Source of the DNA: Clostridiales bacterium
GTDB lineage: Bacteria > Bacillota > Clostridia > Caldicoprobacterales > UBA3941
NCBI GenBank assembly: GCA_012518535.1
Contig: JAAYRX010000027.1
Coordinates: 1 to 52,709 of the forward strand
Direction of reading: 5' to 3'
DNA: 52,709 nt
The position numbers and the translations under genes are program-made. Shown here in pieces: positions 1 to 52,709 of the stretch. The notes beneath the pieces are model-generated. The model searched no databases. It was not told the DNA's origin and saw nothing but the letters and a program-made list of their open reading frames with translations. The number at the start of each line of letters is the position of its first letter. Within the stretch, counting starts at the first letter, position 1.

Positions 1-8
1 GATACTAT

Positions 9-2186
9 TTATGCTTTTACTCTGAATACATCTACGACCTCATCGATCCTTTTAAATTGCTTAATTATCCTCTTCAATTGTTCTACATCATTAATTTCCA
101 ACATTATATTAATTATTGCCTGTTTATCTTTAGAAGTACGGGCGCTAATTGCGGTAACGGTTATTTTCATATCCGTAATAGCTTTGGTAATATCCGCCAG
201 GAGCATCTGTCTATCTCTGGCAAGAATTTGTATCTCCGAACTGAAGGATGCCTTGTATTCATCTATCCAACTGGTCTCGATAAGTCGGTACTTTTCGATA
301 GAAGGATCCTTTAGATTTATACAATCCTTTCTATGGACTGATACACCCCTGCCCCTGGTGACATATCCAATGATATCATCTCCTGGTACCGGATTACAGC
401 ATTTTGAAAATCGGACCATTATATTATCGATGCCCTTTACCTTGATACCCTTATCACTACTAATATACTCTTTTTGCGGTTTGTCTTTCTCCTTTTCAAT
501 CAAATCCTCGGTTTCAGACTTATTTGCCTTCTTATACTCGTCTATCAACCGAAATAGGATTTGATTGGTAGTTATCCCTCCGTACCCCAAGGCCGAATAC
601 ATATCGTCTTCAGAGTGGAAACCGTATTTCTTCCATATGGATTCTGACCAATCCTTGTTCAATAGTTGTGAAAGTGAATAACCCTGTCTTTTGGCCTCTC
701 TTTCCAACATTTCCTTGCCTTTGGCTATATTCTCTTCTCTGCCCTCTCTCTTGAAGAATTGTCTTATCTTATTTTTCGCCTGGCTGGTTTTCACTATGTT
801 CAACCAATCTCTGCTGGGTCCGTTACTTGAAGAGGATGTAAGAATCTCTACGATATCTCCAGTCTCCAGGTTGTAATCTAGTGATACGATTCTACCGTTG
901 ACCTTGGCACCGGTACACTTATTTCCAACGTCGCTATGGATAGCATAAGCAAAATCCAATGGAGTCGCACCCCTACGCAGGTCAATTACATCACCCTTTG
1001 GTGTAAATACAAACACCTCATCGGTGAATAGGTCTATCTTCAATGTCTCCATAAATTCTCTGGGATCCTTTAAATCCCTTTGCCATTCAAGTAAATGCCT
1101 AAGCCATGCCAGTTTTTGGTCCAGTTGGGTAGACCCTTTCCTGCCTTCCTTGTACTTCCAATGAGCGGCTATCCCATACTCGGCTGTACGGTGCATCTCC
1201 CATGTTCTTATCTGAATTTCAAAAAGTTCTCCTCTGGGGTCTATTACCGTGGTATGCAATGATTGGTACATATTAGGTTTGGGAACCGCAATGTAATCCT
1301 TAAATCTTCCAGGAATTGGCTTCCACAGGGTATGTGTTACACCCAAAACACCATAACAATCCTTAACCGTATCCACTATAATCCTTATAGCCAACAGATC
1401 ATAAATCTGATCGAAATCCTTATGTTGCATATACATTTTCTTGTATATACTATAAAAATGCTTGGGTCGCCCCTCAATTTCCGGCTCTATACCTATTTCT
1501 TCCAGTTTCACCTTCAAGGTTTCAATGATTTCTCGAATATAGTCCTCCCGTTCATTCCGTTTTACAGCTATCTTCTCGACTAAATCATAATAGCCATTTG
1601 GATCGATATATCTAAGGGAGGTATCTTCAAGCTCCCACTTTATTTTAAAAATACCCAGTCTGTGGGCTAAAGGAGCATAGATTTCCAGTGTCTCATATGC
1701 CTTTTCCCTTTGCTTTTCTTCATCGACATATTCTAATGTCCTTAAATTATGAAGCCGATCGGCCAGCTTAATGATAATAACTCTTATGTCTTTAGCCATA
1801 GCCAAAAACATCTTTCGTAGATTCTCGGCCTGTTGTTCAACTTTTGTTTTGTAAGCAATCTTACCCAGTTTAGTGACTCCATCTACCAGATCAGCTACTT
1901 CTGCCCCAAACAATATCGACAGCTCATCAACTGAAACACCAGTATCCTCTACTACGTCATGGAGTAAACCCGCAGCAACAGTATCCACATCCAGACCCAT
2001 ATCCAATAATATTTGTGCCACCTCCAATGGGTGGATTATATAGGGTTCTCCTGAAGACCTCTGTTGGGATTTATGGGCATCAGAAGCAAAGGCATAGGCA
2101 TCCATAACCCTTCCAGCACCCTCATGTCCAAACAATTCCTCAGCCTTAGCCTCTAATAGATTTAGTTTTTCCTTAAATTCTACCAT
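9..2186 (-). CDS. rel: Bifunctional (p)ppGpp synthetase/hydrolase, RelA/SpoT (Rel) family
   Basis: Makes and degrades the stringent-response alarmone (p)ppGpp in the cytoplasm. The 725 residues are the usual Rel length and show the family order: an N-terminal HD hydrolase domain (HPLEVAQIL, then LLHDVVEDTG near residue 80), a synthetase domain (GRFKDYIAVPKPNMYQSLHT near 300), a TGS domain (DEVFVFTPKGDVIDLRRG near 390), a zinc-finger-like stretch (RFSKCCNPVPGDDIIGY) and a C-terminal ACT domain. The R-F-K-D version of the synthetase loop and the intact HD motif are known marks of bifunctional enzymes rather than of pure RelA synthetases. The ATG has GGGAG pressed directly against it; an AAAGGG lying 8 bases upstream is the better ribosome site. 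Last gene of the secD-secF-recJ-apt-rel group within this window. Confidence 0.97.
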   Translation of the reverse strand: MVEFKEKLNLLEAKAEELFGHEGAGRVMDAYAFASDAHKSQQRSSGEPYIIHPLEVAQILLDMGLDVDTVAAGLLHDVVEDTGVSVDELSILFGAEVADLVDGVTKLGKIAYKTKVEQQAENLRKMFLAMAKDIRVIIIKLADRLHNLRTLEYVDEEKQREKAYETLEIYAPLAHRLGIFKIKWELEDTSLRYIDPNGYYDLVEKIAVKRNEREDYIREIIETLKVKLEEIGIEPEIEGRPKHFYSIYKKMYMQHKDFDQIYDLLAIRIIVDTVKDCYGVLGVTHTLWKPIPGRFKDYIAVPKPNMYQSLHTTVIDPRGELFEIQIRTWEMHRTAEYGIAAHWKYKEGRKGSTQLDQKLAWLRHLLEWQRDLKDPREFMETLKIDLFTDEVFVFTPKGDVIDLRRGATPLDFAYAIHSDVGNKCTGAKVNGRIVSLDYNLETGDIVEILTSSSSNGPSRDWLNIVKTSQAKNKIRQFFKREGREENIAKGKEMLEREAKRQGYSLSQLLNKDWSESIWKKYGFHSEDDMYSALGYGGITTNQILFRLIDEYKKANKSETEDLIEKEKDKPQKEYISSDKGIKVKGIDNIMVRFSKCCNPVPGDDIIGYVTRGRGVSVHRKDCINLKDPSIEKYRLIETSWIDEYKASFSSEIQILARDRQMLLADITKAITDMKITVTAISARTSKDKQAIINIMLEINDVEQLKRIIKQFKRIDEVVDVFRVKA

Positions 2187-2335
2187 CTCCCATACGCCCT
2201 TTTTTTGAATTTACAGAAGTTTCAATAATATACTACCTTACAATCAAGTATATTGATGATATTCTAAACCTCTTTCCTTAAGGTGGTCGGTAAGTTGCTG
2301 AATAAATTCCAAAACCACCAATTTAATAACAGGTA

Positions 2336-2857
2336 TTAATCCTCGTCATATTGAACTAAGGTGTGTACATTATATTCTGTTAGTTTCTCCCTTCCCTTAA
2401 GATAGGAAAGCTCAATAACAAAGGTCATTCCTACAACTATGCCGCCTAGTTTTTCCACTAGCTTTGCCGTTGCCAGGGATGTTCCCCCAGTAGCCAGCAA
2501 ATCATCAGCTATTACTATCCTTTGACCCTTTTTTATTGCATCACTGTGGATTTCCAGGGTGTCAGTGCCATATTCCAAATCATATTCATATAGCTCTGTA
2601 TTGCCAGGTAGTTTTCCAGGTTTCCGAACCGGTACGAATCCAATTCCCAAAGCATAGGCCAACGGAGCACCAATAACAAAGCCTCTGGCTTCCGGCCCCA
2701 CCACAAGTTCCGGTTTCCATCCCTTGCAGATATCCACCAAACTGTCAACAGTATACTTATAAGCCTCTTTATCTTGCAATAAAGTAGTAATATCCTTAAA
2801 ACTAATCCCATCTTTAGGGAAATCTTGTATAATCCTAATTTTATCCTTTAGATTCAT
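2336..2857 (-). CDS. apt: Adenine phosphoribosyltransferase
   Basis: Salvages adenine to AMP using PRPP. The 173 residues are the family's normal length. The phosphoribosyltransferase PRPP-binding motif is visible as [15 protein letters not shown] near residues 115-130, and the N-terminal [15 protein letters not shown] block is typical of bacterial Apt. A strong AAGGAGG lies upstream of the ATG. It sits 27 bases after recJ and about 150 bases before rel on the same strand, the recJ-apt-rel order common in Firmicutes. Confidence 0.97.
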
Positions 2858-2884
2858 GAAACTTCCTCCTTAAATTGCCATTCA

Positions 2885-5395
2885 TTATATGTTATGGTCA
2901 TCTCCCTCAGGAAATAAACCCACACTACTTATCCATTGGTTATAGTAATTAAACAGACGGCTTTCATTCAGTTTTTTGGGGCTTGGATTCTTATAGCCAT
3001 GGATCCTGACATATTTATTATCTGAATCCACCCGTATAAAATTCAACTCCTCAAAAACCTTCAACATGAATCTTATTTTAAACCCATTTATATGCGGTAT
3101 AATTTTTCTATAATCCTCCACCAGAGTAATCCAATTCTGCCAGATATTGCGTCCAGGCGATAGAGAGCGTATCCATCTGTAAAGGGAAGCAAAATCACTA
3201 TATGCAATCAGATACTCCTTGCTTAAGTGGGAGGTTGTACCTGCCCTTCCCCCTTCACATACAATAGTGTGTATCCCTCCGCTTACATTGGGATTAGTGA
3301 AACAGCAGGTAGTTTCATCCGCAAAAAAATAGATATTTCTATAACCAAGGACATTCAACCTACTATATATTGGAGCAAAGACCACCCTATTTATCCCAAT
3401 ACCATCCCAGCTGTAGGATTGTCCATAGCTGTATTCCATCTTTTCCATAAGTGGGCTACGTAAAATACGTTCAGTAATATCCTGGCTGTTTGATAGGGTA
3501 TTAATCAGGACCAAGTTTCCCATCCTACTTCGGTCTAGTTCCATAAAAACCTCATCCAGAGTCTTCTGATTCGAAATATCAGGTTGGAGGGAAAAAATAG
3601 CATTATCACAATGACTATTATACATAAAATCATGAAAAAATGCATCAAAAAATTTCAGGTGGAAAAAGGATAGAAAATTCGCCCAATCATCCCTGTCTTT
3701 GAGCACCATCCCCATATGTCTAATGTTTAACTGTAGCTTGGTTATGCCTCTCCACTCATTCTTTTCCAATCCAGTAACAATGGACACCTTGTTGGAAGTT
3801 GACAGGGATTCAGAGCGCTCACCCATACCAAAAGCGATACCATCCCAAAGCCTTTTCCCCAGCCCAATGCTGACCTTAAGATGTTTTCCATGATCGCCCA
3901 CTTGAGTATAGTCCACCATGTCAGCATCAGACAGGTAAAATGTGGGTGAAGGGTTTCCAACGCCAAAGGGTTTTAAAGCCTCCAACTCATCTATCAGACC
4001 ATAACTAATATCTTCAGGACTTATTCTTACATCATATTTGAATCGCGGTATCAGCATATATTCTTGGATTGTTCTGTCGCAATAATTTAAAAGCTCCTTA
4101 CGTAAATCAGGAATTTTCTCAGCCTCCAAAGAAAGGCCTGCTGCTTGACGGTGACCGCCAAATTTAATAAGGAGACTTGAGCAGGAGTGAATCGCATCGT
4201 ATATGCTGAATCCTTCAATTCCCCTGGCTGACCCGACCCCTATACCATCCTGAATAGAGATAAGCAAACAGGGCCTGTTGTATTCTTCTATAATTTTGGA
4301 CGCTGCTATTCCTATGACTCCGGGGTTCCAACCTTCCTTGCTAAGTACTATTATTTTATCACGACTTAAGTCAACCTGGGTCTTGATCATCTCTCGTGCA
4401 TCCCGTATGGTCTGTGTCTCTATAGCTTGTCTTTGCCTGTTTTGATCCTCTAAAAGCCTTGCTATTGGAATTGCGTCCGATAACCTCTTTGCGCTAAGGA
4501 GTCTGAATCCTTCCAAGGGATCATCTATCCTACCGGCAGCATTTAACCTGGGAGCCAGACCAAAGGAAATCCTTCCCGTATTTATATCAGTAGACTTAAG
4601 TCCAGAAACCTCCATCAGGGCTTCAATTCCTACACATGGATCCTGGTTTATTTTGTCAAGTCCCTTAGCTACAAATACTCTGTTGTCTCCTACCAATGGT
4701 ACCACGTCAGCAACCGTACCCAGGGCTATAAGATCCAAGTATTTCTTTAGAAATGATTGTCCACCTATGGCCTGAACCAGTTTTCCAACTACCCCTACAC
4801 CCGCCAGTGGATGTTGCCCATGGAGAATTGGATCCCTTGCTGGATTTAATATTGCAATAGCATCAGGGAGTATAGGCCCACATTCATGATGGTCTGTAAC
4901 AATAACGTCCATACCCTTATTCCTGGCAGACTTTACTTCATCAACTGAAGTAATGCCGCAATCAACAGTAATAACTAACGTTGCACCCCTGCTATGGATG
5001 ACCTCTATGGCCTCCAGATTCAATCCATATCCCTCCTGATGTCGATTCGGGATATAAACATCCACTTTACAGCCCAGGTTCGTGAGGAAGTCATATAGGA
5101 TAGTAGAGCTGGTGATTCCATCTACATCATAATCTCCATAAACGGTTATATTTTCTCTTTTACTTATCGCTTCCTTTATTCTATAGACTGCCTTATCCAT
5201 GTCGTATAGCCTATAAGGATCAAAAAGTTGATCCAGATTGGGATTTAAAAATGCTTTTGCATGGTTTTCGTGAAAAATCCCCCGATTGACTAGTATCCTG
5301 GAGGTTACCCTGGATATGCCCAAGGCACTATGAAGATAATCTATTGTTTCATGGAAATCTTCTATATTTGGTTGTATAAGTTCCAGTATAGCCAT
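2885..5395 (-). CDS. recJ: Single-stranded-DNA-specific exonuclease RecJ
   Basis: 5'-3' single-strand DNA exonuclease of recombination and repair. The DHH phosphoesterase motifs are clear: VYGDYDVDGITSST near residue 90 and VTDHHECG near 170, followed by the DHHA1-type GGHRQAAGLS near 420 and then an OB-like and C-terminal extension (836 residues, longer than E. coli RecJ but usual for Firmicutes). The open frame extends to a GTG at 5404, but that GTG lies inside the AAGGTGG ribosome site at 5401-5407; the ATG at 5395 has proper spacing and gives the normal MAILELIQ start. A terminator-like hairpin (5425-5448) separates it from secF, so expression by read-through or from a promoter inside secF is implied. 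Confidence 0.96.
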   Translation of the reverse strand: MAILELIQPNIEDFHETIDYLHSALGISRVTSRILVNRGIFHENHAKAFLNPNLDQLFDPYRLYDMDKAVYRIKEAISKRENITVYGDYDVDGITSSTILYDFLTNLGCKVDVYIPNRHQEGYGLNLEAIEVIHSRGATLVITVDCGITSVDEVKSARNKGMDVIVTDHHECGPILPDAIAILNPARDPILHGQHPLAGVGVVGKLVQAIGGQSFLKKYLDLIALGTVADVVPLVGDNRVFVAKGLDKINQDPCVGIEALMEVSGLKSTDINTGRISFGLAPRLNAAGRIDDPLEGFRLLSAKRLSDAIPIARLLEDQNRQRQAIETQTIRDAREMIKTQVDLSRDKIIVLSKEGWNPGVIGIAASKIIEEYNRPCLLISIQDGIGVGSARGIEGFSIYDAIHSCSSLLIKFGGHRQAAGLSLEAEKIPDLRKELLNYCDRTIQEYMLIPRFKYDVRISPEDISYGLIDELEALKPFGVGNPSPTFYLSDADMVDYTQVGDHGKHLKVSIGLGKRLWDGIAFGMGERSESLSTSNKVSIVTGLEKNEWRGITKLQLNIRHMGMVLKDRDDWANFLSFFHLKFFDAFFHDFMYNSHCDNAIFSLQPDISNQKTLDEVFMELDRSRMGNLVLINTLSNSQDITERILRSPLMEKMEYSYGQSYSWDGIGINRVVFAPIYSRLNVLGYRNIYFFADETTCCFTNPNVSGGIHTIVCEGGRAGTTSHLSKEYLIAYSDFASLYRWIRSLSPGRNIWQNWITLVEDYRKIIPHINGFKIRFMLKVFEELNFIRVDSDNKYVRIHGYKNPSPKKLNESRLFNYYNQWISSVGLFPEGDDHNI

Positions 5396-5409
5396 ACATT
5401 CCACCTTAA

Positions 5410-5448
5410 ACCCATAATAAAACTAAAAGCTTCCAACAGGAAGCTTTT
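5410..5448 (-). terminator. Hairpin with U-rich tail between secF and recJ
   Basis: A perfect 10-bp stem (5425-5434 with 5439-5448, 4-base loop) is followed on the minus strand by TAGTTTTATTA. It has the shape of an intrinsic terminator and lies only about 20 bases before the recJ ribosome site, so it probably reduces rather than abolishes transcription into recJ. Confidence 0.75.
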
Positions 5449-5455
5449 ATCCAAG

Positions 5456-6346
5456 CTATTTTGCAGCTGCCGTACTTTGGTTACCGGATCTTTTATCCCA
5501 AACTGCCCAGATGGGCCCTGCTATAAATAGTGATGAATAGGAACCGGCAATCAGGCCTGCCAGAATGGGGAGTGTAAAATCCTTAATTGATTCAACTCCT
5601 AATACATAGAGCGCGGCAACAGAAAATATCGTGGTCAGGGAGGTGTTGAGGGTCCTGATAACACTCTGATTGATGCTCAGATCTACAATCTCTGGCATAT
5701 CCATCTTTCTTCCCAGCCGTTTGGAATTCTCCCTAACCCTGTCAAAAACAACGATGGTATCGTTTATGGAATACCCCAGGATAGTGAGAATAGCCGCAAT
5801 AAATGAACTATTTATCTGTATTCCCGCAATAGATGTAACTGCAATCATAACCAATATATCATGTATTAGAGCAATAATAGCGGCAACACCGGACTTTAAT
5901 TTAAATCTAATCCATATATAGATAAGGATTAAGCCACTAGCTATCAGAATGGATTTAACCGCATCACGAACTAATTCCTTTCCAATAGTAGGACCCACAA
6001 AGTCTATACTAAACTTTTCCTCATCTAGCTCATATCTCTCTTGTAGGCTTCCTATGATCTCTTCGTGAATCCCCTGCTGGTCCTCCATATACCTCAACCT
6101 AATAATAATATCCTGATTATTTTGACCAGCGCTTACTATATCAGCGCTAACTCCCAAATCATTTAGAATACCTCTAACATCATTAACATTATAATTGTTA
6201 TCCATGCTGACATGGATAACACTTCCACCTATGAAATCCACCCCTAGGTTTAGTCCCCTAACGGCTATTAGCCCGAAACCAATCAGTATTATCACAAGAG
6301 GGATTGCTATCCAAAGCTTAATATATTTTACGGTACGAAATTTCAT
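5456..6346 (-). CDS. secF: Protein translocase subunit SecF
   Basis: Inner-membrane partner of SecD that uses the proton gradient to help proteins released by SecYEG leave the membrane. The 296 residues show one N-terminal membrane span (KLWIAIPLVIILIGFGLIAV), the family motif LGVDFIGGSVIHV, a short extracytoplasmic domain, and five C-terminal spans including ILTILGYSINDTIVVFDRVREN, a hallmark of SecF. An upstream in-frame ATG at 6370 exists, but GGGAGGAAG sits immediately before the ATG at 6346, so that start is chosen. It begins 14 bases after the secD stop. Confidence 0.97.
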   Translation of the reverse strand: MKFRTVKYIKLWIAIPLVIILIGFGLIAVRGLNLGVDFIGGSVIHVSMDNNYNVNDVRGILNDLGVSADIVSAGQNNQDIIIRLRYMEDQQGIHEEIIGSLQERYELDEEKFSIDFVGPTIGKELVRDAVKSILIASGLILIYIWIRFKLKSGVAAIIALIHDILVMIAVTSIAGIQINSSFIAAILTILGYSINDTIVVFDRVRENSKRLGRKMDMPEIVDLSINQSVIRTLNTSLTTIFSVAALYVLGVESIKDFTLPILAGLIAGSYSSLFIAGPIWAVWDKRSGNQSTAAAK

Positions 6347-6359
6347 AATTCTTCCTCCC

Positions 6360-7604
6360 TTATGCGCCATAGAGCCATTTATTCTTTATGTTCAGTCCCA
6401 TCAGCAATTTTAAAGTGAAACGGGTAAAAGAAATAGCCGTGATCATGCTGGCTATAATACCAATTATAAGCGTCTTGGCGAATCCCTGTATGGGGCCTGT
6501 CCCAAAATAAAGCAGAACAAAAGCAGCTATTAGTGTAGTTATATTAGAATCCAATATAGCTCTGAAGGCCTTGGAGAAACCTGAATCCAATGAGGAATTC
6601 AATGTTTTGCCAGAACGGATTTCTTCCTTGATCCTCTCAAATATAATAACATTGGCATCCACAGCCATGCCCACGGACAATACAATACCTGCTATGCCTG
6701 GTAGGGTAAGGGTTACCTTGGCGGAAACCATCACTATCATCATAATCAGTATATACACTATTAGGGCAAAATCTGCCACTAAACCCGGAAGCCTGTAAAA
6801 AACAAGCATAAACATGAGGACTGCTACAACGCCAATAATCCCGGCCTGTATGGCTTTATTAAGAGCATTAACACCCAGAGTAGCACCAATGGTACGGATC
6901 TCTGCCTGCTCTAAGTTTACAGGCAAGGCACCACTTTCGATAAGGTTAGCCAAACGCTTTGCCTCTTCGATATCCTGCATGCCATCAATAATACCCCTGC
7001 CGCCTACAATGGCAGACTTTACTACAGGCTCCGATATAGGGTTCTTATCCAAAAGAATTCTAATTATCTGGCCTTGATATTTGGTTGTGGCATCGGCAAA
7101 TTTCTTTGCCCCCTCTGAATGCAGCTCAAAATCTACCACGGGGGTATGACCTTCTCCATAGGCGGGATTTGCCGATTTTATATCCTTACCGGTTATAATA
7201 ATATCGCCTTCAGGACCCTCAAATTCCAACACAGCCGGCTTGGCTAAAATTTCAGCAAGTTCCCTGGGATTTTTGATTCCAGGGATCTCTACTTGGATCC
7301 TGTTGTCTCCTTGCCTGGCAATGGTGGCTTCGTGTTGACCCTCTTTGTCCAACCTATTTCGTATAACCCTTATGGCGCCCGAAATCTTACCATCCTTATC
7401 TGGATCATTTGGTTCTATTTCTGCCTCATATACTACATATAGACCGCCCTTTAGGTCCAGTCCCTGTCGTATCTGCTGACCTATTGGAGGAATCTCGTAA
7501 GGTCCCCATAGGGATAAACCGTTTAGTGCTACATAAGAAACTAGAAGAACACCTAAAATTAATGAAAAAATAATAACCAAATGTAAAGCACGCTTTTTCA
7601 TCAT
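6360..7604 (-). CDS. secD: Protein translocase subunit SecD
   Basis: Membrane component of the SecDF export-assisting complex. The 414 residues show an N-terminal span, the DLKGGLYVVYEAEI motif, the extracytoplasmic P1 region (LEFEGPEGDIIITG and neighbours) and six C-terminal spans with GMAVDANVIIFERIKEEIR, typical of SecD. The open frame runs upstream to 7625, but the AGGGGGA ribosome site lies between that codon and the tandem ATGATG at 7604, so 7604 is chosen. First gene after the promoter at 7799-7827, with a leader of almost 190 bases. Confidence 0.97.
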   Translation of the reverse strand: MMKKRALHLVIIFSLILGVLLVSYVALNGLSLWGPYEIPPIGQQIRQGLDLKGGLYVVYEAEIEPNDPDKDGKISGAIRVIRNRLDKEGQHEATIARQGDNRIQVEIPGIKNPRELAEILAKPAVLEFEGPEGDIIITGKDIKSANPAYGEGHTPVVDFELHSEGAKKFADATTKYQGQIIRILLDKNPISEPVVKSAIVGGRGIIDGMQDIEEAKRLANLIESGALPVNLEQAEIRTIGATLGVNALNKAIQAGIIGVVAVLMFMLVFYRLPGLVADFALIVYILIMMIVMVSAKVTLTLPGIAGIVLSVGMAVDANVIIFERIKEEIRSGKTLNSSLDSGFSKAFRAILDSNITTLIAAFVLLYFGTGPIQGFAKTLIIGIIASMITAISFTRFTLKLLMGLNIKNKWLYGA

Positions 7605-7791
7605 ATAATATCCCCCTACTATCATCCTTGACGTATCAAATTTAATTTTTATGGGACTTTTCCGGGAGCAAGAATTTATCTGTTTATACTTAGATATTTA
7701 AGCCCTTGCCAATTATCTAAAAGTAAGGAATATTTTTGTGTTCCTTATCTTCTCTATATAAAAGCTTCCCATTATCTATAATGATACCTAC
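7605..7791 (-). other. Structured 5' leader of the secD operon
   Basis: Between the likely transcription start and secD lie two perfect 7-bp stem-loops in transcript order: TAAGGAA/TTCCTTA (7747-7724) and TTAGATA/TATCTAA (7720-7690). The first is followed by CTTTT, a weak terminator-like tail. No open frame with a ribosome site, and no riboswitch class I recognise. The long leader and hairpins are seen; a regulatory role is inference. Confidence 0.45.
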
Positions 7792-7798
7792 TCAAACA

Positions 7799-7827
7799 AT
7801 TATATTACTTTAGTGGACTCCCGTCAA
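7799..7827 (-). promoter_or_regulatory. Sigma-A type promoter of secD-secF-recJ-apt-rel
   Basis: On the minus strand TTGACG (7822-7827) and TATAAT (7799-7804) are separated by exactly 17 bases. It lies downstream of the terminator at 7891-7925 and upstream of secD, the position expected for this operon's promoter. Start of transcription expected near 7792. Confidence 0.8.
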
Positions 7828-7890
7828 TAGCGCCTTCATTCCAATGGTATATTATGGTATTACCAACCTATGATTTTCTATAACTTCCCA

Positions 7891-7925
7891 AAAGAAAAAT
7901 AAAGAGGTAATATTACGCCTCTTTA
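7891..7925 (-). terminator. Intrinsic terminator after the TIGR04086-type gene
   Basis: An 8-bp stem (TAAAGAGG with CCTCTTTA, 7900-7925) is followed on the minus strand by ATTTTTCTTTT. It lies about 140 bases downstream of the membrane-protein gene and separates it from the secD promoter. The stretch between this hairpin and 8063 holds nothing I can identify. Confidence 0.8.
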
Positions 7926-8062
7926 CTTATGGGATAAAATTGAATTATACAGAACAGATAATTAACAGGTGTTGTTAACAGGAGGCCTTACCCTATGGCT
8001 GAAGGCTTCATCAATAAGTTGCATATCTTGTGTACAGCGGCATTTACTAAATTTAATGAACT

Positions 8063-8470
8063 CTAGACATTAACTCCAATAATTCCACCTACTGCACCGG
8101 CAATTACTCCTAAAAGAATATCTGAAAATATAACCGACCCCATAAAAATTGAACCTCCGAACATTGAACTTATCATAAAGGCCAACAGAACATAGACAAC
8201 CCCTGTTATACCGCCCTTAAGCCATCCCAATTTTTTACTGGATTTGGCAGCCAGCATACCACCAAATGCAATGCTCAATGTGCGAATTACCTGGACCACA
8301 GGTGCAATTATGGTTTCTTGTAAATCAGCCACCTTAATTATTATAGCAAAGATTGCAAAACAGACTAAGGTCATAATAATAGCAATAATCGAGCTCTTAA
8401 GTATTGCAATAATATCATTTCCTATGTGATCGGACCCTTGTTTATTAGGAGTCTTACGCATATTTTTCAT
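8063..8470 (-). CDS. TIGR04086-type small membrane protein
   Basis: A 135-residue protein with a short basic N-terminus and four likely membrane spans (SIIAIIMTLVCFAIFAIIIKV, VIRTLSIAFGGMLAAK, GVVYVLLAFMISSM, DILLGVIAGAVGGIIGV). Size, topology and position between yajC and secD match the clostridial TIGR04086 membrane family, whose members often lie near the SCIFF peptide and its radical SAM maturase; neither of those is present here. The open frame starts at 8479, but AAGGGG is directly against that ATG, while the ATG at 8470 has 9-base spacing. It lies between two terminators (8613-8643 and 7891-7925), so it is probably its own transcription unit. Function unknown. Confidence 0.8.
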   Translation of the reverse strand: MKNMRKTPNKQGSDHIGNDIIAILKSSIIAIIMTLVCFAIFAIIIKVADLQETIIAPVVQVIRTLSIAFGGMLAAKSSKKLGWLKGGITGVVYVLLAFMISSMFGGSIFMGSVIFSDILLGVIAGAVGGIIGVNV

Positions 8471-8612
8471 GCAATCCATCCCCTTAAATAATTGTAGTGA
8501 GCGGTTGGTATTTCTGATATGATATTTAATACCCCTCTTTATTTAAGTTATGCTGACCCCACTCTATATATTCCCATTACAAGGATCATAAAAGACAGTC
8601 AGGATGAATTGG

Positions 8613-8643
8613 AAAAGCCCGTTCCTTTTATAGAACGAGCTTT
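8613..8643 (-). terminator. Intrinsic terminator after yajC
   Basis: An 11-position stem with one U-G wobble (AAAGCTCGTTC with GAACGGGCTTT) is followed on the minus strand by a run of T. It begins just after the yajC stop codon. Confidence 0.8.
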
Positions 8644-8646
8644 CTT

Positions 8647-8952
8647 CTAATCAGCAGTAATTTTATCCACACTTCTAATGGCCCAACGTTCAAATACCAA
8701 TTTGACCTTGTCGGTACCTACCTCTAAGATCACTATATCCTCTCTCAATGAAGTGATTTTACCACAGATACCTCCGATGGTGGTGACATTGTCGCCAACG
8801 GCCAATGAAGCTAACATCTCCCTATTTTCCTTTTCCTTTTTCCTTTGCGGGCGTATTATCATAAAATAGAAAACGACTACCAGCAAAATAATAGGCAAAA
8901 AGCTCATTAAAGGATTAACTTCTAATTGGCCAGCCCCGGCAGTTAGTAACAT
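8647..8952 (-). CDS. yajC: Preprotein translocase accessory subunit YajC
   Basis: Small SecDF-associated membrane protein. The 101 residues show a single span (MSFLPIILLVVVFYFMIIRPQ) followed by the family signature RPQRKKEKE and the soluble domain LAVGDNVTTIGGICGKITSLREDIVILEV. The ATG at 8952 is preceded by an AGGAAGGAAGGG ribosome site. It follows tgt on the same strand, a classic tgt-yajC-secD order, although here a terminator closes the unit right after yajC. Confidence 0.96.
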   Translation of the reverse strand: MLLTAGAGQLEVNPLMSFLPIILLVVVFYFMIIRPQRKKEKENREMLASLAVGDNVTTIGGICGKITSLREDIVILEVGTDKVKLVFERWAIRSVDKITAD

Positions 8953-9145
8953 CCTTATCCCTTCCTTCCTCTAAAATCTTTAATTATCTCTAATCATCAT
9001 ATCCATAGATATGTAACTAGTCCATTTATAGATTATACAATATTATCCTGAATGTAGTAAAGCTTAAATTAAATATGAAGGCTAATCACCAGAGCGTTAA
9101 GTAGCCCCCCTACGCCAATCTTTAATACTACCCTATTCATTTTTA

Positions 9146-10279
<1,134 letters not shown>

Positions 10280-10348
10280 TTATAATTCCTTTTTGAATTC
10301 CTAATGCCAAATCCTATTATTATGCTAATAGATCGAATATCTTATGCT

Positions 10349-11374
10349 CTATAAGATCAGCATAGCATCACCAAAGCTAAAAAACCTATACCTGGCCTCT
10401 ACTGCCTTTTTATATACATCCAGGACTTCATCTTTGCCAATTAAAGCCGCTACCAACATTATAAGTGTAGACTTTGGCAGATGAAAGTTGGTGATAAGGC
10501 CATCAATACCCTTAAAATTATGCCCTGGATAAATGAAAATGTCTGTCTTGCCTGCCCCATGATGTATTATGCCCTTATCATCAGCAACGGTTTCTAAAGT
10601 CCTGGCAGAGGTAGTGCCCACAGCTATGATCTTACCCCCCTTACCACGGCATTGGTTGATAAGATTGGCTGACTCTTCAGACACGGAATAGGTTTCAAAG
10701 TGCATTGTGTGCTGACTAATATCATCTACTTTGACCGGCCTAAAGGTCCCTAGTCCAACATGCAGCGTTATTTTTGCAATTTTTACCCCGTTTCTCTCGA
10801 TTTCATCCAAGAGTTCATTGGTGAAATGCAAACCTGCAGTGGGTGCCGCAGACGATCCGGTAATTCTGTTATAAACTGTTTGATATCTTTCCCTGTCATC
10901 AAGCCTTTCATGAATATAGGGTGGCAAGGGCATAACCCCTATTTCATCCAACAACTCTTCGAATATTCCCTGATATTGGAATTCTAAAATTCGGGATCCT
11001 TCCTCCAGAATATCTATGACCCTAGCCCTCAATAGACCGTCCCCAAAGGATAGATTCGAACCAATTTTAGCCTTTCTACCAGGTTTGACCAAGGCCTGCC
11101 ATCGATCATTGTCCTTCCTTTCCAACAATAAAATCTCAAGCCTGCTACCTGTCTCCTCGCGCACACCATACAATCTGGCTGGTATAACTCGTGTGTCATT
11201 TATTACCAAACAGTCCCCAGGTTTTAGATACTCCTTAATATGAGTAAACAGCCGATCCTCTATCTTCTTATCCCGCCTATGATAAACCAACAGCCTGGAA
11301 TGATCCCTTATGGATATGGGATGCTGGGCGATCAATTCCTCTGGAAGATAATAATTAAAGTCCGATACTTTCAA
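10349..11374 (-). CDS. queA: S-adenosylmethionine:tRNA ribosyltransferase-isomerase
   Basis: Transfers and isomerises the ribose of SAM onto preQ1 in tRNA to give epoxyqueuosine, the step after Tgt. The 341 residues show the family blocks [63 protein letters not shown] and [19 protein letters not shown]. The start is a TTG with AAAGGAG seven bases upstream. Lies 45 bases after ruvB and 84 before tgt on the same strand. Confidence 0.97.
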
Positions 11375-11419
11375 GTTCCTACTCCTTTAAACCAGTAATA
11401 ATATTGCAGTAATAATGTG

Positions 11420-12439
11420 TTACAGTAGCGTCGTCTGCTCCTCATAGGGTATACCCATATGCTTATATCCTAAGGGGGTAATGATCCTACCTCTTGGGGT
11501 TCGGGCTATAAAGCCTAGTTGCAGCAAATAGGGTTCATAGACATCCTCTATGGTAATGGTTTCTTCCCCTGTAGAGGCAGCCAATGTATCCAAACCCACA
11601 GGTCCCCCGGCAAACTTCTCTATTATGGTAAGCAGGATCTTACGGTCTACTTCGTCCAAGCCAATAGAGTCCACCTCAAACAGATCCAATGCCTCACATG
11701 CTACTTCGTAGGTGATTATACCATCGGCCTTGATTTGTGCATAGTCTCTGACACGTTTTAACAGGCGATTGGCCACCCTTGGAGTCCCCCTGGAACGCTT
11801 GGCTATTTCTACGGCCCCATCTTCTTCAATGGCTATACCCAGTATACCTGCAGACCTGGTTACAATGAGTTTTAGTTCATCATGATTATATAGTTCCATC
11901 CGGTTTATAATTCCAAACCTGTCCCTTAAAGGTGAGGTTAGCATGCCCGCCCGGGTCGTAGCGCCTATAAGAGTAAACTTAGGCAAATCAAGCCTTATGG
12001 ATCTGGCACTGGGCCCCTTACCTATAATAATATCCAAGGCATAATCCTCCATTGCCGGATATAGAATCTCCTCTACTGTCCTGTTTAGGCGATGGATCTC
12101 GTCAATGAATAGAACGTCCATCTCGTCTAAATTCGTTAAGATGGCGGCTAAATCCCCAGGTTTTTCAATAGTAGGTCCTGAGGTAATTCTTATACCGGTT
12201 CCCAACTCGTTGGCAATTATGCCAGCCAAGGTTGTCTTTCCCAAGCCCGGAGGTCCATATAGCAAAACGTGGTCTAAAGCTTCGAACCGTTGTTTCGCAG
12301 CCTCAATGAAAATTTCCAGTTTTTCCTTTAGCTTCTCCTGGCCGACATATTCGTCCATGGTTCTCGGCCTTAAGCTTTGTTCAATCTCCCTATCCGTTTC
12401 CACCATGGTAGGCGTAATTATACGGTCTTCTTCATTCAT
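11420..12439 (-). CDS. ruvB: Holliday junction branch migration ATPase RuvB
   Basis: Hexameric AAA+ motor that, with RuvA, moves Holliday junctions during recombination. Walker A is [12 protein letters not shown], Walker B is [10 protein letters not shown], sensor 1 is [10 protein letters not shown], the arginine-finger region is [10 protein letters not shown], and the C-terminal winged-helix domain contains [16 protein letters not shown] and [17 protein letters not shown]. The frame is open to an ATG at 12469 with no good ribosome site; the ATG at 12439 is preceded by AGGGGGAG at 11 bases and gives the usual N-terminal length (339 aa), so I prefer it. Follows ruvA by about 50 bases. Confidence 0.96.
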
Positions 12440-12490
12440 AGATGACTCATCTCCCCCTCGTACTTCCATCCTAACAGATATTGATCCTGC

Positions 12491-13087
12491 TTAACGCCTA
12501 TCCAACATCTTTAGGGATAATCGGATCATTGTGGAGACATCCTGTTCTTTGTTTTCGATGGCATTGAATGCTTGTCTGGCCTCCTGGGGCTGATAGCCCA
12601 GGGCTACAAGGGCCTCAACCACTTCATTTTGTCTGCCCATGGTAGAATCACCGGAATCTGGGTCTCCCTGTCCAATCAATTCCTCATGATTGATTTTTTC
12701 CTTAAGTTCCAACACCATTCTCTGGGCTGTCTTCTTCCCAACGCCGGGTGCATTACATAAAGTTTTTACATCATCAGTGACAATAGCCAAAGCCAGCTGC
12801 GCCGGAGTCAGAACCGATAGAATAGCCATGGATACTTTAGGTCCAATTCCCGATACCGTAATAAGCTGTTCAAAGATAGACTTTTCTTCTCTGTTATAAA
12901 AACCGTATAGTTCCTGTATATCCTCCCGAACGTTGAAATATGTATACAGTTTTATTTGGCTTCCTGTTTCAGGGAGCTTAGGTAAGATGGATTCGGGAAC
13001 CATTATCTCATACCCGATACCATCAACCTCTAAAACTACCTTCTGGGGGTGTACTTCTTCTAGAGTTCCCTTTATATAAGCAAACAT
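12491..13087 (-). CDS. ruvA: Holliday junction branch migration protein RuvA
   Basis: Junction-binding tetramer that loads RuvB. The 198 residues show the N-terminal OB fold (MFAYIKGTLEEV, VDGIGYEIMVP), two helix-hairpin-helix units (LITVSGIGPKVSMAIL and LCNAPGVGKKTAQRMVLELK) and the small C-terminal domain III (VVEALVALGYQPQEARQAF) that contacts RuvB. AAAGGAG lies 8 bases before the ATG. Between ruvC (114 bases upstream) and ruvB. Confidence 0.97.
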   Translation of the reverse strand: MFAYIKGTLEEVHPQKVVLEVDGIGYEIMVPESILPKLPETGSQIKLYTYFNVREDIQELYGFYNREEKSIFEQLITVSGIGPKVSMAILSVLTPAQLALAIVTDDVKTLCNAPGVGKKTAQRMVLELKEKINHEELIGQGDPDSGDSTMGRQNEVVEALVALGYQPQEARQAFNAIENKEQDVSTMIRLSLKMLDRR

Positions 13088-13201
13088 TCGGAGCTCCTTT
13101 CATAGGTATCTCATGTAATAACCAGTCCATTTCCAGATAGATCTTACCAAACCAGGACCTAATAATACTCATCTATCATTAATAGCTCTGGTTAAAGCAT
13201 C

Positions 13202-13705
13202 TCAGAAGAATGCCCTGCCACCAAACTTCCTGCCCATATTGGCGAAATGGCTGTGACATATGGCTACGGCAAGGGCATCTGCCGCATCGTCTGGTTTCGG
13301 AATATCCTTGAGTTTTAATAATAGCTTTACCATCTGCTGTACTTGCGATTTTTCCGCCCTTCCATAGCCAACTACGGATTGCTTAACCTGGAGGGGCGTA
13401 TATTCATAGAGATCCAATCCAGTCTTTGCCGCTGCCAGTACCGCCACTCCTCTGGCATGACCCACCGTTAAGGCTGTCTTTACGTTTTTATTGAAAAACA
13501 ATTCTTCTACTGCTACTTCAGCTGGCTGATAGCGGTTTATAAGATCATGAATCCCGTCGTATATGGACACCAATCTCTTAGGTGTCTCCATAGTGGAAGG
13601 GGTAGTGATTACCCCATAATCTATAGCCTTCAATTTATTATTGCAATTTTCTATAACTCCATAGCCCACGATTGCCATGCCAGGGTCGATCCCTAGAATC
13701 ACCAT
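13202..13705 (-). CDS. ruvC: Crossover junction endodeoxyribonuclease RuvC
   Basis: Resolves Holliday junctions. The 167 residues carry the acidic catalytic set expected for RuvC: Asp7 in [15 protein letters not shown], Glu in [10 protein letters not shown] near residue 67, and the pair in [16 protein letters not shown] near 140. The ribosome site (GGGATG) is weak. First of the ruvC-ruvA-ruvB run; proA lies 80 bases upstream on the same strand. Confidence 0.96.
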
Positions 13706-13785
13706 TTATTTTTCACATCCCAATTTCTTTTTTCATTTCCACATAACTATTATCCGGGTGTAAGTCTAACAGTAAGGGTACATAA

Positions 13786-15030
13786 TCACCCTCTTACCTG
13801 ACCATTTCCTCTTATTATATATTTGGTTGTTGTAAGTTCCTTGAGGCCCATCGGACCCCGAGCATGTAGCTTTTGTGTGCTAATCCCTAATTCCGCACCA
13901 AACCCGAATTCAAAACCATCGGTAAATCTGGTGGAAACGTTAACATATACCGCAGCAGCATCAACATGTTGCAGGAATTTTTCTGAATTAAAATAATTGG
14001 AGGTAATAATAGCCTCAGAGTGACCACTCCCATGTTTGTTTATATGGTCTATGGCATCATCAACGCTGTCCACCACTTTGACAGCTAGAATATAGTCCAG
14101 GTATTCAGTATCCCAATCCTCTATGCTGGCAGGTGAAATTGCAGGTACAATATCCATAGACCGTTGACATCCCCGTATCTCAACACCATTTTCCATAAGC
14201 TTCTTAACGAGTCCAGGCAAAACAACTCCCGCCACGTCTTCATGGATTAACAGGGTCTCTGCAGCGTTACACACTCCCGGCCTTTGGACTTTAGCGTTAA
14301 CTGTAATCTCAATGGCCATATCAAGATCACATTCACCATCTATATAGACATGACAATTCCCTACTCCAGTTTGAATTACGGGAACAGTAGCACCTTCGGT
14401 TACAGCTTTAATAAGTCCCGCGCCACCCCTGGGGACAACCACGTCTATTAATCCGTTTAATCTCACCAATTCTCCTACGCTTTCCCTGCGAGTGTCCTCA
14501 ATGAGCCCAATAGCGCCTTCTGGGATTCCTGCCTCATATGCTGCCCTGGTCATTACCCTTACAATGGCCCTATTTGAATTTATGGCCTCGGAACTCCCCC
14601 TTAAGACAACTGCATTGCCCGTCTTTATACATAAACCAATAGCATCTGCAGTAACATTGGGTCTGGATTCATATATTATGGCGACTACTCCCAGAGGGAC
14701 TCTTTGTTGCCCTATCATCATACCGTTGGGCCTTTTCCATTGTGAAATAACCTCGCCAACCGGATCAGATAGATCCTTAATAACCCTTAATCCCTCAGCC
14801 ATCCCTTTAATTCTTTCTTCATTTAAGACTAAACGGTCTATCAAGGCCTTATGGCGGCCGTTTTTTATGGCCGTGTTAACATCCAGTTTGTTCTCAGCTA
14901 TTAAGTTGGGTATATTATCCTCCAGGGCTTTGGCCATCATTTCCAAGGCTTTATCCTTTTGAACTGATGAAAGTATTCCCAATTTTTTACTGGCTTCCTT
15001 GGCTAAACCAGCCTTTTTTAGTAATTCCAT
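13786..15030 (-). CDS. proA: Glutamate-5-semialdehyde dehydrogenase (gamma-glutamyl phosphate reductase)
   Basis: Second step of proline synthesis: NADPH-dependent reduction of glutamyl-5-phosphate. The 414 residues show the family blocks KRPNGMMIGQQRVPLGVVAIIYESRPNVTADA, LRGSSEAINSN, VPRGGAGLI and the active-site cysteine in QRPGVCNAAETLLIH, with the C-terminal GFGAELGISTQKLHARGPMGL. AAAAGGGG lies upstream of the ATG. It follows proB by 34 bases, so proBA form one unit. Confidence 0.97.
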   Translation of the reverse strand: MELLKKAGLAKEASKKLGILSSVQKDKALEMMAKALEDNIPNLIAENKLDVNTAIKNGRHKALIDRLVLNEERIKGMAEGLRVIKDLSDPVGEVISQWKRPNGMMIGQQRVPLGVVAIIYESRPNVTADAIGLCIKTGNAVVLRGSSEAINSNRAIVRVMTRAAYEAGIPEGAIGLIEDTRRESVGELVRLNGLIDVVVPRGGAGLIKAVTEGATVPVIQTGVGNCHVYIDGECDLDMAIEITVNAKVQRPGVCNAAETLLIHEDVAGVVLPGLVKKLMENGVEIRGCQRSMDIVPAISPASIEDWDTEYLDYILAVKVVDSVDDAIDHINKHGSGHSEAIITSNYFNSEKFLQHVDAAAVYVNVSTRFTDGFEFGFGAELGISTQKLHARGPMGLKELTTTKYIIRGNGQVRG

Positions 15031-15064
15031 TTGTTATTCGCCCCTTTTCTTTCTGGACTGTCAA

Positions 15065-15886
15065 TTAAACATGGACATGATCCATGCAGGGAACGAAGAG
15101 GGTACCTACATCCCTGCCTTCCAATATCTCATATATATGGTCTGGGTCATCTCCATTGGTTATTACCATCGGGATGCCTGCCCTATAACAAATCTTTGCT
15201 GCCTCTATCTTTGTCTTCATTCCACCTGTGCCAAGATCATTATCGGTATCCCCTATCCCATCAATCTCTTGGTTATATACATCATAAACCACGGGGATTA
15301 GATGAGCATCCTGGTGATACTTTGGGTTCTTGTCGTACAAACCCTCAATATCTGACAACAGGATCAATAGATCAGCATCTATCAGTTCAGCAACAACAGC
15401 CGATAGGGTATCATTATCCCCGAAATAGGGTTCTATCTCTTCAGTGGCCACAGTATCATTTTCATTGACGATTGGTATAGCCCCGTAATCCAAGAGTGTA
15501 CAAAATGTGTTGTAAGTATTTTTCTTTTTAAGGGTATCGTCCACAACATCCCGGGTTATTAGTACTTGAGCCGTAATCTGATCGTATTCACTAAAGAATT
15601 TCGAATAAATATGCATTAAGCTAACCTGGCCAATAGCTGCCAAGGCTTGCTTTTGTGGTAGTGAATTTGGTTTTTCAGACATGCCCATGCGAAAACGTCC
15701 AACCCCAATGGCACCCGATGTGACCAATACGATATTTCTTCCGTCACAGCGTAGATCAGCTAATACTCTCGCCATTTTTTCCATATGATGGTAATCCATA
15801 CTCCCGTTTGCATGGGTAATGGTAGATGTACCAACCTTTACTACGATAGTTTTTGCATCTGTAATTTTCCCTCTAAGTTCAGTCAC
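15065..15886 (-). CDS. proB: Glutamate 5-kinase, short form without PUA domain
   Basis: First step of proline synthesis: ATP-dependent phosphorylation of glutamate. The 273 residues cover only the amino-acid kinase fold (VVKVGTSTITH, LVTSGAIGVGR, PIVNENDTVAT, GTGGMKTKIEAAKI); the C-terminal PUA domain of E. coli ProB (367 aa) is absent, as in many Clostridia. The start is a GTG with GGTGAAGG just upstream. A promoter at 15919-15947 drives proBA; no proline T-box is visible in the short leader, unlike proS in this window. Confidence 0.95.
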   Translation of the reverse strand: MTELRGKITDAKTIVVKVGTSTITHANGSMDYHHMEKMARVLADLRCDGRNIVLVTSGAIGVGRFRMGMSEKPNSLPQKQALAAIGQVSLMHIYSKFFSEYDQITAQVLITRDVVDDTLKKKNTYNTFCTLLDYGAIPIVNENDTVATEEIEPYFGDNDTLSAVVAELIDADLLILLSDIEGLYDKNPKYHQDAHLIPVVYDVYNQEIDGIGDTDNDLGTGGMKTKIEAAKICYRAGIPMVITNGDDPDHIYEILEGRDVGTLFVPCMDHVHV

Positions 15887-15918
15887 CTTACCTTCACCCC
15901 TATTATGTCGTTGATAGT

Positions 15919-15947
15919 ATTCTACCCTTTTCCCTCATAAATGGCAA
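15919..15947 (-). promoter_or_regulatory. Sigma-A type promoter of proBA
   Basis: On the minus strand TTGCCA (15942-15947) and TAGAAT (15919-15924) stand 17 bases apart, directly after the bofC terminator and 33 bases before proB. Each hexamer differs from consensus at one position. Confidence 0.7.
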
Positions 15948-15950
15948 TAG

Positions 15951-15980
15951 AAAACCCCCTTACTAAAGTGGCTAAGGGGG
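15951..15980 (-). terminator. Intrinsic terminator after the bofC-like gene
   Basis: An 8-bp stem (CCCCCTTA with TAAGGGGG, 15955-15980) is followed by TTTT on the minus strand, just downstream of the bofC-like stop codon. Confidence 0.85.
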
Positions 15981-15998
15981 TAAGATAGTAAAGAAAAA

Positions 15999-16613
15999 TC
16001 AACTTTCCAGATTTTCCATAAAGTGTTCGACATCCTCCAAGGTATCCAAAATTAAGCCTTTCCGGATTTCACTTTGTAGATCCGGGGGGAGAGAATCAGT
16101 AGATATCTGAGTTTCTTCAACGCCCTTATATTCATCCCCTTCTTCGGAGGGCATATATATGACCACTACCCCATCCCTATCCTTTAATAGAAAGTGTCCC
16201 GGACAGAAGTCATTTACTTCTTTTGTAAAAACAATCCTTTCAGTCGTATAATCGGCTATACTCCATTCAGGAAACCTTAGTGCGATACTTTGTATGCTCA
16301 GGCCTATCTCATTTTCTCTCGCTCTTCTCTCTTCTACCCGTTTGTGACCACAACCTATATAAACCTTTTCAAACACCAACTTTGTATCCCTGGTAATGAC
16401 CTCTATTGTCGGCACTTGATAGTCAGGCTTATCTAAGTTATCCCGGTTCACTGTACGAATAACTTGGTATCCAGGCTCTTCATCCTGCTTTCCAACATTA
16501 TAACCCAGAACCTGATTTCCAATCAATGTTCCTAGAAAATAGCCTCCAACCATCAAGGTTGCTAAAACAAATATTAAAATCACATAACCCTTTTTTCTGC
16601 CTTTATAAAACAC
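15999..16613 (-). CDS. BofC-like protein (bypass-of-forespore C, C-terminal domain)
   Basis: In Bacillus BofC is a secreted forespore protein that restrains SpoIVB signalling to pro-sigma-K processing. Here 204 residues comprise an N-terminal membrane span or uncleaved signal (GYVILIFVLATLMVGGYFLG), a divergent middle region, and a C-terminal block matching the BofC C-terminal domain pattern: GHFLLKDRDGVVVIYMPSE, then TDSLPPDLQSEIRKGLILDTLEDVEHFMENLES. The frame is open to a GTG at 16622, but that GTG overlaps CCGGAG; the GTG at 16613, 8 bases after the ribosome site, is the likely start. Followed by a strong terminator. Assignment rests mainly on the C-terminal pattern. Confidence 0.75.
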   Translation of the reverse strand: MFYKGRKKGYVILIFVLATLMVGGYFLGTLIGNQVLGYNVGKQDEEPGYQVIRTVNRDNLDKPDYQVPTIEVITRDTKLVFEKVYIGCGHKRVEERRARENEIGLSIQSIALRFPEWSIADYTTERIVFTKEVNDFCPGHFLLKDRDGVVVIYMPSEEGDEYKGVEETQISTDSLPPDLQSEIRKGLILDTLEDVEHFMENLES

Positions 16614-16765
16614 TATAACCACTCCGGACTAATTTTTGTTATAGTGTTTCCATTTTGTACTATATTATACCTGTCTCTAGCTACATCCCTGATACCGGAT
16701 TGCATTCAATGACACAGGCCGACAAAGACAGAACGATGCACCTATTGTTTCTACGCTTCGCTATC

Positions 16766-17494
16766 TTAGTCATGTAATTGTAGATTGTGGTAAACACTCT
16801 GTACATCGTCATGATCTTCCAATTTTTCGAATACTGCCAGAGCCTGGTCGTATTCATCTCCTACCAGCTCTACATAATTCTGCGGGATCATAATCACTTC
16901 GGAAGACGCTATGGTATAACCACTTTCTTCCAAACTCTCTCTGACCACGGTAAAATCGGAGGGATCCGTTAAGATTTCAAAAACTCCATCTTCAAGCTCA
17001 ACGTCCTCTGCTCCGGCTTCAAGGGCAGCCATCATCAAATCGTCTTCATCCATCTCTTCTGTATCCTCTATAACTATAAGCCCCTTTCTATCAAACATCC
17101 AGGCTACACAACCTGTAGCCCCCAGGCTGCCACCACCCCGGTCAAAGATATATCTCATCTCACCGGCGGTCCTATTTCGATTATCTGTCAATGCCTGTAC
17201 GATAATTGCTACCCCGTTGGGTCCATAACCCTCGTATGTAACCTCTTCATAGATTACATTTCCCAGTTCTCCCGAAGCTCTTTTAATGCTTCTGTTGATA
17301 TTATCGTTTGGCATATTCGCTGCTCTAGCGGATGCAATTGCGTCCCTTAATCTGGCATTGGTCTCAGGGTCGCTTCCCCCTTCTTTAACCGCAACTGCTA
17401 TCTGTCTGCCTATCTTGGTAAAGATCTTACCTCTTTCAGCATCCGTTTTCCCTTTCTTATTCTTAATATTGGCCCATTTCGAATGCCCTGCCAT
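16766..17494 (-). CDS. yebC: YebC/PmpR family DNA-binding regulatory or ribosome-rescue protein
   Basis: The YebC/PmpR/TACO1 family has been described as transcriptional regulators and, more recently, as factors easing translation through polyproline. The 242 residues show the invariant N-terminus MAGHSKWANIKNKKGKTDAERGKIFTKIGRQI, then PNDNINRSIKRASG and the central ADNRNRTAGEMRYIFDRGGGSLG-type block with EDVE, all typical. AGGGGG precedes the ATG. Its promoter lies at 17669-17697, giving a leader of roughly 165 bases. In many bacteria yebC neighbours ruvC, as it does loosely here. Confidence 0.96.
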   Translation of the reverse strand: MAGHSKWANIKNKKGKTDAERGKIFTKIGRQIAVAVKEGGSDPETNARLRDAIASARAANMPNDNINRSIKRASGELGNVIYEEVTYEGYGPNGVAIIVQALTDNRNRTAGEMRYIFDRGGGSLGATGCVAWMFDRKGLIVIEDTEEMDEDDLMMAALEAGAEDVELEDGVFEILTDPSDFTVVRESLEESGYTIASSEVIMIPQNYVELVGDEYDQALAVFEKLEDHDDVQSVYHNLQLHD

Positions 17495-17668
17495 ATAATT
17501 ACCCCCTAATTCGTCATAGAAAATCTATAGAGCATTGTCCATTGGATTGACAAAAAAACTGATTTTCGAGAAATCCAACCGGCTCATTGCTATTGATAGT
17601 ATCCTAACCAATACAAACAAGATGTAAGAATTATAATCATGTTTGTATTCGAATAATTCTGTAGGTAC

Positions 17669-17697
17669 ATTATACAGGAATAGAGTTGTTCTTTCAA
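17669..17697 (-). promoter_or_regulatory. Sigma-A type promoter of yebC
   Basis: On the minus strand TTGAAA (17692-17697), a 17-base spacer, then TATAAT (17669-17674). Close to consensus and correctly placed for yebC. Confidence 0.75.
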
Positions 17698-17910
17698 GGA
17701 TGTACACCCTATAGGTAAATCACATTTATCCATTATCTACTTCTGTTATGTTTCAGTTTGCTCCTATTCGTTGGCTGGAAAAACATAAATAAAGAGAGCT
17801 TTTAGTCTCTTATGACCTAACAGTGATAAGTCATGTATTATTATAGCTATTACCAACTGTATGTATTCATAATGACCTGATTATTGATGTTCATAAATAT
17901 TAAAAGATTA

Positions 17911-17939
17911 TTCAAGGTATTGACTTCCTATGTTATAAT
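17911..17939 (+). promoter_or_regulatory. Possible promoter of the first PBP gene
   Basis: A perfect TATAAT (17934-17939) has only a poor -35 (TTCAAG, 17911-17916) at 17 bases. A TTGACT at 17919 is too close to pair with it. The -10 is convincing, the -35 is not. Confidence 0.4.
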
Positions 17940-17998
17940 ACCAATAGAATCTCTCTCATATGCAGCTAAAACCTACATATGATAATTGGAGGAATATC

Positions 17999-20977
17999 AT
18001 GACTAGAATAAAAAAATGGCTGGACAACTTTTTGAAGCGCAAAACCAAACAAGATCAGCCGATAAAAAAGTCGAGTGAACCCAATAATAAAGATGATAAA
18101 GAAAACACTAAGCCCAAGGGGCTATTCATTAGAAAGAAAAGACGACCCAACTTTTTTCTATCGGTTTTTGTTACAACCCTAAGGCTATTCTTAATCCTTT
18201 TCATCCTTTTAGGTTTTGTTGGATTTGGAGCTGTAGTAGGTGTTGGTAAGGCATACCTGGATTCAACCCCCGAACTTGATGTTGTCCAAATTCAGGATCA
18301 AAGCGAAACCACCTTTATCTATGATAAGTATGGAAACCTTATCACTGAGTATTATGGGTATGAGAATCGAATTTGGGCTACCATTGACGAGATCCCAGAA
18401 ATTCTAAAGAATGCCTTCATTGCTATAGAGGATGCCCGCTTTAATGTCCATGGCGGTATAGACATAAAGCGGATATTCGGCTCTATAATCCATAACCTTA
18501 GCAATGAAAGCGTACAGGGGGCCAGTACTATTACCCAACAGCTGCTTAAAAACACCATATTGACGCCAGAAGTTAGCTATAAGAGAAAAATCCAGGAGAT
18601 GTATCTGGCGATACAATTAGAGAAAAGGTATAGTAAAGATCAAATAATGGAGGCCTATCTAAACACTATCTGGCTAGGTGGTTCCAATTATGGTGTTAAG
18701 GCTGCGGCCAAGGATTACTTTGGTAAAGAATTGAATGAGCTCTCCTTACGTGAATGTGCTATGTTGGCCGGAATAACCCGGAACCCATGGCAGTACGATC
18801 CAAGGGCAAACACTTATACCAGGGATAATCCGGAATCAACCTACAAGAGAACCAACCTGGTAATAGACAGAATGTATGAGAATAACCTTATTACAGAATC
18901 TGAATATAATGAAGCCAGGATAGACGAATCTGATTTTTACAATCACCCTGTATATATCAGAGAGACTCCAACCAGCAATGATTATCCGATGAAATACTTT
19001 ATTGAATATGTCATAAAGGATGTTCGGGATAGGATTATGGTTCTAGAGGGCTGGGAAGGAGATGAAGGTAGACGTAAGGCGGAACAATACATCTATTCCG
19101 GTGGTTTACATATATATACTACTCTGGATCCGGATATTCAGCAGGCAGTTGAAGAATCGGTTTATAACTACAAGAATTTGCCCAGGTTTCAGAATTCTGC
19201 CCATAAGTTTAGTAAACAAGGAGTTGAGCAGCCCCAAGCCGCCGTGGTGGTCATAGACCAACATTCCGGTGAACTTCAGGCTATCGTGGGGGGAAAGCAG
19301 CCTCCAACCGGCAAACGCCAGTATAACAGAGCGTTTCATCCCGATGCAAAGCTCCCCTTAGGTTCCAGTATCAAACCCCTTGCAGTATATGGTCCCTTTA
19401 TTGAGGCAGGGTATCCCGGCGGTATAATCATTGAAAATATACCGGCAGCCATAGAGGGATGGAAGCGTGGCGAACGCCCATATCCCAGAAATTACGGCGA
19501 TGGCAACTATACCGGCCCAACAGATGTACGAAGGGGTATCTTCAAATCCCTAAACGTCGTAGCGGCCAGAATAGTTCTCGATAGGATAGGGCCCCAGTAT
19601 GCTGCGGATAAGCTAGAGGAACTAGGCTTTAATTCAAAGGACGTTTCAGAAGAACCCGCCGCCCTATCCCTGGGGACTAGTGGAAACAACATGATTGAAG
19701 CAGCAGGGGCATATGCCGCTATTGCAAACAAGGGGGTTTATCTAGAACCCATTTCCTTTACCAGGATTGTAGATAAACACGGTATTGAAATTATAAATGT
19801 AAAGAAGGATCAAATCAAACGCGATGTTTTTAAAGAAAGTACAGCCTTTATTCTCACGGACTGGATGGAAGATGTTATAAATGGTGGAACTGCAACAGTT
19901 CGTGTTAGAAATGGTAATGGTCAAAGAATAAAAGCAGCCGGTAAAACCGGAACCAATAGCGAATTTAGAGGCGTCTTCTTTGCCGGGTTTACACCCTACT
20001 ACACTGCTACCGTTTGGCTGGGACATGACGATTTTCAACCAAGGTTTGTAAAGAATACAACCGGCGGTAAATTCGCTGCCCCCCTATGGGAAGCGATTAT
20101 GAATAGCATCCATGTTGATCTTGAAAGCAAGGAGTTTTATGACAAGGCACCTGATGGTGTTGTTAGATTCACGGTTTGTGGGGTTTCGGGTAAGAGACCC
20201 AACGGCGAGCTTTGCAGTGAGGATATAAGCGGCCATAAACTGGTAACCGAATGGTTCCCCAAAAATGGGATTCCGGGCTCTGATGATATCTGTGATATGC
20301 ATGTCCAGATAGATGCATGCCCCTATTCTGGCAAACCCCCTACACCATACTGCCCTGTTGATCATAGGGTAAAGACTTCAGCCATCCTCCTTCCCAAAGA
20401 CTCTCCCTACCGCAAGCTTTCCGATAAGGAGCTGGAGAAGTATTTACCCGGTGCAGTTAAAGATTTAAATAGGTTGGCAAGCCTGGACTATAGTAATCCT
20501 AATGATCGTCCCTTCTTCTGCCCTATTCATACCGAAGAATGGTATAAAGGAGAAGCTGATCGAGAATCAATAACCAATAATGCCAAAGCTCTAATCGGTG
20601 AGGTAAAGAGCAACATGGCGAATCCAGAGTATGTACCCAAGCTTACTCAAAAGGACCTTGACAAGCTCAATCATGCTATCTCAAAACTCGAGGAGGTCCT
20701 AAAACAGGGAATTATCGATATACCTGATAAACCCATAAAAGATAAGGATAAAATCAAGGAGTTGCCGGTATTTGATGCAAGCCTTGTAGAAAAGGAAATG
20801 AAAAACCTTGAAAAATTAAATAAAGATATATTTAGTGCTATAGAAAAGGAACTGGAAAAAGAAAGACAGGAACCTGAACCCGTTACTCCAGCTCCCCCTA
20901 ACGGGAATAATGATGATCACCCTCCAAATAACGGTAGCGGAAATAATGGTAATGGTATTAACAATGGTGAAGAGTAA
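17999..20977 (+). CDS. Class A penicillin-binding protein (PBP1A type) with long cysteine-containing C-terminal tail
   Basis: Bifunctional peptidoglycan synthase anchored in the membrane. After a basic cytoplasmic N-terminus and one span (VTTLRLFLILFILLGFVGFGAVVGV) comes a GT51 glycosyltransferase domain with catalytic Glu144 in FIAIEDARF and the QGASTITQQLLKN motif, then a transpeptidase domain with Ser456-x-x-Lys (LGSSIKP), Ser517-Leu-Asn and Lys649-Thr-Gly. The roughly 280-residue tail contains several Cys motifs (CGVSGK, GELCS, DDICDMHV, ACPYSGKPPTPYCPVDH, FFCPIH) and ends in an Asn/Gly/Pro-rich repeat-like stretch. The frame is open from 17960 but TTGGAGG fixes the start at 17999 (992 aa). 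A second class A PBP lies at 29801. Confidence 0.95.
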   Translation: MTRIKKWLDNFLKRKTKQDQPIKKSSEPNNKDDKENTKPKGLFIRKKRRPNFFLSVFVTTLRLFLILFILLGFVGFGAVVGVGKAYLDSTPELDVVQIQDQSETTFIYDKYGNLITEYYGYENRIWATIDEIPEILKNAFIAIEDARFNVHGGIDIKRIFGSIIHNLSNESVQGASTITQQLLKNTILTPEVSYKRKIQEMYLAIQLEKRYSKDQIMEAYLNTIWLGGSNYGVKAAAKDYFGKELNELSLRECAMLAGITRNPWQYDPRANTYTRDNPESTYKRTNLVIDRMYENNLITESEYNEARIDESDFYNHPVYIRETPTSNDYPMKYFIEYVIKDVRDRIMVLEGWEGDEGRRKAEQYIYSGGLHIYTTLDPDIQQAVEESVYNYKNLPRFQNSAHKFSKQGVEQPQAAVVVIDQHSGELQAIVGGKQPPTGKRQYNRAFHPDAKLPLGSSIKPLAVYGPFIEAGYPGGIIIENIPAAIEGWKRGERPYPRNYGDGNYTGPTDVRRGIFKSLNVVAARIVLDRIGPQYAADKLEELGFNSKDVSEEPAALSLGTSGNNMIEAAGAYAAIANKGVYLEPISFTRIVDKHGIEIINVKKDQIKRDVFKESTAFILTDWMEDVINGGTATVRVRNGNGQRIKAAGKTGTNSEFRGVFFAGFTPYYTATVWLGHDDFQPRFVKNTTGGKFAAPLWEAIMNSIHVDLESKEFYDKAPDGVVRFTVCGVSGKRPNGELCSEDISGHKLVTEWFPKNGIPGSDDICDMHVQIDACPYSGKPPTPYCPVDHRVKTSAILLPKDSPYRKLSDKELEKYLPGAVKDLNRLASLDYSNPNDRPFFCPIHTEEWYKGEADRESITNNAKALIGEVKSNMANPEYVPKLTQKDLDKLNHAISKLEEVLKQGIIDIPDKPIKDKDKIKELPVFDASLVEKEMKNLEKLNKDIFSAIEKELEKERQEPEPVTPAPPNGNNDDHPPNNGSGNNGNGINNGEE

Positions 20978-20988
20978 AGAAAAATATG

Positions 20989-21024
20989 TTATCAAAAGGG
21001 ATGGGTTGCCATCCCTTTTGATAA
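20989..21024. terminator. Bidirectional terminator between the PBP gene and spoVAE
   Basis: A perfect 16-bp stem (20989-21004 with 21009-21024) with a GTTG loop sits exactly between the two convergent stop codons. On the minus strand it is followed by CATATTTTTC; on the plus strand the tail is shared with spoVAE codons and is less U-rich. Confidence 0.9.
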
Positions 21025-21381
21025 TCAGCCTTTTTCCTTAGGATCAAATAAGACTGCAGCCAGATACCCAAACACTATAGCCGCTGTGATGCCCCCGGCA
21101 GTTGCCGTAACACCCCCGGTAAAGGCACCGAGGACTCCCGATTCTTTTACGCCCTTTATAGCACCTTTGGCCAAGGCATAACCAAACCCAGGCAAGGGAA
21201 CGGTAGCACCAGCCCCGCCAAATTCCACTATAGGTTCATATATGCCCAAGGCCGTTAGAATCACCCCGGCGGTTACGAAACATACCAAAATCCTGGCAGG
21301 CGTTAGATTGGTTTTATCGATAAGTATTTGCCCGATAATACAGATTGCTCCTCCTGTAATAAAAGCCTTTATATAATCCAT
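21025..21381 (-). CDS. spoVAE: Stage V sporulation protein AE (SpoVAEb type)
   Basis: Membrane component of the SpoVA channel that moves dipicolinic acid into the forespore and releases it in germination. The 118 residues have about four hydrophobic spans, with the family block ILTALGIYEPIVEFGGAGATVPLPGFGYALAKGAIKGV. Last gene of the spoVA operon, 3 bases after spoVAD, its stop codon abutting the bidirectional terminator. A paralogue of SpoVAC, which shares the GAGSIVPITGFSN-type motif. Confidence 0.93.
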   Translation of the reverse strand: MDYIKAFITGGAICIIGQILIDKTNLTPARILVCFVTAGVILTALGIYEPIVEFGGAGATVPLPGFGYALAKGAIKGVKESGVLGAFTGGVTATAGGITAAIVFGYLAAVLFDPKEKG

Positions 21382-21384
21382 GAT

Positions 21385-22401
21385 TTATCCCTTCTTTTCT
21401 ATCGCTACAGCATGAGCAATACCGGGAATCGAATCCCCCTGCTGTGATGTTATAATACTGTGTAAAGCTCCGGTAGACGCTATAAGAATCCTATTAATTA
21501 AGCCATCTTCCATTTTTTTGAGTAAATATCCAGCCAGTACAACAGCTGAACAGGCACATCCACTTGCTCCTGCATGGACATCTTGACTCTCATGGAAGAT
21601 TTCACAACCACAATCTATAAATCGATCCTCAATATCATACCCTTCTCTTTTTAGTAGATCAATGGTTAATGTCCGTCCATATTTGGCTAAATCACCGGTT
21701 ACTATCAAATCATAATCATTTGGTCCCCTTCCTGTATCCTCAAAATGAGCCTTAATGGTATCAGCCGCAGCTGGAGCCATAGCCGCACCCATATAATTTG
21801 TATCCTTCAAACCAAAGTCTATTACCTTACCGGTAGTAACATGGGTTATATATGGTCCCTCCCCACAGCTGGAAAGTAAAACTCCGCCTGCTCCAGTTAC
21901 AGTCCATTGAGCAGTAGGGGGCCTTTGTACTCCCATCTCCAAAGGATATCGGAATTGTCTCTCTGCAGAACAAAAATGGCTGGAAGTAACACAAAGGACA
22001 TTATCTGCGTATCCCCCATCTATTAACGGCGCAGCCAAAGACATGGTCTGAGTCATAGAGGAGCATGCCCCATATAATCCATAGAAAGGAATTCCCAGAC
22101 TCCTGGCGGAAAAAGTAGCTGATACAATTTGATCCAGCAGGTCTCCACCAAACAAATAGTTGATGTCCCAAGGCTCCTTTTTAGCCTTTCTCAAAGCAAG
22201 TTCTGCCGCCTCTATAAACATCCTGCGCTCTGCCCTTTCCCAACTTTCTTCTCCCCAAAGATCATCCTCTAAGACTCTATCAAAATACTCTGCAAGAGGT
22301 CCTTCCCCCTCCTTTTTGCCCACAATTGATGCCCTGGAAACAATCTTGGGCGGGTTCTGGGTTAAGTGTAGTGTTTGACCACCCATTCTGTGTTTAGACA
22401 T
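21385..22401 (-). CDS. spoVAD: Stage V sporulation protein AD
   Basis: Soluble, thiolase-fold SpoVA protein that binds dipicolinic acid. The sequence follows known SpoVAD closely: GDLLDQIVSATFSARSLGIPFYGLYGACSSMTQ, TSSHFCSAERQFRYPLEMGVQRPPTAQWTVTGAG, MGAAMAPAAADTIKAHFEDTGRGPNDYDLIVTGDL and GASGCACSAVVLAGYLL. The frame is open to an ATG at 22416 that overlaps the spoVAC stop; GAGGG lies just inside it and serves the ATG at 22401, which gives a 338-residue protein of normal length. Expected to be forespore-expressed with its neighbours. Confidence 0.96.
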   Translation of the reverse strand: MSKHRMGGQTLHLTQNPPKIVSRASIVGKKEGEGPLAEYFDRVLEDDLWGEESWERAERRMFIEAAELALRKAKKEPWDINYLFGGDLLDQIVSATFSARSLGIPFYGLYGACSSMTQTMSLAAPLIDGGYADNVLCVTSSHFCSAERQFRYPLEMGVQRPPTAQWTVTGAGGVLLSSCGEGPYITHVTTGKVIDFGLKDTNYMGAAMAPAAADTIKAHFEDTGRGPNDYDLIVTGDLAKYGRTLTIDLLKREGYDIEDRFIDCGCEIFHESQDVHAGASGCACSAVVLAGYLLKKMEDGLINRILIASTGALHSIITSQQGDSIPGIAHAVAIEKKG

Positions 22402-22412
22402 ATAACTATCCC

Positions 22413-22877
22413 TCATTTAACAAAAAAATAATAAACTAATCCAACGATCACCGATGTACTAATCCCATATACCAAAACAGGTCCCGCTATAGAGAATAGT
22501 TTAGCACCCACCCCTAAAACATAGCCTTCCCTTTTATGTTCCATAGCCGGTGAAACTATGGAGTTGGAAAATCCGGTGATAGGGACAATTGATCCGGCAC
22601 CAGCCCTTTTACCAATCTTTTCATAAAGGCCCAATCCGGTTAATAGGGCCGCTATAAATATCAAGGTTATTGAGGTTACTGTGGAGGCATCTTCCTTATT
22701 CATGCCATAATAGTTTTTAGCCACATTGCTTATGAGCTGTCCAATTGTACTTATCAGGCCTCCCACTATAAATGCCATTATACAGTTTTTTACAATTTTT
22801 GATTTTGGACTCAGGCTGTTGGCATAATCCTGGTATTCCTTATTTATCTTTTTCTGTTTCACGTCTAAAGAATCCAT
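22413..22877 (-). CDS. spoVAC: Stage V sporulation protein AC
   Basis: Multi-spanning SpoVA membrane protein; in Bacillus SpoVAC can form a mechanosensitive-like channel. The 154 residues show the family start YQDYANSLSPKSKIVKNCIMAFIVGGLISTIGQ, then LLTGLGLYEKIGKRAGAGSIVPITGFSNSIVSPAMEHKREGYVLGVGAKLF and a terminal span. A GGAGG site precedes the ATG. About 130 bases separate it from the upstream 44-codon gene, room for an extra internal promoter. Confidence 0.95.
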   Translation of the reverse strand: MDSLDVKQKKINKEYQDYANSLSPKSKIVKNCIMAFIVGGLISTIGQLISNVAKNYYGMNKEDASTVTSITLIFIAALLTGLGLYEKIGKRAGAGSIVPITGFSNSIVSPAMEHKREGYVLGVGAKLFSIAGPVLVYGISTSVIVGLVYYFFVK

Positions 22878-23005
22878 AAAACACCTCCAAAAGTATCCTT
22901 TTCATGAAACACGATACTATAGATGATCCCATTATTGTACCTGAACAAACCGATTCACTGAAAACATAGAGTCAAACGAATATTTGAATAAACAGCAAGG
23001 ACCGG

Positions 23006-23140
23006 TTAATCCTCGGCACCTGCGTTTTTAGATTCCCTGTCTTCCATTAGCTTTTTGTCCAAATCCTGTCTACTTTCCTTTTCTTCCAAGTTCCTTCCTT
23101 CCTGCTCTATAATTGGTATGCGATGGTAATCTTTTCTCAT
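23006..23140 (-). CDS. Small 44-residue hydrophilic protein inside the spoVA operon
   Basis: Unrecognised and too short for ordinary gene finders. An AGGGAGGAG ribosome site stands 10 bases before the ATG at 23140, and the frame runs 44 codons to TAA at 23006. The product (begins MRKDYHRIPI, ends KNAGAED) is very rich in charged residues, with Glu, Asp, Lys and Arg making up about half of it, and has no membrane span. It begins 25 bases after the spoVAB stop on the same strand, so it should be co-transcribed. The strong ribosome site and position argue for a real forespore gene; function unknown. Confidence 0.7.
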   Translation of the reverse strand: MRKDYHRIPIIEQEGRNLEEKESRQDLDKKLMEDRESKNAGAED

Positions 23141-23165
23141 ATTGGAATTCTCCTCCCTGATAACT

Positions 23166-23582
23166 TCATTGGATTTTCAATAAGCCCCAATAAAGAATAG
23201 ACCCCAACACTTTCCCCAGGATGATAGCTATAATCAAGAAATAAGCCCATTTATCAATTCCTATACGGATGGATAGAAAGGGGATTACATTCAATATCTC
23301 TGTTAAGGCGGATGCAATCATGCCTACAAAGATCCCCATCAACAGACCGATTATCACAAGCCAACCCTTATTCGCCCTTACACCAAACCTGAACATATAG
23401 ACGAAGGTGGATAGCAGACTGCCCAAGAGGATTACCATCTTATAAATCCCCCTGTAAGCTTCTGTTCTGCTTATATCAATTACTCTTTCGATTACTCCCA
23501 AGGCTATAAAAAAGGCAAATATACCAGCTCCAACCAAAGCCCCACTGGATAACCCAACCATTACAAGGAAAAAAGTTTTCAT
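23166..23582 (-). CDS. spoVAB: Stage V sporulation protein AB
   Basis: Membrane component of the SpoVA system. The 138 residues are almost entirely hydrophobic with about four spans; the GLSSGALVGAGIFAFFIALGVIERV start, the YRGIYKMVILLG block and the GMIASALTEILNVIPFLSIRIGI block are typical. The ATG overlaps the spoVAA stop (ATGA), so translation is coupled. Confidence 0.93.
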   Translation of the reverse strand: MKTFFLVMVGLSSGALVGAGIFAFFIALGVIERVIDISRTEAYRGIYKMVILLGSLLSTFVYMFRFGVRANKGWLVIIGLLMGIFVGMIASALTEILNVIPFLSIRIGIDKWAYFLIIAIILGKVLGSILYWGLLKIQ

Positions 23583-24196
23583 GGTTTTTTTTGGTTACTA
23601 CCTCCCTTTGTGGACAGGTAAGAGTTTATCTGATCTTTATATTTATGTATCCCTATTTCCAAGAGATCGGGTTTGCTATATTTATTCTTGTCCGGTAATA
23701 ATCCAAAAAAAAGTGCTATTCCCAGCCCAAGGCCTATGGAATAAGGTATGCTAATCCAGTATGAACCTGTCGCCACTTGACCTGTAACAGCAGTATAGAT
23801 AGCATCGTGGACTTTATGCATATTTACGTCCTCATGGAAGTACATGAGTGCAATGCCTGAACCAATAAAGAGTAACAAGCTGGTTATGACAGCCCTTATG
23901 AGCCCAGCAAGGCTCTTACCACTATGTTCGATCTTTTCATGAATATGTATAGTGATCTTGGATTCCCCCGTAGATAATATAGGAATCTCCGGTATGAGCC
24001 GCCTAACCGCATCTATTACTTCTACGACACTTAAGGTGATAACACCTACACCTTTCACCTGTAGAATAACCAATTTAGTCAACTTGCTCCTAACTTCTGG
24101 CGAGCATGACAATTCGGCTACATCCTCCAAATAAATATCCTGCCCAACTGCTCTCTTAAGATTGTCCTTCAAATGTAGATATATATAATTATCCAT
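23579..24196 (-). CDS. spoVAA: Stage V sporulation protein AA
   Basis: SpoVA operon membrane protein. The 205 residues start with a soluble domain (DNYIYLHLKDNLKRAVGQDIYLEDVAELSCS), followed by ITIHIHEKIEHSGKSLAGLIRAVITSLLLFIGSGIALMYFHEDVNMHKVHDAIYTAVTG, the known SpoVAA signature, and two to three spans. A TTG at 24199 precedes the ATG at 24196, which is preferred because GATAGGG lies 7 bases before it. It overlaps the upstream 63-codon gene by 8 bases. Confidence 0.93.
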   Translation of the reverse strand: MDNYIYLHLKDNLKRAVGQDIYLEDVAELSCSPEVRSKLTKLVILQVKGVGVITLSVVEVIDAVRRLIPEIPILSTGESKITIHIHEKIEHSGKSLAGLIRAVITSLLLFIGSGIALMYFHEDVNMHKVHDAIYTAVTGQVATGSYWISIPYSIGLGLGIALFFGLLPDKNKYSKPDLLEIGIHKYKDQINSYLSTKGGSNQKKP

Positions 24197-24380
24197 CAAG
24201 CAACCCTATCTTCAGAGGATGTTCTAGGATAGAGTGCACAAATTTCGCACCAGAATATGTCTTATCTTGTTGTTTCCCGTAATTACCCACTAGATCCCAT
24301 ATTAGTATAGCGCCCCACAGCAAAACCAGACTAAAAACAACAAACACTAAAATATAGATTCTTTTTTTCGTTGTAGGCAC
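24189..24380 (-). CDS. 63-residue single-span membrane protein heading the spoVA operon
   Basis: Not recognised. An AAAGGAG site 10 bases upstream of a GTG start supports translation. The product has a basic N-terminus, one strong membrane span (IYILVFVVFSLVLLWGAILIW) and a short hydrophilic tail. Its last codons overlap the spoVAA start, a sign of translational coupling, so it is very likely made with the SpoVA proteins in the forespore. In Bacillus spoVAA follows sigF without such a gene. Function unknown; a small accessory subunit of the SpoVA channel is a guess from context. Confidence 0.75.
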   Translation of the reverse strand: MPTTKKRIYILVFVVFSLVLLWGAILIWDLVGNYGKQQDKTYSGAKFVHSILEHPLKIGLLDG

Positions 24381-24510
24381 TCTTCCATATCTCCTTTCGT
24401 TAATATATGATTGAAAAACGACTGAGTTGTTTAGGTTTCGAGAAATCTCAATACATAATAGTCCACATTTGACGACTCTGCTACTTACATTTACTTATTG
24501 GCTATATGGT

Positions 24511-24540
24511 TATTATGTGTATTGCCTTTCTTTTTTATCC
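24511..24540 (-). promoter_or_regulatory. Possible sigma-G/F type promoter of the spoVA operon
   Basis: On the minus strand CATAATA (24511-24517) fits the sigma-G -10 pattern; GGATA (24536-24540) 18 bases upstream is one base off the -35 pattern. It lies between the sigF terminator and the first spoVA-operon gene, where such a promoter is expected. The match is weak. Confidence 0.35.
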
Positions 24541-24545
24541 CAATT

Positions 24546-24568
24546 AAAAAACACCCTACCAGGGTGTT
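24546..24568 (-). terminator. Intrinsic terminator after sigF
   Basis: A 7-bp stem (AACACCC with GGGTGTT) overlapping the sigF stop codon is followed by TTTTAATT on the minus strand. It separates the spoIIA operon from the spoVA operon. Confidence 0.85.
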
Positions 24569-25331
24569 ATATGAGTTCTCTCATTCTAAGCAGCACTCTC
24601 TTTTCAATTCTCGAGACCTGCACTTGGGATATACCCAGTTCGCTTGCTATATCACTTTGGGTTTTATCATGGAAATAGCGCATTACAATTATGTATCTTT
24701 CACGTTCATCAAGCTTTGATAGTACATCCTTAAGGGCAACCCTATCCACTACTTTGGACATCTGGGCATCGTCCACGGATACTTTATCTATCAGGAGAAT
24801 AGGGTTGTCATCGTCTTCATATACCACATCATATATGGAATTTGGCGTCCTGCTGGCTTCCAGAGCATGTACGATATCCTCAGGATCACTCCCTACGGCA
24901 TCAGCTATCTCCTGTATGCTGGGCTCCCTATGTAATACGCTTTTTAGTTGTTCTTTCATAGCCAGGGATTTATTTGCCAGTTCCTTCAGGGATCGACTTA
25001 CCTTTATTAATCCGTCATCCCTCAGAAACCTTTTTATCTCACCCATAATCATCGGAACCGCATAGGTTGAGAATCTCACATTATACTGAGGATCGTAATT
25101 CCTTATTGCTTTGATAAGCCCTATTACCCCTATCTGAAACAGATCATCATATTCATAGCCTCTGTTTAAGAACCTCTTTATAATGCTTTTTACCAAGGCA
25201 ATATTTTTTTCTACTAAAATGTCGACAGCCTGTTGTTCCCCCTCCTGAGCCTTCTTTATGAAATCCATCGTTTCCCGGTGGGATAAGAGACTATTTTCAC
25301 TGTTTTCCCAAGCTGCATACCCAGTACTCAT
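24567..25331 (-). CDS. sigF: RNA polymerase sporulation sigma factor SigF
   Basis: Forespore-specific sigma factor, held inactive by SpoIIAB until septation. The 254 residues show sigma-70 regions 2 ([48 protein letters not shown]), 3 ([11 protein letters not shown]) and 4 ([41 protein letters not shown]). The N-terminal [26 protein letters not shown] matches SigF/SigG rather than SigE, and its place behind spoIIAA and spoIIAB settles SigF. Its ATG overlaps the spoIIAB stop (ATGA) and is preceded by AGGGAG. Confidence 0.97.
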
Positions 25332-25780
25332 TCCGATCTCCCTATTTTATTAATTGAGGACCTTATATATTTAACCATCCTTACCTTGGTTCCCTGGTTT
25401 ATAGCGGATATAACCTTTAATTCATCCATAAAGGTTTCCATAACGGTAAATCCCATCCCACTACGTTCCAATTCAGGCTTTGAAGTATATAGAGGTTGAC
25501 GTGCTTTTTCGATATCATCTATTCCTACTCCTTCATCTGATACTTCGACGACAAACTTGTTGGGATAGATGGCAGCATATACCTCAACATAGCCCGTCTT
25601 GTCTTCGTATCCATGAATGATGGCATTGGTAACGGCCTCAGAAATGGCAGTTTTTATGTCGCTTATTTCCCCCAGGGTTGGATCCATTTGTGAAGCAAAT
25701 GCGGCAATAGTAACGCGGGCAAAGGATTCATTACTGGATTTGCTTAGAAACCTCAATCTCATCTCATTTATTTTATCCAT
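25328..25780 (-). CDS. spoIIAB: Anti-sigma-F factor and SpoIIAA kinase SpoIIAB
   Basis: Binds SigF to hold it inactive and phosphorylates SpoIIAA. The 150 residues form a GHKL kinase domain: N-box in [22 protein letters not shown]1 in [20 protein letters not shown] and G2 in [15 protein letters not shown]. The frame opens at 25801 but AGGGGGG lies between that codon and the ATG at 25780, which is chosen. It starts one base after the spoIIAA stop. Confidence 0.97.
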
Positions 25781-25781
25781 A

Positions 25782-26126
25782 TCAATACCCCCCTGTATCA
25801 TTTAACGCCTGCTTAAGATCATCATAGGCTTTTATAATTTTATATAGTCCTGATACAACGAAAATTCTATCAATCTGGGTGTTTATGCCGACAACTCCCA
25901 GTTCTCCTCCCCTTCTTGATATGATTTTATATCTACCCAAAAGCACACCTAAACCCGAGCTGTCCATAAACTTCAATTTTTTCATGTCGATTATTAGATT
26001 TCTGATGGTGGGGTCTTCCAAAAGATTATCAATGTATTCCCTCACTTCACCTGCTGTATGGTGATCCAGCTCTCCCTCTAAGGATACCACCAGGATATCA
26101 TTAATTTTTTTACCTGCTATTTGCAA
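25782..26126 (-). CDS. spoIIAA: Anti-anti-sigma factor SpoIIAA
   Basis: STAS-domain protein; its unphosphorylated form releases SigF from SpoIIAB. The core [21 protein letters not shown] and the phosphorylation site [21 protein letters not shown] are diagnostic. Start choice: the ATG at 26132 lies only 2 bases after GGGAGG, too close; the TTG at 26126 has 8-base spacing and gives 114 residues beginning [11 protein letters not shown]. The open frame continues to 26168 but nothing supports that start. First gene of the spoIIA operon, 46-50 bases after the sigma-H-type promoter. Confidence 0.96.
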
Positions 26127-26179
26127 AACCATAACCTCCCTAACCAATGAAATACAGGACCATCCCATGTCTTTTATCT

Positions 26180-26208
26180 ATATTCTTCATCTCCCTCTTT
26201 TCTCCTTC
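26180..26208 (-). promoter_or_regulatory. Sigma-H type promoter of the spoIIA operon
   Basis: On the minus strand GAAGGAGAA (26200-26208) and GAAGAATAT (26180-26188) are separated by 11 bases. They match the Bacillus sigma-H pattern RnAGGAwww / RnnGAATww with a single mismatch. spoIIA is a known sigma-H/Spo0A target, so position and sequence agree. Confidence 0.75.
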
Positions 26209-26243
26209 AAAGAATAATAGCTACTATTGTTGGTAATCCTACA

Positions 26244-26283
26244 AAAAAATCAGAAGCCCCTCGGTTTATGTCGAGCGGCTTCT
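26244..26283 (-). terminator. Intrinsic terminator after the 77-codon gene
   Basis: A stem of about 12 bp with one mismatch (AGAAGCCGCTCG with CGAGGGGCTTCT, 26252-26283) is followed by seven T on the minus strand. It insulates spoIIA from upstream transcription. Confidence 0.9.
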
Positions 26284-26294
26284 GTTTCCTATAT

Positions 26295-26528
26295 TTATAC
26301 CTCAACTTCTTGAATCTCTACCCTGATGGATTGTCTCTTATTCATATCCTCCAGTATCTTATTCTCGTCTGCCCAATCTGCATATTTTATTTTTTCATCC
26401 TCGGTAAGTATAACCTCGTCCATAAGCTGCCTGCCCGTCATGGCTACATCGCTTACATAGGTCTGCATAATGGGATTCTTATCTACTACTATCAATATCG
26501 CATATACATATTTCATAATCGCATCCAA
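26295..26528 (-). CDS. Unrecognised 77-residue protein
   Basis: AAGGGG lies 5 bases before the ATG at 26528, with a second in-frame ATG at 26516. The N-terminal part is mildly hydrophobic (KYVYAILIVVDKNPIMQTYVSDVAM), the C-terminal half is acidic and probably helical (EDEKIKYADWADENKILEDMN). No cysteine, signal peptide or motif that I know. A strong terminator directly follows its stop codon and there is a 200-base gap upstream, so it appears to be a one-gene unit between spoIIA and the L25 gene. Function unknown. Confidence 0.75.
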   Translation of the reverse strand: MDAIMKYVYAILIVVDKNPIMQTYVSDVAMTGRQLMDEVILTEDEKIKYADWADENKILEDMNKRQSIRVEIQEVEV

Positions 26529-26731
26529 ACCCCTTTTTATGTGTTAAGTAACTTGTATCATAAATCTGACTGGTAAACCATATTAAGTTTACAATACTTT
26601 TTGTCATAATTCAATAAGCAAACCTTGCTGGTGCTATATAGCGATTAATACTACCTGTATGCTATAGCCTGCAGGTTATTCTTTCTGCACACTTGACAAG
26701 TCTGACTAAATGAACGGATAAAGGGTTGATT

Positions 26732-27352
26732 CTAACCTTCCGCCCCCTGATCATCAGTATCATTTTCTTGTGAATGATCGTCTTCAGTTATGCTTTCTAT
26801 CTCCAGCTTGCTACCCTTTACAGCACTCAAAACTATATCTTCACTATTATCAATTATGCTCAATTCTTCGGATACTTCCAAATCTCCTATCCTTATATTT
26901 CCTCCCTGCCTTAGGCCACGTACTGTAATATTGAGCTGAGGAGGGATATTTTGGGGTAAACCTTCCACCAGTACTGTGTCTTTTTGACGCTGTATAACAA
27001 TTCCTCTCCTGCTGGCCTCGTGATTGTCCTGTATCCTTATGGGTACATGGGCCTTAACCTTTTGTTTTTCATTTACCGCTTGAATATCCACATGAATTAT
27101 ATCTTTTGTAACCGGATCCCTTTGGACTTCCTTCACCCTAACAGGGCCCACATAACTCTCCATAGCGATTTCAAAAAGTACGCTGTTACCAGCCTGCTTA
27201 AGGAGGGAATTCAAGCTTTTACTCTCTATAATGACCTGAGATGTCTGAATATCTTTTCCATAAATTACACCGGGAGTGTATCCTTCTTTCCTAAGTTGAT
27301 GGGCCTTAATACCTGGGGCTCTTGTGTTAGCGATTAGGGTCCTCTTGGTCAT
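26732..27352 (-). CDS. rplY: 50S ribosomal protein L25 / general stress protein Ctc
   Basis: Binds 5S rRNA in the large subunit; the long two-domain form is called Ctc/TL5. The 206 residues show the L25 core (TRAPGIKAHQLRKEGYTPGVIYGKD, then PVRVKEVQRDPVTKDIIHVDIQAV) and the C-terminal beta domain (VPIRIQDNHEASRRGIVIQRQKDTVLVEGLPQNIPPQLNITV), ending in an acidic tail. The frame opens at 27394, but the AGGTG site 6 bases before the ATG at 27352 and alignment with other L25 N-termini favour 27352. Confidence 0.95.
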   Translation of the reverse strand: MTKRTLIANTRAPGIKAHQLRKEGYTPGVIYGKDIQTSQVIIESKSLNSLLKQAGNSVLFEIAMESYVGPVRVKEVQRDPVTKDIIHVDIQAVNEKQKVKAHVPIRIQDNHEASRRGIVIQRQKDTVLVEGLPQNIPPQLNITVRGLRQGGNIRIGDLEVSEELSIIDNSEDIVLSAVKGSKLEIESITEDDHSQENDTDDQGAEG

Positions 27353-27426
27353 ATATAACACCTGCCTTATAAATTCTGGCATTATTATCCCCAATAACCC
27401 TGGTTTTATTTAGATTGTCAGCAATA

Positions 27427-27461
27427 AGAAATAAAAAAGCTATGGGCTATGCCATAGCTTT
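27427..27461 (-). terminator. Intrinsic terminator downstream of ftsH
   Basis: A perfect 10-bp stem (AAAGCTATGG with CCATAGCTTT, 27436-27461) is followed by TTTATTTC on the minus strand. It lies about 110 bases after the ftsH stop. Confidence 0.85.
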
Positions 27462-27499
27462 CCATGATAAATAATCCCATATCCTGCGGGACTTTTTAT

Positions 27500-27562
27500 A
27501 CATCTGACAGCTATTCATTCTGTAGAATTACAATCAATTCTACCACTTAGCAAATCAGATGT
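27500..27562 (-). repeat. Nested inverted repeat in the ftsH 3' untranslated region
   Basis: An outer 8-bp stem (ACATCTGA 27500-27507 with TCAGATGT 27555-27562) encloses a perfect inner 8-bp stem (GTAGAATT 27522-27529 with AATTCTAC 27536-27543). It sits between the ftsH stop codon and the terminator and has no U tail of its own, so it is not simply a terminator. Confidence 0.6.
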
Positions 27563-27571
27563 ATTAGATAC

Positions 27572-29326
27572 TCACACGGCTTTTTTCACTAAATGATCCA
27601 ACTGTTCCTCATCTAAGGTTTCCTCTGCCAGCAGCCTTATAGCTATCTCCTTCAAGAGTGCCTTATTCTCTGTAAGCAGATCCTTTACCTCAATATAAAG
27701 GGCATCTAAAATTTTCTTTGCCTCATCCAAGAAATTATCCTGGACCTCCCTTATACCATTTTCATATAGTACGTCGTAGTTTAATAGTCCGGAGCTTTCT
27801 GACATTCCGAATCTCCTAACCATATCCGTCAACACACTTGTTGCCTTTTCCAAATCGTTAGAAGCCCCTGTGGTTATATTATCTTTTCCAAATACGATTT
27901 CTTCAGAGCAGCGCCCAGCCAACATAATCTTTATACTGTTTTCCATATCCCTCTTCTTGAAATACATACGGTTGGGCGGGATATTCATGCTAAAGCCACC
28001 GGCTCCTTTAGTGCTGGGTATTATGGTAACCCTGCTTACCCTGTTCTCAGGAGCAACCAATTTTGTAACAAGGGCGTGCCCTGCTTCATGATAGGCAGTA
28101 ATCTTCCTGTCCACTTCAGAAATTGAGCTTCTATCCATTTTTTCAAACCCAGCGATTACAGTATAAAAAGCTTTTTCTATATGGTCGTCTTCAATCATTC
28201 CGCTTCCTTCTTTTGCAGCCAGGATCGCTGCTTCGTTCATTAGATTTTCCAATTGTGCACCACTGAAATAAACGGTTTGCTGGGCCAGTTTTTCCAGATC
28301 GACCTCTTTGCTTATAGGCTTATTTTTGCTATGGAGCCCTAGAATTTTAATCCTGGCCTTGACATCCGGTAGACCTATCTCTATATGTCTGTCAAATCTG
28401 CCTGGTCTCAGAAGGGCCTCGTCCAATGTATCCAACCGATTGGTTGCCGCCACTACAACTATTCCCTCGTTTTCATTAAAACCTGACATCTCTGCCAGAA
28501 GGGCGTTTAGGGTCTGATCCCTTTCATCGTTACTTCTGCCATCCAAACCACCGTCCCGTTTTTTACCCAAGGCATCGATTTCATCTATAAAAATAACACA
28601 TTTTCCAACCTGTCTGGCTTTTTTGAACAGCTCTCTAACCCTTGAGGCTCCCACTCCCACATAAACCTGAACAAAATCTGATCCGGATACAGCATAAAAG
28701 GGAACGCCTGCCTCACCGGCTATTGCTTTTGCCAAAAGGGTCTTTCCGGTTCCTGGTGGACCATATAGGATCACGCCTCTTGGAAGCCTGGCTCCGTATT
28801 TGGAATATTTTTCGGGATTATGAATAAAATCAATCAGCTCTTCAACGCTGTGAACTGCCTCTTCATTTCCGGCTATATTTGAAAACTTTACTCTTACCGA
28901 CTCTTCCGGTTTTATGGACATACCGGAAACCTTGGAAGTTTTCCCCTTAGCTTGGGGTACCTTATTTGAAATATATAATAAACCACCAACCAGTAATCCC
29001 ATCATAACAGCATAACCGATTGTTTGGTTTAAAAATTCCCGTCCCCTAATCTCCTCCACTATAATGCCTTGTATCAACAGTTCCTCCTTAAATCCTTCCT
29101 TCCTGGGATTATCGGTTATAAACTCAGCATCATCCTTTAAAAAACCATGGATAGTTGGTCCATCATCCAGGTATACCTTTTCAACACGATTTTCTTGTAT
29201 TTCTTGTAAAAATTCTGTGTAAGACATTTTTTTGGGGGTTGATCTCCTATTTTGCCACACCCCGTATGTTAACAATAGAAGTATTCCTATAGCTACCACA
29301 GTGATAATTTTATACTTTTTGTTCAA
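27572..29326 (-). CDS. ftsH: FtsH-like ATP-dependent membrane zinc metalloprotease, short form
   Basis: Membrane-bound AAA+ protease. From a TTG start at 29326 (AGGGGAG 7 bases upstream) the protein has 584 residues: two N-terminal spans ([18 protein letters not shown] and [19 protein letters not shown]) around a small extracytoplasmic domain, Walker A GPPGTGKT at 189-196, Walker [10 protein letters not shown], the second region of homology [20 protein letters not shown], and the HEAGH zinc site at 413-417. The open frame extends to 29422 without a ribosome site. Oddities: the pore loop reads VYVG (Tyr222) where most FtsH have MFVG, and GRCSEE replaces GRAAEE, so this may be a specialised paralogue rather than the housekeeping copy. 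Confidence 0.93.
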
Positions 29327-29534
29327 AATCTCACTCCCCTCTAACTTCCAAATGATTCCACCTGTACTCATATCATATAAAGACCTACTGCGATTCAAGT
29401 ATTGCAAAGATATATCATCCATAGATAAGGCTACGGTACTGTATTAGTCAGACAAGTGTCTGTAATGTACTGACACAGGTGTAAATGCAGTTTTATAATA
29501 TCATCATGGATTTCATTGGATGAAAATCCACAAG

Positions 29535-29563
29535 TCAAATAAAACGGCCATATTGACATGGCC
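29535..29563 (-). terminator. Terminator-like hairpin in the ftsH leader
   Basis: A 6-bp GC-containing stem (GGCCAT with ATGGCC, 29546-29563) is followed by GTTTTATTT on the minus strand. It lies between the strong minus promoter and ftsH, so it could work as an attenuator or end a very short RNA. Confidence 0.6.
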
Positions 29564-29597
29564 AGATTTAGTTTACATAATATCTTGATCCTATAAC

Positions 29598-29626
29598 ATT
29601 ATACAAAAACTCCGATATTTTGTCCA
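29598..29626 (-). promoter_or_regulatory. Sigma-A type promoter reading towards ftsH
   Basis: TGGACA (29621-29626), a 17-base spacer, TATAAT (29598-29603) on the minus strand. The same pair of hexamers with the same spacing precedes the TPR gene at 33063-33091. Confidence 0.75.
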
Positions 29627-29714
29627 TGGAATAGTGTACCAAGGACTCCTAATCAATACGCCTGGATAAGGCCACAGTCATAAGCGGCCTACCAAGTACC
29701 TACTTTAAAAATAC

Positions 29715-29742
29715 TTGTCATGTTATGGTTTATACATATAAA
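29715..29742 (+). promoter_or_regulatory. Promoter of the second PBP gene
   Basis: TTGTCA (29715-29720), a 16-base spacer, TATAAA (29737-29742) on the plus strand, about 60 bases before the PBP start codon. Confidence 0.6.
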
Positions 29743-29800
29743 TTATGGGAATAATAACTATAAATGCCAACACTTAATAAGCGTTTAAGGGGAGATTTAT

Positions 29801-32302
29801 ATGGGACAAAAGGATCCGGTTCCAACAAGGATTTCCAAAAGAGTCAATAATAGATCTAATAAATTGAAAAGGACGTTCAGGATAATCTTGGCTGTACCCC
29901 TTATAGGCCTGGCCGTATTGCTCACAGCTGCATCTTTTATATTGGGAGCAACCATAAGTACTTGGAAGGAATTGGACCTGGAAAAGCTGGAGAACATCCA
30001 ACAATCGTCTTTTATCTACGATTATAAAGATGAGAAAATTACCAACATTCATGGCAGTGAAAATCGTATTAAAGTATCCCTTTCGGATATACCCCAGCAT
30101 GTTCAGGATGCTTTTATCGCTACGGAAGATATACGTTTCTATAAGCATCCGGGTTTCGACATAAAGCGTCTTGCGTCCTCCTTGTGGCATAACATCAAGG
30201 CCAGAGCCTATGTACAAGGCGGCGGTACAATAACCCAGCAGGTGGTTCGCAATGCTTTCCTGTCACAAAAAAAAGTTATGAGCAGAAAGATTCAGGAAAT
30301 ATATCTAGCTTATCAACTGGAAAAGAAGTATTCCAAGGAGCAGATACTGGAAACCTATTTAAATCTAATCTACTTTGGTAAGGGGACCTATGGCCTTGAA
30401 ACAGCCTCCAATAGGTATTTTGGTAAATCTGTTAAGGACTTAAGCGTAGCAGAAGGAGCAATGCTGGCTGGTATTATAAAGAACCCGGGCCGTTATTCCC
30501 CCCTTATAGATAGGGAAAACTCAATGAAAAGGAAGGACTTGGTAATTGACTTAATGGTGAAAAACGGTTATCTTACCGCCTCGGAAGGGAAAAGTGCCAA
30601 GAAAGAATCCATAGATTTGGTAGAAACTCCGCCTACAAGCTATGTCCATAGTTATTTTATGGATATGGTTTTAAAGGAAGCAGCAGATATTCTAAAAGTA
30701 AAAGAAGAAACCCTATTCACCAATGGGTACAGGATCTATACTACCCTTGATAGGGATTTACAACAGTTTTCAGAGGAGCTTTTCGATAAAGATGAATATT
30801 TCCCCAAAAGCCCAGTAAGTGGAGAGACCTGTCAGGCTACCTTGGTAGTGCTCGATAGCTCTACCGGGGAAGTTCGGGCTCTTCTGGGGGGAAGATCAGA
30901 TGAAAAATCCATACGTAAGGCCTTCAACAGGGCAACCCAAGCCAGGCGGCAGCCAGGATCCGTCATCAAGCCACTGGTTGTATATGCCCCTGCTATAGAG
31001 AATTTTGGATATACCCCTGCAACCTTCGTTGAGGATGCTCCCATTACAATAGATAACTATACCCCGTCCAATTATGGAGGAAAAACCCGGGGTTGGGTAA
31101 CCATTCGGGAAGCGATAGCTGCCTCCATCAATATTCCGGCTGTAAAAGTCCTTCATGATATCGGTGTAAATACCGGTGTGTCCTTTGCAAAGGGATTGGG
31201 TATACCCTTTGCTGATGAAGACCAGAATCTATCCGTCGCCCTTGGTGGCTTTCACTATGGTATAAGCCCTATAGAATTGGCAAGAGCTTATATGGTATTC
31301 GCAGATAGGGGGAAATATAAGGAGTATACAACTGTCCGTAGAATTGAAGATCCCAGGGGATTGGTCGTTTACGAGTTTAATCCCCATAAAACACAATATG
31401 TCTCTGAGGATACAGCCTTTATAGTAAATAATATGTTGCAATCATCCGTTGAATGGCAGAGCGGAACAGCCAACAGATTGAAATCCCTTGGTATCCCCTT
31501 AGCTGCCAAAACCGGGACTGTACAGCTCCCCGACACTCAAGAGTTCAGAAAGATAGATGGTACTAAGGATACCTGGATTGCGGCATATAATCCGGATTAT
31601 GTAATAACGGTATGGTTGGGTTTTGATGAGACCACTTCCCAAAACTATTTACCTGCAAATGCCGTAGGAGGCTCTTTCTCAGCTGATATATCAAGAGAAG
31701 TACTGCAGCATCTCTATAAAAACCGGAAAGCAAATAATTTTGAAAAGCCCCTGAACGTATTGGAAGTGGAATTAGATGCGAAGGCTTTGAATGAAAGACA
31801 CCAGGCCTTATTGGCATCCCCTCTTACACCTCAAGACCAGGTAGTGCTTGAGTATTTCACAAGGGGTAATGTCCCGCGCCAGGAAACTGACTATTGGGTT
31901 ATTCCTGACCCTCCAAGAGATTTTGAGATAACCATTGCCCCAAGTGGATTCCCAACCATATCCTTTACATCAACCCAGTCCTTTGTGGTATATGATATAT
32001 ATAGATCCAATGGGGGGTTGGGTGCAACACCAGTACAACGCATAGAGCAGGGAAACCAGTCCAGGTTACAATGGACAGATATATCAGTAAATCCCAATGA
32101 GACATATAGCTACTATGTAGTAGCTACACACCCTGAAATTATCATGGATGGGATGCCTGTACAGAGCCAACCTACCCCTGTACTAACTCTTACAATCCCT
32201 AATATAGGCCATTCTGCCTCCATTGATGGCCAAGAGACAGAAGATACAGCACAGGACGGTCAACCAGAGGAGGACAATATAATATCAATCCAAATTCCCT
32301 AA
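29801..32302 (+). CDS. Class A penicillin-binding protein with C-terminal fibronectin-III-like domain
   Basis: Membrane-anchored bifunctional peptidoglycan synthase of 833 residues. One span (IILAVPLIGLAVLLTAASFILGA) is followed by a GT51 domain with catalytic Glu109 (FIATEDIRFYKHPG) and GGGTITQQVVRN, and a transpeptidase domain with Ser387-x-x-Lys (PGSVIKP), Ser442-Ile-Asn and Lys570-Thr-Gly. After about residue 690 comes a beta-rich segment (PDPPRDFEITIAPSGFPTISF ... YSYYVVATHPE) that looks like a fibronectin-III fold, then an acidic tail. AAGGGGAG precedes the ATG. Its last 18 bases overlap the convergent TPR gene. It differs from the PBP at 17999, which has the cysteine tail instead. Confidence 0.95.
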   Translation: MGQKDPVPTRISKRVNNRSNKLKRTFRIILAVPLIGLAVLLTAASFILGATISTWKELDLEKLENIQQSSFIYDYKDEKITNIHGSENRIKVSLSDIPQHVQDAFIATEDIRFYKHPGFDIKRLASSLWHNIKARAYVQGGGTITQQVVRNAFLSQKKVMSRKIQEIYLAYQLEKKYSKEQILETYLNLIYFGKGTYGLETASNRYFGKSVKDLSVAEGAMLAGIIKNPGRYSPLIDRENSMKRKDLVIDLMVKNGYLTASEGKSAKKESIDLVETPPTSYVHSYFMDMVLKEAADILKVKEETLFTNGYRIYTTLDRDLQQFSEELFDKDEYFPKSPVSGETCQATLVVLDSSTGEVRALLGGRSDEKSIRKAFNRATQARRQPGSVIKPLVVYAPAIENFGYTPATFVEDAPITIDNYTPSNYGGKTRGWVTIREAIAASINIPAVKVLHDIGVNTGVSFAKGLGIPFADEDQNLSVALGGFHYGISPIELARAYMVFADRGKYKEYTTVRRIEDPRGLVVYEFNPHKTQYVSEDTAFIVNNMLQSSVEWQSGTANRLKSLGIPLAAKTGTVQLPDTQEFRKIDGTKDTWIAAYNPDYVITVWLGFDETTSQNYLPANAVGGSFSADISREVLQHLYKNRKANNFEKPLNVLEVELDAKALNERHQALLASPLTPQDQVVLEYFTRGNVPRQETDYWVIPDPPRDFEITIAPSGFPTISFTSTQSFVVYDIYRSNGGLGATPVQRIEQGNQSRLQWTDISVNPNETYSYYVVATHPEIIMDGMPVQSQPTPVLTLTIPNIGHSASIDGQETEDTAQDGQPEEDNIISIQIP

Positions 32303-32971
32303 GGCCTCTTCAATGTCCTCCAAGGTAATGGCACTTAGGGGGGTAATGTTACATGTAAGGGCTTTGTTTAGCTTTTCCCTGGCTCTCTCTTTGTCTCCCT
32401 CCAGGGAATAAATAAGGCCCAGATAGTATAAGGTTACGGCTTGATCGTCCTTTTCTTCTTCAGCCCTTTCAAAGAAGTCCTTGGCCTTATCTACTTGCCC
32501 CATCCTGTAGTAGATTTGGCCCAGATTATCCAAAATAACCGGATCATCCTCATCGTATTCCAATCCCTCTAGGTTGTACTCCAAGGCTCGCTCCAAATCT
32601 CCTGAATGAATCAGGAGATAACCCAGGGTACCGTACACCCTTCCACTGCGATGTTTCCTATGTACTTCTTCCAGCATTTCTACAGCCACATCAATGTCTC
32701 CCAGCTTCCAATAGGCCAGGCTAATATTCATCTTGGCCATTGTTCTATGTTCTTCCTTAGCCGGTAGATCCGTCAGAACTGTGCTGAATAATTCTTTGGC
32801 TTTTTCAAAGTTTCCTTCTCTAAGCATTAATACTCCATAGGACAATAGGTAGTTTGGTTTGTATATACCTAGTTTTTCAGCCTTCTTATACATATCCACG
32901 GCTTTTTCAAATTTAGCCCTACTATGGTTATAGTATCCTAAAAAACCATACAGGTTACCCATAATAGACAT
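32285..32971 (-). CDS. Tetratricopeptide-repeat protein
   Basis: A 228-residue protein consisting of about six TPR-like helix pairs: for example FEKAVDMYKKAEKLG, NFEKAKELFSTVL, KLGDIDVAVEMLEEV, DLERALEYNLEGLEYDEDDPVILDNLGQIYYRMGQVDKAKDFFERAEE. TPR proteins are protein-binding scaffolds; no catalytic motif or clear signal peptide is present, though the first 17 residues are mildly hydrophobic. AAGGGATG stands 7 bases before the ATG. Its own promoter lies at 33063-33091. The 3' end overlaps the PBP gene by 18 bases in convergent orientation. Partner unknown. Confidence 0.85.
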   Translation of the reverse strand: MSIMGNLYGFLGYYNHSRAKFEKAVDMYKKAEKLGIYKPNYLLSYGVLMLREGNFEKAKELFSTVLTDLPAKEEHRTMAKMNISLAYWKLGDIDVAVEMLEEVHRKHRSGRVYGTLGYLLIHSGDLERALEYNLEGLEYDEDDPVILDNLGQIYYRMGQVDKAKDFFERAEEEKDDQAVTLYYLGLIYSLEGDKERAREKLNKALTCNITPLSAITLEDIEEALGNLD

Positions 32972-33062
32972 ATGACATCATCCCTTCATTTGATTAGAAA
33001 ACTGTTCTTATTCATCCGATTCTACATGATTTCGATAGTTATTGAGCCAATACCCAATCCAT

Positions 33063-33091
33063 ATTATATGGGTTTTAATCAAAAATGTCCA
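33063..33091 (-). promoter_or_regulatory. Sigma-A type promoter of the TPR gene
   Basis: TGGACA (33086-33091), 17-base spacer, TATAAT (33063-33068) on the minus strand, about 85 bases before the TPR start codon and just after the ABC transporter operon. Confidence 0.75.
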
Positions 33092-33106
33092 TATATGGTA
33101 AATTGC

Positions 33107-34957
33107 CTATGCGTTTGCAAATTGACTATTGTATAGGGATGTGTAGAAGCCATTTTTCTGTAGAAGCTCTTCATGACTACCGGTCTCTACAATATCCCCA
33201 TCTCTCATTACCAAAATCATATCCGCATCCCTAATGGTAGAAAGCCTATGGGCGATTATAAAGGATGTTTTACCCCGCATAAGGTTTTCCATAGCTCTTT
33301 GTATCAGTAGCTCGGTTCTTGTATCAACGGATGATGTCGCTTCATCCAATATCAATATCTTAGGGTTCGAAAGAATAGCTCTGGCGATGGTTAACAGCTG
33401 CTTTTGCCCTTGGGATATATTAGTGGCATCTTCATTAATGACCATATCGTATCCCTCTGGCAGAGTCAGTATAAACCTATGGGCATGGGCTGCCCTTGCA
33501 GCCTCAATAACTTCTTGATCCGTAGCATCAGGTCTCCCGTATCTAATGTTTTCCATTATGGTTCCGGAGAAAAGCCAGGTATCCTGAAGTACCATGCCAA
33601 ACATGCTCCTTAAGTCCTTTCTGGTAAAGGCTTTTATATCGTGCCCATCAATGCAAATCTTCCCACCGTCTACATCATAGAAGCGCATCAAAAGCTTTAC
33701 GATAGTAGTCTTACCTGCCCCTGTAGGTCCAACGATAGCTACTCTTTGGCCGGGCTTAATGTCCGCAGAAAAACCTTTTATAATGGTCTGATCCTCCTTG
33801 TAACCAAATCTAACCTTTTCAAAGGTCACTCTTCCCTCAATTCCATCTTGCTTATGGAAAGTAGCTATATCCTCCTCTTCCTCCTTTTCATCCAGGAATT
33901 CGAAGACCCGCTCTGCTGCTGCCACAGTAGACTGTAGTACATTGCTTATCTGAGCCAGTTGATTGACCGGTTGGGTAAAATTTCTTATATATTGAATGAA
34001 GGACAGTATATCCCCTACTTCTATTACTTTTCTTACTGCAAGCCATCCCCCTAAAATGGAAACTACCACATATCCTAAATTACCGATGAACACCATAATC
34101 GGCATCATCATACCCGACAAAAACTGGGACTTCCACGCAGAATCATAGAGCTCTCCGTTAATCTTGTCAAACTCTTCAATAACCTGCTCCTCTGCATTGA
34201 ATGCCTTCATGATATTATGGCCACCGTATACCTCTTCAATATGTCCATTGACATATCCAAGGTTCCTCTGCTGCGCTACAAAATATTTTTGAGATCTTTT
34301 TACTACCATCATGACCAATGCCATGGATATAGGAAGCATTAAGATGGCTGCCACGGTCATTTCCCAACTAATTGATATCATCATAATCAGCACGCCTATA
34401 AGAGTTGTTCCTGATGTTATTACTTGACTGGTGCTTTGACTTAAGGACTGACTGACTGTATCCACATCATTGGTAACCCTGGATAAGACCTCCCCATGGG
34501 TCACGGTATCAAAATACTTTAGGGGGAGCCTGTTTACCTTTTGGGATATTTCCTGTCTTAAATTATAGGATATCTTCTGGGCAACACCGGTAACTATAAA
34601 GCCCTGTACAAAGGAGAACAGCGCAGATAAGAGATACAGACCAATAAGGATAAGAATAATGTTCCCAAGATATCCAAAATCAATGCCACCACCTGGAAGT
34701 CCTGCTATCCTTGCTACCAATCCTTCGAATATATTGGTAGTCGCTTTCCCTAGTATCTTTGGTCCTACTATAGAAAAGGCTGAGCTACCTATCGCAAAAA
34801 TTATCACTACAACCAGCTCTATTCGGAAAGGTTTTAAATACCTGATAAGCTTGGCAAAGGTCTCCTTAAAGTTTTTGGGTTTCTCGAAGGGCCCTGAATC
34901 CCTACCAGTTCCATCCCTCATCCTCCCGTGTCTTCTTCTTTTCCTCTGTTCACTCAT
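33107..34957 (-). CDS. ABC exporter subunit with canonical ATP site motifs (permease-ATPase fusion)
   Basis: One half of a heterodimeric multidrug-type exporter (compare the BmrCD and TM287/288 pairs). The 616 residues start with a basic tail, then six membrane spans (for example IELVVVIIFAIGSSAFSIVGP, IILILIGLYLLSALFSFVQGFIV) and a nucleotide-binding domain with Walker A GPTGAGKTT, Q-loop VLQDTWLFSGTI, signature ISQGQKQ and Walker B ILILDEATSSVD with the catalytic Glu present. An AGGAGG site precedes the ATG, which overlaps the stop of the partner gene by 4 bases. Substrate cannot be read from sequence. Confidence 0.93.
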   Translation of the reverse strand: MSEQRKRRRHGRMRDGTGRDSGPFEKPKNFKETFAKLIRYLKPFRIELVVVIIFAIGSSAFSIVGPKILGKATTNIFEGLVARIAGLPGGGIDFGYLGNIILILIGLYLLSALFSFVQGFIVTGVAQKISYNLRQEISQKVNRLPLKYFDTVTHGEVLSRVTNDVDTVSQSLSQSTSQVITSGTTLIGVLIMMISISWEMTVAAILMLPISMALVMMVVKRSQKYFVAQQRNLGYVNGHIEEVYGGHNIMKAFNAEEQVIEEFDKINGELYDSAWKSQFLSGMMMPIMVFIGNLGYVVVSILGGWLAVRKVIEVGDILSFIQYIRNFTQPVNQLAQISNVLQSTVAAAERVFEFLDEKEEEEDIATFHKQDGIEGRVTFEKVRFGYKEDQTIIKGFSADIKPGQRVAIVGPTGAGKTTIVKLLMRFYDVDGGKICIDGHDIKAFTRKDLRSMFGMVLQDTWLFSGTIMENIRYGRPDATDQEVIEAARAAHAHRFILTLPEGYDMVINEDATNISQGQKQLLTIARAILSNPKILILDEATSSVDTRTELLIQRAMENLMRGKTSFIIAHRLSTIRDADMILVMRDGDIVETGSHEELLQKNGFYTSLYNSQFANA

Positions 34958-37188
34958 ATGGCAAGTTCCTCCTCCGATAACTGGGATAAGGCAATCTGTC
35001 TATATACCTCGCAGCTCTTTATAAGCTCATTATGTGTTCCCTGTCCTACTATTCTACCTTCGTCCAGCACCACAATTTTATCTGCCTTCATTATGGTATT
35101 AATCCTCTGGGCCACCACCAGTATGGTCCTATCCTTTATCTCCTGGCTCATAGCCTTTCTGATAGCGGCGTCGGTTCTAAAATCCAGAGCAGAAAAGCTG
35201 TCGTCGAATATTAACACTTTTGGAGCCCTTGCCAAGGCTCTTGCAATGGACAATCTCTGTCTCTGGCCTCCGGATACATTGGTTCCTCCCTGGGATATTT
35301 CTGAATGGATACCATCTTCCTTTTCATCTATAAATTCTCTGGCTTGGGAAATCTCTATGGACTTTAAAACTTCTACTTGACTTGCAGTGGAATTCTTACC
35401 ATACTTTATGTTGCTCTCTATAGTACCTTTAAAGAGGATCCCCTCCTGTGGAACATATCCGATCCTATCCCTTAAATCCCTAAGGCCTATATCCCTAATA
35501 TCTGTTCCGTCCAACAAAATCTGCCCTTTTGATACGTCATAAAATCTGGGAATGAGATTGATTAGAGTGGACTTCCCGCTGCCGGTACTTCCGATAAAGG
35601 CCGTGGTTTCTCCTGGCTCTGCTACGAGGTTTATGCCCTCTAAAACGCTTTCCTCTGCACCGGGGTACCTAAAAAAGACATCCTTAAATTCAATGCGCCC
35701 TTTAAAATCGTCACCCAATTCCTTCGGATTTGATGGATCTACAATAACTGCCTCCCTATCCAAGACCTCGGACACCCTCTGGGCAGACACAGAGGCCCTG
35801 GGCAGCATTATTGAAACCATGGATATCATAAGGAAGGACATAATAATCTGCATGGCATATTGTATATAGGCCATCATATCCCCCACCTGGATAGTGCCTT
35901 CTTCAATTTGATGTGCACCAACCCATATGATGAGCAGCATTATCCCATTCATGATAAGCATCATGGCCGGCATCATTACAGTCATCAGCCTGGATACAAA
36001 GAGATTGGTTCTGGTCAAATCCTTATTAGCCCTGTCGAATTTATCCTCCTCAAACTTTTGGTTATTGAATGCTCTTATGACCATCATCCCGTTGAGTGCT
36101 TCTCTCATGACGAGGTTTACCCTATCTACCAACTTTTGCATCTTCTTAAAACGGGGAGTGGCTACGATAAACAGGACTGTCACCAAAATAAGCACCGCCA
36201 TAACCCCTACTGCTACTATCCAGGCCATGGAAGTATCGGTATTGAGGGCCCTGATCACCCCTCCTGTTCCGAGAATAGGTGCATAGAACACCATTCTTAA
36301 AAGCATCACAAGAAACATCTGAACCTGTTGTATATCGTTTGTGCTCCTGGTGATCAGAGAAGCAGTTGAAAAATCATCAAATTCAATATTGGAAAAGGAT
36401 GCAACTTTTCTAAACACCTTCTCCCGCAGATTTTTCCCCAAGGCAGATGAAACCCTTGCAGACAAGAAGCCAACCAATATGGACACTGCCATAGCGAGAA
36501 GGGATATCAGTAACATAATACCGCCTATTTTAAGAATATAATAGGTTTGGCCTTTGTGGATATCGACACCTATCGCCTCATATTCGATGCTGATAAAGTT
36601 AATTGCAGACTGGATCAACATGGAATCGGGTATCCTATCAAGCTGCTCATCAAGCTTTGCTCTTAATTCATCGAATTTCTCCTGAGGTAAGGTTTTCAGG
36701 ATTTCAAAGGGATCCAGTCCCTGGGGGAAATCTTCAAAAGGCATTACAAACCCTTGTCCTTTGGGTATATCCTGCTCCATGCCCCACACTATCAATATGG
36801 CTTTCCCAAGAAAAGCATTTAACCTTTCGATATCTTCCTTATCCTTCGTATCTAAAAGATACAGGCTTTCCGCTTCCAGAGATGGGTATATCCTTGAATA
36901 ATGTTCATACTCACTATCCGACAGGTGTTCTCTATCCAGTAGTATATAACTTTTACTTATAAGTTCCTCTTCATTTTCCTTTAGAATAGCTTTGATCTTC
37001 TCTAGTCTATCTTCCCTTATGACAACCGGGACAGCAGTCTCTATACCCTTCTGCTGAATACCAACATTGACCATATTGGACATATAGTCAGGTAGGGCTA
37101 ATTCTGCCATGGCCTGAACGAAAAGAAGAACTACTATTAGTAGAATTGTAAAGGTAAAAGGTTTGATTTCCTTTATCATTCGAAACAC
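34954..37188 (-). CDS. ABC exporter subunit with degenerate Walker B and large extracellular insert
   Basis: Partner of the downstream ABC subunit. At 744 residues it is unusually long: after the first span (FTFTILLIVVLLFVQAMAELALP) there is a hydrophilic insertion of about 180 residues before the second span (ILKIGGIMLLISLLAMAVSIL), predicted to lie outside the membrane. The ATPase domain has Walker A GSTGSGKST, signature VSGGQRQ, but Walker B reads VLIFDDSFSALD, with Asp in place of the catalytic Glu. In known heterodimeric exporters such a subunit supplies the inactive ATP site. The start is a GTG at 37188 with GGGGTG 7 bases upstream. First gene of the pair. Confidence 0.93.
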   Translation of the reverse strand: MFRMIKEIKPFTFTILLIVVLLFVQAMAELALPDYMSNMVNVGIQQKGIETAVPVVIREDRLEKIKAILKENEEELISKSYILLDREHLSDSEYEHYSRIYPSLEAESLYLLDTKDKEDIERLNAFLGKAILIVWGMEQDIPKGQGFVMPFEDFPQGLDPFEILKTLPQEKFDELRAKLDEQLDRIPDSMLIQSAINFISIEYEAIGVDIHKGQTYYILKIGGIMLLISLLAMAVSILVGFLSARVSSALGKNLREKVFRKVASFSNIEFDDFSTASLITRSTNDIQQVQMFLVMLLRMVFYAPILGTGGVIRALNTDTSMAWIVAVGVMAVLILVTVLFIVATPRFKKMQKLVDRVNLVMREALNGMMVIRAFNNQKFEEDKFDRANKDLTRTNLFVSRLMTVMMPAMMLIMNGIMLLIIWVGAHQIEEGTIQVGDMMAYIQYAMQIIMSFLMISMVSIMLPRASVSAQRVSEVLDREAVIVDPSNPKELGDDFKGRIEFKDVFFRYPGAEESVLEGINLVAEPGETTAFIGSTGSGKSTLINLIPRFYDVSKGQILLDGTDIRDIGLRDLRDRIGYVPQEGILFKGTIESNIKYGKNSTASQVEVLKSIEISQAREFIDEKEDGIHSEISQGGTNVSGGQRQRLSIARALARAPKVLIFDDSFSALDFRTDAAIRKAMSQEIKDRTILVVAQRINTIMKADKIVVLDEGRIVGQGTHNELIKSCEVYRQIALSQLSEEELAI

Positions 37189-37569
37189 TATTTTTCACCC
37201 CAATTTCCTAATTACTGGTCTCCTCGTATGGTCTTAATTCCAATATTTTACACGGGTGCGATAATGATGATATTTTAAGAACCGGACAAAAGCTAATAAT
37301 GACTCATCCCTATCGCATATATCAGATTTCTTCACTTTAATTAGTCTGTCATCTAAACATATCTTCCATATTAGCATTCTTGTTTCTTACAGTCAATATG
37401 TGGAAATGTAAATCCTATCTCTATATCTATACCCAAACTCACAACTTAACCAACTCTGCTTCACCATCAATTATGGAGAAAAAACTTTCTATAAAAAGAG
37501 GATTCCCTAAGAATTTGGCGAATAAAGGAATAAAGGTAGACTAATTTCCTAATATCAGAGGTGATCATA
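37189..37569. other. Divergent intergenic region upstream of the 37570 module
   Basis: About 380 AT-rich bases between the exporter operon and the plus-strand module. No open frame with a ribosome site, no convincing -35/-10 pair on either strand, and no strong hairpin. TATAAA at about 37490 and TAAAAT at about 37240 on opposite strands are the best -10 candidates, but their -35 regions are poor. Promoters here may use an alternative sigma factor. Confidence 0.4.
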
Positions 37570-38196
37570 ATGAGTGACCTGGCTGATTATGAGTTGTTAA
37601 TAAACAAGATTCCTGGTATCATCTCTTCCCGATTTGTTACCAACTCAGATAATGAGATCATTGAAATTCACGTATTAGCGAACATCTATCGCTCACCAAA
37701 ACAGCTGGTTAGGGATATCCAATCGGCCATGCTAACTACATATAATGTAAAAATCGATCACAAGATCATAAGTGTCGCTCAAATAGATGATGGGGTAACA
37801 GGCCCTAGAGAGCAAAGGTTCAACCTGCATTATGTAAAAGTACTTTCGGAGGGACCCAAGTCCCAAGTCGAGGTGATCCTATTAAGGGATGATGAATCCT
37901 TCTTGGGGGTAGCTCAAGGAGGAAACTCTTTAGGTAGTCGCATGCGTTTATTCTCCGAAGCTACCTTAAATGCTATACAAAATGCCTTGGGTATTGAGTA
38001 TGTGTTTATCCTGAATGACGTTACCTCTGTTAGTATATCAGGAAATAAAGCATTTATGGTAACCGTATCCCACCTTTTCGAGTTAGGTGAGGAATTATTA
38101 TGCGGCTGTTGTATCGTTACCAAGGACGAAAATGAAGCTGTGGTGAAGGCAACTTTAGACGCCATCAATCGCAGAGTTGTCAGATACTTTAAATAA
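37570..38196 (+). CDS. Conserved two-domain protein of unknown function
   Basis: A 208-residue soluble protein. The N-terminal domain (YELLINKIPGIISSRFVTNSDNEIIEIHVLANIYRSPKQLVRDIQSAMLTTYNVKIDHKIISVAQI) has a beta-alpha-beta look, like small metal- or ligand-binding ferredoxin folds. The C-terminal domain (VEVILLRDDESFLGVAQGGNSLGSRMRLFSEATLNAIQNALG ... AVVKATLDAINRRVVRYF) resembles a dimerising regulatory domain. I recall proteins of this two-domain plan in both Clostridia and Actinobacteria, without a known role. The GTG at 37561 is part of the AGAGGTG ribosome site; the ATG at 37570 is the start. First gene of the module with the peptide, HD-GYP and DUF5317-like genes. Confidence 0.8.
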   Translation: MSDLADYELLINKIPGIISSRFVTNSDNEIIEIHVLANIYRSPKQLVRDIQSAMLTTYNVKIDHKIISVAQIDDGVTGPREQRFNLHYVKVLSEGPKSQVEVILLRDDESFLGVAQGGNSLGSRMRLFSEATLNAIQNALGIEYVFILNDVTSVSISGNKAFMVTVSHLFELGEELLCGCCIVTKDENEAVVKATLDAINRRVVRYFK

Positions 38197-38255
38197 CGCC
38201 ATTAATAGGCCAAACCATCTATAGATACCTTCATTAATCCAATTTAATAGCGGAG

Positions 38256-38300
38256 CGGATATGGCCTGTCTGACTAGCCGATGACAGAGATTAGATTAGG
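38256..38300 (+). other. Possible structured leader of the peptide gene
   Basis: Upstream of the peptide ribosome site, GGC/GCC and CTGTC/GACAG pairings around 38262-38287 interlock in the manner of a small H-type pseudoknot, in a stretch richer in G and C than its surroundings. I could not match it to a known riboswitch class. Confidence 0.3.
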
Positions 38301-38313
38301 AGGCTATATCTAA

Positions 38314-38403
38314 ATGAAAAAGATAGCAGTTAAGGTTTTAGTTGCACTGTCTGCATTACTTTCTTTGATACTTGCTGGCGGCGCTAGCGTAGGTTGGTAT
38401 TAA
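38314..38403 (+). CDS. 29-residue hydrophobic peptide, possible signalling peptide
   Basis: A TTAGGAGG site 10 bases upstream of the ATG strongly suggests translation. The peptide has a basic start (MKKIAVKV), a hydrophobic core (LVALSALLSLILAGG) and ends ASVGWY followed by TAA. The shape is that of a signal-peptide-like or AgrD-like precursor: AgrD-family autoinducers carry a basic amphipathic leader and then a ring segment such as AS-x-x-G-x-Y followed by an acidic tail. Here the ring-like end is present with Ser instead of Cys, but the acidic tail is missing and no AgrB-type protease is in the window. It lies inside the inverted repeat and just before a multi-spanning HD-GYP protein. A role in signalling is inference. 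Confidence 0.65.
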   Translation: MKKIAVKVLVALSALLSLILAGGASVGWY

Positions 38404-38445
38404 TCTATTGGTTTGGCCTATTCTTGTATAGAAAGGTGTTGAAGT

Positions 38446-39744
38446 ATGGATAAAAAATCAAAAACCTTCCTCTCGTTTATTATTTCCTTCGGTATTCTCA
38501 TCCTGGGTTTTTGTATATACAAAATTTTAGGACAAGTCAGGTTTATTGACATCTTATATTGGATGCTCCTGGCCGGACTTTGTCAATCCTTCTTAGTGGT
38601 ATTCAATAAGGACCGATATGTAAGTGTGGTGTTTGCAATAATATTTGCGGTCCAACTCAACTATGGCACATATCATAGTGTGATAATAGCTGCGGGGAGC
38701 CAAGTTTTCTTTGTGTACAAGGAAAGGCCCCAAACCTATAGGCATGTTTTCAGTGTACCCCTGTATAAGACTCTTTTTAATGTAGCAAATGTTAGCATAT
38801 CGGCTTTCATATCGGGATCAATCTTGGAGTTATTATCCAGAGCATATGATCTTAACATAAGGATGTTTGCCTTTACCATTCTTATGTTAATCTACACACT
38901 TTCCTATGCTCTGTTAAACACCGGAATACTCATGAGCCTCATGTCACTCTTAAACAGAGATTCATTTTTTAGGCTTTGGTTCAGCCTAATGTCCTGGATA
39001 TTGCCGAATTTTGCTGCCATCGCACCTTTCGGATACCTTATTGCCCTCTTGTATAATCAACCTCAGGGAAAGATTTATATCGCCTTGTTGGTAGGGCCGC
39101 TGCTGTTGGCTCGTCATTCCTTCCAATTGTACCAAAATTCCAAAGAGCTATATTACAAGACGGTTAAAGCCCTGACAGCTGCTATAGAAGCAAAAGATCC
39201 CTATACAGAAGGCCACTCGCGCAGGGTCGAAGGATATGCCCGCCAAATTGCAGAAGAGCTCAAACTTGATAAAGCCACCATTCATTCTATAGAGGTGGCT
39301 GCCCTTCTCCATGATATAGGCAAAATAGGAATTAACGATTCGATTCTAAATAAAAAGGCGGTACTCAACGATTCAGAGTATTCCCAAATACATGAACACC
39401 CTATAATAGGTCTGAAAATCTTGGAGGATATTGAGCTGCCCCTCAAAAGCAAGGATATAATAAAATTTCATCATGAAAGATATGACGGTAAAGGATATCC
39501 AATGGGGCTAGGTGGAGATCAGATCCCCTTAGAGGCATATATTCTTTCTGCTGCTGATGCATATGATGCCATGACATCTAATCGCCCATACAGAGAGGCG
39601 ATGGCGCCAGCAAGAGCAGCTGAAATACTGATTAAAAACAGCGGTACTCAGTTTCATCCGACTGTTGTGAATGCCTTCACCAAGGTACTGGATTATAGAA
39701 TGGTAAATAATCAAAAAAGGGAAACGGTAGACAATGTTGGTTGA
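38446..39744 (+). CDS. Multi-spanning membrane HD-GYP domain protein (likely cyclic-di-GMP phosphodiesterase)
   Basis: HD-GYP proteins hydrolyse cyclic-di-GMP (some act on cGAMP). The 432 residues comprise about seven N-terminal membrane spans up to residue 225, a short linker (QNSKELYYKTVKALTAAIEAKDPYTEGHSRRVEGYA) and a complete HD-GYP domain: His289-Asp290 in ALLHDIGKIGIND, HHERYDGKGYP from His342, and ADAYDAMTSNRPYR. The membrane part has no known ligand-binding signature I can name; it may sense a membrane or extracellular signal. AAAGGTG lies 7 bases before the ATG. It overlaps the DUF5317-like gene by 11 bases, so the two are coupled. Confidence 0.9.
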   Translation: MDKKSKTFLSFIISFGILILGFCIYKILGQVRFIDILYWMLLAGLCQSFLVVFNKDRYVSVVFAIIFAVQLNYGTYHSVIIAAGSQVFFVYKERPQTYRHVFSVPLYKTLFNVANVSISAFISGSILELLSRAYDLNIRMFAFTILMLIYTLSYALLNTGILMSLMSLLNRDSFFRLWFSLMSWILPNFAAIAPFGYLIALLYNQPQGKIYIALLVGPLLLARHSFQLYQNSKELYYKTVKALTAAIEAKDPYTEGHSRRVEGYARQIAEELKLDKATIHSIEVAALLHDIGKIGINDSILNKKAVLNDSEYSQIHEHPIIGLKILEDIELPLKSKDIIKFHHERYDGKGYPMGLGGDQIPLEAYILSAADAYDAMTSNRPYREAMAPARAAEILIKNSGTQFHPTVVNAFTKVLDYRMVNNQKRETVDNVG

Positions 39745-40282
39745 AAGCTTAATAATTGGTGTAGTAACGGGTTATCTAAGGGGTGGAAGGATCCACCGCA
39801 TTTCTAAACTTAATCTGAAAGCTTACTACCTGCTTTTTATAGCTGTAATTATAGAGTTAACTCTTAACTATGTCTTAATTGGTCATAATGATCTAATTCT
39901 ACAAAGTCATTCTCTCCTTGCAGTTGTAATTCAATATTTGCTTATATTTGTTTTTATAGGCCTTAACTTAGATAAACCCTATACCTGGCTAATAGGAATA
40001 GGTATTTTACTTAATTTTATCGTAATCACTGCCAACTTCGGTGCTATGCCGGTATCTGCTCAAATCTTGGATTTGGCAACTCCGTCGAAGAAAATGATTC
40101 TACTTGGAGAAGGTAAATTCTATACTTATAAACTGGTGGAGTCCGGCGTACGACTATGGTTTTTGGGTGATATTATTCGCATTTCCTTCCCCCTACGGCA
40201 GTTTATAAGTATAGGTGATATATTTCTGTCTGTGGGCGTTTTTATGTTAATCCAAAAATCCATGTTAGAGCCTAAAACGTGA
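39734..40282 (+). CDS. DUF5317-like integral membrane protein
   Basis: A 182-residue protein with about five hydrophobic spans (ESLIIGVVTGYLRGG, YYLLFIAVIIELTLNYVLI, LAVVIQYLLIFVFIGLNL, WLIGIGILLNFIVITANFGAMPVSA, SIGDIFLSVGVFMLIQK). The ANFGAMPVSA motif, the later LGDIIRISFPLRQFISIGDIFLSVG block and the size fit what I recall of the DUF5317 family. Translation is probably coupled to the HD-GYP gene through an 11-base overlap, suggesting the two membrane proteins work together. It ends 20 bases from the convergent lipoate ligase gene. Function unknown. Confidence 0.8.
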   Translation: MLVESLIIGVVTGYLRGGRIHRISKLNLKAYYLLFIAVIIELTLNYVLIGHNDLILQSHSLLAVVIQYLLIFVFIGLNLDKPYTWLIGIGILLNFIVITANFGAMPVSAQILDLATPSKKMILLGEGKFYTYKLVESGVRLWFLGDIIRISFPLRQFISIGDIFLSVGVFMLIQKSMLEPKT

Positions 40283-40302
40283 TTAACCAGGTTTCTTCAG
40301 GC

Positions 40303-41295
40303 CTAAAATCCCTTACTCCTTATCCAGCCTGCTATATCTTGCAGCATCTCCTCTCTTTGTGTACCGACTTTTACCTGGCTTAGGGTTTCAGCAATATAGT
40401 CAGAGTTGAATAGGCATCCTTGCAAGATTTCTGGAATCATCTCTATAAGGGCTTCATCCATGGCATCAGAGTAAACATGAGCTTTTGCTATCCTGGCCTG
40501 TTGTAGTTCTAACCCTAGTTGAATTCCTCCCCATGGAAACCGCGTATTTAGTTCAATATCAAATCTTGGAGACTCTCCAAACCGCCATTCCCATGATTCG
40601 TATTTCTCATTGAGCTTATTTAATGAATTCTGATCGATTCCCTCCTCCCCATATCTGATATCCTGGGTTTGCCCGTATACCCGCTCGAATGATTTTATCA
40701 GACCTTGGGTCATGCTCGGTACATCAAGTCTTGGGTTGTATTCGCATAGATTTACTACTCTTGATCTTATGGATTCAATACCTTTTGAACGAATCTTATC
40801 CTCAGACACTTCCAGATACCTGGTCAATTTCTCCATACTGGCAGATATAAGTATAGTACCATGGTGGAGGGCAGATTTTTTTCGGATGCAAAAGGCATTC
40901 CCGGAAAATTTCTTGTCGTCTACGGTTAGATCATTCCTGCCGCTAAAAACTGCCTTGATACCCATATCATTTACGGCACCCAATACAACCTCCAATTGTT
41001 TGTTTACATCGTAGAACCGTTTATCCACTAAAAATGAAAAGTTGAGGTTGCCCGTATCATGAAAGACCGCCCCACCGCCGGAGCTTCTGCGAGCCAATTT
41101 ACCTCCCTCCGATTCCAGTAGTTGAATTCGGCATTCCTTCCAGGCATTTTGATTCTTCCCTATTACGACGGTATTTTGGTTCTGCCATAGGTAAAGTATG
41201 CATTCCTTAGGCTCTACGTCCTCTAGTAGGTATTCTTCTATCGCTAAGTTTCTCCATGGATCCAAACTGTTTCCTATCACTATTCTTGTGTTCAT
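40303..41295 (-). CDS. lplA: Lipoate-protein ligase A
   Basis: Attaches free lipoate to E2 and GcvH proteins through lipoyl-AMP. The 330 residues carry the family motifs RRSSGGGAVFHDTGNLNFSF, GRNDLTVDDKKFSGNAF and LHHGTILISASMEKL (with the lysine and glycine residues of the lipoyl-AMP pocket), plus the C-terminal accessory domain (SWEWRFGESPRFDIELNTRFPWG). The ribosome site is weak (GGGCTG). No lipoylated-enzyme gene lies nearby. The similar biotin ligase fold is a less likely alternative because the RRSSGGGAVFH motif is specific. Confidence 0.93.
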   Translation of the reverse strand: MNTRIVIGNSLDPWRNLAIEEYLLEDVEPKECILYLWQNQNTVVIGKNQNAWKECRIQLLESEGGKLARRSSGGGAVFHDTGNLNFSFLVDKRFYDVNKQLEVVLGAVNDMGIKAVFSGRNDLTVDDKKFSGNAFCIRKKSALHHGTILISASMEKLTRYLEVSEDKIRSKGIESIRSRVVNLCEYNPRLDVPSMTQGLIKSFERVYGQTQDIRYGEEGIDQNSLNKLNEKYESWEWRFGESPRFDIELNTRFPWGGIQLGLELQQARIAKAHVYSDAMDEALIEMIPEILQGCLFNSDYIAETLSQVKVGTQREEMLQDIAGWIRSKGF

Positions 41296-41366
41296 CAGCC
41301 CGGGCTCTATATATTCACGTGTTTGATGGCGTGAAAAATGCCCATCCCCCCTTTATGTAGTATCTT

Positions 41367-42494
41367 CTATGAAATTTCAGACAGTCTGAGTATTTCCCTC
41401 AATACTTCCTCTCTCTTGGCATTGACTCCGTCAAAGTCCATGGCCTCAATATAATACCTTTCTAATTGCCCATGAACTTCTCTTGCCCTGGATATAAAAT
41501 CCACTGCTCTATCTATCAGATGGTAAAAACGCTTTTTTGCCGCCTCCATATCATCTGCAAACTCCAGGACAGTCTTATTTTTATCCTTTAAATAATCATC
41601 AAAGTCTATATGTGTTTCAAAGGACCTGTCCTGCAACAATGAATTGTCATTACCCAGGATTTGATTCACATTGACCAATACCCTGTTCAAATGTGGGAGA
41701 ATTAGGATATCCAATTCGTCAATGTCTATAGGTGAATGAAACTGTTGAGTAGAAAGTCCCAGTTCTTCTGCCTGACGGGCTAACCGACCTATAGCCCTCC
41801 CTACTCCTGATCCCGGTCTACCCGAGAAAGCATAGACCTTGTGACTGGGCTCAACCAGGCAATCGGTATAATTGTACACACCTTTTCCACTTATGGCTGT
41901 AGCAAAGATGTGGGTATGGTGTGCTGCCCTTGGAGAAAGGTCCTCATAGCCCTTAAAGAAGTCAACCATCACTTTCCCTAAGACGGAGTTGTATTCTCCT
42001 TCATCAAAGTCATCTTCAGCATAGGACCTCCACTCATCATAGGCGACTCTGGCTTCCCTTAGGTGATTATAGGCCGACTTAAACATTCTGGCACCCCGTT
42101 TGTTTAGTTGTAAAATCTCTTCCCTGTATTTAGCCAGTATGGTATCATCCCAATACTGACCCAACCAGATTATATCATCAGTTATACCCGGATTCCTTGG
42201 ATCTACAGTATGGGGTGATGTACCGTCTAATAATGCGATCCCCAATTCCGGGATGGATATGGCATCTAAAGAGTCCGGATCTGTTGGGCATCGATATTCC
42301 ACCACATCAAAACCCAAATCTAGCATATGGGTTTCTATTCCGGTCATAAATGTGGACTTGCCAGCCCCCGGCCCCCCTTTTATTATATAGCGTCTGACAT
42401 AGTCCCCCCAGATAATGTAATCAAAAAAAGAATGAAATCCCATTGGCGTGTTTCCCCCGGGAAATACCCTCTTTACCTTGCCTCTACTGTTCAT
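41367..42494 (-). CDS. PRK06851-type double P-loop ATPase of unknown function
   Basis: A 375-residue protein with two P-loop domains in tandem. The first holds a normal Walker A (IIKGGPGAGKSTFMTGI) and a downstream FDVVEYRCPTDPDSLDAISIPELGIALLDGTSPH block; the second begins KVYAFSGRPGSGVGRAIGRLARQAEELG, where the catalytic Lys of Walker A is replaced (GSGVG), so it probably binds little or no nucleotide. The C-terminal DFISRAREVHGQLERYYIEAMDF pattern fits the Firmicutes PRK06851 family as I recall it. A GGAGG site precedes the ATG. No function is established; it lies between a prenyltransferase and lipoate ligase. Confidence 0.8.
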   Translation of the reverse strand: MNSRGKVKRVFPGGNTPMGFHSFFDYIIWGDYVRRYIIKGGPGAGKSTFMTGIETHMLDLGFDVVEYRCPTDPDSLDAISIPELGIALLDGTSPHTVDPRNPGITDDIIWLGQYWDDTILAKYREEILQLNKRGARMFKSAYNHLREARVAYDEWRSYAEDDFDEGEYNSVLGKVMVDFFKGYEDLSPRAAHHTHIFATAISGKGVYNYTDCLVEPSHKVYAFSGRPGSGVGRAIGRLARQAEELGLSTQQFHSPIDIDELDILILPHLNRVLVNVNQILGNDNSLLQDRSFETHIDFDDYLKDKNKTVLEFADDMEAAKKRFYHLIDRAVDFISRAREVHGQLERYYIEAMDFDGVNAKREEVLREILRLSEIS

Positions 42495-42563
42495 GCTTTT
42501 CCTCCCCTTCCATAACCATATTCTACTTTCTATGATATGCGGGTGCAGAAGTTTTGGAAGGCC

Positions 42564-43490
42564 TTACCTCGTAAGTAGAGAAGCTATTATCATAACCAAT
42601 CCAGTTATCTGATAGATACCAATAGTACTAGCATTAGCCTTTATTAATTGTGGGATATTGTTAAATTCTTTTCTGGCTATTTTAACGGATCTAAGGGCCA
42701 TAGGTATGCTGGCCCAACCAATTAACCATACCAGGTTCCTATACAGAGCTGCCACCAATATAAATGAGGCATAGGCCAATATAAACAGCAGTCCATATAT
42801 AAGAATACCCTTCTCTTTGCCCAGCCTTACTACCCAGTTTTTTTTATTGCCCTTCATATCCGCTTCATAGTCAGGATATTGATTGATCCATAATACGTTG
42901 GCTATAAGGAATCCCAATGGTAGTCCGACTATCATGACTTTAAAGTCAAATCTCCCGGACATAACCAAATAGATACCCAGGGTTATTAAGGGTCCAAAGG
43001 TAAACCCAACAGCAAATTCACCCAATCCCCTGTAGGCTAATTTCATCGGGGGAACGCTGTAGAATATGGATATAAGAATTCCCAATAGACCCACCCACAA
43101 AACTCTGGGTTCTTTAAAGGTCATAATCAACAGACCTACACCGCAAGCTAGAGCAAAGGTTCCCAAACTAATGTACATTACTTCCTTTAGGGTGAGTTTT
43201 CCCTGAACTATGGTCTTTTTTCCTCCGCTAAAGGGAGTTCTGTTCTCCGGGGCTATATTTCTATCTACACCCGATCTGTAGTCTATATACTCATTAATAG
43301 AATTTTTACCTATTTCTATTAAGTAGATACCCATCAGTGAAAGGATAAACCATGGAAAATCAAATCTCCCTGTTACGCTATAGGAAAGTGAGGCGCCTAC
43401 CAACATGGGGACCGTGGAGGCAATCCATATCTTTGGATCTGCCAACTGCCAGAATCCTCTCCATAGACGTTTGAGTTCTGTAACATTCAT
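42564..43490 (-). CDS. UbiA-family prenyltransferase (MenA-like)
   Basis: Integral membrane enzyme of the family that joins an isoprenyl chain to an aromatic or other acceptor. The 308 residues have about eight or nine spans and the two Asp-rich motifs: NSINEYIDYRSGVDRNIAPENRTPFSGGKKTIVQG and NVLWINQYPDYEADMKGNKKNWVVRLG. The overall pattern is nearest to MenA (1,4-dihydroxy-2-naphthoate polyprenyltransferase), but no other menaquinone gene is in view, so the acceptor is unknown. The frame opens at 43505; the ATG at 43490, downstream of GGAG and GGGA, is the likelier start. Confidence 0.85.
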   Translation of the reverse strand: MNVTELKRLWRGFWQLADPKIWIASTVPMLVGASLSYSVTGRFDFPWFILSLMGIYLIEIGKNSINEYIDYRSGVDRNIAPENRTPFSGGKKTIVQGKLTLKEVMYISLGTFALACGVGLLIMTFKEPRVLWVGLLGILISIFYSVPPMKLAYRGLGEFAVGFTFGPLITLGIYLVMSGRFDFKVMIVGLPLGFLIANVLWINQYPDYEADMKGNKKNWVVRLGKEKGILIYGLLFILAYASFILVAALYRNLVWLIGWASIPMALRSVKIARKEFNNIPQLIKANASTIGIYQITGLVMIIASLLTR

Positions 43491-43568
43491 AATCCCACAC
43501 TCCATTACTATTAGATATTATATAGACAGTATACCAAAACTTTTCATCCGGTTACTATACAATGTACG

Positions 43569-45665
43569 TTAACGAATTGCCCTCATAGAGTTTAATACAG
43601 CCAGGAGTGCTACTCCTACGTCGGCAAAAACCGCCTCCCACATTGTAGCAAGGCCCATAGCCCCCATAAGCAATACGATACCCTTTATGCCCAAAGCCAA
43701 TGCAATGTTTTGCCATACTATACTTCTTGTTTTTCTGGATATTCGAACCGCCTCTACTATTTTTTGAGGTTCATCCGTCATCAGAACTATGTCTGCAGCT
43801 TCTATAGCAGCATCGGAACCTAATCCTCCCATGGCTATTCCTACATCGGCTCTTGCCAATACGGGTGCGTCGTTTATACCGTCACCGACGAAAGCCAGCT
43901 TCCCCTTGGAGGTTTTTCCTTTTCCTATGGCTTCCAGTTTCTCTACCTTCTCATGAGGCAGGAGCTGCGAGTATACCTTATCCAATCCCAGCTCCCGGGC
44001 TACCTGCTCACCAACCTTCCTAGTATCTCCAGTAAGCATGGCTAAGGTTTTAACACCTAGGCCCTTCAGCTCCGTAACAGCCTTTTTGGCATCTTTTTTT
44101 AACTCATCGGATACTACTATATTACCCATATACTGGCCATTTACTGCAATATACACTACAGTACCTATGTCATCAATTGCTTTATATTCAATGTCGTTGG
44201 ACTTCATCAGCCCCTCGTTACCGGCCAGAATCTCCTGATCCTGCGTTGTGACTGCTATACCATGCCCTGGTATCTCCCTATATCCCTTTATCTGGCTCCC
44301 ATCTATTTCCCCACTGTGGGCTTGCAAAATGGATTTGGCTATAGGATGGGTCGAGTAGCTTTCCGCCAATGCTGCATAATGCAAAAGGTCCGCATCTCTG
44401 ATTCCTTCAACTGAGTTGATTTGCGTAACAGCAAAAATTCCTTTTGTCAAGGTACCGGTTTTATCAAAAATTACGGTATCGATCTCTGTCATGGCCTCAA
44501 GAAAGTTTCCACCCTTTACTAAAATACCACGTCTGGATGCCCCGCCTATTCCGCCGAAAAAGCTCAGGGGAATGGAAATGACCAGAGCGCATGGGCACGA
44601 AATTACTAAAAAGACCAAGGCCCTGTATATCCAATCGGAAAAGTTCTCAGTTGGAATTATCAGTGGTGGTATAACTGCCATAGCCAGGGCTAAAAATACC
44701 ACAACGGGTGTGTAAAACCTGGCAAAACGAGTTATAAAATTCTCGGTGGGTGCCTTTTTGCCAGCAGCATTTTCAACTAGGTCCAGGATCTTTGATACAG
44801 TGGACTCACCAAAAGGTCTTGATACCTCTATCCACAATAGTCCATTGGTATTTATAAACCCCCCCAGGACTTCGTCTCCCGCCTTCACGTCCCTGGGGAT
44901 GGATTCCCCAGTCAAGGCTGAAGTGTCCATTGTCGATTGACCTTCAATTATATAACCATCCATGGGTACCTTTTCGCCGGGTCTGACGACTATTGCGTCA
45001 CCGGGATTTACTTCTGTGGGAGATACCTTGATAACCTGTTCTCCTGTTTTTAAATTTGCAAAATCAGGTCTTATATCCATCAAGTCCGCTATGGACTTTC
45101 TGGACCGGTGGACAGCCATATCCTGAAATAACTCACCTATCTGATAGAACAGCAAAACCGCAACCCCTTCAGGGTATTCCCCGATTATCAAGGCACCTAT
45201 GGTTGCAATAGTCATTAAAAAGTTTTCGTCAAATATCTGCCCTTTACTAATATTATTTACGGCCTTTTTTAAAACATCCGCCCCGATGATAAAATAGCTG
45301 ACCAGAAACAGGGTAAATTTTATAGGAAATATAGGCTCCATTAATAAAGCTATGATAAAAGGAATAATCCCAAATATTAGCTTAATCCATCTTCTTTGTA
45401 ACTCCTTCTTCCTGATCCCTGTATCCTGTACTTCTTCACCGTCCTTTTCCAGTACAGTAACACCAGGTTCCAGTTTCATTACTGTCTCCCTGACCATATC
45501 AATTATGGCATTCTTGTCCCGGTGTGATTCTATCAGCATGGTTTTGTTTGAGAAATTCACTGTTGCATTATTTACTCCGTCTATTCCTTTTATGCCATTT
45601 TCTATTTTAAGCGCACAACTGGCGCAATCTAATCCCTCTAAAGTTAGCTTGAATCTTTGCTCCAT
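43569..45665 (-). CDS. cadA: Zinc/cadmium/lead-type P1B efflux ATPase (CadA-like)
   Basis: Exports divalent soft metals. The 698 residues begin with a heavy-metal-associated domain (LTLEGLDCASCALKIENGI), then paired spans, an actuator domain (ALTGESIPRDVKAGDEVLGG), the transmembrane metal site SCPCALVISIPLSFFGGIGGASRRGILVKGG, the phosphorylation site DKTGTLTKG, MLTGDTRKVGEQVA and VGDGINDAPVLARADVGIAMG. The CPC motif together with this C-terminus points to the Zn/Cd/Pb group rather than copper. AGGAGGGGG precedes the ATG. It follows the ArsR-type regulator by about 120 bases, so both are probably expressed from the metal-controlled promoter at 46200-46228. Confidence 0.95.
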   Translation of the reverse strand: MEQRFKLTLEGLDCASCALKIENGIKGIDGVNNATVNFSNKTMLIESHRDKNAIIDMVRETVMKLEPGVTVLEKDGEEVQDTGIRKKELQRRWIKLIFGIIPFIIALLMEPIFPIKFTLFLVSYFIIGADVLKKAVNNISKGQIFDENFLMTIATIGALIIGEYPEGVAVLLFYQIGELFQDMAVHRSRKSIADLMDIRPDFANLKTGEQVIKVSPTEVNPGDAIVVRPGEKVPMDGYIIEGQSTMDTSALTGESIPRDVKAGDEVLGGFINTNGLLWIEVSRPFGESTVSKILDLVENAAGKKAPTENFITRFARFYTPVVVFLALAMAVIPPLIIPTENFSDWIYRALVFLVISCPCALVISIPLSFFGGIGGASRRGILVKGGNFLEAMTEIDTVIFDKTGTLTKGIFAVTQINSVEGIRDADLLHYAALAESYSTHPIAKSILQAHSGEIDGSQIKGYREIPGHGIAVTTQDQEILAGNEGLMKSNDIEYKAIDDIGTVVYIAVNGQYMGNIVVSDELKKDAKKAVTELKGLGVKTLAMLTGDTRKVGEQVARELGLDKVYSQLLPHEKVEKLEAIGKGKTSKGKLAFVGDGINDAPVLARADVGIAMGGLGSDAAIEAADIVLMTDEPQKIVEAVRISRKTRSIVWQNIALALGIKGIVLLMGAMGLATMWEAVFADVGVALLAVLNSMRAIR

Positions 45666-45786
45666 ATAAACCCCCTCCTGAAGTATATAAATATCCGATA
45701 CAATTCTCGTGTATAATAACTAAATAGATCCCCTCCAATAGGTGAGACTATTTCATATTGCCATTGAATTGTTAAAGTAAGTCTAA

Positions 45787-46152
45787 TTACTCATTTACAT
45801 GAGCCAGGCCTTGAGCAAATACCTGTCGGATATGATCATCATCAAGAGAATAATAAATTACCTTCCCATCCCTCCTGTATTTGATCAATCTAGCTTGTCT
45901 AAGAACCTTTAGCTGATGGGAGATGGCAGACTGGCTCATGGTCAATAGGGCTGCCAAATCACAAACACACATTTCCGAAATGGATAGAGCGTACAAGATA
46001 TTTAAACGTGTCGGATCACCAAAAACCTTAAAGAATTCAGCCAGTGACATAATGGTCTCATCTGCTAACATCTTTTTCCTTACATCACTTACTACATTCT
46101 CGTGTATAATGGTATATCCACAGGTTTGAATGTCATCCTTATCGGTTTTCAT
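45787..46152 (-). CDS. cadC: ArsR/SmtB-family metal-sensing repressor (CadC-like)
   Basis: Winged-helix repressor that leaves DNA on binding Zn, Cd or Pb. The 121 residues show the DNA-reading segment DLAALLTMSQSAISHQLKVLRQARLIKYRRDGKVIYYSL. Both known metal sites are present: cysteines of the alpha-3N site (an N-terminal TCGY plus MCVCDLA) and a complete alpha-5 site (DDHIRQVFAQGLAHVNE, Asp-x-His ... His-x-x-Glu type), as in CadC. The frame opens at 46170, but GAAGGAG overlaps that region; the ATG at 46152 is chosen. The operator lies directly upstream. Confidence 0.95.
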   Translation of the reverse strand: MKTDKDDIQTCGYTIIHENVVSDVRKKMLADETIMSLAEFFKVFGDPTRLNILYALSISEMCVCDLAALLTMSQSAISHQLKVLRQARLIKYRRDGKVIYYSLDDDHIRQVFAQGLAHVNE

Positions 46153-46167
46153 TCTATCTCTCCTTCT

Positions 46168-46189
46168 CATATGAATATATGTTCATATG
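46168..46189. promoter_or_regulatory. ArsR/CadC-type operator
   Basis: A 22-base near-perfect palindrome with the TGAA-N6-TTCA core characteristic of SmtB/CadC operators (one mismatch between arms). It begins 10 bases downstream of the -10 hexamer and ends 16 bases before the regulator start codon, so binding should block transcription of the regulator and the efflux ATPase. Confidence 0.85.
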
Positions 46190-46199
46190 TCACAGTATG

Positions 46200-46228
46200 A
46201 TTCTACCAATAATTAAGTGCGGTGTCAA
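46200..46228 (-). promoter_or_regulatory. Promoter of the cadC-cadA unit
   Basis: TTGACA (46223-46228), 17-base spacer, TAGAAT (46200-46205) on the minus strand. The predicted transcription start near 46193 lies at the edge of the operator. Confidence 0.85.
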
Positions 46229-46335
46229 TGAATTTTTAGGCTTGTCCATAAAAAAATGACTTAAATAAAACCCACCTCGATGATTACCATAAATACTACT
46301 TCTCTGGAATTCATCGCTATCATTTCCTGTTAATG

Positions 46336-46364
46336 TTGACAAATAACTATGGCCATAATACAAT
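46336..46364 (+). promoter_or_regulatory. Promoter of the proS T-box leader
   Basis: TTGACA (46336-46341), 17-base spacer, TACAAT (46359-46364) on the plus strand. The expected transcript starts about 46371, shortly before the T-box stem I. Confidence 0.85.
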
Positions 46365-46420
46365 ATAGCAAATTGAATACATAAAGCTACGATAAGAAAT
46401 AGTAAGCATTTTGGATATTC

Positions 46421-46645
46421 AGAGAGAAGGCGGTTGGTGTGAGCCTTTATTGAAGAAATGCCTAACCCCCCTTTGAGCTGTGGGCCGAAATAGTAGTAAG
46501 CTTCACCGGGTTCTCCCGTGACAGAGAACAAGTATCAGATAAGATCTTGTACTTGAAAGTGCGGAATTTATCCGAAATTAGGTGGTACCACGGACTATGC
46601 AAAGTTCGCCCTAAGTGACCTGTTAGGCTGCTTAGGGCTTTTTAT
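46421..46645 (+). ncRNA. T-box riboswitch leader of proS
   Basis: The conserved T-box core AGGTGGTACCACGG is at 46580-46593 and pairs with the uncharged tRNA acceptor end. Just after it, a terminator hairpin (GCCCTAAG 46608-46615 with CTTAGGGC 46631-46638, then TTTTTAT) competes with the antiterminator. Upstream, AGAGAG at 46421 opens stem I, and CCGGGTTCTCCCG near 46505 forms a further stem. The C-run around 46465-46471 (CCC or CCT followed by TTGAGC) is the likely proline specifier. Uncharged tRNA-Pro should therefore switch proS on. Confidence 0.92.
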
Positions 46646-46669
46646 ATAGATATAAGGAGGTATATGCAC

Positions 46670-48385
46670 ATGAAACTAGCTAATTTGGTTGGAGAACGTT
46701 TTAAGGAAAGACCGTCAGATTGTCTAATTGACAGCCATGCACTTATGGTAAGGGGTGGATATATCAAAAATGTAGCAAACGGTATATATTCATCCTTTAC
46801 TCCATTAAAAAGAATAGTAAAAAAAATTGAGCAAATTATAAGGGAGGAAATGGACAATATTGATGGACAGGAGGTATCCTTTCCTGTTGTGCTACCTGCA
46901 AGCCTTTGGGAAGAGTCGGACAGGTACGATAATGTTGGTGATGAGCTATTGCGTTTTTATGATAGAAACAACGGCAAATATGTACTGGGTATGACCCATG
47001 AAGAAGCGGCTGTGCACCTTGTCCGCGAATATGCTCAAAGCTACTTAAAATACCCCTTTATGATATACCAGATCCAAACCAAGTTTCGGGACGAGGCTCG
47101 CTCAAGAGGTGGGCTTATCAGAGTACGTGAATTTACTATGAAAGATGCCTATTCTTTTCATTCATCCCAAGCTGATTTAGAAGACTACTATAACAAGTGC
47201 CATAAGGCATACGAAAGAATCTTTGAACGAGTTGGTTTACCCCAGGTGGTTTCCGTCGCCTCGGATTCCGGAATGATGGGCGGAAATCTATCCCACGAAT
47301 TTATGCTTTTAAGTCCAGTCGGAGAAGATTCTGTTGTAATCTGTAAGTCTTGCAATTATAGAGCAAATATGGATGCCGCAGAAAATATTGTTAATAATAC
47401 AAAAGATGAGATGTCCAACCCATTAACCCTGGTCCACACTCCAAACATTAATACAATAGATGATGTCTGCAGCTTCTTTAACACTACCCCAGATAAAACT
47501 TGTAAGGCGGTTGTATATCAAAAAGAAAGCGATAATAAACCTGTTGTTTTGTTTATAAGGGGAGATTATGAGGTTAATGAAGCAAAGCTAAAGAACATTT
47601 TGGGTTGCGATATTTATCCAGCTGAAATTAACAATGAACACGGTTTGGTTGCCGGGTTTATCGGTGCATATAAGCTGAATACCGATTGTGAAGTTCTATT
47701 TGACAGGTCTCTTGAAAATACCAATAATCTTATTTGCGGAGCCAACAAGGTCGATTACCACTATACAGGTTTTGATATTGGCCGCGATACAGGAAATGTA
47801 GATTATATTGATGCCTCAAAGGTCACTGCCAATGGAACTTGTCCAAACTGCAAAAACAACACTTTGGAAATCAGCCGAGGCATAGAGGTAGGTAACATTT
47901 TTCAACTCGGTACAAGATATACAGAAGCTATGAATATGACCTATCTTGATGAAGACGGCAAAAGGAAATATCCAGTTATGGGTTGCTATGGTATAGGTGT
48001 TGGCAGGCTGGCAGCTGCAGTATGTGAAGCTCGCCACGATGATTATGGTCCCATATGGCCTATGTCAGTTGCCCCTTGGCAGGTTCACTTATGTGCTGTC
48101 CGAGTAGATGATCATAAGATTAAAGAGTTAGCTGATAACATCTATAACCAGCTAGTAAAAAAAGGTCTTGAGGTTATCTATGATGACAGAAGTGTTAGTG
48201 CCGGTGTGATGTTTTCTGATGCTGATTTGCTTGGGGTACCGCTGCGGGTTATTATCAGCCCGAGAAACTTAAAGGAAAACTGTTGTGAAATTGTCAGCAG
48301 AGATAAGAAAATATCATTAAAGGTTAAATTGGATGAATGCATTGATCAAATTAATGATCTCGTTTTCACTGAATTTGCTGAATAG
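46670..48385 (+). CDS. proS: Prolyl-tRNA synthetase, bacterial type with editing insertion
   Basis: Class II synthetase that charges tRNA-Pro. The 571 residues show motif 2 (YQIQTKFRDEARSRGGLIRVREFTMKDAYSFH), motif 3 (GCYGIGVGRLAAAVCEARHDDYGPIWP), an anticodon-binding C-terminal domain (SVAPWQVHLCAV ... VIYDDRSVSAGVMFSDADLLGVPLRVIISPRN) and, between motifs 2 and 3, an insertion of about 190 residues matching the YbaK-type deacylase of bacterial ProRS. AAGGAGG lies 3 bases before an ATG at 46664 and 9 before the ATG at 46670; the second has better spacing. Controlled by the T-box upstream. Confidence 0.97.
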   Translation: MKLANLVGERFKERPSDCLIDSHALMVRGGYIKNVANGIYSSFTPLKRIVKKIEQIIREEMDNIDGQEVSFPVVLPASLWEESDRYDNVGDELLRFYDRNNGKYVLGMTHEEAAVHLVREYAQSYLKYPFMIYQIQTKFRDEARSRGGLIRVREFTMKDAYSFHSSQADLEDYYNKCHKAYERIFERVGLPQVVSVASDSGMMGGNLSHEFMLLSPVGEDSVVICKSCNYRANMDAAENIVNNTKDEMSNPLTLVHTPNINTIDDVCSFFNTTPDKTCKAVVYQKESDNKPVVLFIRGDYEVNEAKLKNILGCDIYPAEINNEHGLVAGFIGAYKLNTDCEVLFDRSLENTNNLICGANKVDYHYTGFDIGRDTGNVDYIDASKVTANGTCPNCKNNTLEISRGIEVGNIFQLGTRYTEAMNMTYLDEDGKRKYPVMGCYGIGVGRLAAAVCEARHDDYGPIWPMSVAPWQVHLCAVRVDDHKIKELADNIYNQLVKKGLEVIYDDRSVSAGVMFSDADLLGVPLRVIISPRNLKENCCEIVSRDKKISLKVKLDECIDQINDLVFTEFAE

Positions 48386-48421
48386 GCTCTTATTCTTCCG
48401 TGCAGCCTATGGTTTTAGTCT

Positions 48422-48448
48422 CCCCTGAAGGGAGTCTGTCAGGGGTTT
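48422..48448 (+). terminator. Intrinsic terminator after proS
   Basis: A 7-bp stem (CCCCTGA with TCAGGGG, 48422-48445) followed by TTT, about 40 bases after the proS stop and before the convergent L,D-transpeptidase gene. Confidence 0.65.
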
Positions 48449-48494
48449 ACTTGCTTAGGTAAATCCCAAATCTGAATTCCCTTTAGAGGAGGCT

Positions 48495-49223
48495 CTATTC
48501 AAACTGCAGGATTCCCAAAGCCTCATAGGACTCCCTATCAACATAATGGTTATTGGGTAGCCCATTGTCCTTTTTAAATTCGAGGAGGGCCTGTTTCATC
48601 CCCTCCCCATATATGCCATCGATTGCACCTTTATAATAACCTTTGGTCTTTAACCTGAGTTGTACTTCCAAAACATGAGATTTTCTGTCCCCCGGTGACA
48701 AAACTTCCAGATGGCTGCCGAGATTTTTGTATGGGCCTCCGTAGACATAAACCTTTGTCCTATATGGTACGATATCATACAACTCCTCTACATCTGAGTT
48801 GTGCATCCTAAAACACCCTGCAGATGCCCTTTGCCCAATGGAATATGGCTTGTTGGTTCCATGGATACCGTAGATCCCCCAGGGTACATTAATACCCATC
48901 CATCTGGTTCCAAAACCTGTTCCCCAATTTCGGGCTTTTGATGTAATCTCCCATATTCCTATCGGGGAAGGACTTTTATCTTTCCCCTGAGCTACTGCAT
49001 ACTTTTTAATCAGCTCATCTCCTTTAAAAAGATATAGCATGGATTCGGTCAGATCAATAAAAATATCATATTCAGATTCTTGTCCTGATGCTATGCTGGC
49101 TTCGCTGGTATCATTCCTTAATATATTCTCCTCTATATTGCCATTCATGGTAGCATAAAGTACGACAACTAATAATATATAGAAAACTATATACCCATAT
49201 CTTCTAATACCCCAAGTATTCAT
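48495..49223 (-). CDS. L,D-transpeptidase (YkuD) with C-terminal peptidoglycan-binding domain
   Basis: Cell-wall cross-linking enzyme. The 242 residues begin with a membrane anchor or signal (YGYIVFYILLVVVLYATMNG), followed by a YkuD domain (DIFIDLTESMLYLFKGDELIKKYAVAQGKDKSPSPIGIWEI) with the active-site pattern GIHGTNKPYSIGQRASAGCFRMHN, including the catalytic Cys, and end with a peptidoglycan-binding domain of type 1 (VLEVQLRLKTKGYYKGAIDGIYGEGMKQALLEFKKDNGL). It is likely anchored outside the membrane. GGAGGTGG precedes the ATG. The order of catalytic domain before binding domain is seen in several clostridial enzymes. Confidence 0.93.
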   Translation of the reverse strand: MNTWGIRRYGYIVFYILLVVVLYATMNGNIEENILRNDTSEASIASGQESEYDIFIDLTESMLYLFKGDELIKKYAVAQGKDKSPSPIGIWEITSKARNWGTGFGTRWMGINVPWGIYGIHGTNKPYSIGQRASAGCFRMHNSDVEELYDIVPYRTKVYVYGGPYKNLGSHLEVLSPGDRKSHVLEVQLRLKTKGYYKGAIDGIYGEGMKQALLEFKKDNGLPNNHYVDRESYEALGILQFE

Positions 49224-49318
49224 GCTACCACCTCCATATTCACTTCACATTATATTCCTATCAATGGAGGTTTAGACCTATATGCTATGGTCTCGGGCTG
49301 ATAGGATAACGTATTAAA

Positions 49319-50485
49319 TTATAGCTCATAGACCTCTACGCCCTCCAATGCCCTTTCAATCAATGCCTCTCCATCCACCAATGTTTCGGCCTGTCTCACC
49401 CTGTCCAGCTTTGGCTTTGTGACGGGATGTCTGGGTACGAACACTGTACAGCAATCTTCATAGGGCAATATCGAGGTTTCGTAAGTATTTATTTTCTCAG
49501 CTATTTCTACTATTTCCTTTTTATCCATTCCAATCAGGGGCCTGAATACCGGCAGGGATACGGCGTCGTCTGTAGAGGCCAAGGCTTCCAGAGTCTGACT
49601 GGCTACCTGTCCTATGCTCTCCCCAGTTATCAAGGCCTGGGCTCCATCCTTTATTGCGATTATTTCAGCTATCTTCATCATAAACCTTCTCATCAATACA
49701 GTTAGGAGGCCGTCGGGACATTTTTCATAAAGCTCCTGCTGTATTTCGGTAAAAGGTACTACATGCAGCCTTATAGGACCGCAATAATGGGTCAGCAGCC
49801 TACAGAGATCTATCACCTTCTCCTTTGCCTTGTCGCTGGTGTATGGAAAGCTGTGGTAATGGACAGCCGTCAAGCGTACACCTCTTTTCGCAATCATCCA
49901 CCCTGCCACTGGGCTGTCTATCCCCCCAGATAATAGTAAAGTCGTCTTGCCGTTGGTGCCCACCGGCATTCCTCCTGCTCCGGGAATATTCTCATGATAG
50001 GCATAGGCATGCTCCCTAATTTCCAGGTTTATCCTTATGTCAGGGTTGTGTACATCCACCTTCAGCTGTGGGAAGTTCTGTAGGATAAAAGCCCCCATAT
50101 CCCTATTTAGGTCCATGGATCCCATGGGAAAAGTCTTATCTGCACGACGTGACTCTACCTTGAAAGTGGGGTTCTCTCCCGTGGTCTTCTCAAGGGCGTC
50201 TTCTACAATAACCTTTAGCATGTTCTTTATATATTCAAGATCCTTCTTCGTCTTCCAGGCTGGGTTGATTCCAATTATCCCAAACACCTTGGAAAGGGCG
50301 TCAAGAGCTGCCCTTTCTACAGGGATTTCCTCTATATAAATCCTGCCTTGGCTTTTAAATACCTTGGCTTTATCATAATTTCCCAAAACTTTTTTTATAT
50401 TATCTACTAGAGTCCTCTCGAAAAAAGGTCGGTTTTGACCTTTTAGATAGATTTCTCCATATCTTACGAGTATTAATTTCTCCAT
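49319..50485 (-). CDS. thiI: tRNA 4-thiouridine sulfurtransferase ThiI
   Basis: Adenylates U8 of tRNA and inserts sulfur taken from a cysteine desulfurase persulfide; also serves thiamine synthesis in some bacteria. The 388 residues show an N-terminal ferredoxin-like and THUMP domain (ILVRYGEIYLKGQNRPFFE ... VDVHNPDIRINLEIREHAYAYHE), the PP-loop LLLSGGIDSPVAGWMIAKRG, and the LPYEDCCTVFVPRHPVTKP block. The C-terminal rhodanese domain of E. coli ThiI is absent, as in most Firmicutes. GGAGG precedes the ATG, 4 bases after the desulfurase stop. Confidence 0.96.
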   Translation of the reverse strand: MEKLILVRYGEIYLKGQNRPFFERTLVDNIKKVLGNYDKAKVFKSQGRIYIEEIPVERAALDALSKVFGIIGINPAWKTKKDLEYIKNMLKVIVEDALEKTTGENPTFKVESRRADKTFPMGSMDLNRDMGAFILQNFPQLKVDVHNPDIRINLEIREHAYAYHENIPGAGGMPVGTNGKTTLLLSGGIDSPVAGWMIAKRGVRLTAVHYHSFPYTSDKAKEKVIDLCRLLTHYCGPIRLHVVPFTEIQQELYEKCPDGLLTVLMRRFMMKIAEIIAIKDGAQALITGESIGQVASQTLEALASTDDAVSLPVFRPLIGMDKKEIVEIAEKINTYETSILPYEDCCTVFVPRHPVTKPKLDRVRQAETLVDGEALIERALEGVEVYEL

Positions 50486-50489
50486 AAAA

Positions 50490-51650
50490 TTACCTCCTGG
50501 TAAATCTTTTTACTTGATCTACAGATTTTCTCAATATATCAGGCACCAACAAAATCTCCTCCAGATCGTTCATATAGGAAAGACTTAAACGTATCGCACC
50601 CTCTGCTATTTGAATGGGAGCTCCAATGGCTTCCAGAACATGGCTTATTTTTGTCCTTCGGGAGGAGCAAGCCGAACCAGTACTTACATACACCCCATGG
50701 GACTCTAATACATGGAGTAGGGTTTCACCCCTGATGCCGGGTATACTGATGTTTAGAATATGAGGAGCCCCTTCATACGGATTAGGACCATTGATGACCG
50801 CATCCGGTACCGTTTCTGATATGCCCTTTACAAGTGCCATCTTCATCTTGCTTATTTTATCCTCTTCCCTATCCATGAACTGATAAATCAGTTGGGCTGC
50901 TTTGCCAAACCCCACAATACCGGTTAAGTTCTCCGTACCGCTCCGTATCCCCATTTCCTGTCCTCCCCCCCATTGAAGAGTTATAAGGGGAGTCCCTTTT
51001 TTTACATATAGGATACCGATGCCTTTGGGAGCATGGACCTTATGCCCACTGGCGCTCAATAGATCAATCCCCCAGTCCACCGGTTTCAAACTGATCCTGC
51101 CAAGGGATTGTACTGCATCGCTATGAAATATTACATCCGGATAGTTGGCCTTCAAAAATTGACCTATCCTGCTAATAGGTTGGATGGCTCCAATCTCGCT
51201 GTTGACATGTCCAATGCTAACCAGAACGGTATCCTCTCTTATTGCATTTTCCAGATCCTTTAAATCTACAACCCCCTGATTATCAACTGGTAAGTAGCTT
51301 ACGTCCCAGCCTTCACTCTCTAAGTAAGAAAAGGTGTTCAATACCGAAGAATGCTCTATTTGAGTGGTTATACAATGATTTCCGTATCTCCTTCTTGCCC
51401 TGGTCGTTCCCAGTAAAGCTAAATTATTCGCCTCTGTTCCACCAGAAGTAAAAATCACACTATCAACCGATACGTTAATGAGCTGTGCTATGGAGTTTCG
51501 GGAATCCTTGATTCTCCGTTCGGATTGGAGCCCCAATCGATGCAATGATGAGGGATTTCCAAAATCCTCGGTCAGAGACCTTATTACCTCGTCCCTTACT
51601 TCCGGTAGTAATGGCGTAGTAGCCGCATTATCTAAATAAATCTGTCGCAT
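50490..51650 (-). CDS. Cysteine desulfurase of the IscS/NifS family (ThiI partner)
   Basis: PLP enzyme that takes sulfur from cysteine. The 386 residues show YLDNAATTPLLPEV, the HITTQIEHSSVLNTF-type region, SIGHVNSEIGAIQPI, the PLP lysine in LSASGHKVHAPKGIGILYV, and the active-site cysteine loop STGSACSSRRTKISHVLEAIG. Its 4-base spacing to thiI, with no iscU or other cluster-assembly gene nearby, marks it as the dedicated sulfur donor for tRNA thiolation (the NifZ/YrvO type of Bacillus) rather than a general iron-sulfur desulfurase. AAAGGAG lies upstream of the ATG. Confidence 0.95.
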   Translation of the reverse strand: MRQIYLDNAATTPLLPEVRDEVIRSLTEDFGNPSSLHRLGLQSERRIKDSRNSIAQLINVSVDSVIFTSGGTEANNLALLGTTRARRRYGNHCITTQIEHSSVLNTFSYLESEGWDVSYLPVDNQGVVDLKDLENAIREDTVLVSIGHVNSEIGAIQPISRIGQFLKANYPDVIFHSDAVQSLGRISLKPVDWGIDLLSASGHKVHAPKGIGILYVKKGTPLITLQWGGGQEMGIRSGTENLTGIVGFGKAAQLIYQFMDREEDKISKMKMALVKGISETVPDAVINGPNPYEGAPHILNISIPGIRGETLLHVLESHGVYVSTGSACSSRRTKISHVLEAIGAPIQIAEGAIRLSLSYMNDLEEILLVPDILRKSVDQVKRFTRR

Positions 51651-51749
51651 TATTAACGTGCTCCTTTATCATGCTAACAAAAACCTGTTATCCAATCCAT
51701 TCCCTAGTTTATCCTTTCCCCTAATATATTACAAGATCTTGCTCCTAAA

Positions 51750-51831
51750 CCACCACTAAAAATCTGCTTTTAGATGCCTTGGCTTAGAAACTCGCTTGTA
51801 CCTTTGGATGTTGAATAGGGTTTTAGTGGAT
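51750..51831. repeat. Compact inverted-repeat element upstream of the cysteine desulfurase
   Basis: CCACTAAAA at 51753-51761 and TTTTAGTGG at 51821-51829 form a perfect 9-bp outer stem. Inside are two smaller hairpins, ATCT/AGAT (around 51762-51775) and GCC/GGC (around 51776-51783), giving a multi-branched 77-base structure. It has no tRNA T-loop or anticodon arm. Structured leader RNA and remnant of a small mobile element both remain possible. Confidence 0.5.
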
Positions 51832-51860
51832 CTTTATGCCCTAACCATAATATATTATTT

Positions 51861-51885
51861 AAAAACCCCCTGGGATTCAGGGGGG
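51861..51885 (-). terminator. Intrinsic terminator after the 180-codon gene
   Basis: A 7-bp GC-rich stem (CCCCCTG with CAGGGGG) is followed by TTTTTAAAT on the minus strand, 11 bases after the stop codon. Confidence 0.9.
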
Positions 51886-51895
51886 AATGGATTTA

Positions 51896-52438
51896 TCATT
51901 TTGTTTTTACGTTTCTGGGGATATAAATCTTAAACATATTTACCAGGGTTTCGCTTGGTTCAAAAACCAGCAGCGATTTTTTCCCCTCATGAATAAATAC
52001 ACCATAGTAAAGGCCACCGCCACGATTTAGAAAGAAATTGTATTTCTTTTCAATATTACCGTGTTGTAATATCCTTTGAAAACCTTCATCACTGGTAGGT
52101 GCAATAACCTCGAACTCCCTAATATCCGTTGAAAGCAATCTTTTTCTCTTGCTATTATTGATAATTTTAGCTATATCCAGAATACCGTTGGTAAAGGTAT
52201 AGTCATACTCGATCCTTTGGTTGTTTCGAACAACAAAGCACCCGTAGGTGAGGCCCCCGGTTATTAAAGTCCCAGCAATAACATATATGTCAAAATTCCC
52301 ATTTAAAATTGACATGAGATTCATCAATGCAAAAAAACCAAAGAATATCATCCCGGCGTAAGCCAGAACATAGATCAGGGTATTCATACCACTGTTGATT
52401 TTACTTACAGATTCTTCGCGAAAATTATCCAATGACAT
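51896..52438 (-). CDS. Membrane protein of unknown function (possibly DUF6106-like)
   Basis: A 180-residue protein with a hydrophilic start (MSLDNFREESVSKINSG), two membrane spans (TLIYVLAYAGMIFFGFFALMNLM and FDIYVIAGTLITGGLTYGCFVV) and a soluble C-terminal half rich in beta-strand patterns (IEYDYTFTNGILDIAKIINNSKRKRLLSTDIREFEVIAP). Two spans followed by a cytoplasmic domain beginning EYDYTFTNG recall small clostridial DUF6106 proteins, but I am not certain. GAGGAG lies 3 bases before the ATG; an in-frame TTG two codons later has better spacing. Strong terminator follows. Function unknown. Confidence 0.75.
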   Translation of the reverse strand: MSLDNFREESVSKINSGMNTLIYVLAYAGMIFFGFFALMNLMSILNGNFDIYVIAGTLITGGLTYGCFVVRNNQRIEYDYTFTNGILDIAKIINNSKRKRLLSTDIREFEVIAPTSDEGFQRILQHGNIEKKYNFFLNRGGGLYYGVFIHEGKKSLLVFEPSETLVNMFKIYIPRNVKTK

Positions 52439-52645
52439 CAGCTCCTCAAATTATCCAATAATATGATACTACATCGTATCGTAATCCAATCCATAAGCCA
52501 GTTTATATAATGATATCATGTTTGGGATTATAACGAAACCCCTCTTAGAAAAATTCTATCCAGCATTCACCAAATAATTTAGGATAAAAGAAGGAATTTT
52601 AGTGAAATATGCGAATTCTATATTATAGAAGGAGGAAGATCGCCT

Positions 52646-52709
52646 ATGTTCTGTCCATCATGTAATACAAGGAATCAGTTTTACCATAACTATTGCTATT
52701 ATTGTGGCC
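52646..52709 (+). CDS. Start of a zinc-ribbon protein (truncated by the window end)
   Basis: AAGGAGG stands upstream of the ATG at 52646. The 21 visible codons give MFCPSCNTRNQFYHNYCYYCG, two C-x-x-C pairs 12 residues apart, the form of a zinc-ribbon at the head of many small bacterial membrane or regulatory proteins. The remainder lies outside the window. TATTAT at 52619-52624 could be its -10 element. Confidence 0.7.
   Translation, partial: MFCPSCNTRNQFYHNYCYYCG

Follow-up and report, generated by a model that had tools for sequence, protein, structure and literature searches.

The window, i.e., the whole stretch of 52,709 nucleotides of Clostridiales DNA that was analysed, contains an intergenic gap between the end of one gene at 38196 and the start of the next at 38446. 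The gap is occupied by two inverted-repeat arms and a peptide gene, as an earlier, sequence-only reading had noticed, and the peptide frame and its Shine-Dalgarno (SD) sequence were correctly placed by that reading. A conserved RNA core at 38249-38310 had been overlooked. The features of the locus are the following:

37570-38196, + strand: stand-alone gene for a 208-aa protein predicted to resemble the LeuA regulatory domain, upstream neighbour of the unit
38204-38217, + strand: 5′ arm of a long-range closing stem, exact complement of 38409-38422
38249-38257, + strand: AGCGRAGCG, a conserved, unpaired element at the 5′ border of the RNA core, near-invariant in 61 loci
38258-38266, + strand: 5′ strand of helix P1, covarying with 38302-38310
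38267-38270, + strand: 5′ strand of helix P2, and potential anti-Shine-Dalgarno strand too (covariation with the P2 partner; alternative pairing with the SD that is equally or more stable and disappears on swapping the P2 strands)
38275-38281, + strand: P2 loop, UAGCGRA (UAGCCGA in the window), with AGC near-invariant in the alignment
38283-38286, + strand: 3′ strand of P2, followed by a conserved GAG (38287-38289)
38296-38303, + strand: SD TTAGGAGG, read from the sequence, its last GG lying within P1
38302-38310, + strand: 3′ strand of P1, assigned by covariation and ending 3 nt 5′ of the start codon
38314-38403, + strand: open reading frame (ORF) of a 29-aa peptide MKKIAVKVLVALSALLSLILAGGASVGWY of membrane/signal type, with GGA and then five residues including an aromatic one
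38409-38422, + strand: 3′ arm of the closing stem, exact complement of the 5′ arm
38446-39744, + strand: gene of a membrane HD-GYP phosphodiesterase, whose N-terminal ~230 aa may have an ECF S-component-like fold
39734-40282, + strand: gene of a DUF5317 membrane protein (Pfam DUF5317, 4.2e-34), starting within the last bases of the HD-GYP gene

The protein encoded upstream is predicted to adopt the fold of the LeuA/CMS regulatory domain. In the window copy the Pfam LeuA_dimer match falls below the cut-off, and the family is matched at E<=0.1 by 10 of 48 homologues. The AlphaFold2 model (pLDDT 93) finds LeuA (E 2.8e-5) and the LiCMS regulatory domain (E 2.3e-4) as its best Foldseek matches, with a TMt of 0.59 to 3f6g; a sequence search of solved structures returned none for this protein. 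A dsRNA-binding fold was also considered for it and set aside, the Foldseek matches being of low TM only. The downstream protein is assigned as an HD-GYP phosphodiesterase from its HD and HHExxDGxGYP motifs, with a complete set of catalytic residues: it matches Pfam HD_5 at 2.8e-38, its residues H257, H289 D290, K293, H318, H342 H343, G350 Y351 P352 and D371 are invariant among 45 homologues, and its model (pLDDT 91) matches a c-di-GMP-bound HD-GYP structure (Foldseek E 1.7e-11). The N-terminal domain (38446-39139) is composed of helices, and Foldseek aligns it with S-components at TMt up to 0.67 (TmRibU) and a probability of 0.99-1.00. Since the corresponding E values are 0.2-0.6, this likeness is only suggestive of a small-molecule sensor resembling an ECF S-component and fused to the c-di-GMP phosphodiesterase.

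A conserved, covarying RNA sits on the SD of a conserved microprotein gene. The core was found first in relatives of the HD-GYP gene, where it lies in the same gap, just 5′ of the peptide ORF, and it was described by a covariance model, R1, of 63 positions and 14 pairs. Across 61 aligned matches 95.2% of the cells are standard pairs in an alignment fitted to the model, and two-sided changes occur in 12 of the 14 pairs. In the same model-fitted alignment double-change cells number 120 vs. 32.3 in shuffles, none of 500 shuffles reaching 120, and pairing drops to 37–55% when the partner is slid by 1–3 columns. A seed alignment made with MAFFT only, with fewer sequences, agrees (96.8% paired; 8 double-change cells vs. 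1.6). Three unpaired stretches are near-invariant: AGCGRAG (5′ end), AGCG (P2 loop) and GAG (past P2). In nearly every locus P1 incorporates the last two Gs of the SD and stops 0–5 nt short of the start codon. It departs from this pattern in three loci of one family, f2 (L083, L084 and L085), where it has no complementarity to the SD region, and in L008, where this complementarity is partial; the three f2 loci retain the core, P2 and the arms despite the loss. A second copy of AGCGRAG is present about 20–40 nt 5′ of the core in L142, L162, L166 and L171, as if the element were doubled. No Rfam covariance model matched window positions 38150-38500 at E<=5, and among 15 relatives none matched at the RNA core, two weak and unrelated matches lying elsewhere. 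Sigma-70 promoters adjoining the element, sense or antisense, were not enriched.

The 5′ strand of P2 is able to pair with the SD instead of its P2 partner. This strand almost always reads pyrimidine-purine-pyrimidine-pyrimidine-pyrimidine, and in the same sequences the pairs of P1 flip orientation. To compute the alternative fold, the 3′ strand of P2 was barred from pairing, and sequences with the P2 strands swapped, so that P2 was kept, served as the control. In 98% of loci, vs. 66% of the strand-swapped ones, the energy of the alternative fold comes within 3 kcal/mol of that of P1+P2, and this fold pairs at least 3 of 4 SD bases in 72% vs. 20%. For the window core, folded as a single sequence, the minimum is the SD-blocked fold (-20.7 kcal/mol vs. 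-12.9 for the consensus P1+P2 fold), so that the P2-formed state would need help here. These computed folds suggest a two-state translational switch. When P2 is formed, most of the SD would be free, and when the 5′ strand of P2 lies on the SD instead, translation would be blocked. The state would be chosen by a factor at the conserved unpaired AGCG elements, either a metabolite or a protein, e.g., the LeuA-like protein; both this direction and the triggering signal are put forward as proposed features of the design.

The two arms, 38204-38217 (AATAGGCCAAACCA) and 38409-38422 (TGGTTTGGCCTATT), are exact, 14 nt long, 100% complementary and 191 nt apart. A Markov-1 simulation predicts 0.025 perfect 14-mer inverted repeats with a spacer of 30–260 per window. 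One other, overlapping inverted-repeat cluster is present in the window, at 40120-40214 inside the DUF5317 gene (perfect, ~16 bp, spacer ~63 nt). The best stem between the sequence preceding the core and the sequence past the peptide stop was compared with shuffles; it exceeds their 99th percentile in 53 of 57 loci. Its mean score is 32.1, whereas shuffles average 15.2 and mismatched combinations, with the 5′ flank of one locus and the 3′ flank of another, average 16.5. The arm sequence depends on the lineage (GGCCAAACC, AAGCCAAAACATCG, GGCCGACA, GACCGGCAT and others) and has its exact complement each time. The earlier suggestion of a long RNA stem thus holds, pairing being kept in those 53 loci while the sequence differs between lineages. 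A switch operated by pairing of the 5′ arm (AGGCCA) with a P1 strand (TGGCCT) can be drawn by eye in the window; it is absent in relatives and was rejected.

The peptide ORF directly follows the core in 60 of 61 RNA matches, the remaining one being at a contig end. The family spans 20–34 aa, with lengths clustering at 25 aa and the consensus MKKIxxILxTLLSLVLAGGAxFxWx, to which the L178 peptide fits poorly; Pfam and NCBIfam hold no family that matches it. Pairs of close relatives, which are not independent, give pooled values of pS 0.50, pN 0.14 and pN/pS 0.28, as fits a genuine translated gene, and by this measure the peptide family is under purifying selection. A peptide subtype, MFKFKKVSPTLLYIITIISLVLSGIAGMKWG, precedes a related (paralogous) HD-GYP gene in three loci (L101:1206, L102:3012 on the minus strand and L103:1119), and an HMM trained without these members detects it (E 6e-4 to 7e-3). 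The three loci have neither the RNA core nor the upstream gene, and the related peptide still stands 5′ of the HD-GYP gene; the link between the peptide and the HD-GYP protein thus appears not to depend on the RNA.

The distribution of the unit was followed by searching R1 in 391 genomes of the class, 399 of the phylum and 26 of a second class, which gave 39, 17 and 11 positive genomes, respectively, in overlapping sets, with one match per positive genome and never more. Counting R1 matches, order-level loci and seven diverged copies, the RNA-peptide unit is found in about 70 genomes of 27 families in one phylum. Around the 61 RNA matches the upstream gene is present in 58 and an ORF of HD-GYP length lies downstream in 57, and wherever both sides are readable the unit stands between the LeuA-like and HD-GYP genes. 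Of 30 genomes of the order, 17 have both the upstream gene and a full-length HD-GYP gene, and the other 13 are without both. At E<1e-50 the upstream gene was detected in 46 of the 391 class genomes, each time adjoining the RNA-peptide unit; these 46 comprise the 39 class genomes in which R1 matched and seven with a diverged RNA and peptide.

The explanation that we favour, with a probability of roughly one half, is a membrane microprotein whose translation the RNA controls and which modulates the c-di-GMP phosphodiesterase encoded next to it. The RNA would set the translation of the peptide as described above, and the long-range stem would delimit or terminate the peptide message and thus set it apart from the flanking genes. 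The peptide would insert in the membrane with its lysines inside and its aromatic C-terminus outside, and would modulate the adjacent HD-GYP enzyme via the membrane sensor domain. The adjacency of their genes speaks indirectly for a partnership of the two; if the peptide does modulate the enzyme, the switch would thereby adjust c-di-GMP. Our confidence falls along this chain, from translational control of the peptide by the RNA, which is the firmest of these proposals, through the membrane nature of the peptide and its action on the HD-GYP protein, to control by a metabolite or the LeuA-like protein.

An unlikely alternative is that the peptide is the leader peptide of an attenuator and matters only while it is being translated: a ribosome pausing at the conserved C-terminus or stop codon would cover the 3′ arm, prevent the long stem and so control the HD-GYP gene at the level of transcription or translation. 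The distance from the peptide stop to the 3′ arm fits this idea in many loci (4–14 nt; 5 nt in the window) and amounts to 20–45 nt in other lineages, where it speaks against it. Similarly, a T-run follows the 3′ arm in some loci, most clearly in family f4, so that the arm can act as a terminator there, but the window and most loci have no T-run. Peptides with lengths clustering at 25 aa would fit wholly in the exit tunnel, yet amino-acid conservation is not confined to the C-terminus but extends over the hydrophobic stretch too. In addition, what by eye looks like an ordinary hairpin-T-run terminator splits the peptide from the HD-GYP gene in L101 and L103, as in a stand-alone transcript.

It is rather doubtful that the peptide is the precursor of a secreted pheromone, which would be cut past the conserved GA to release a C-terminal pentapeptide, with the HD-GYP membrane domain or another protein as its receptor. 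The layout of the peptide is suggestive of such processing: a K-rich start and a hydrophobic core of 14–17 aa lead to GA, and past the last GA (or SA) exactly five residues remain in 45 of 60 peptides and four to six in 53. The possible resemblance of the HD-GYP N-terminal domain to ligand-binding S-components points the same way, as does a match of one member to Phr signal regions; this match, however, is sub-threshold (E 0.1) and involves the signal-peptide part alone. Moreover, the pentapeptide is poorly conserved apart from its aromatic residue, short transmembrane proteins that end in an aromatic residue have the same appearance, and no dedicated protease or exporter was seen directly beside the peptide gene. 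More doubtful still is the extended form of this idea, a phylum-wide circuit in which the RNA switch would govern a precursor whose extracellular pentapeptide, read by the S-component-like HD-GYP domain, would directly set c-di-GMP.

Folded messages of type I toxins (hok, aapA and others) encode a small hydrophobic peptide and combine end-to-end pairing with a blocked SD. The unit resembles them in its small, K-starting hydrophobic peptide, its SD that may be blocked and its paired ends, and one could imagine a toxin-like peptide, with the fold of the message and an antisense RNA keeping that message silent. This reading is improbable, since throughout the phylum the unit occurs once per genome and keeps its gene neighbours, and antisense promoter-like sites downstream of it are not in excess over shuffles (56 loci, mean z 0.12).

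A mobile cassette, proposed earlier from the perfect repeat around one gene, or a MITE-like insertion bounded by terminal inverted repeats of 14 bp, can be dismissed: the site is constant, the copy is one per genome, the arms are lineage-specific, and the RNA and peptide are present in 46 of 46 upstream-gene loci among the 391 class genomes, with no empty site between the flanking genes, so the arms are not the ends of a cassette. An AgrD-type cyclic autoinducer would fit the small size and the short basic-hydrophobic N-terminus, and the earlier reading had likened the peptide's end to the AgrD ring segment, with a serine in place of the cysteine. This possibility is rejected as well, since the serine is not conserved (22 of 60 peptides have Ser or Cys among their six C-terminal residues; Cys occurs in 1 of 60), six Asp/Glu in all 60 peptides together make no acidic tail, the genome of the window (85% complete) gave no match to PF04647 (AgrB), and, as stated above, the domain databases do not recognize the peptide.

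Under the preferred reading of an RNA-controlled membrane microprotein, the RNA core would behave as translational riboswitches do: it is a conserved structured leader with covariation, it has conserved unpaired nucleotides and, by its computed folding energies, it may form two exclusive helices, one of them blocking the SD. It differs from them in that the controlled gene is a microprotein gene and not that of a transporter or enzyme, and in that the core is not in Rfam. The closest parallel for its position is the odc1 uORF motif, in which a conserved short ORF 5′ of the main gene encodes a peptide and has its ribosome-binding site within P1 (PMC8632094), an arrangement shared by the RNA core. 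The odc1 peptide has 11 aa, and the two start codons of that motif lie close together (PMC8632094), whereas in the window there is a separate gene of a hydrophobic peptide of 25–30 aa, enclosed by a long-range closing stem and followed by the HD-GYP gene. The raiA motif RNA, or ModT, is also a structured RNA of Bacillota linked to c-di-GMP control and was described as noncoding (PMC11706538); it is a separate Rfam family with no match here, and an embedded peptide is unmentioned for it (PMC11706538).

In the open-access literature searched, no description of the RNA-microprotein locus was found. An RNA and a microprotein beside a c-di-GMP phosphodiesterase, in about 70 genomes and 27 families, are missing from Rfam, Pfam and NCBIfam, which is an example of how a short ORF within a conserved RNA escapes annotation. 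If the proposed mechanism holds, the locus would provide a new riboswitch candidate and a new peptide partner of HD-GYP enzymes, as well as a way to learn what these bacteria sense through their membrane HD-GYP proteins.

Two minor observations concern the upstream side of the unit. A gene that by eye resembles that of the hpf-like ribosome hibernation factor lies just 5′ of the LeuA-like gene in L146, L148, L150, L152, L153, L159, L165 and L171. In L221 (G384:C7:12296-12889) the LeuA-like gene contains one in-frame TAA, and the RNA and peptide are kept.
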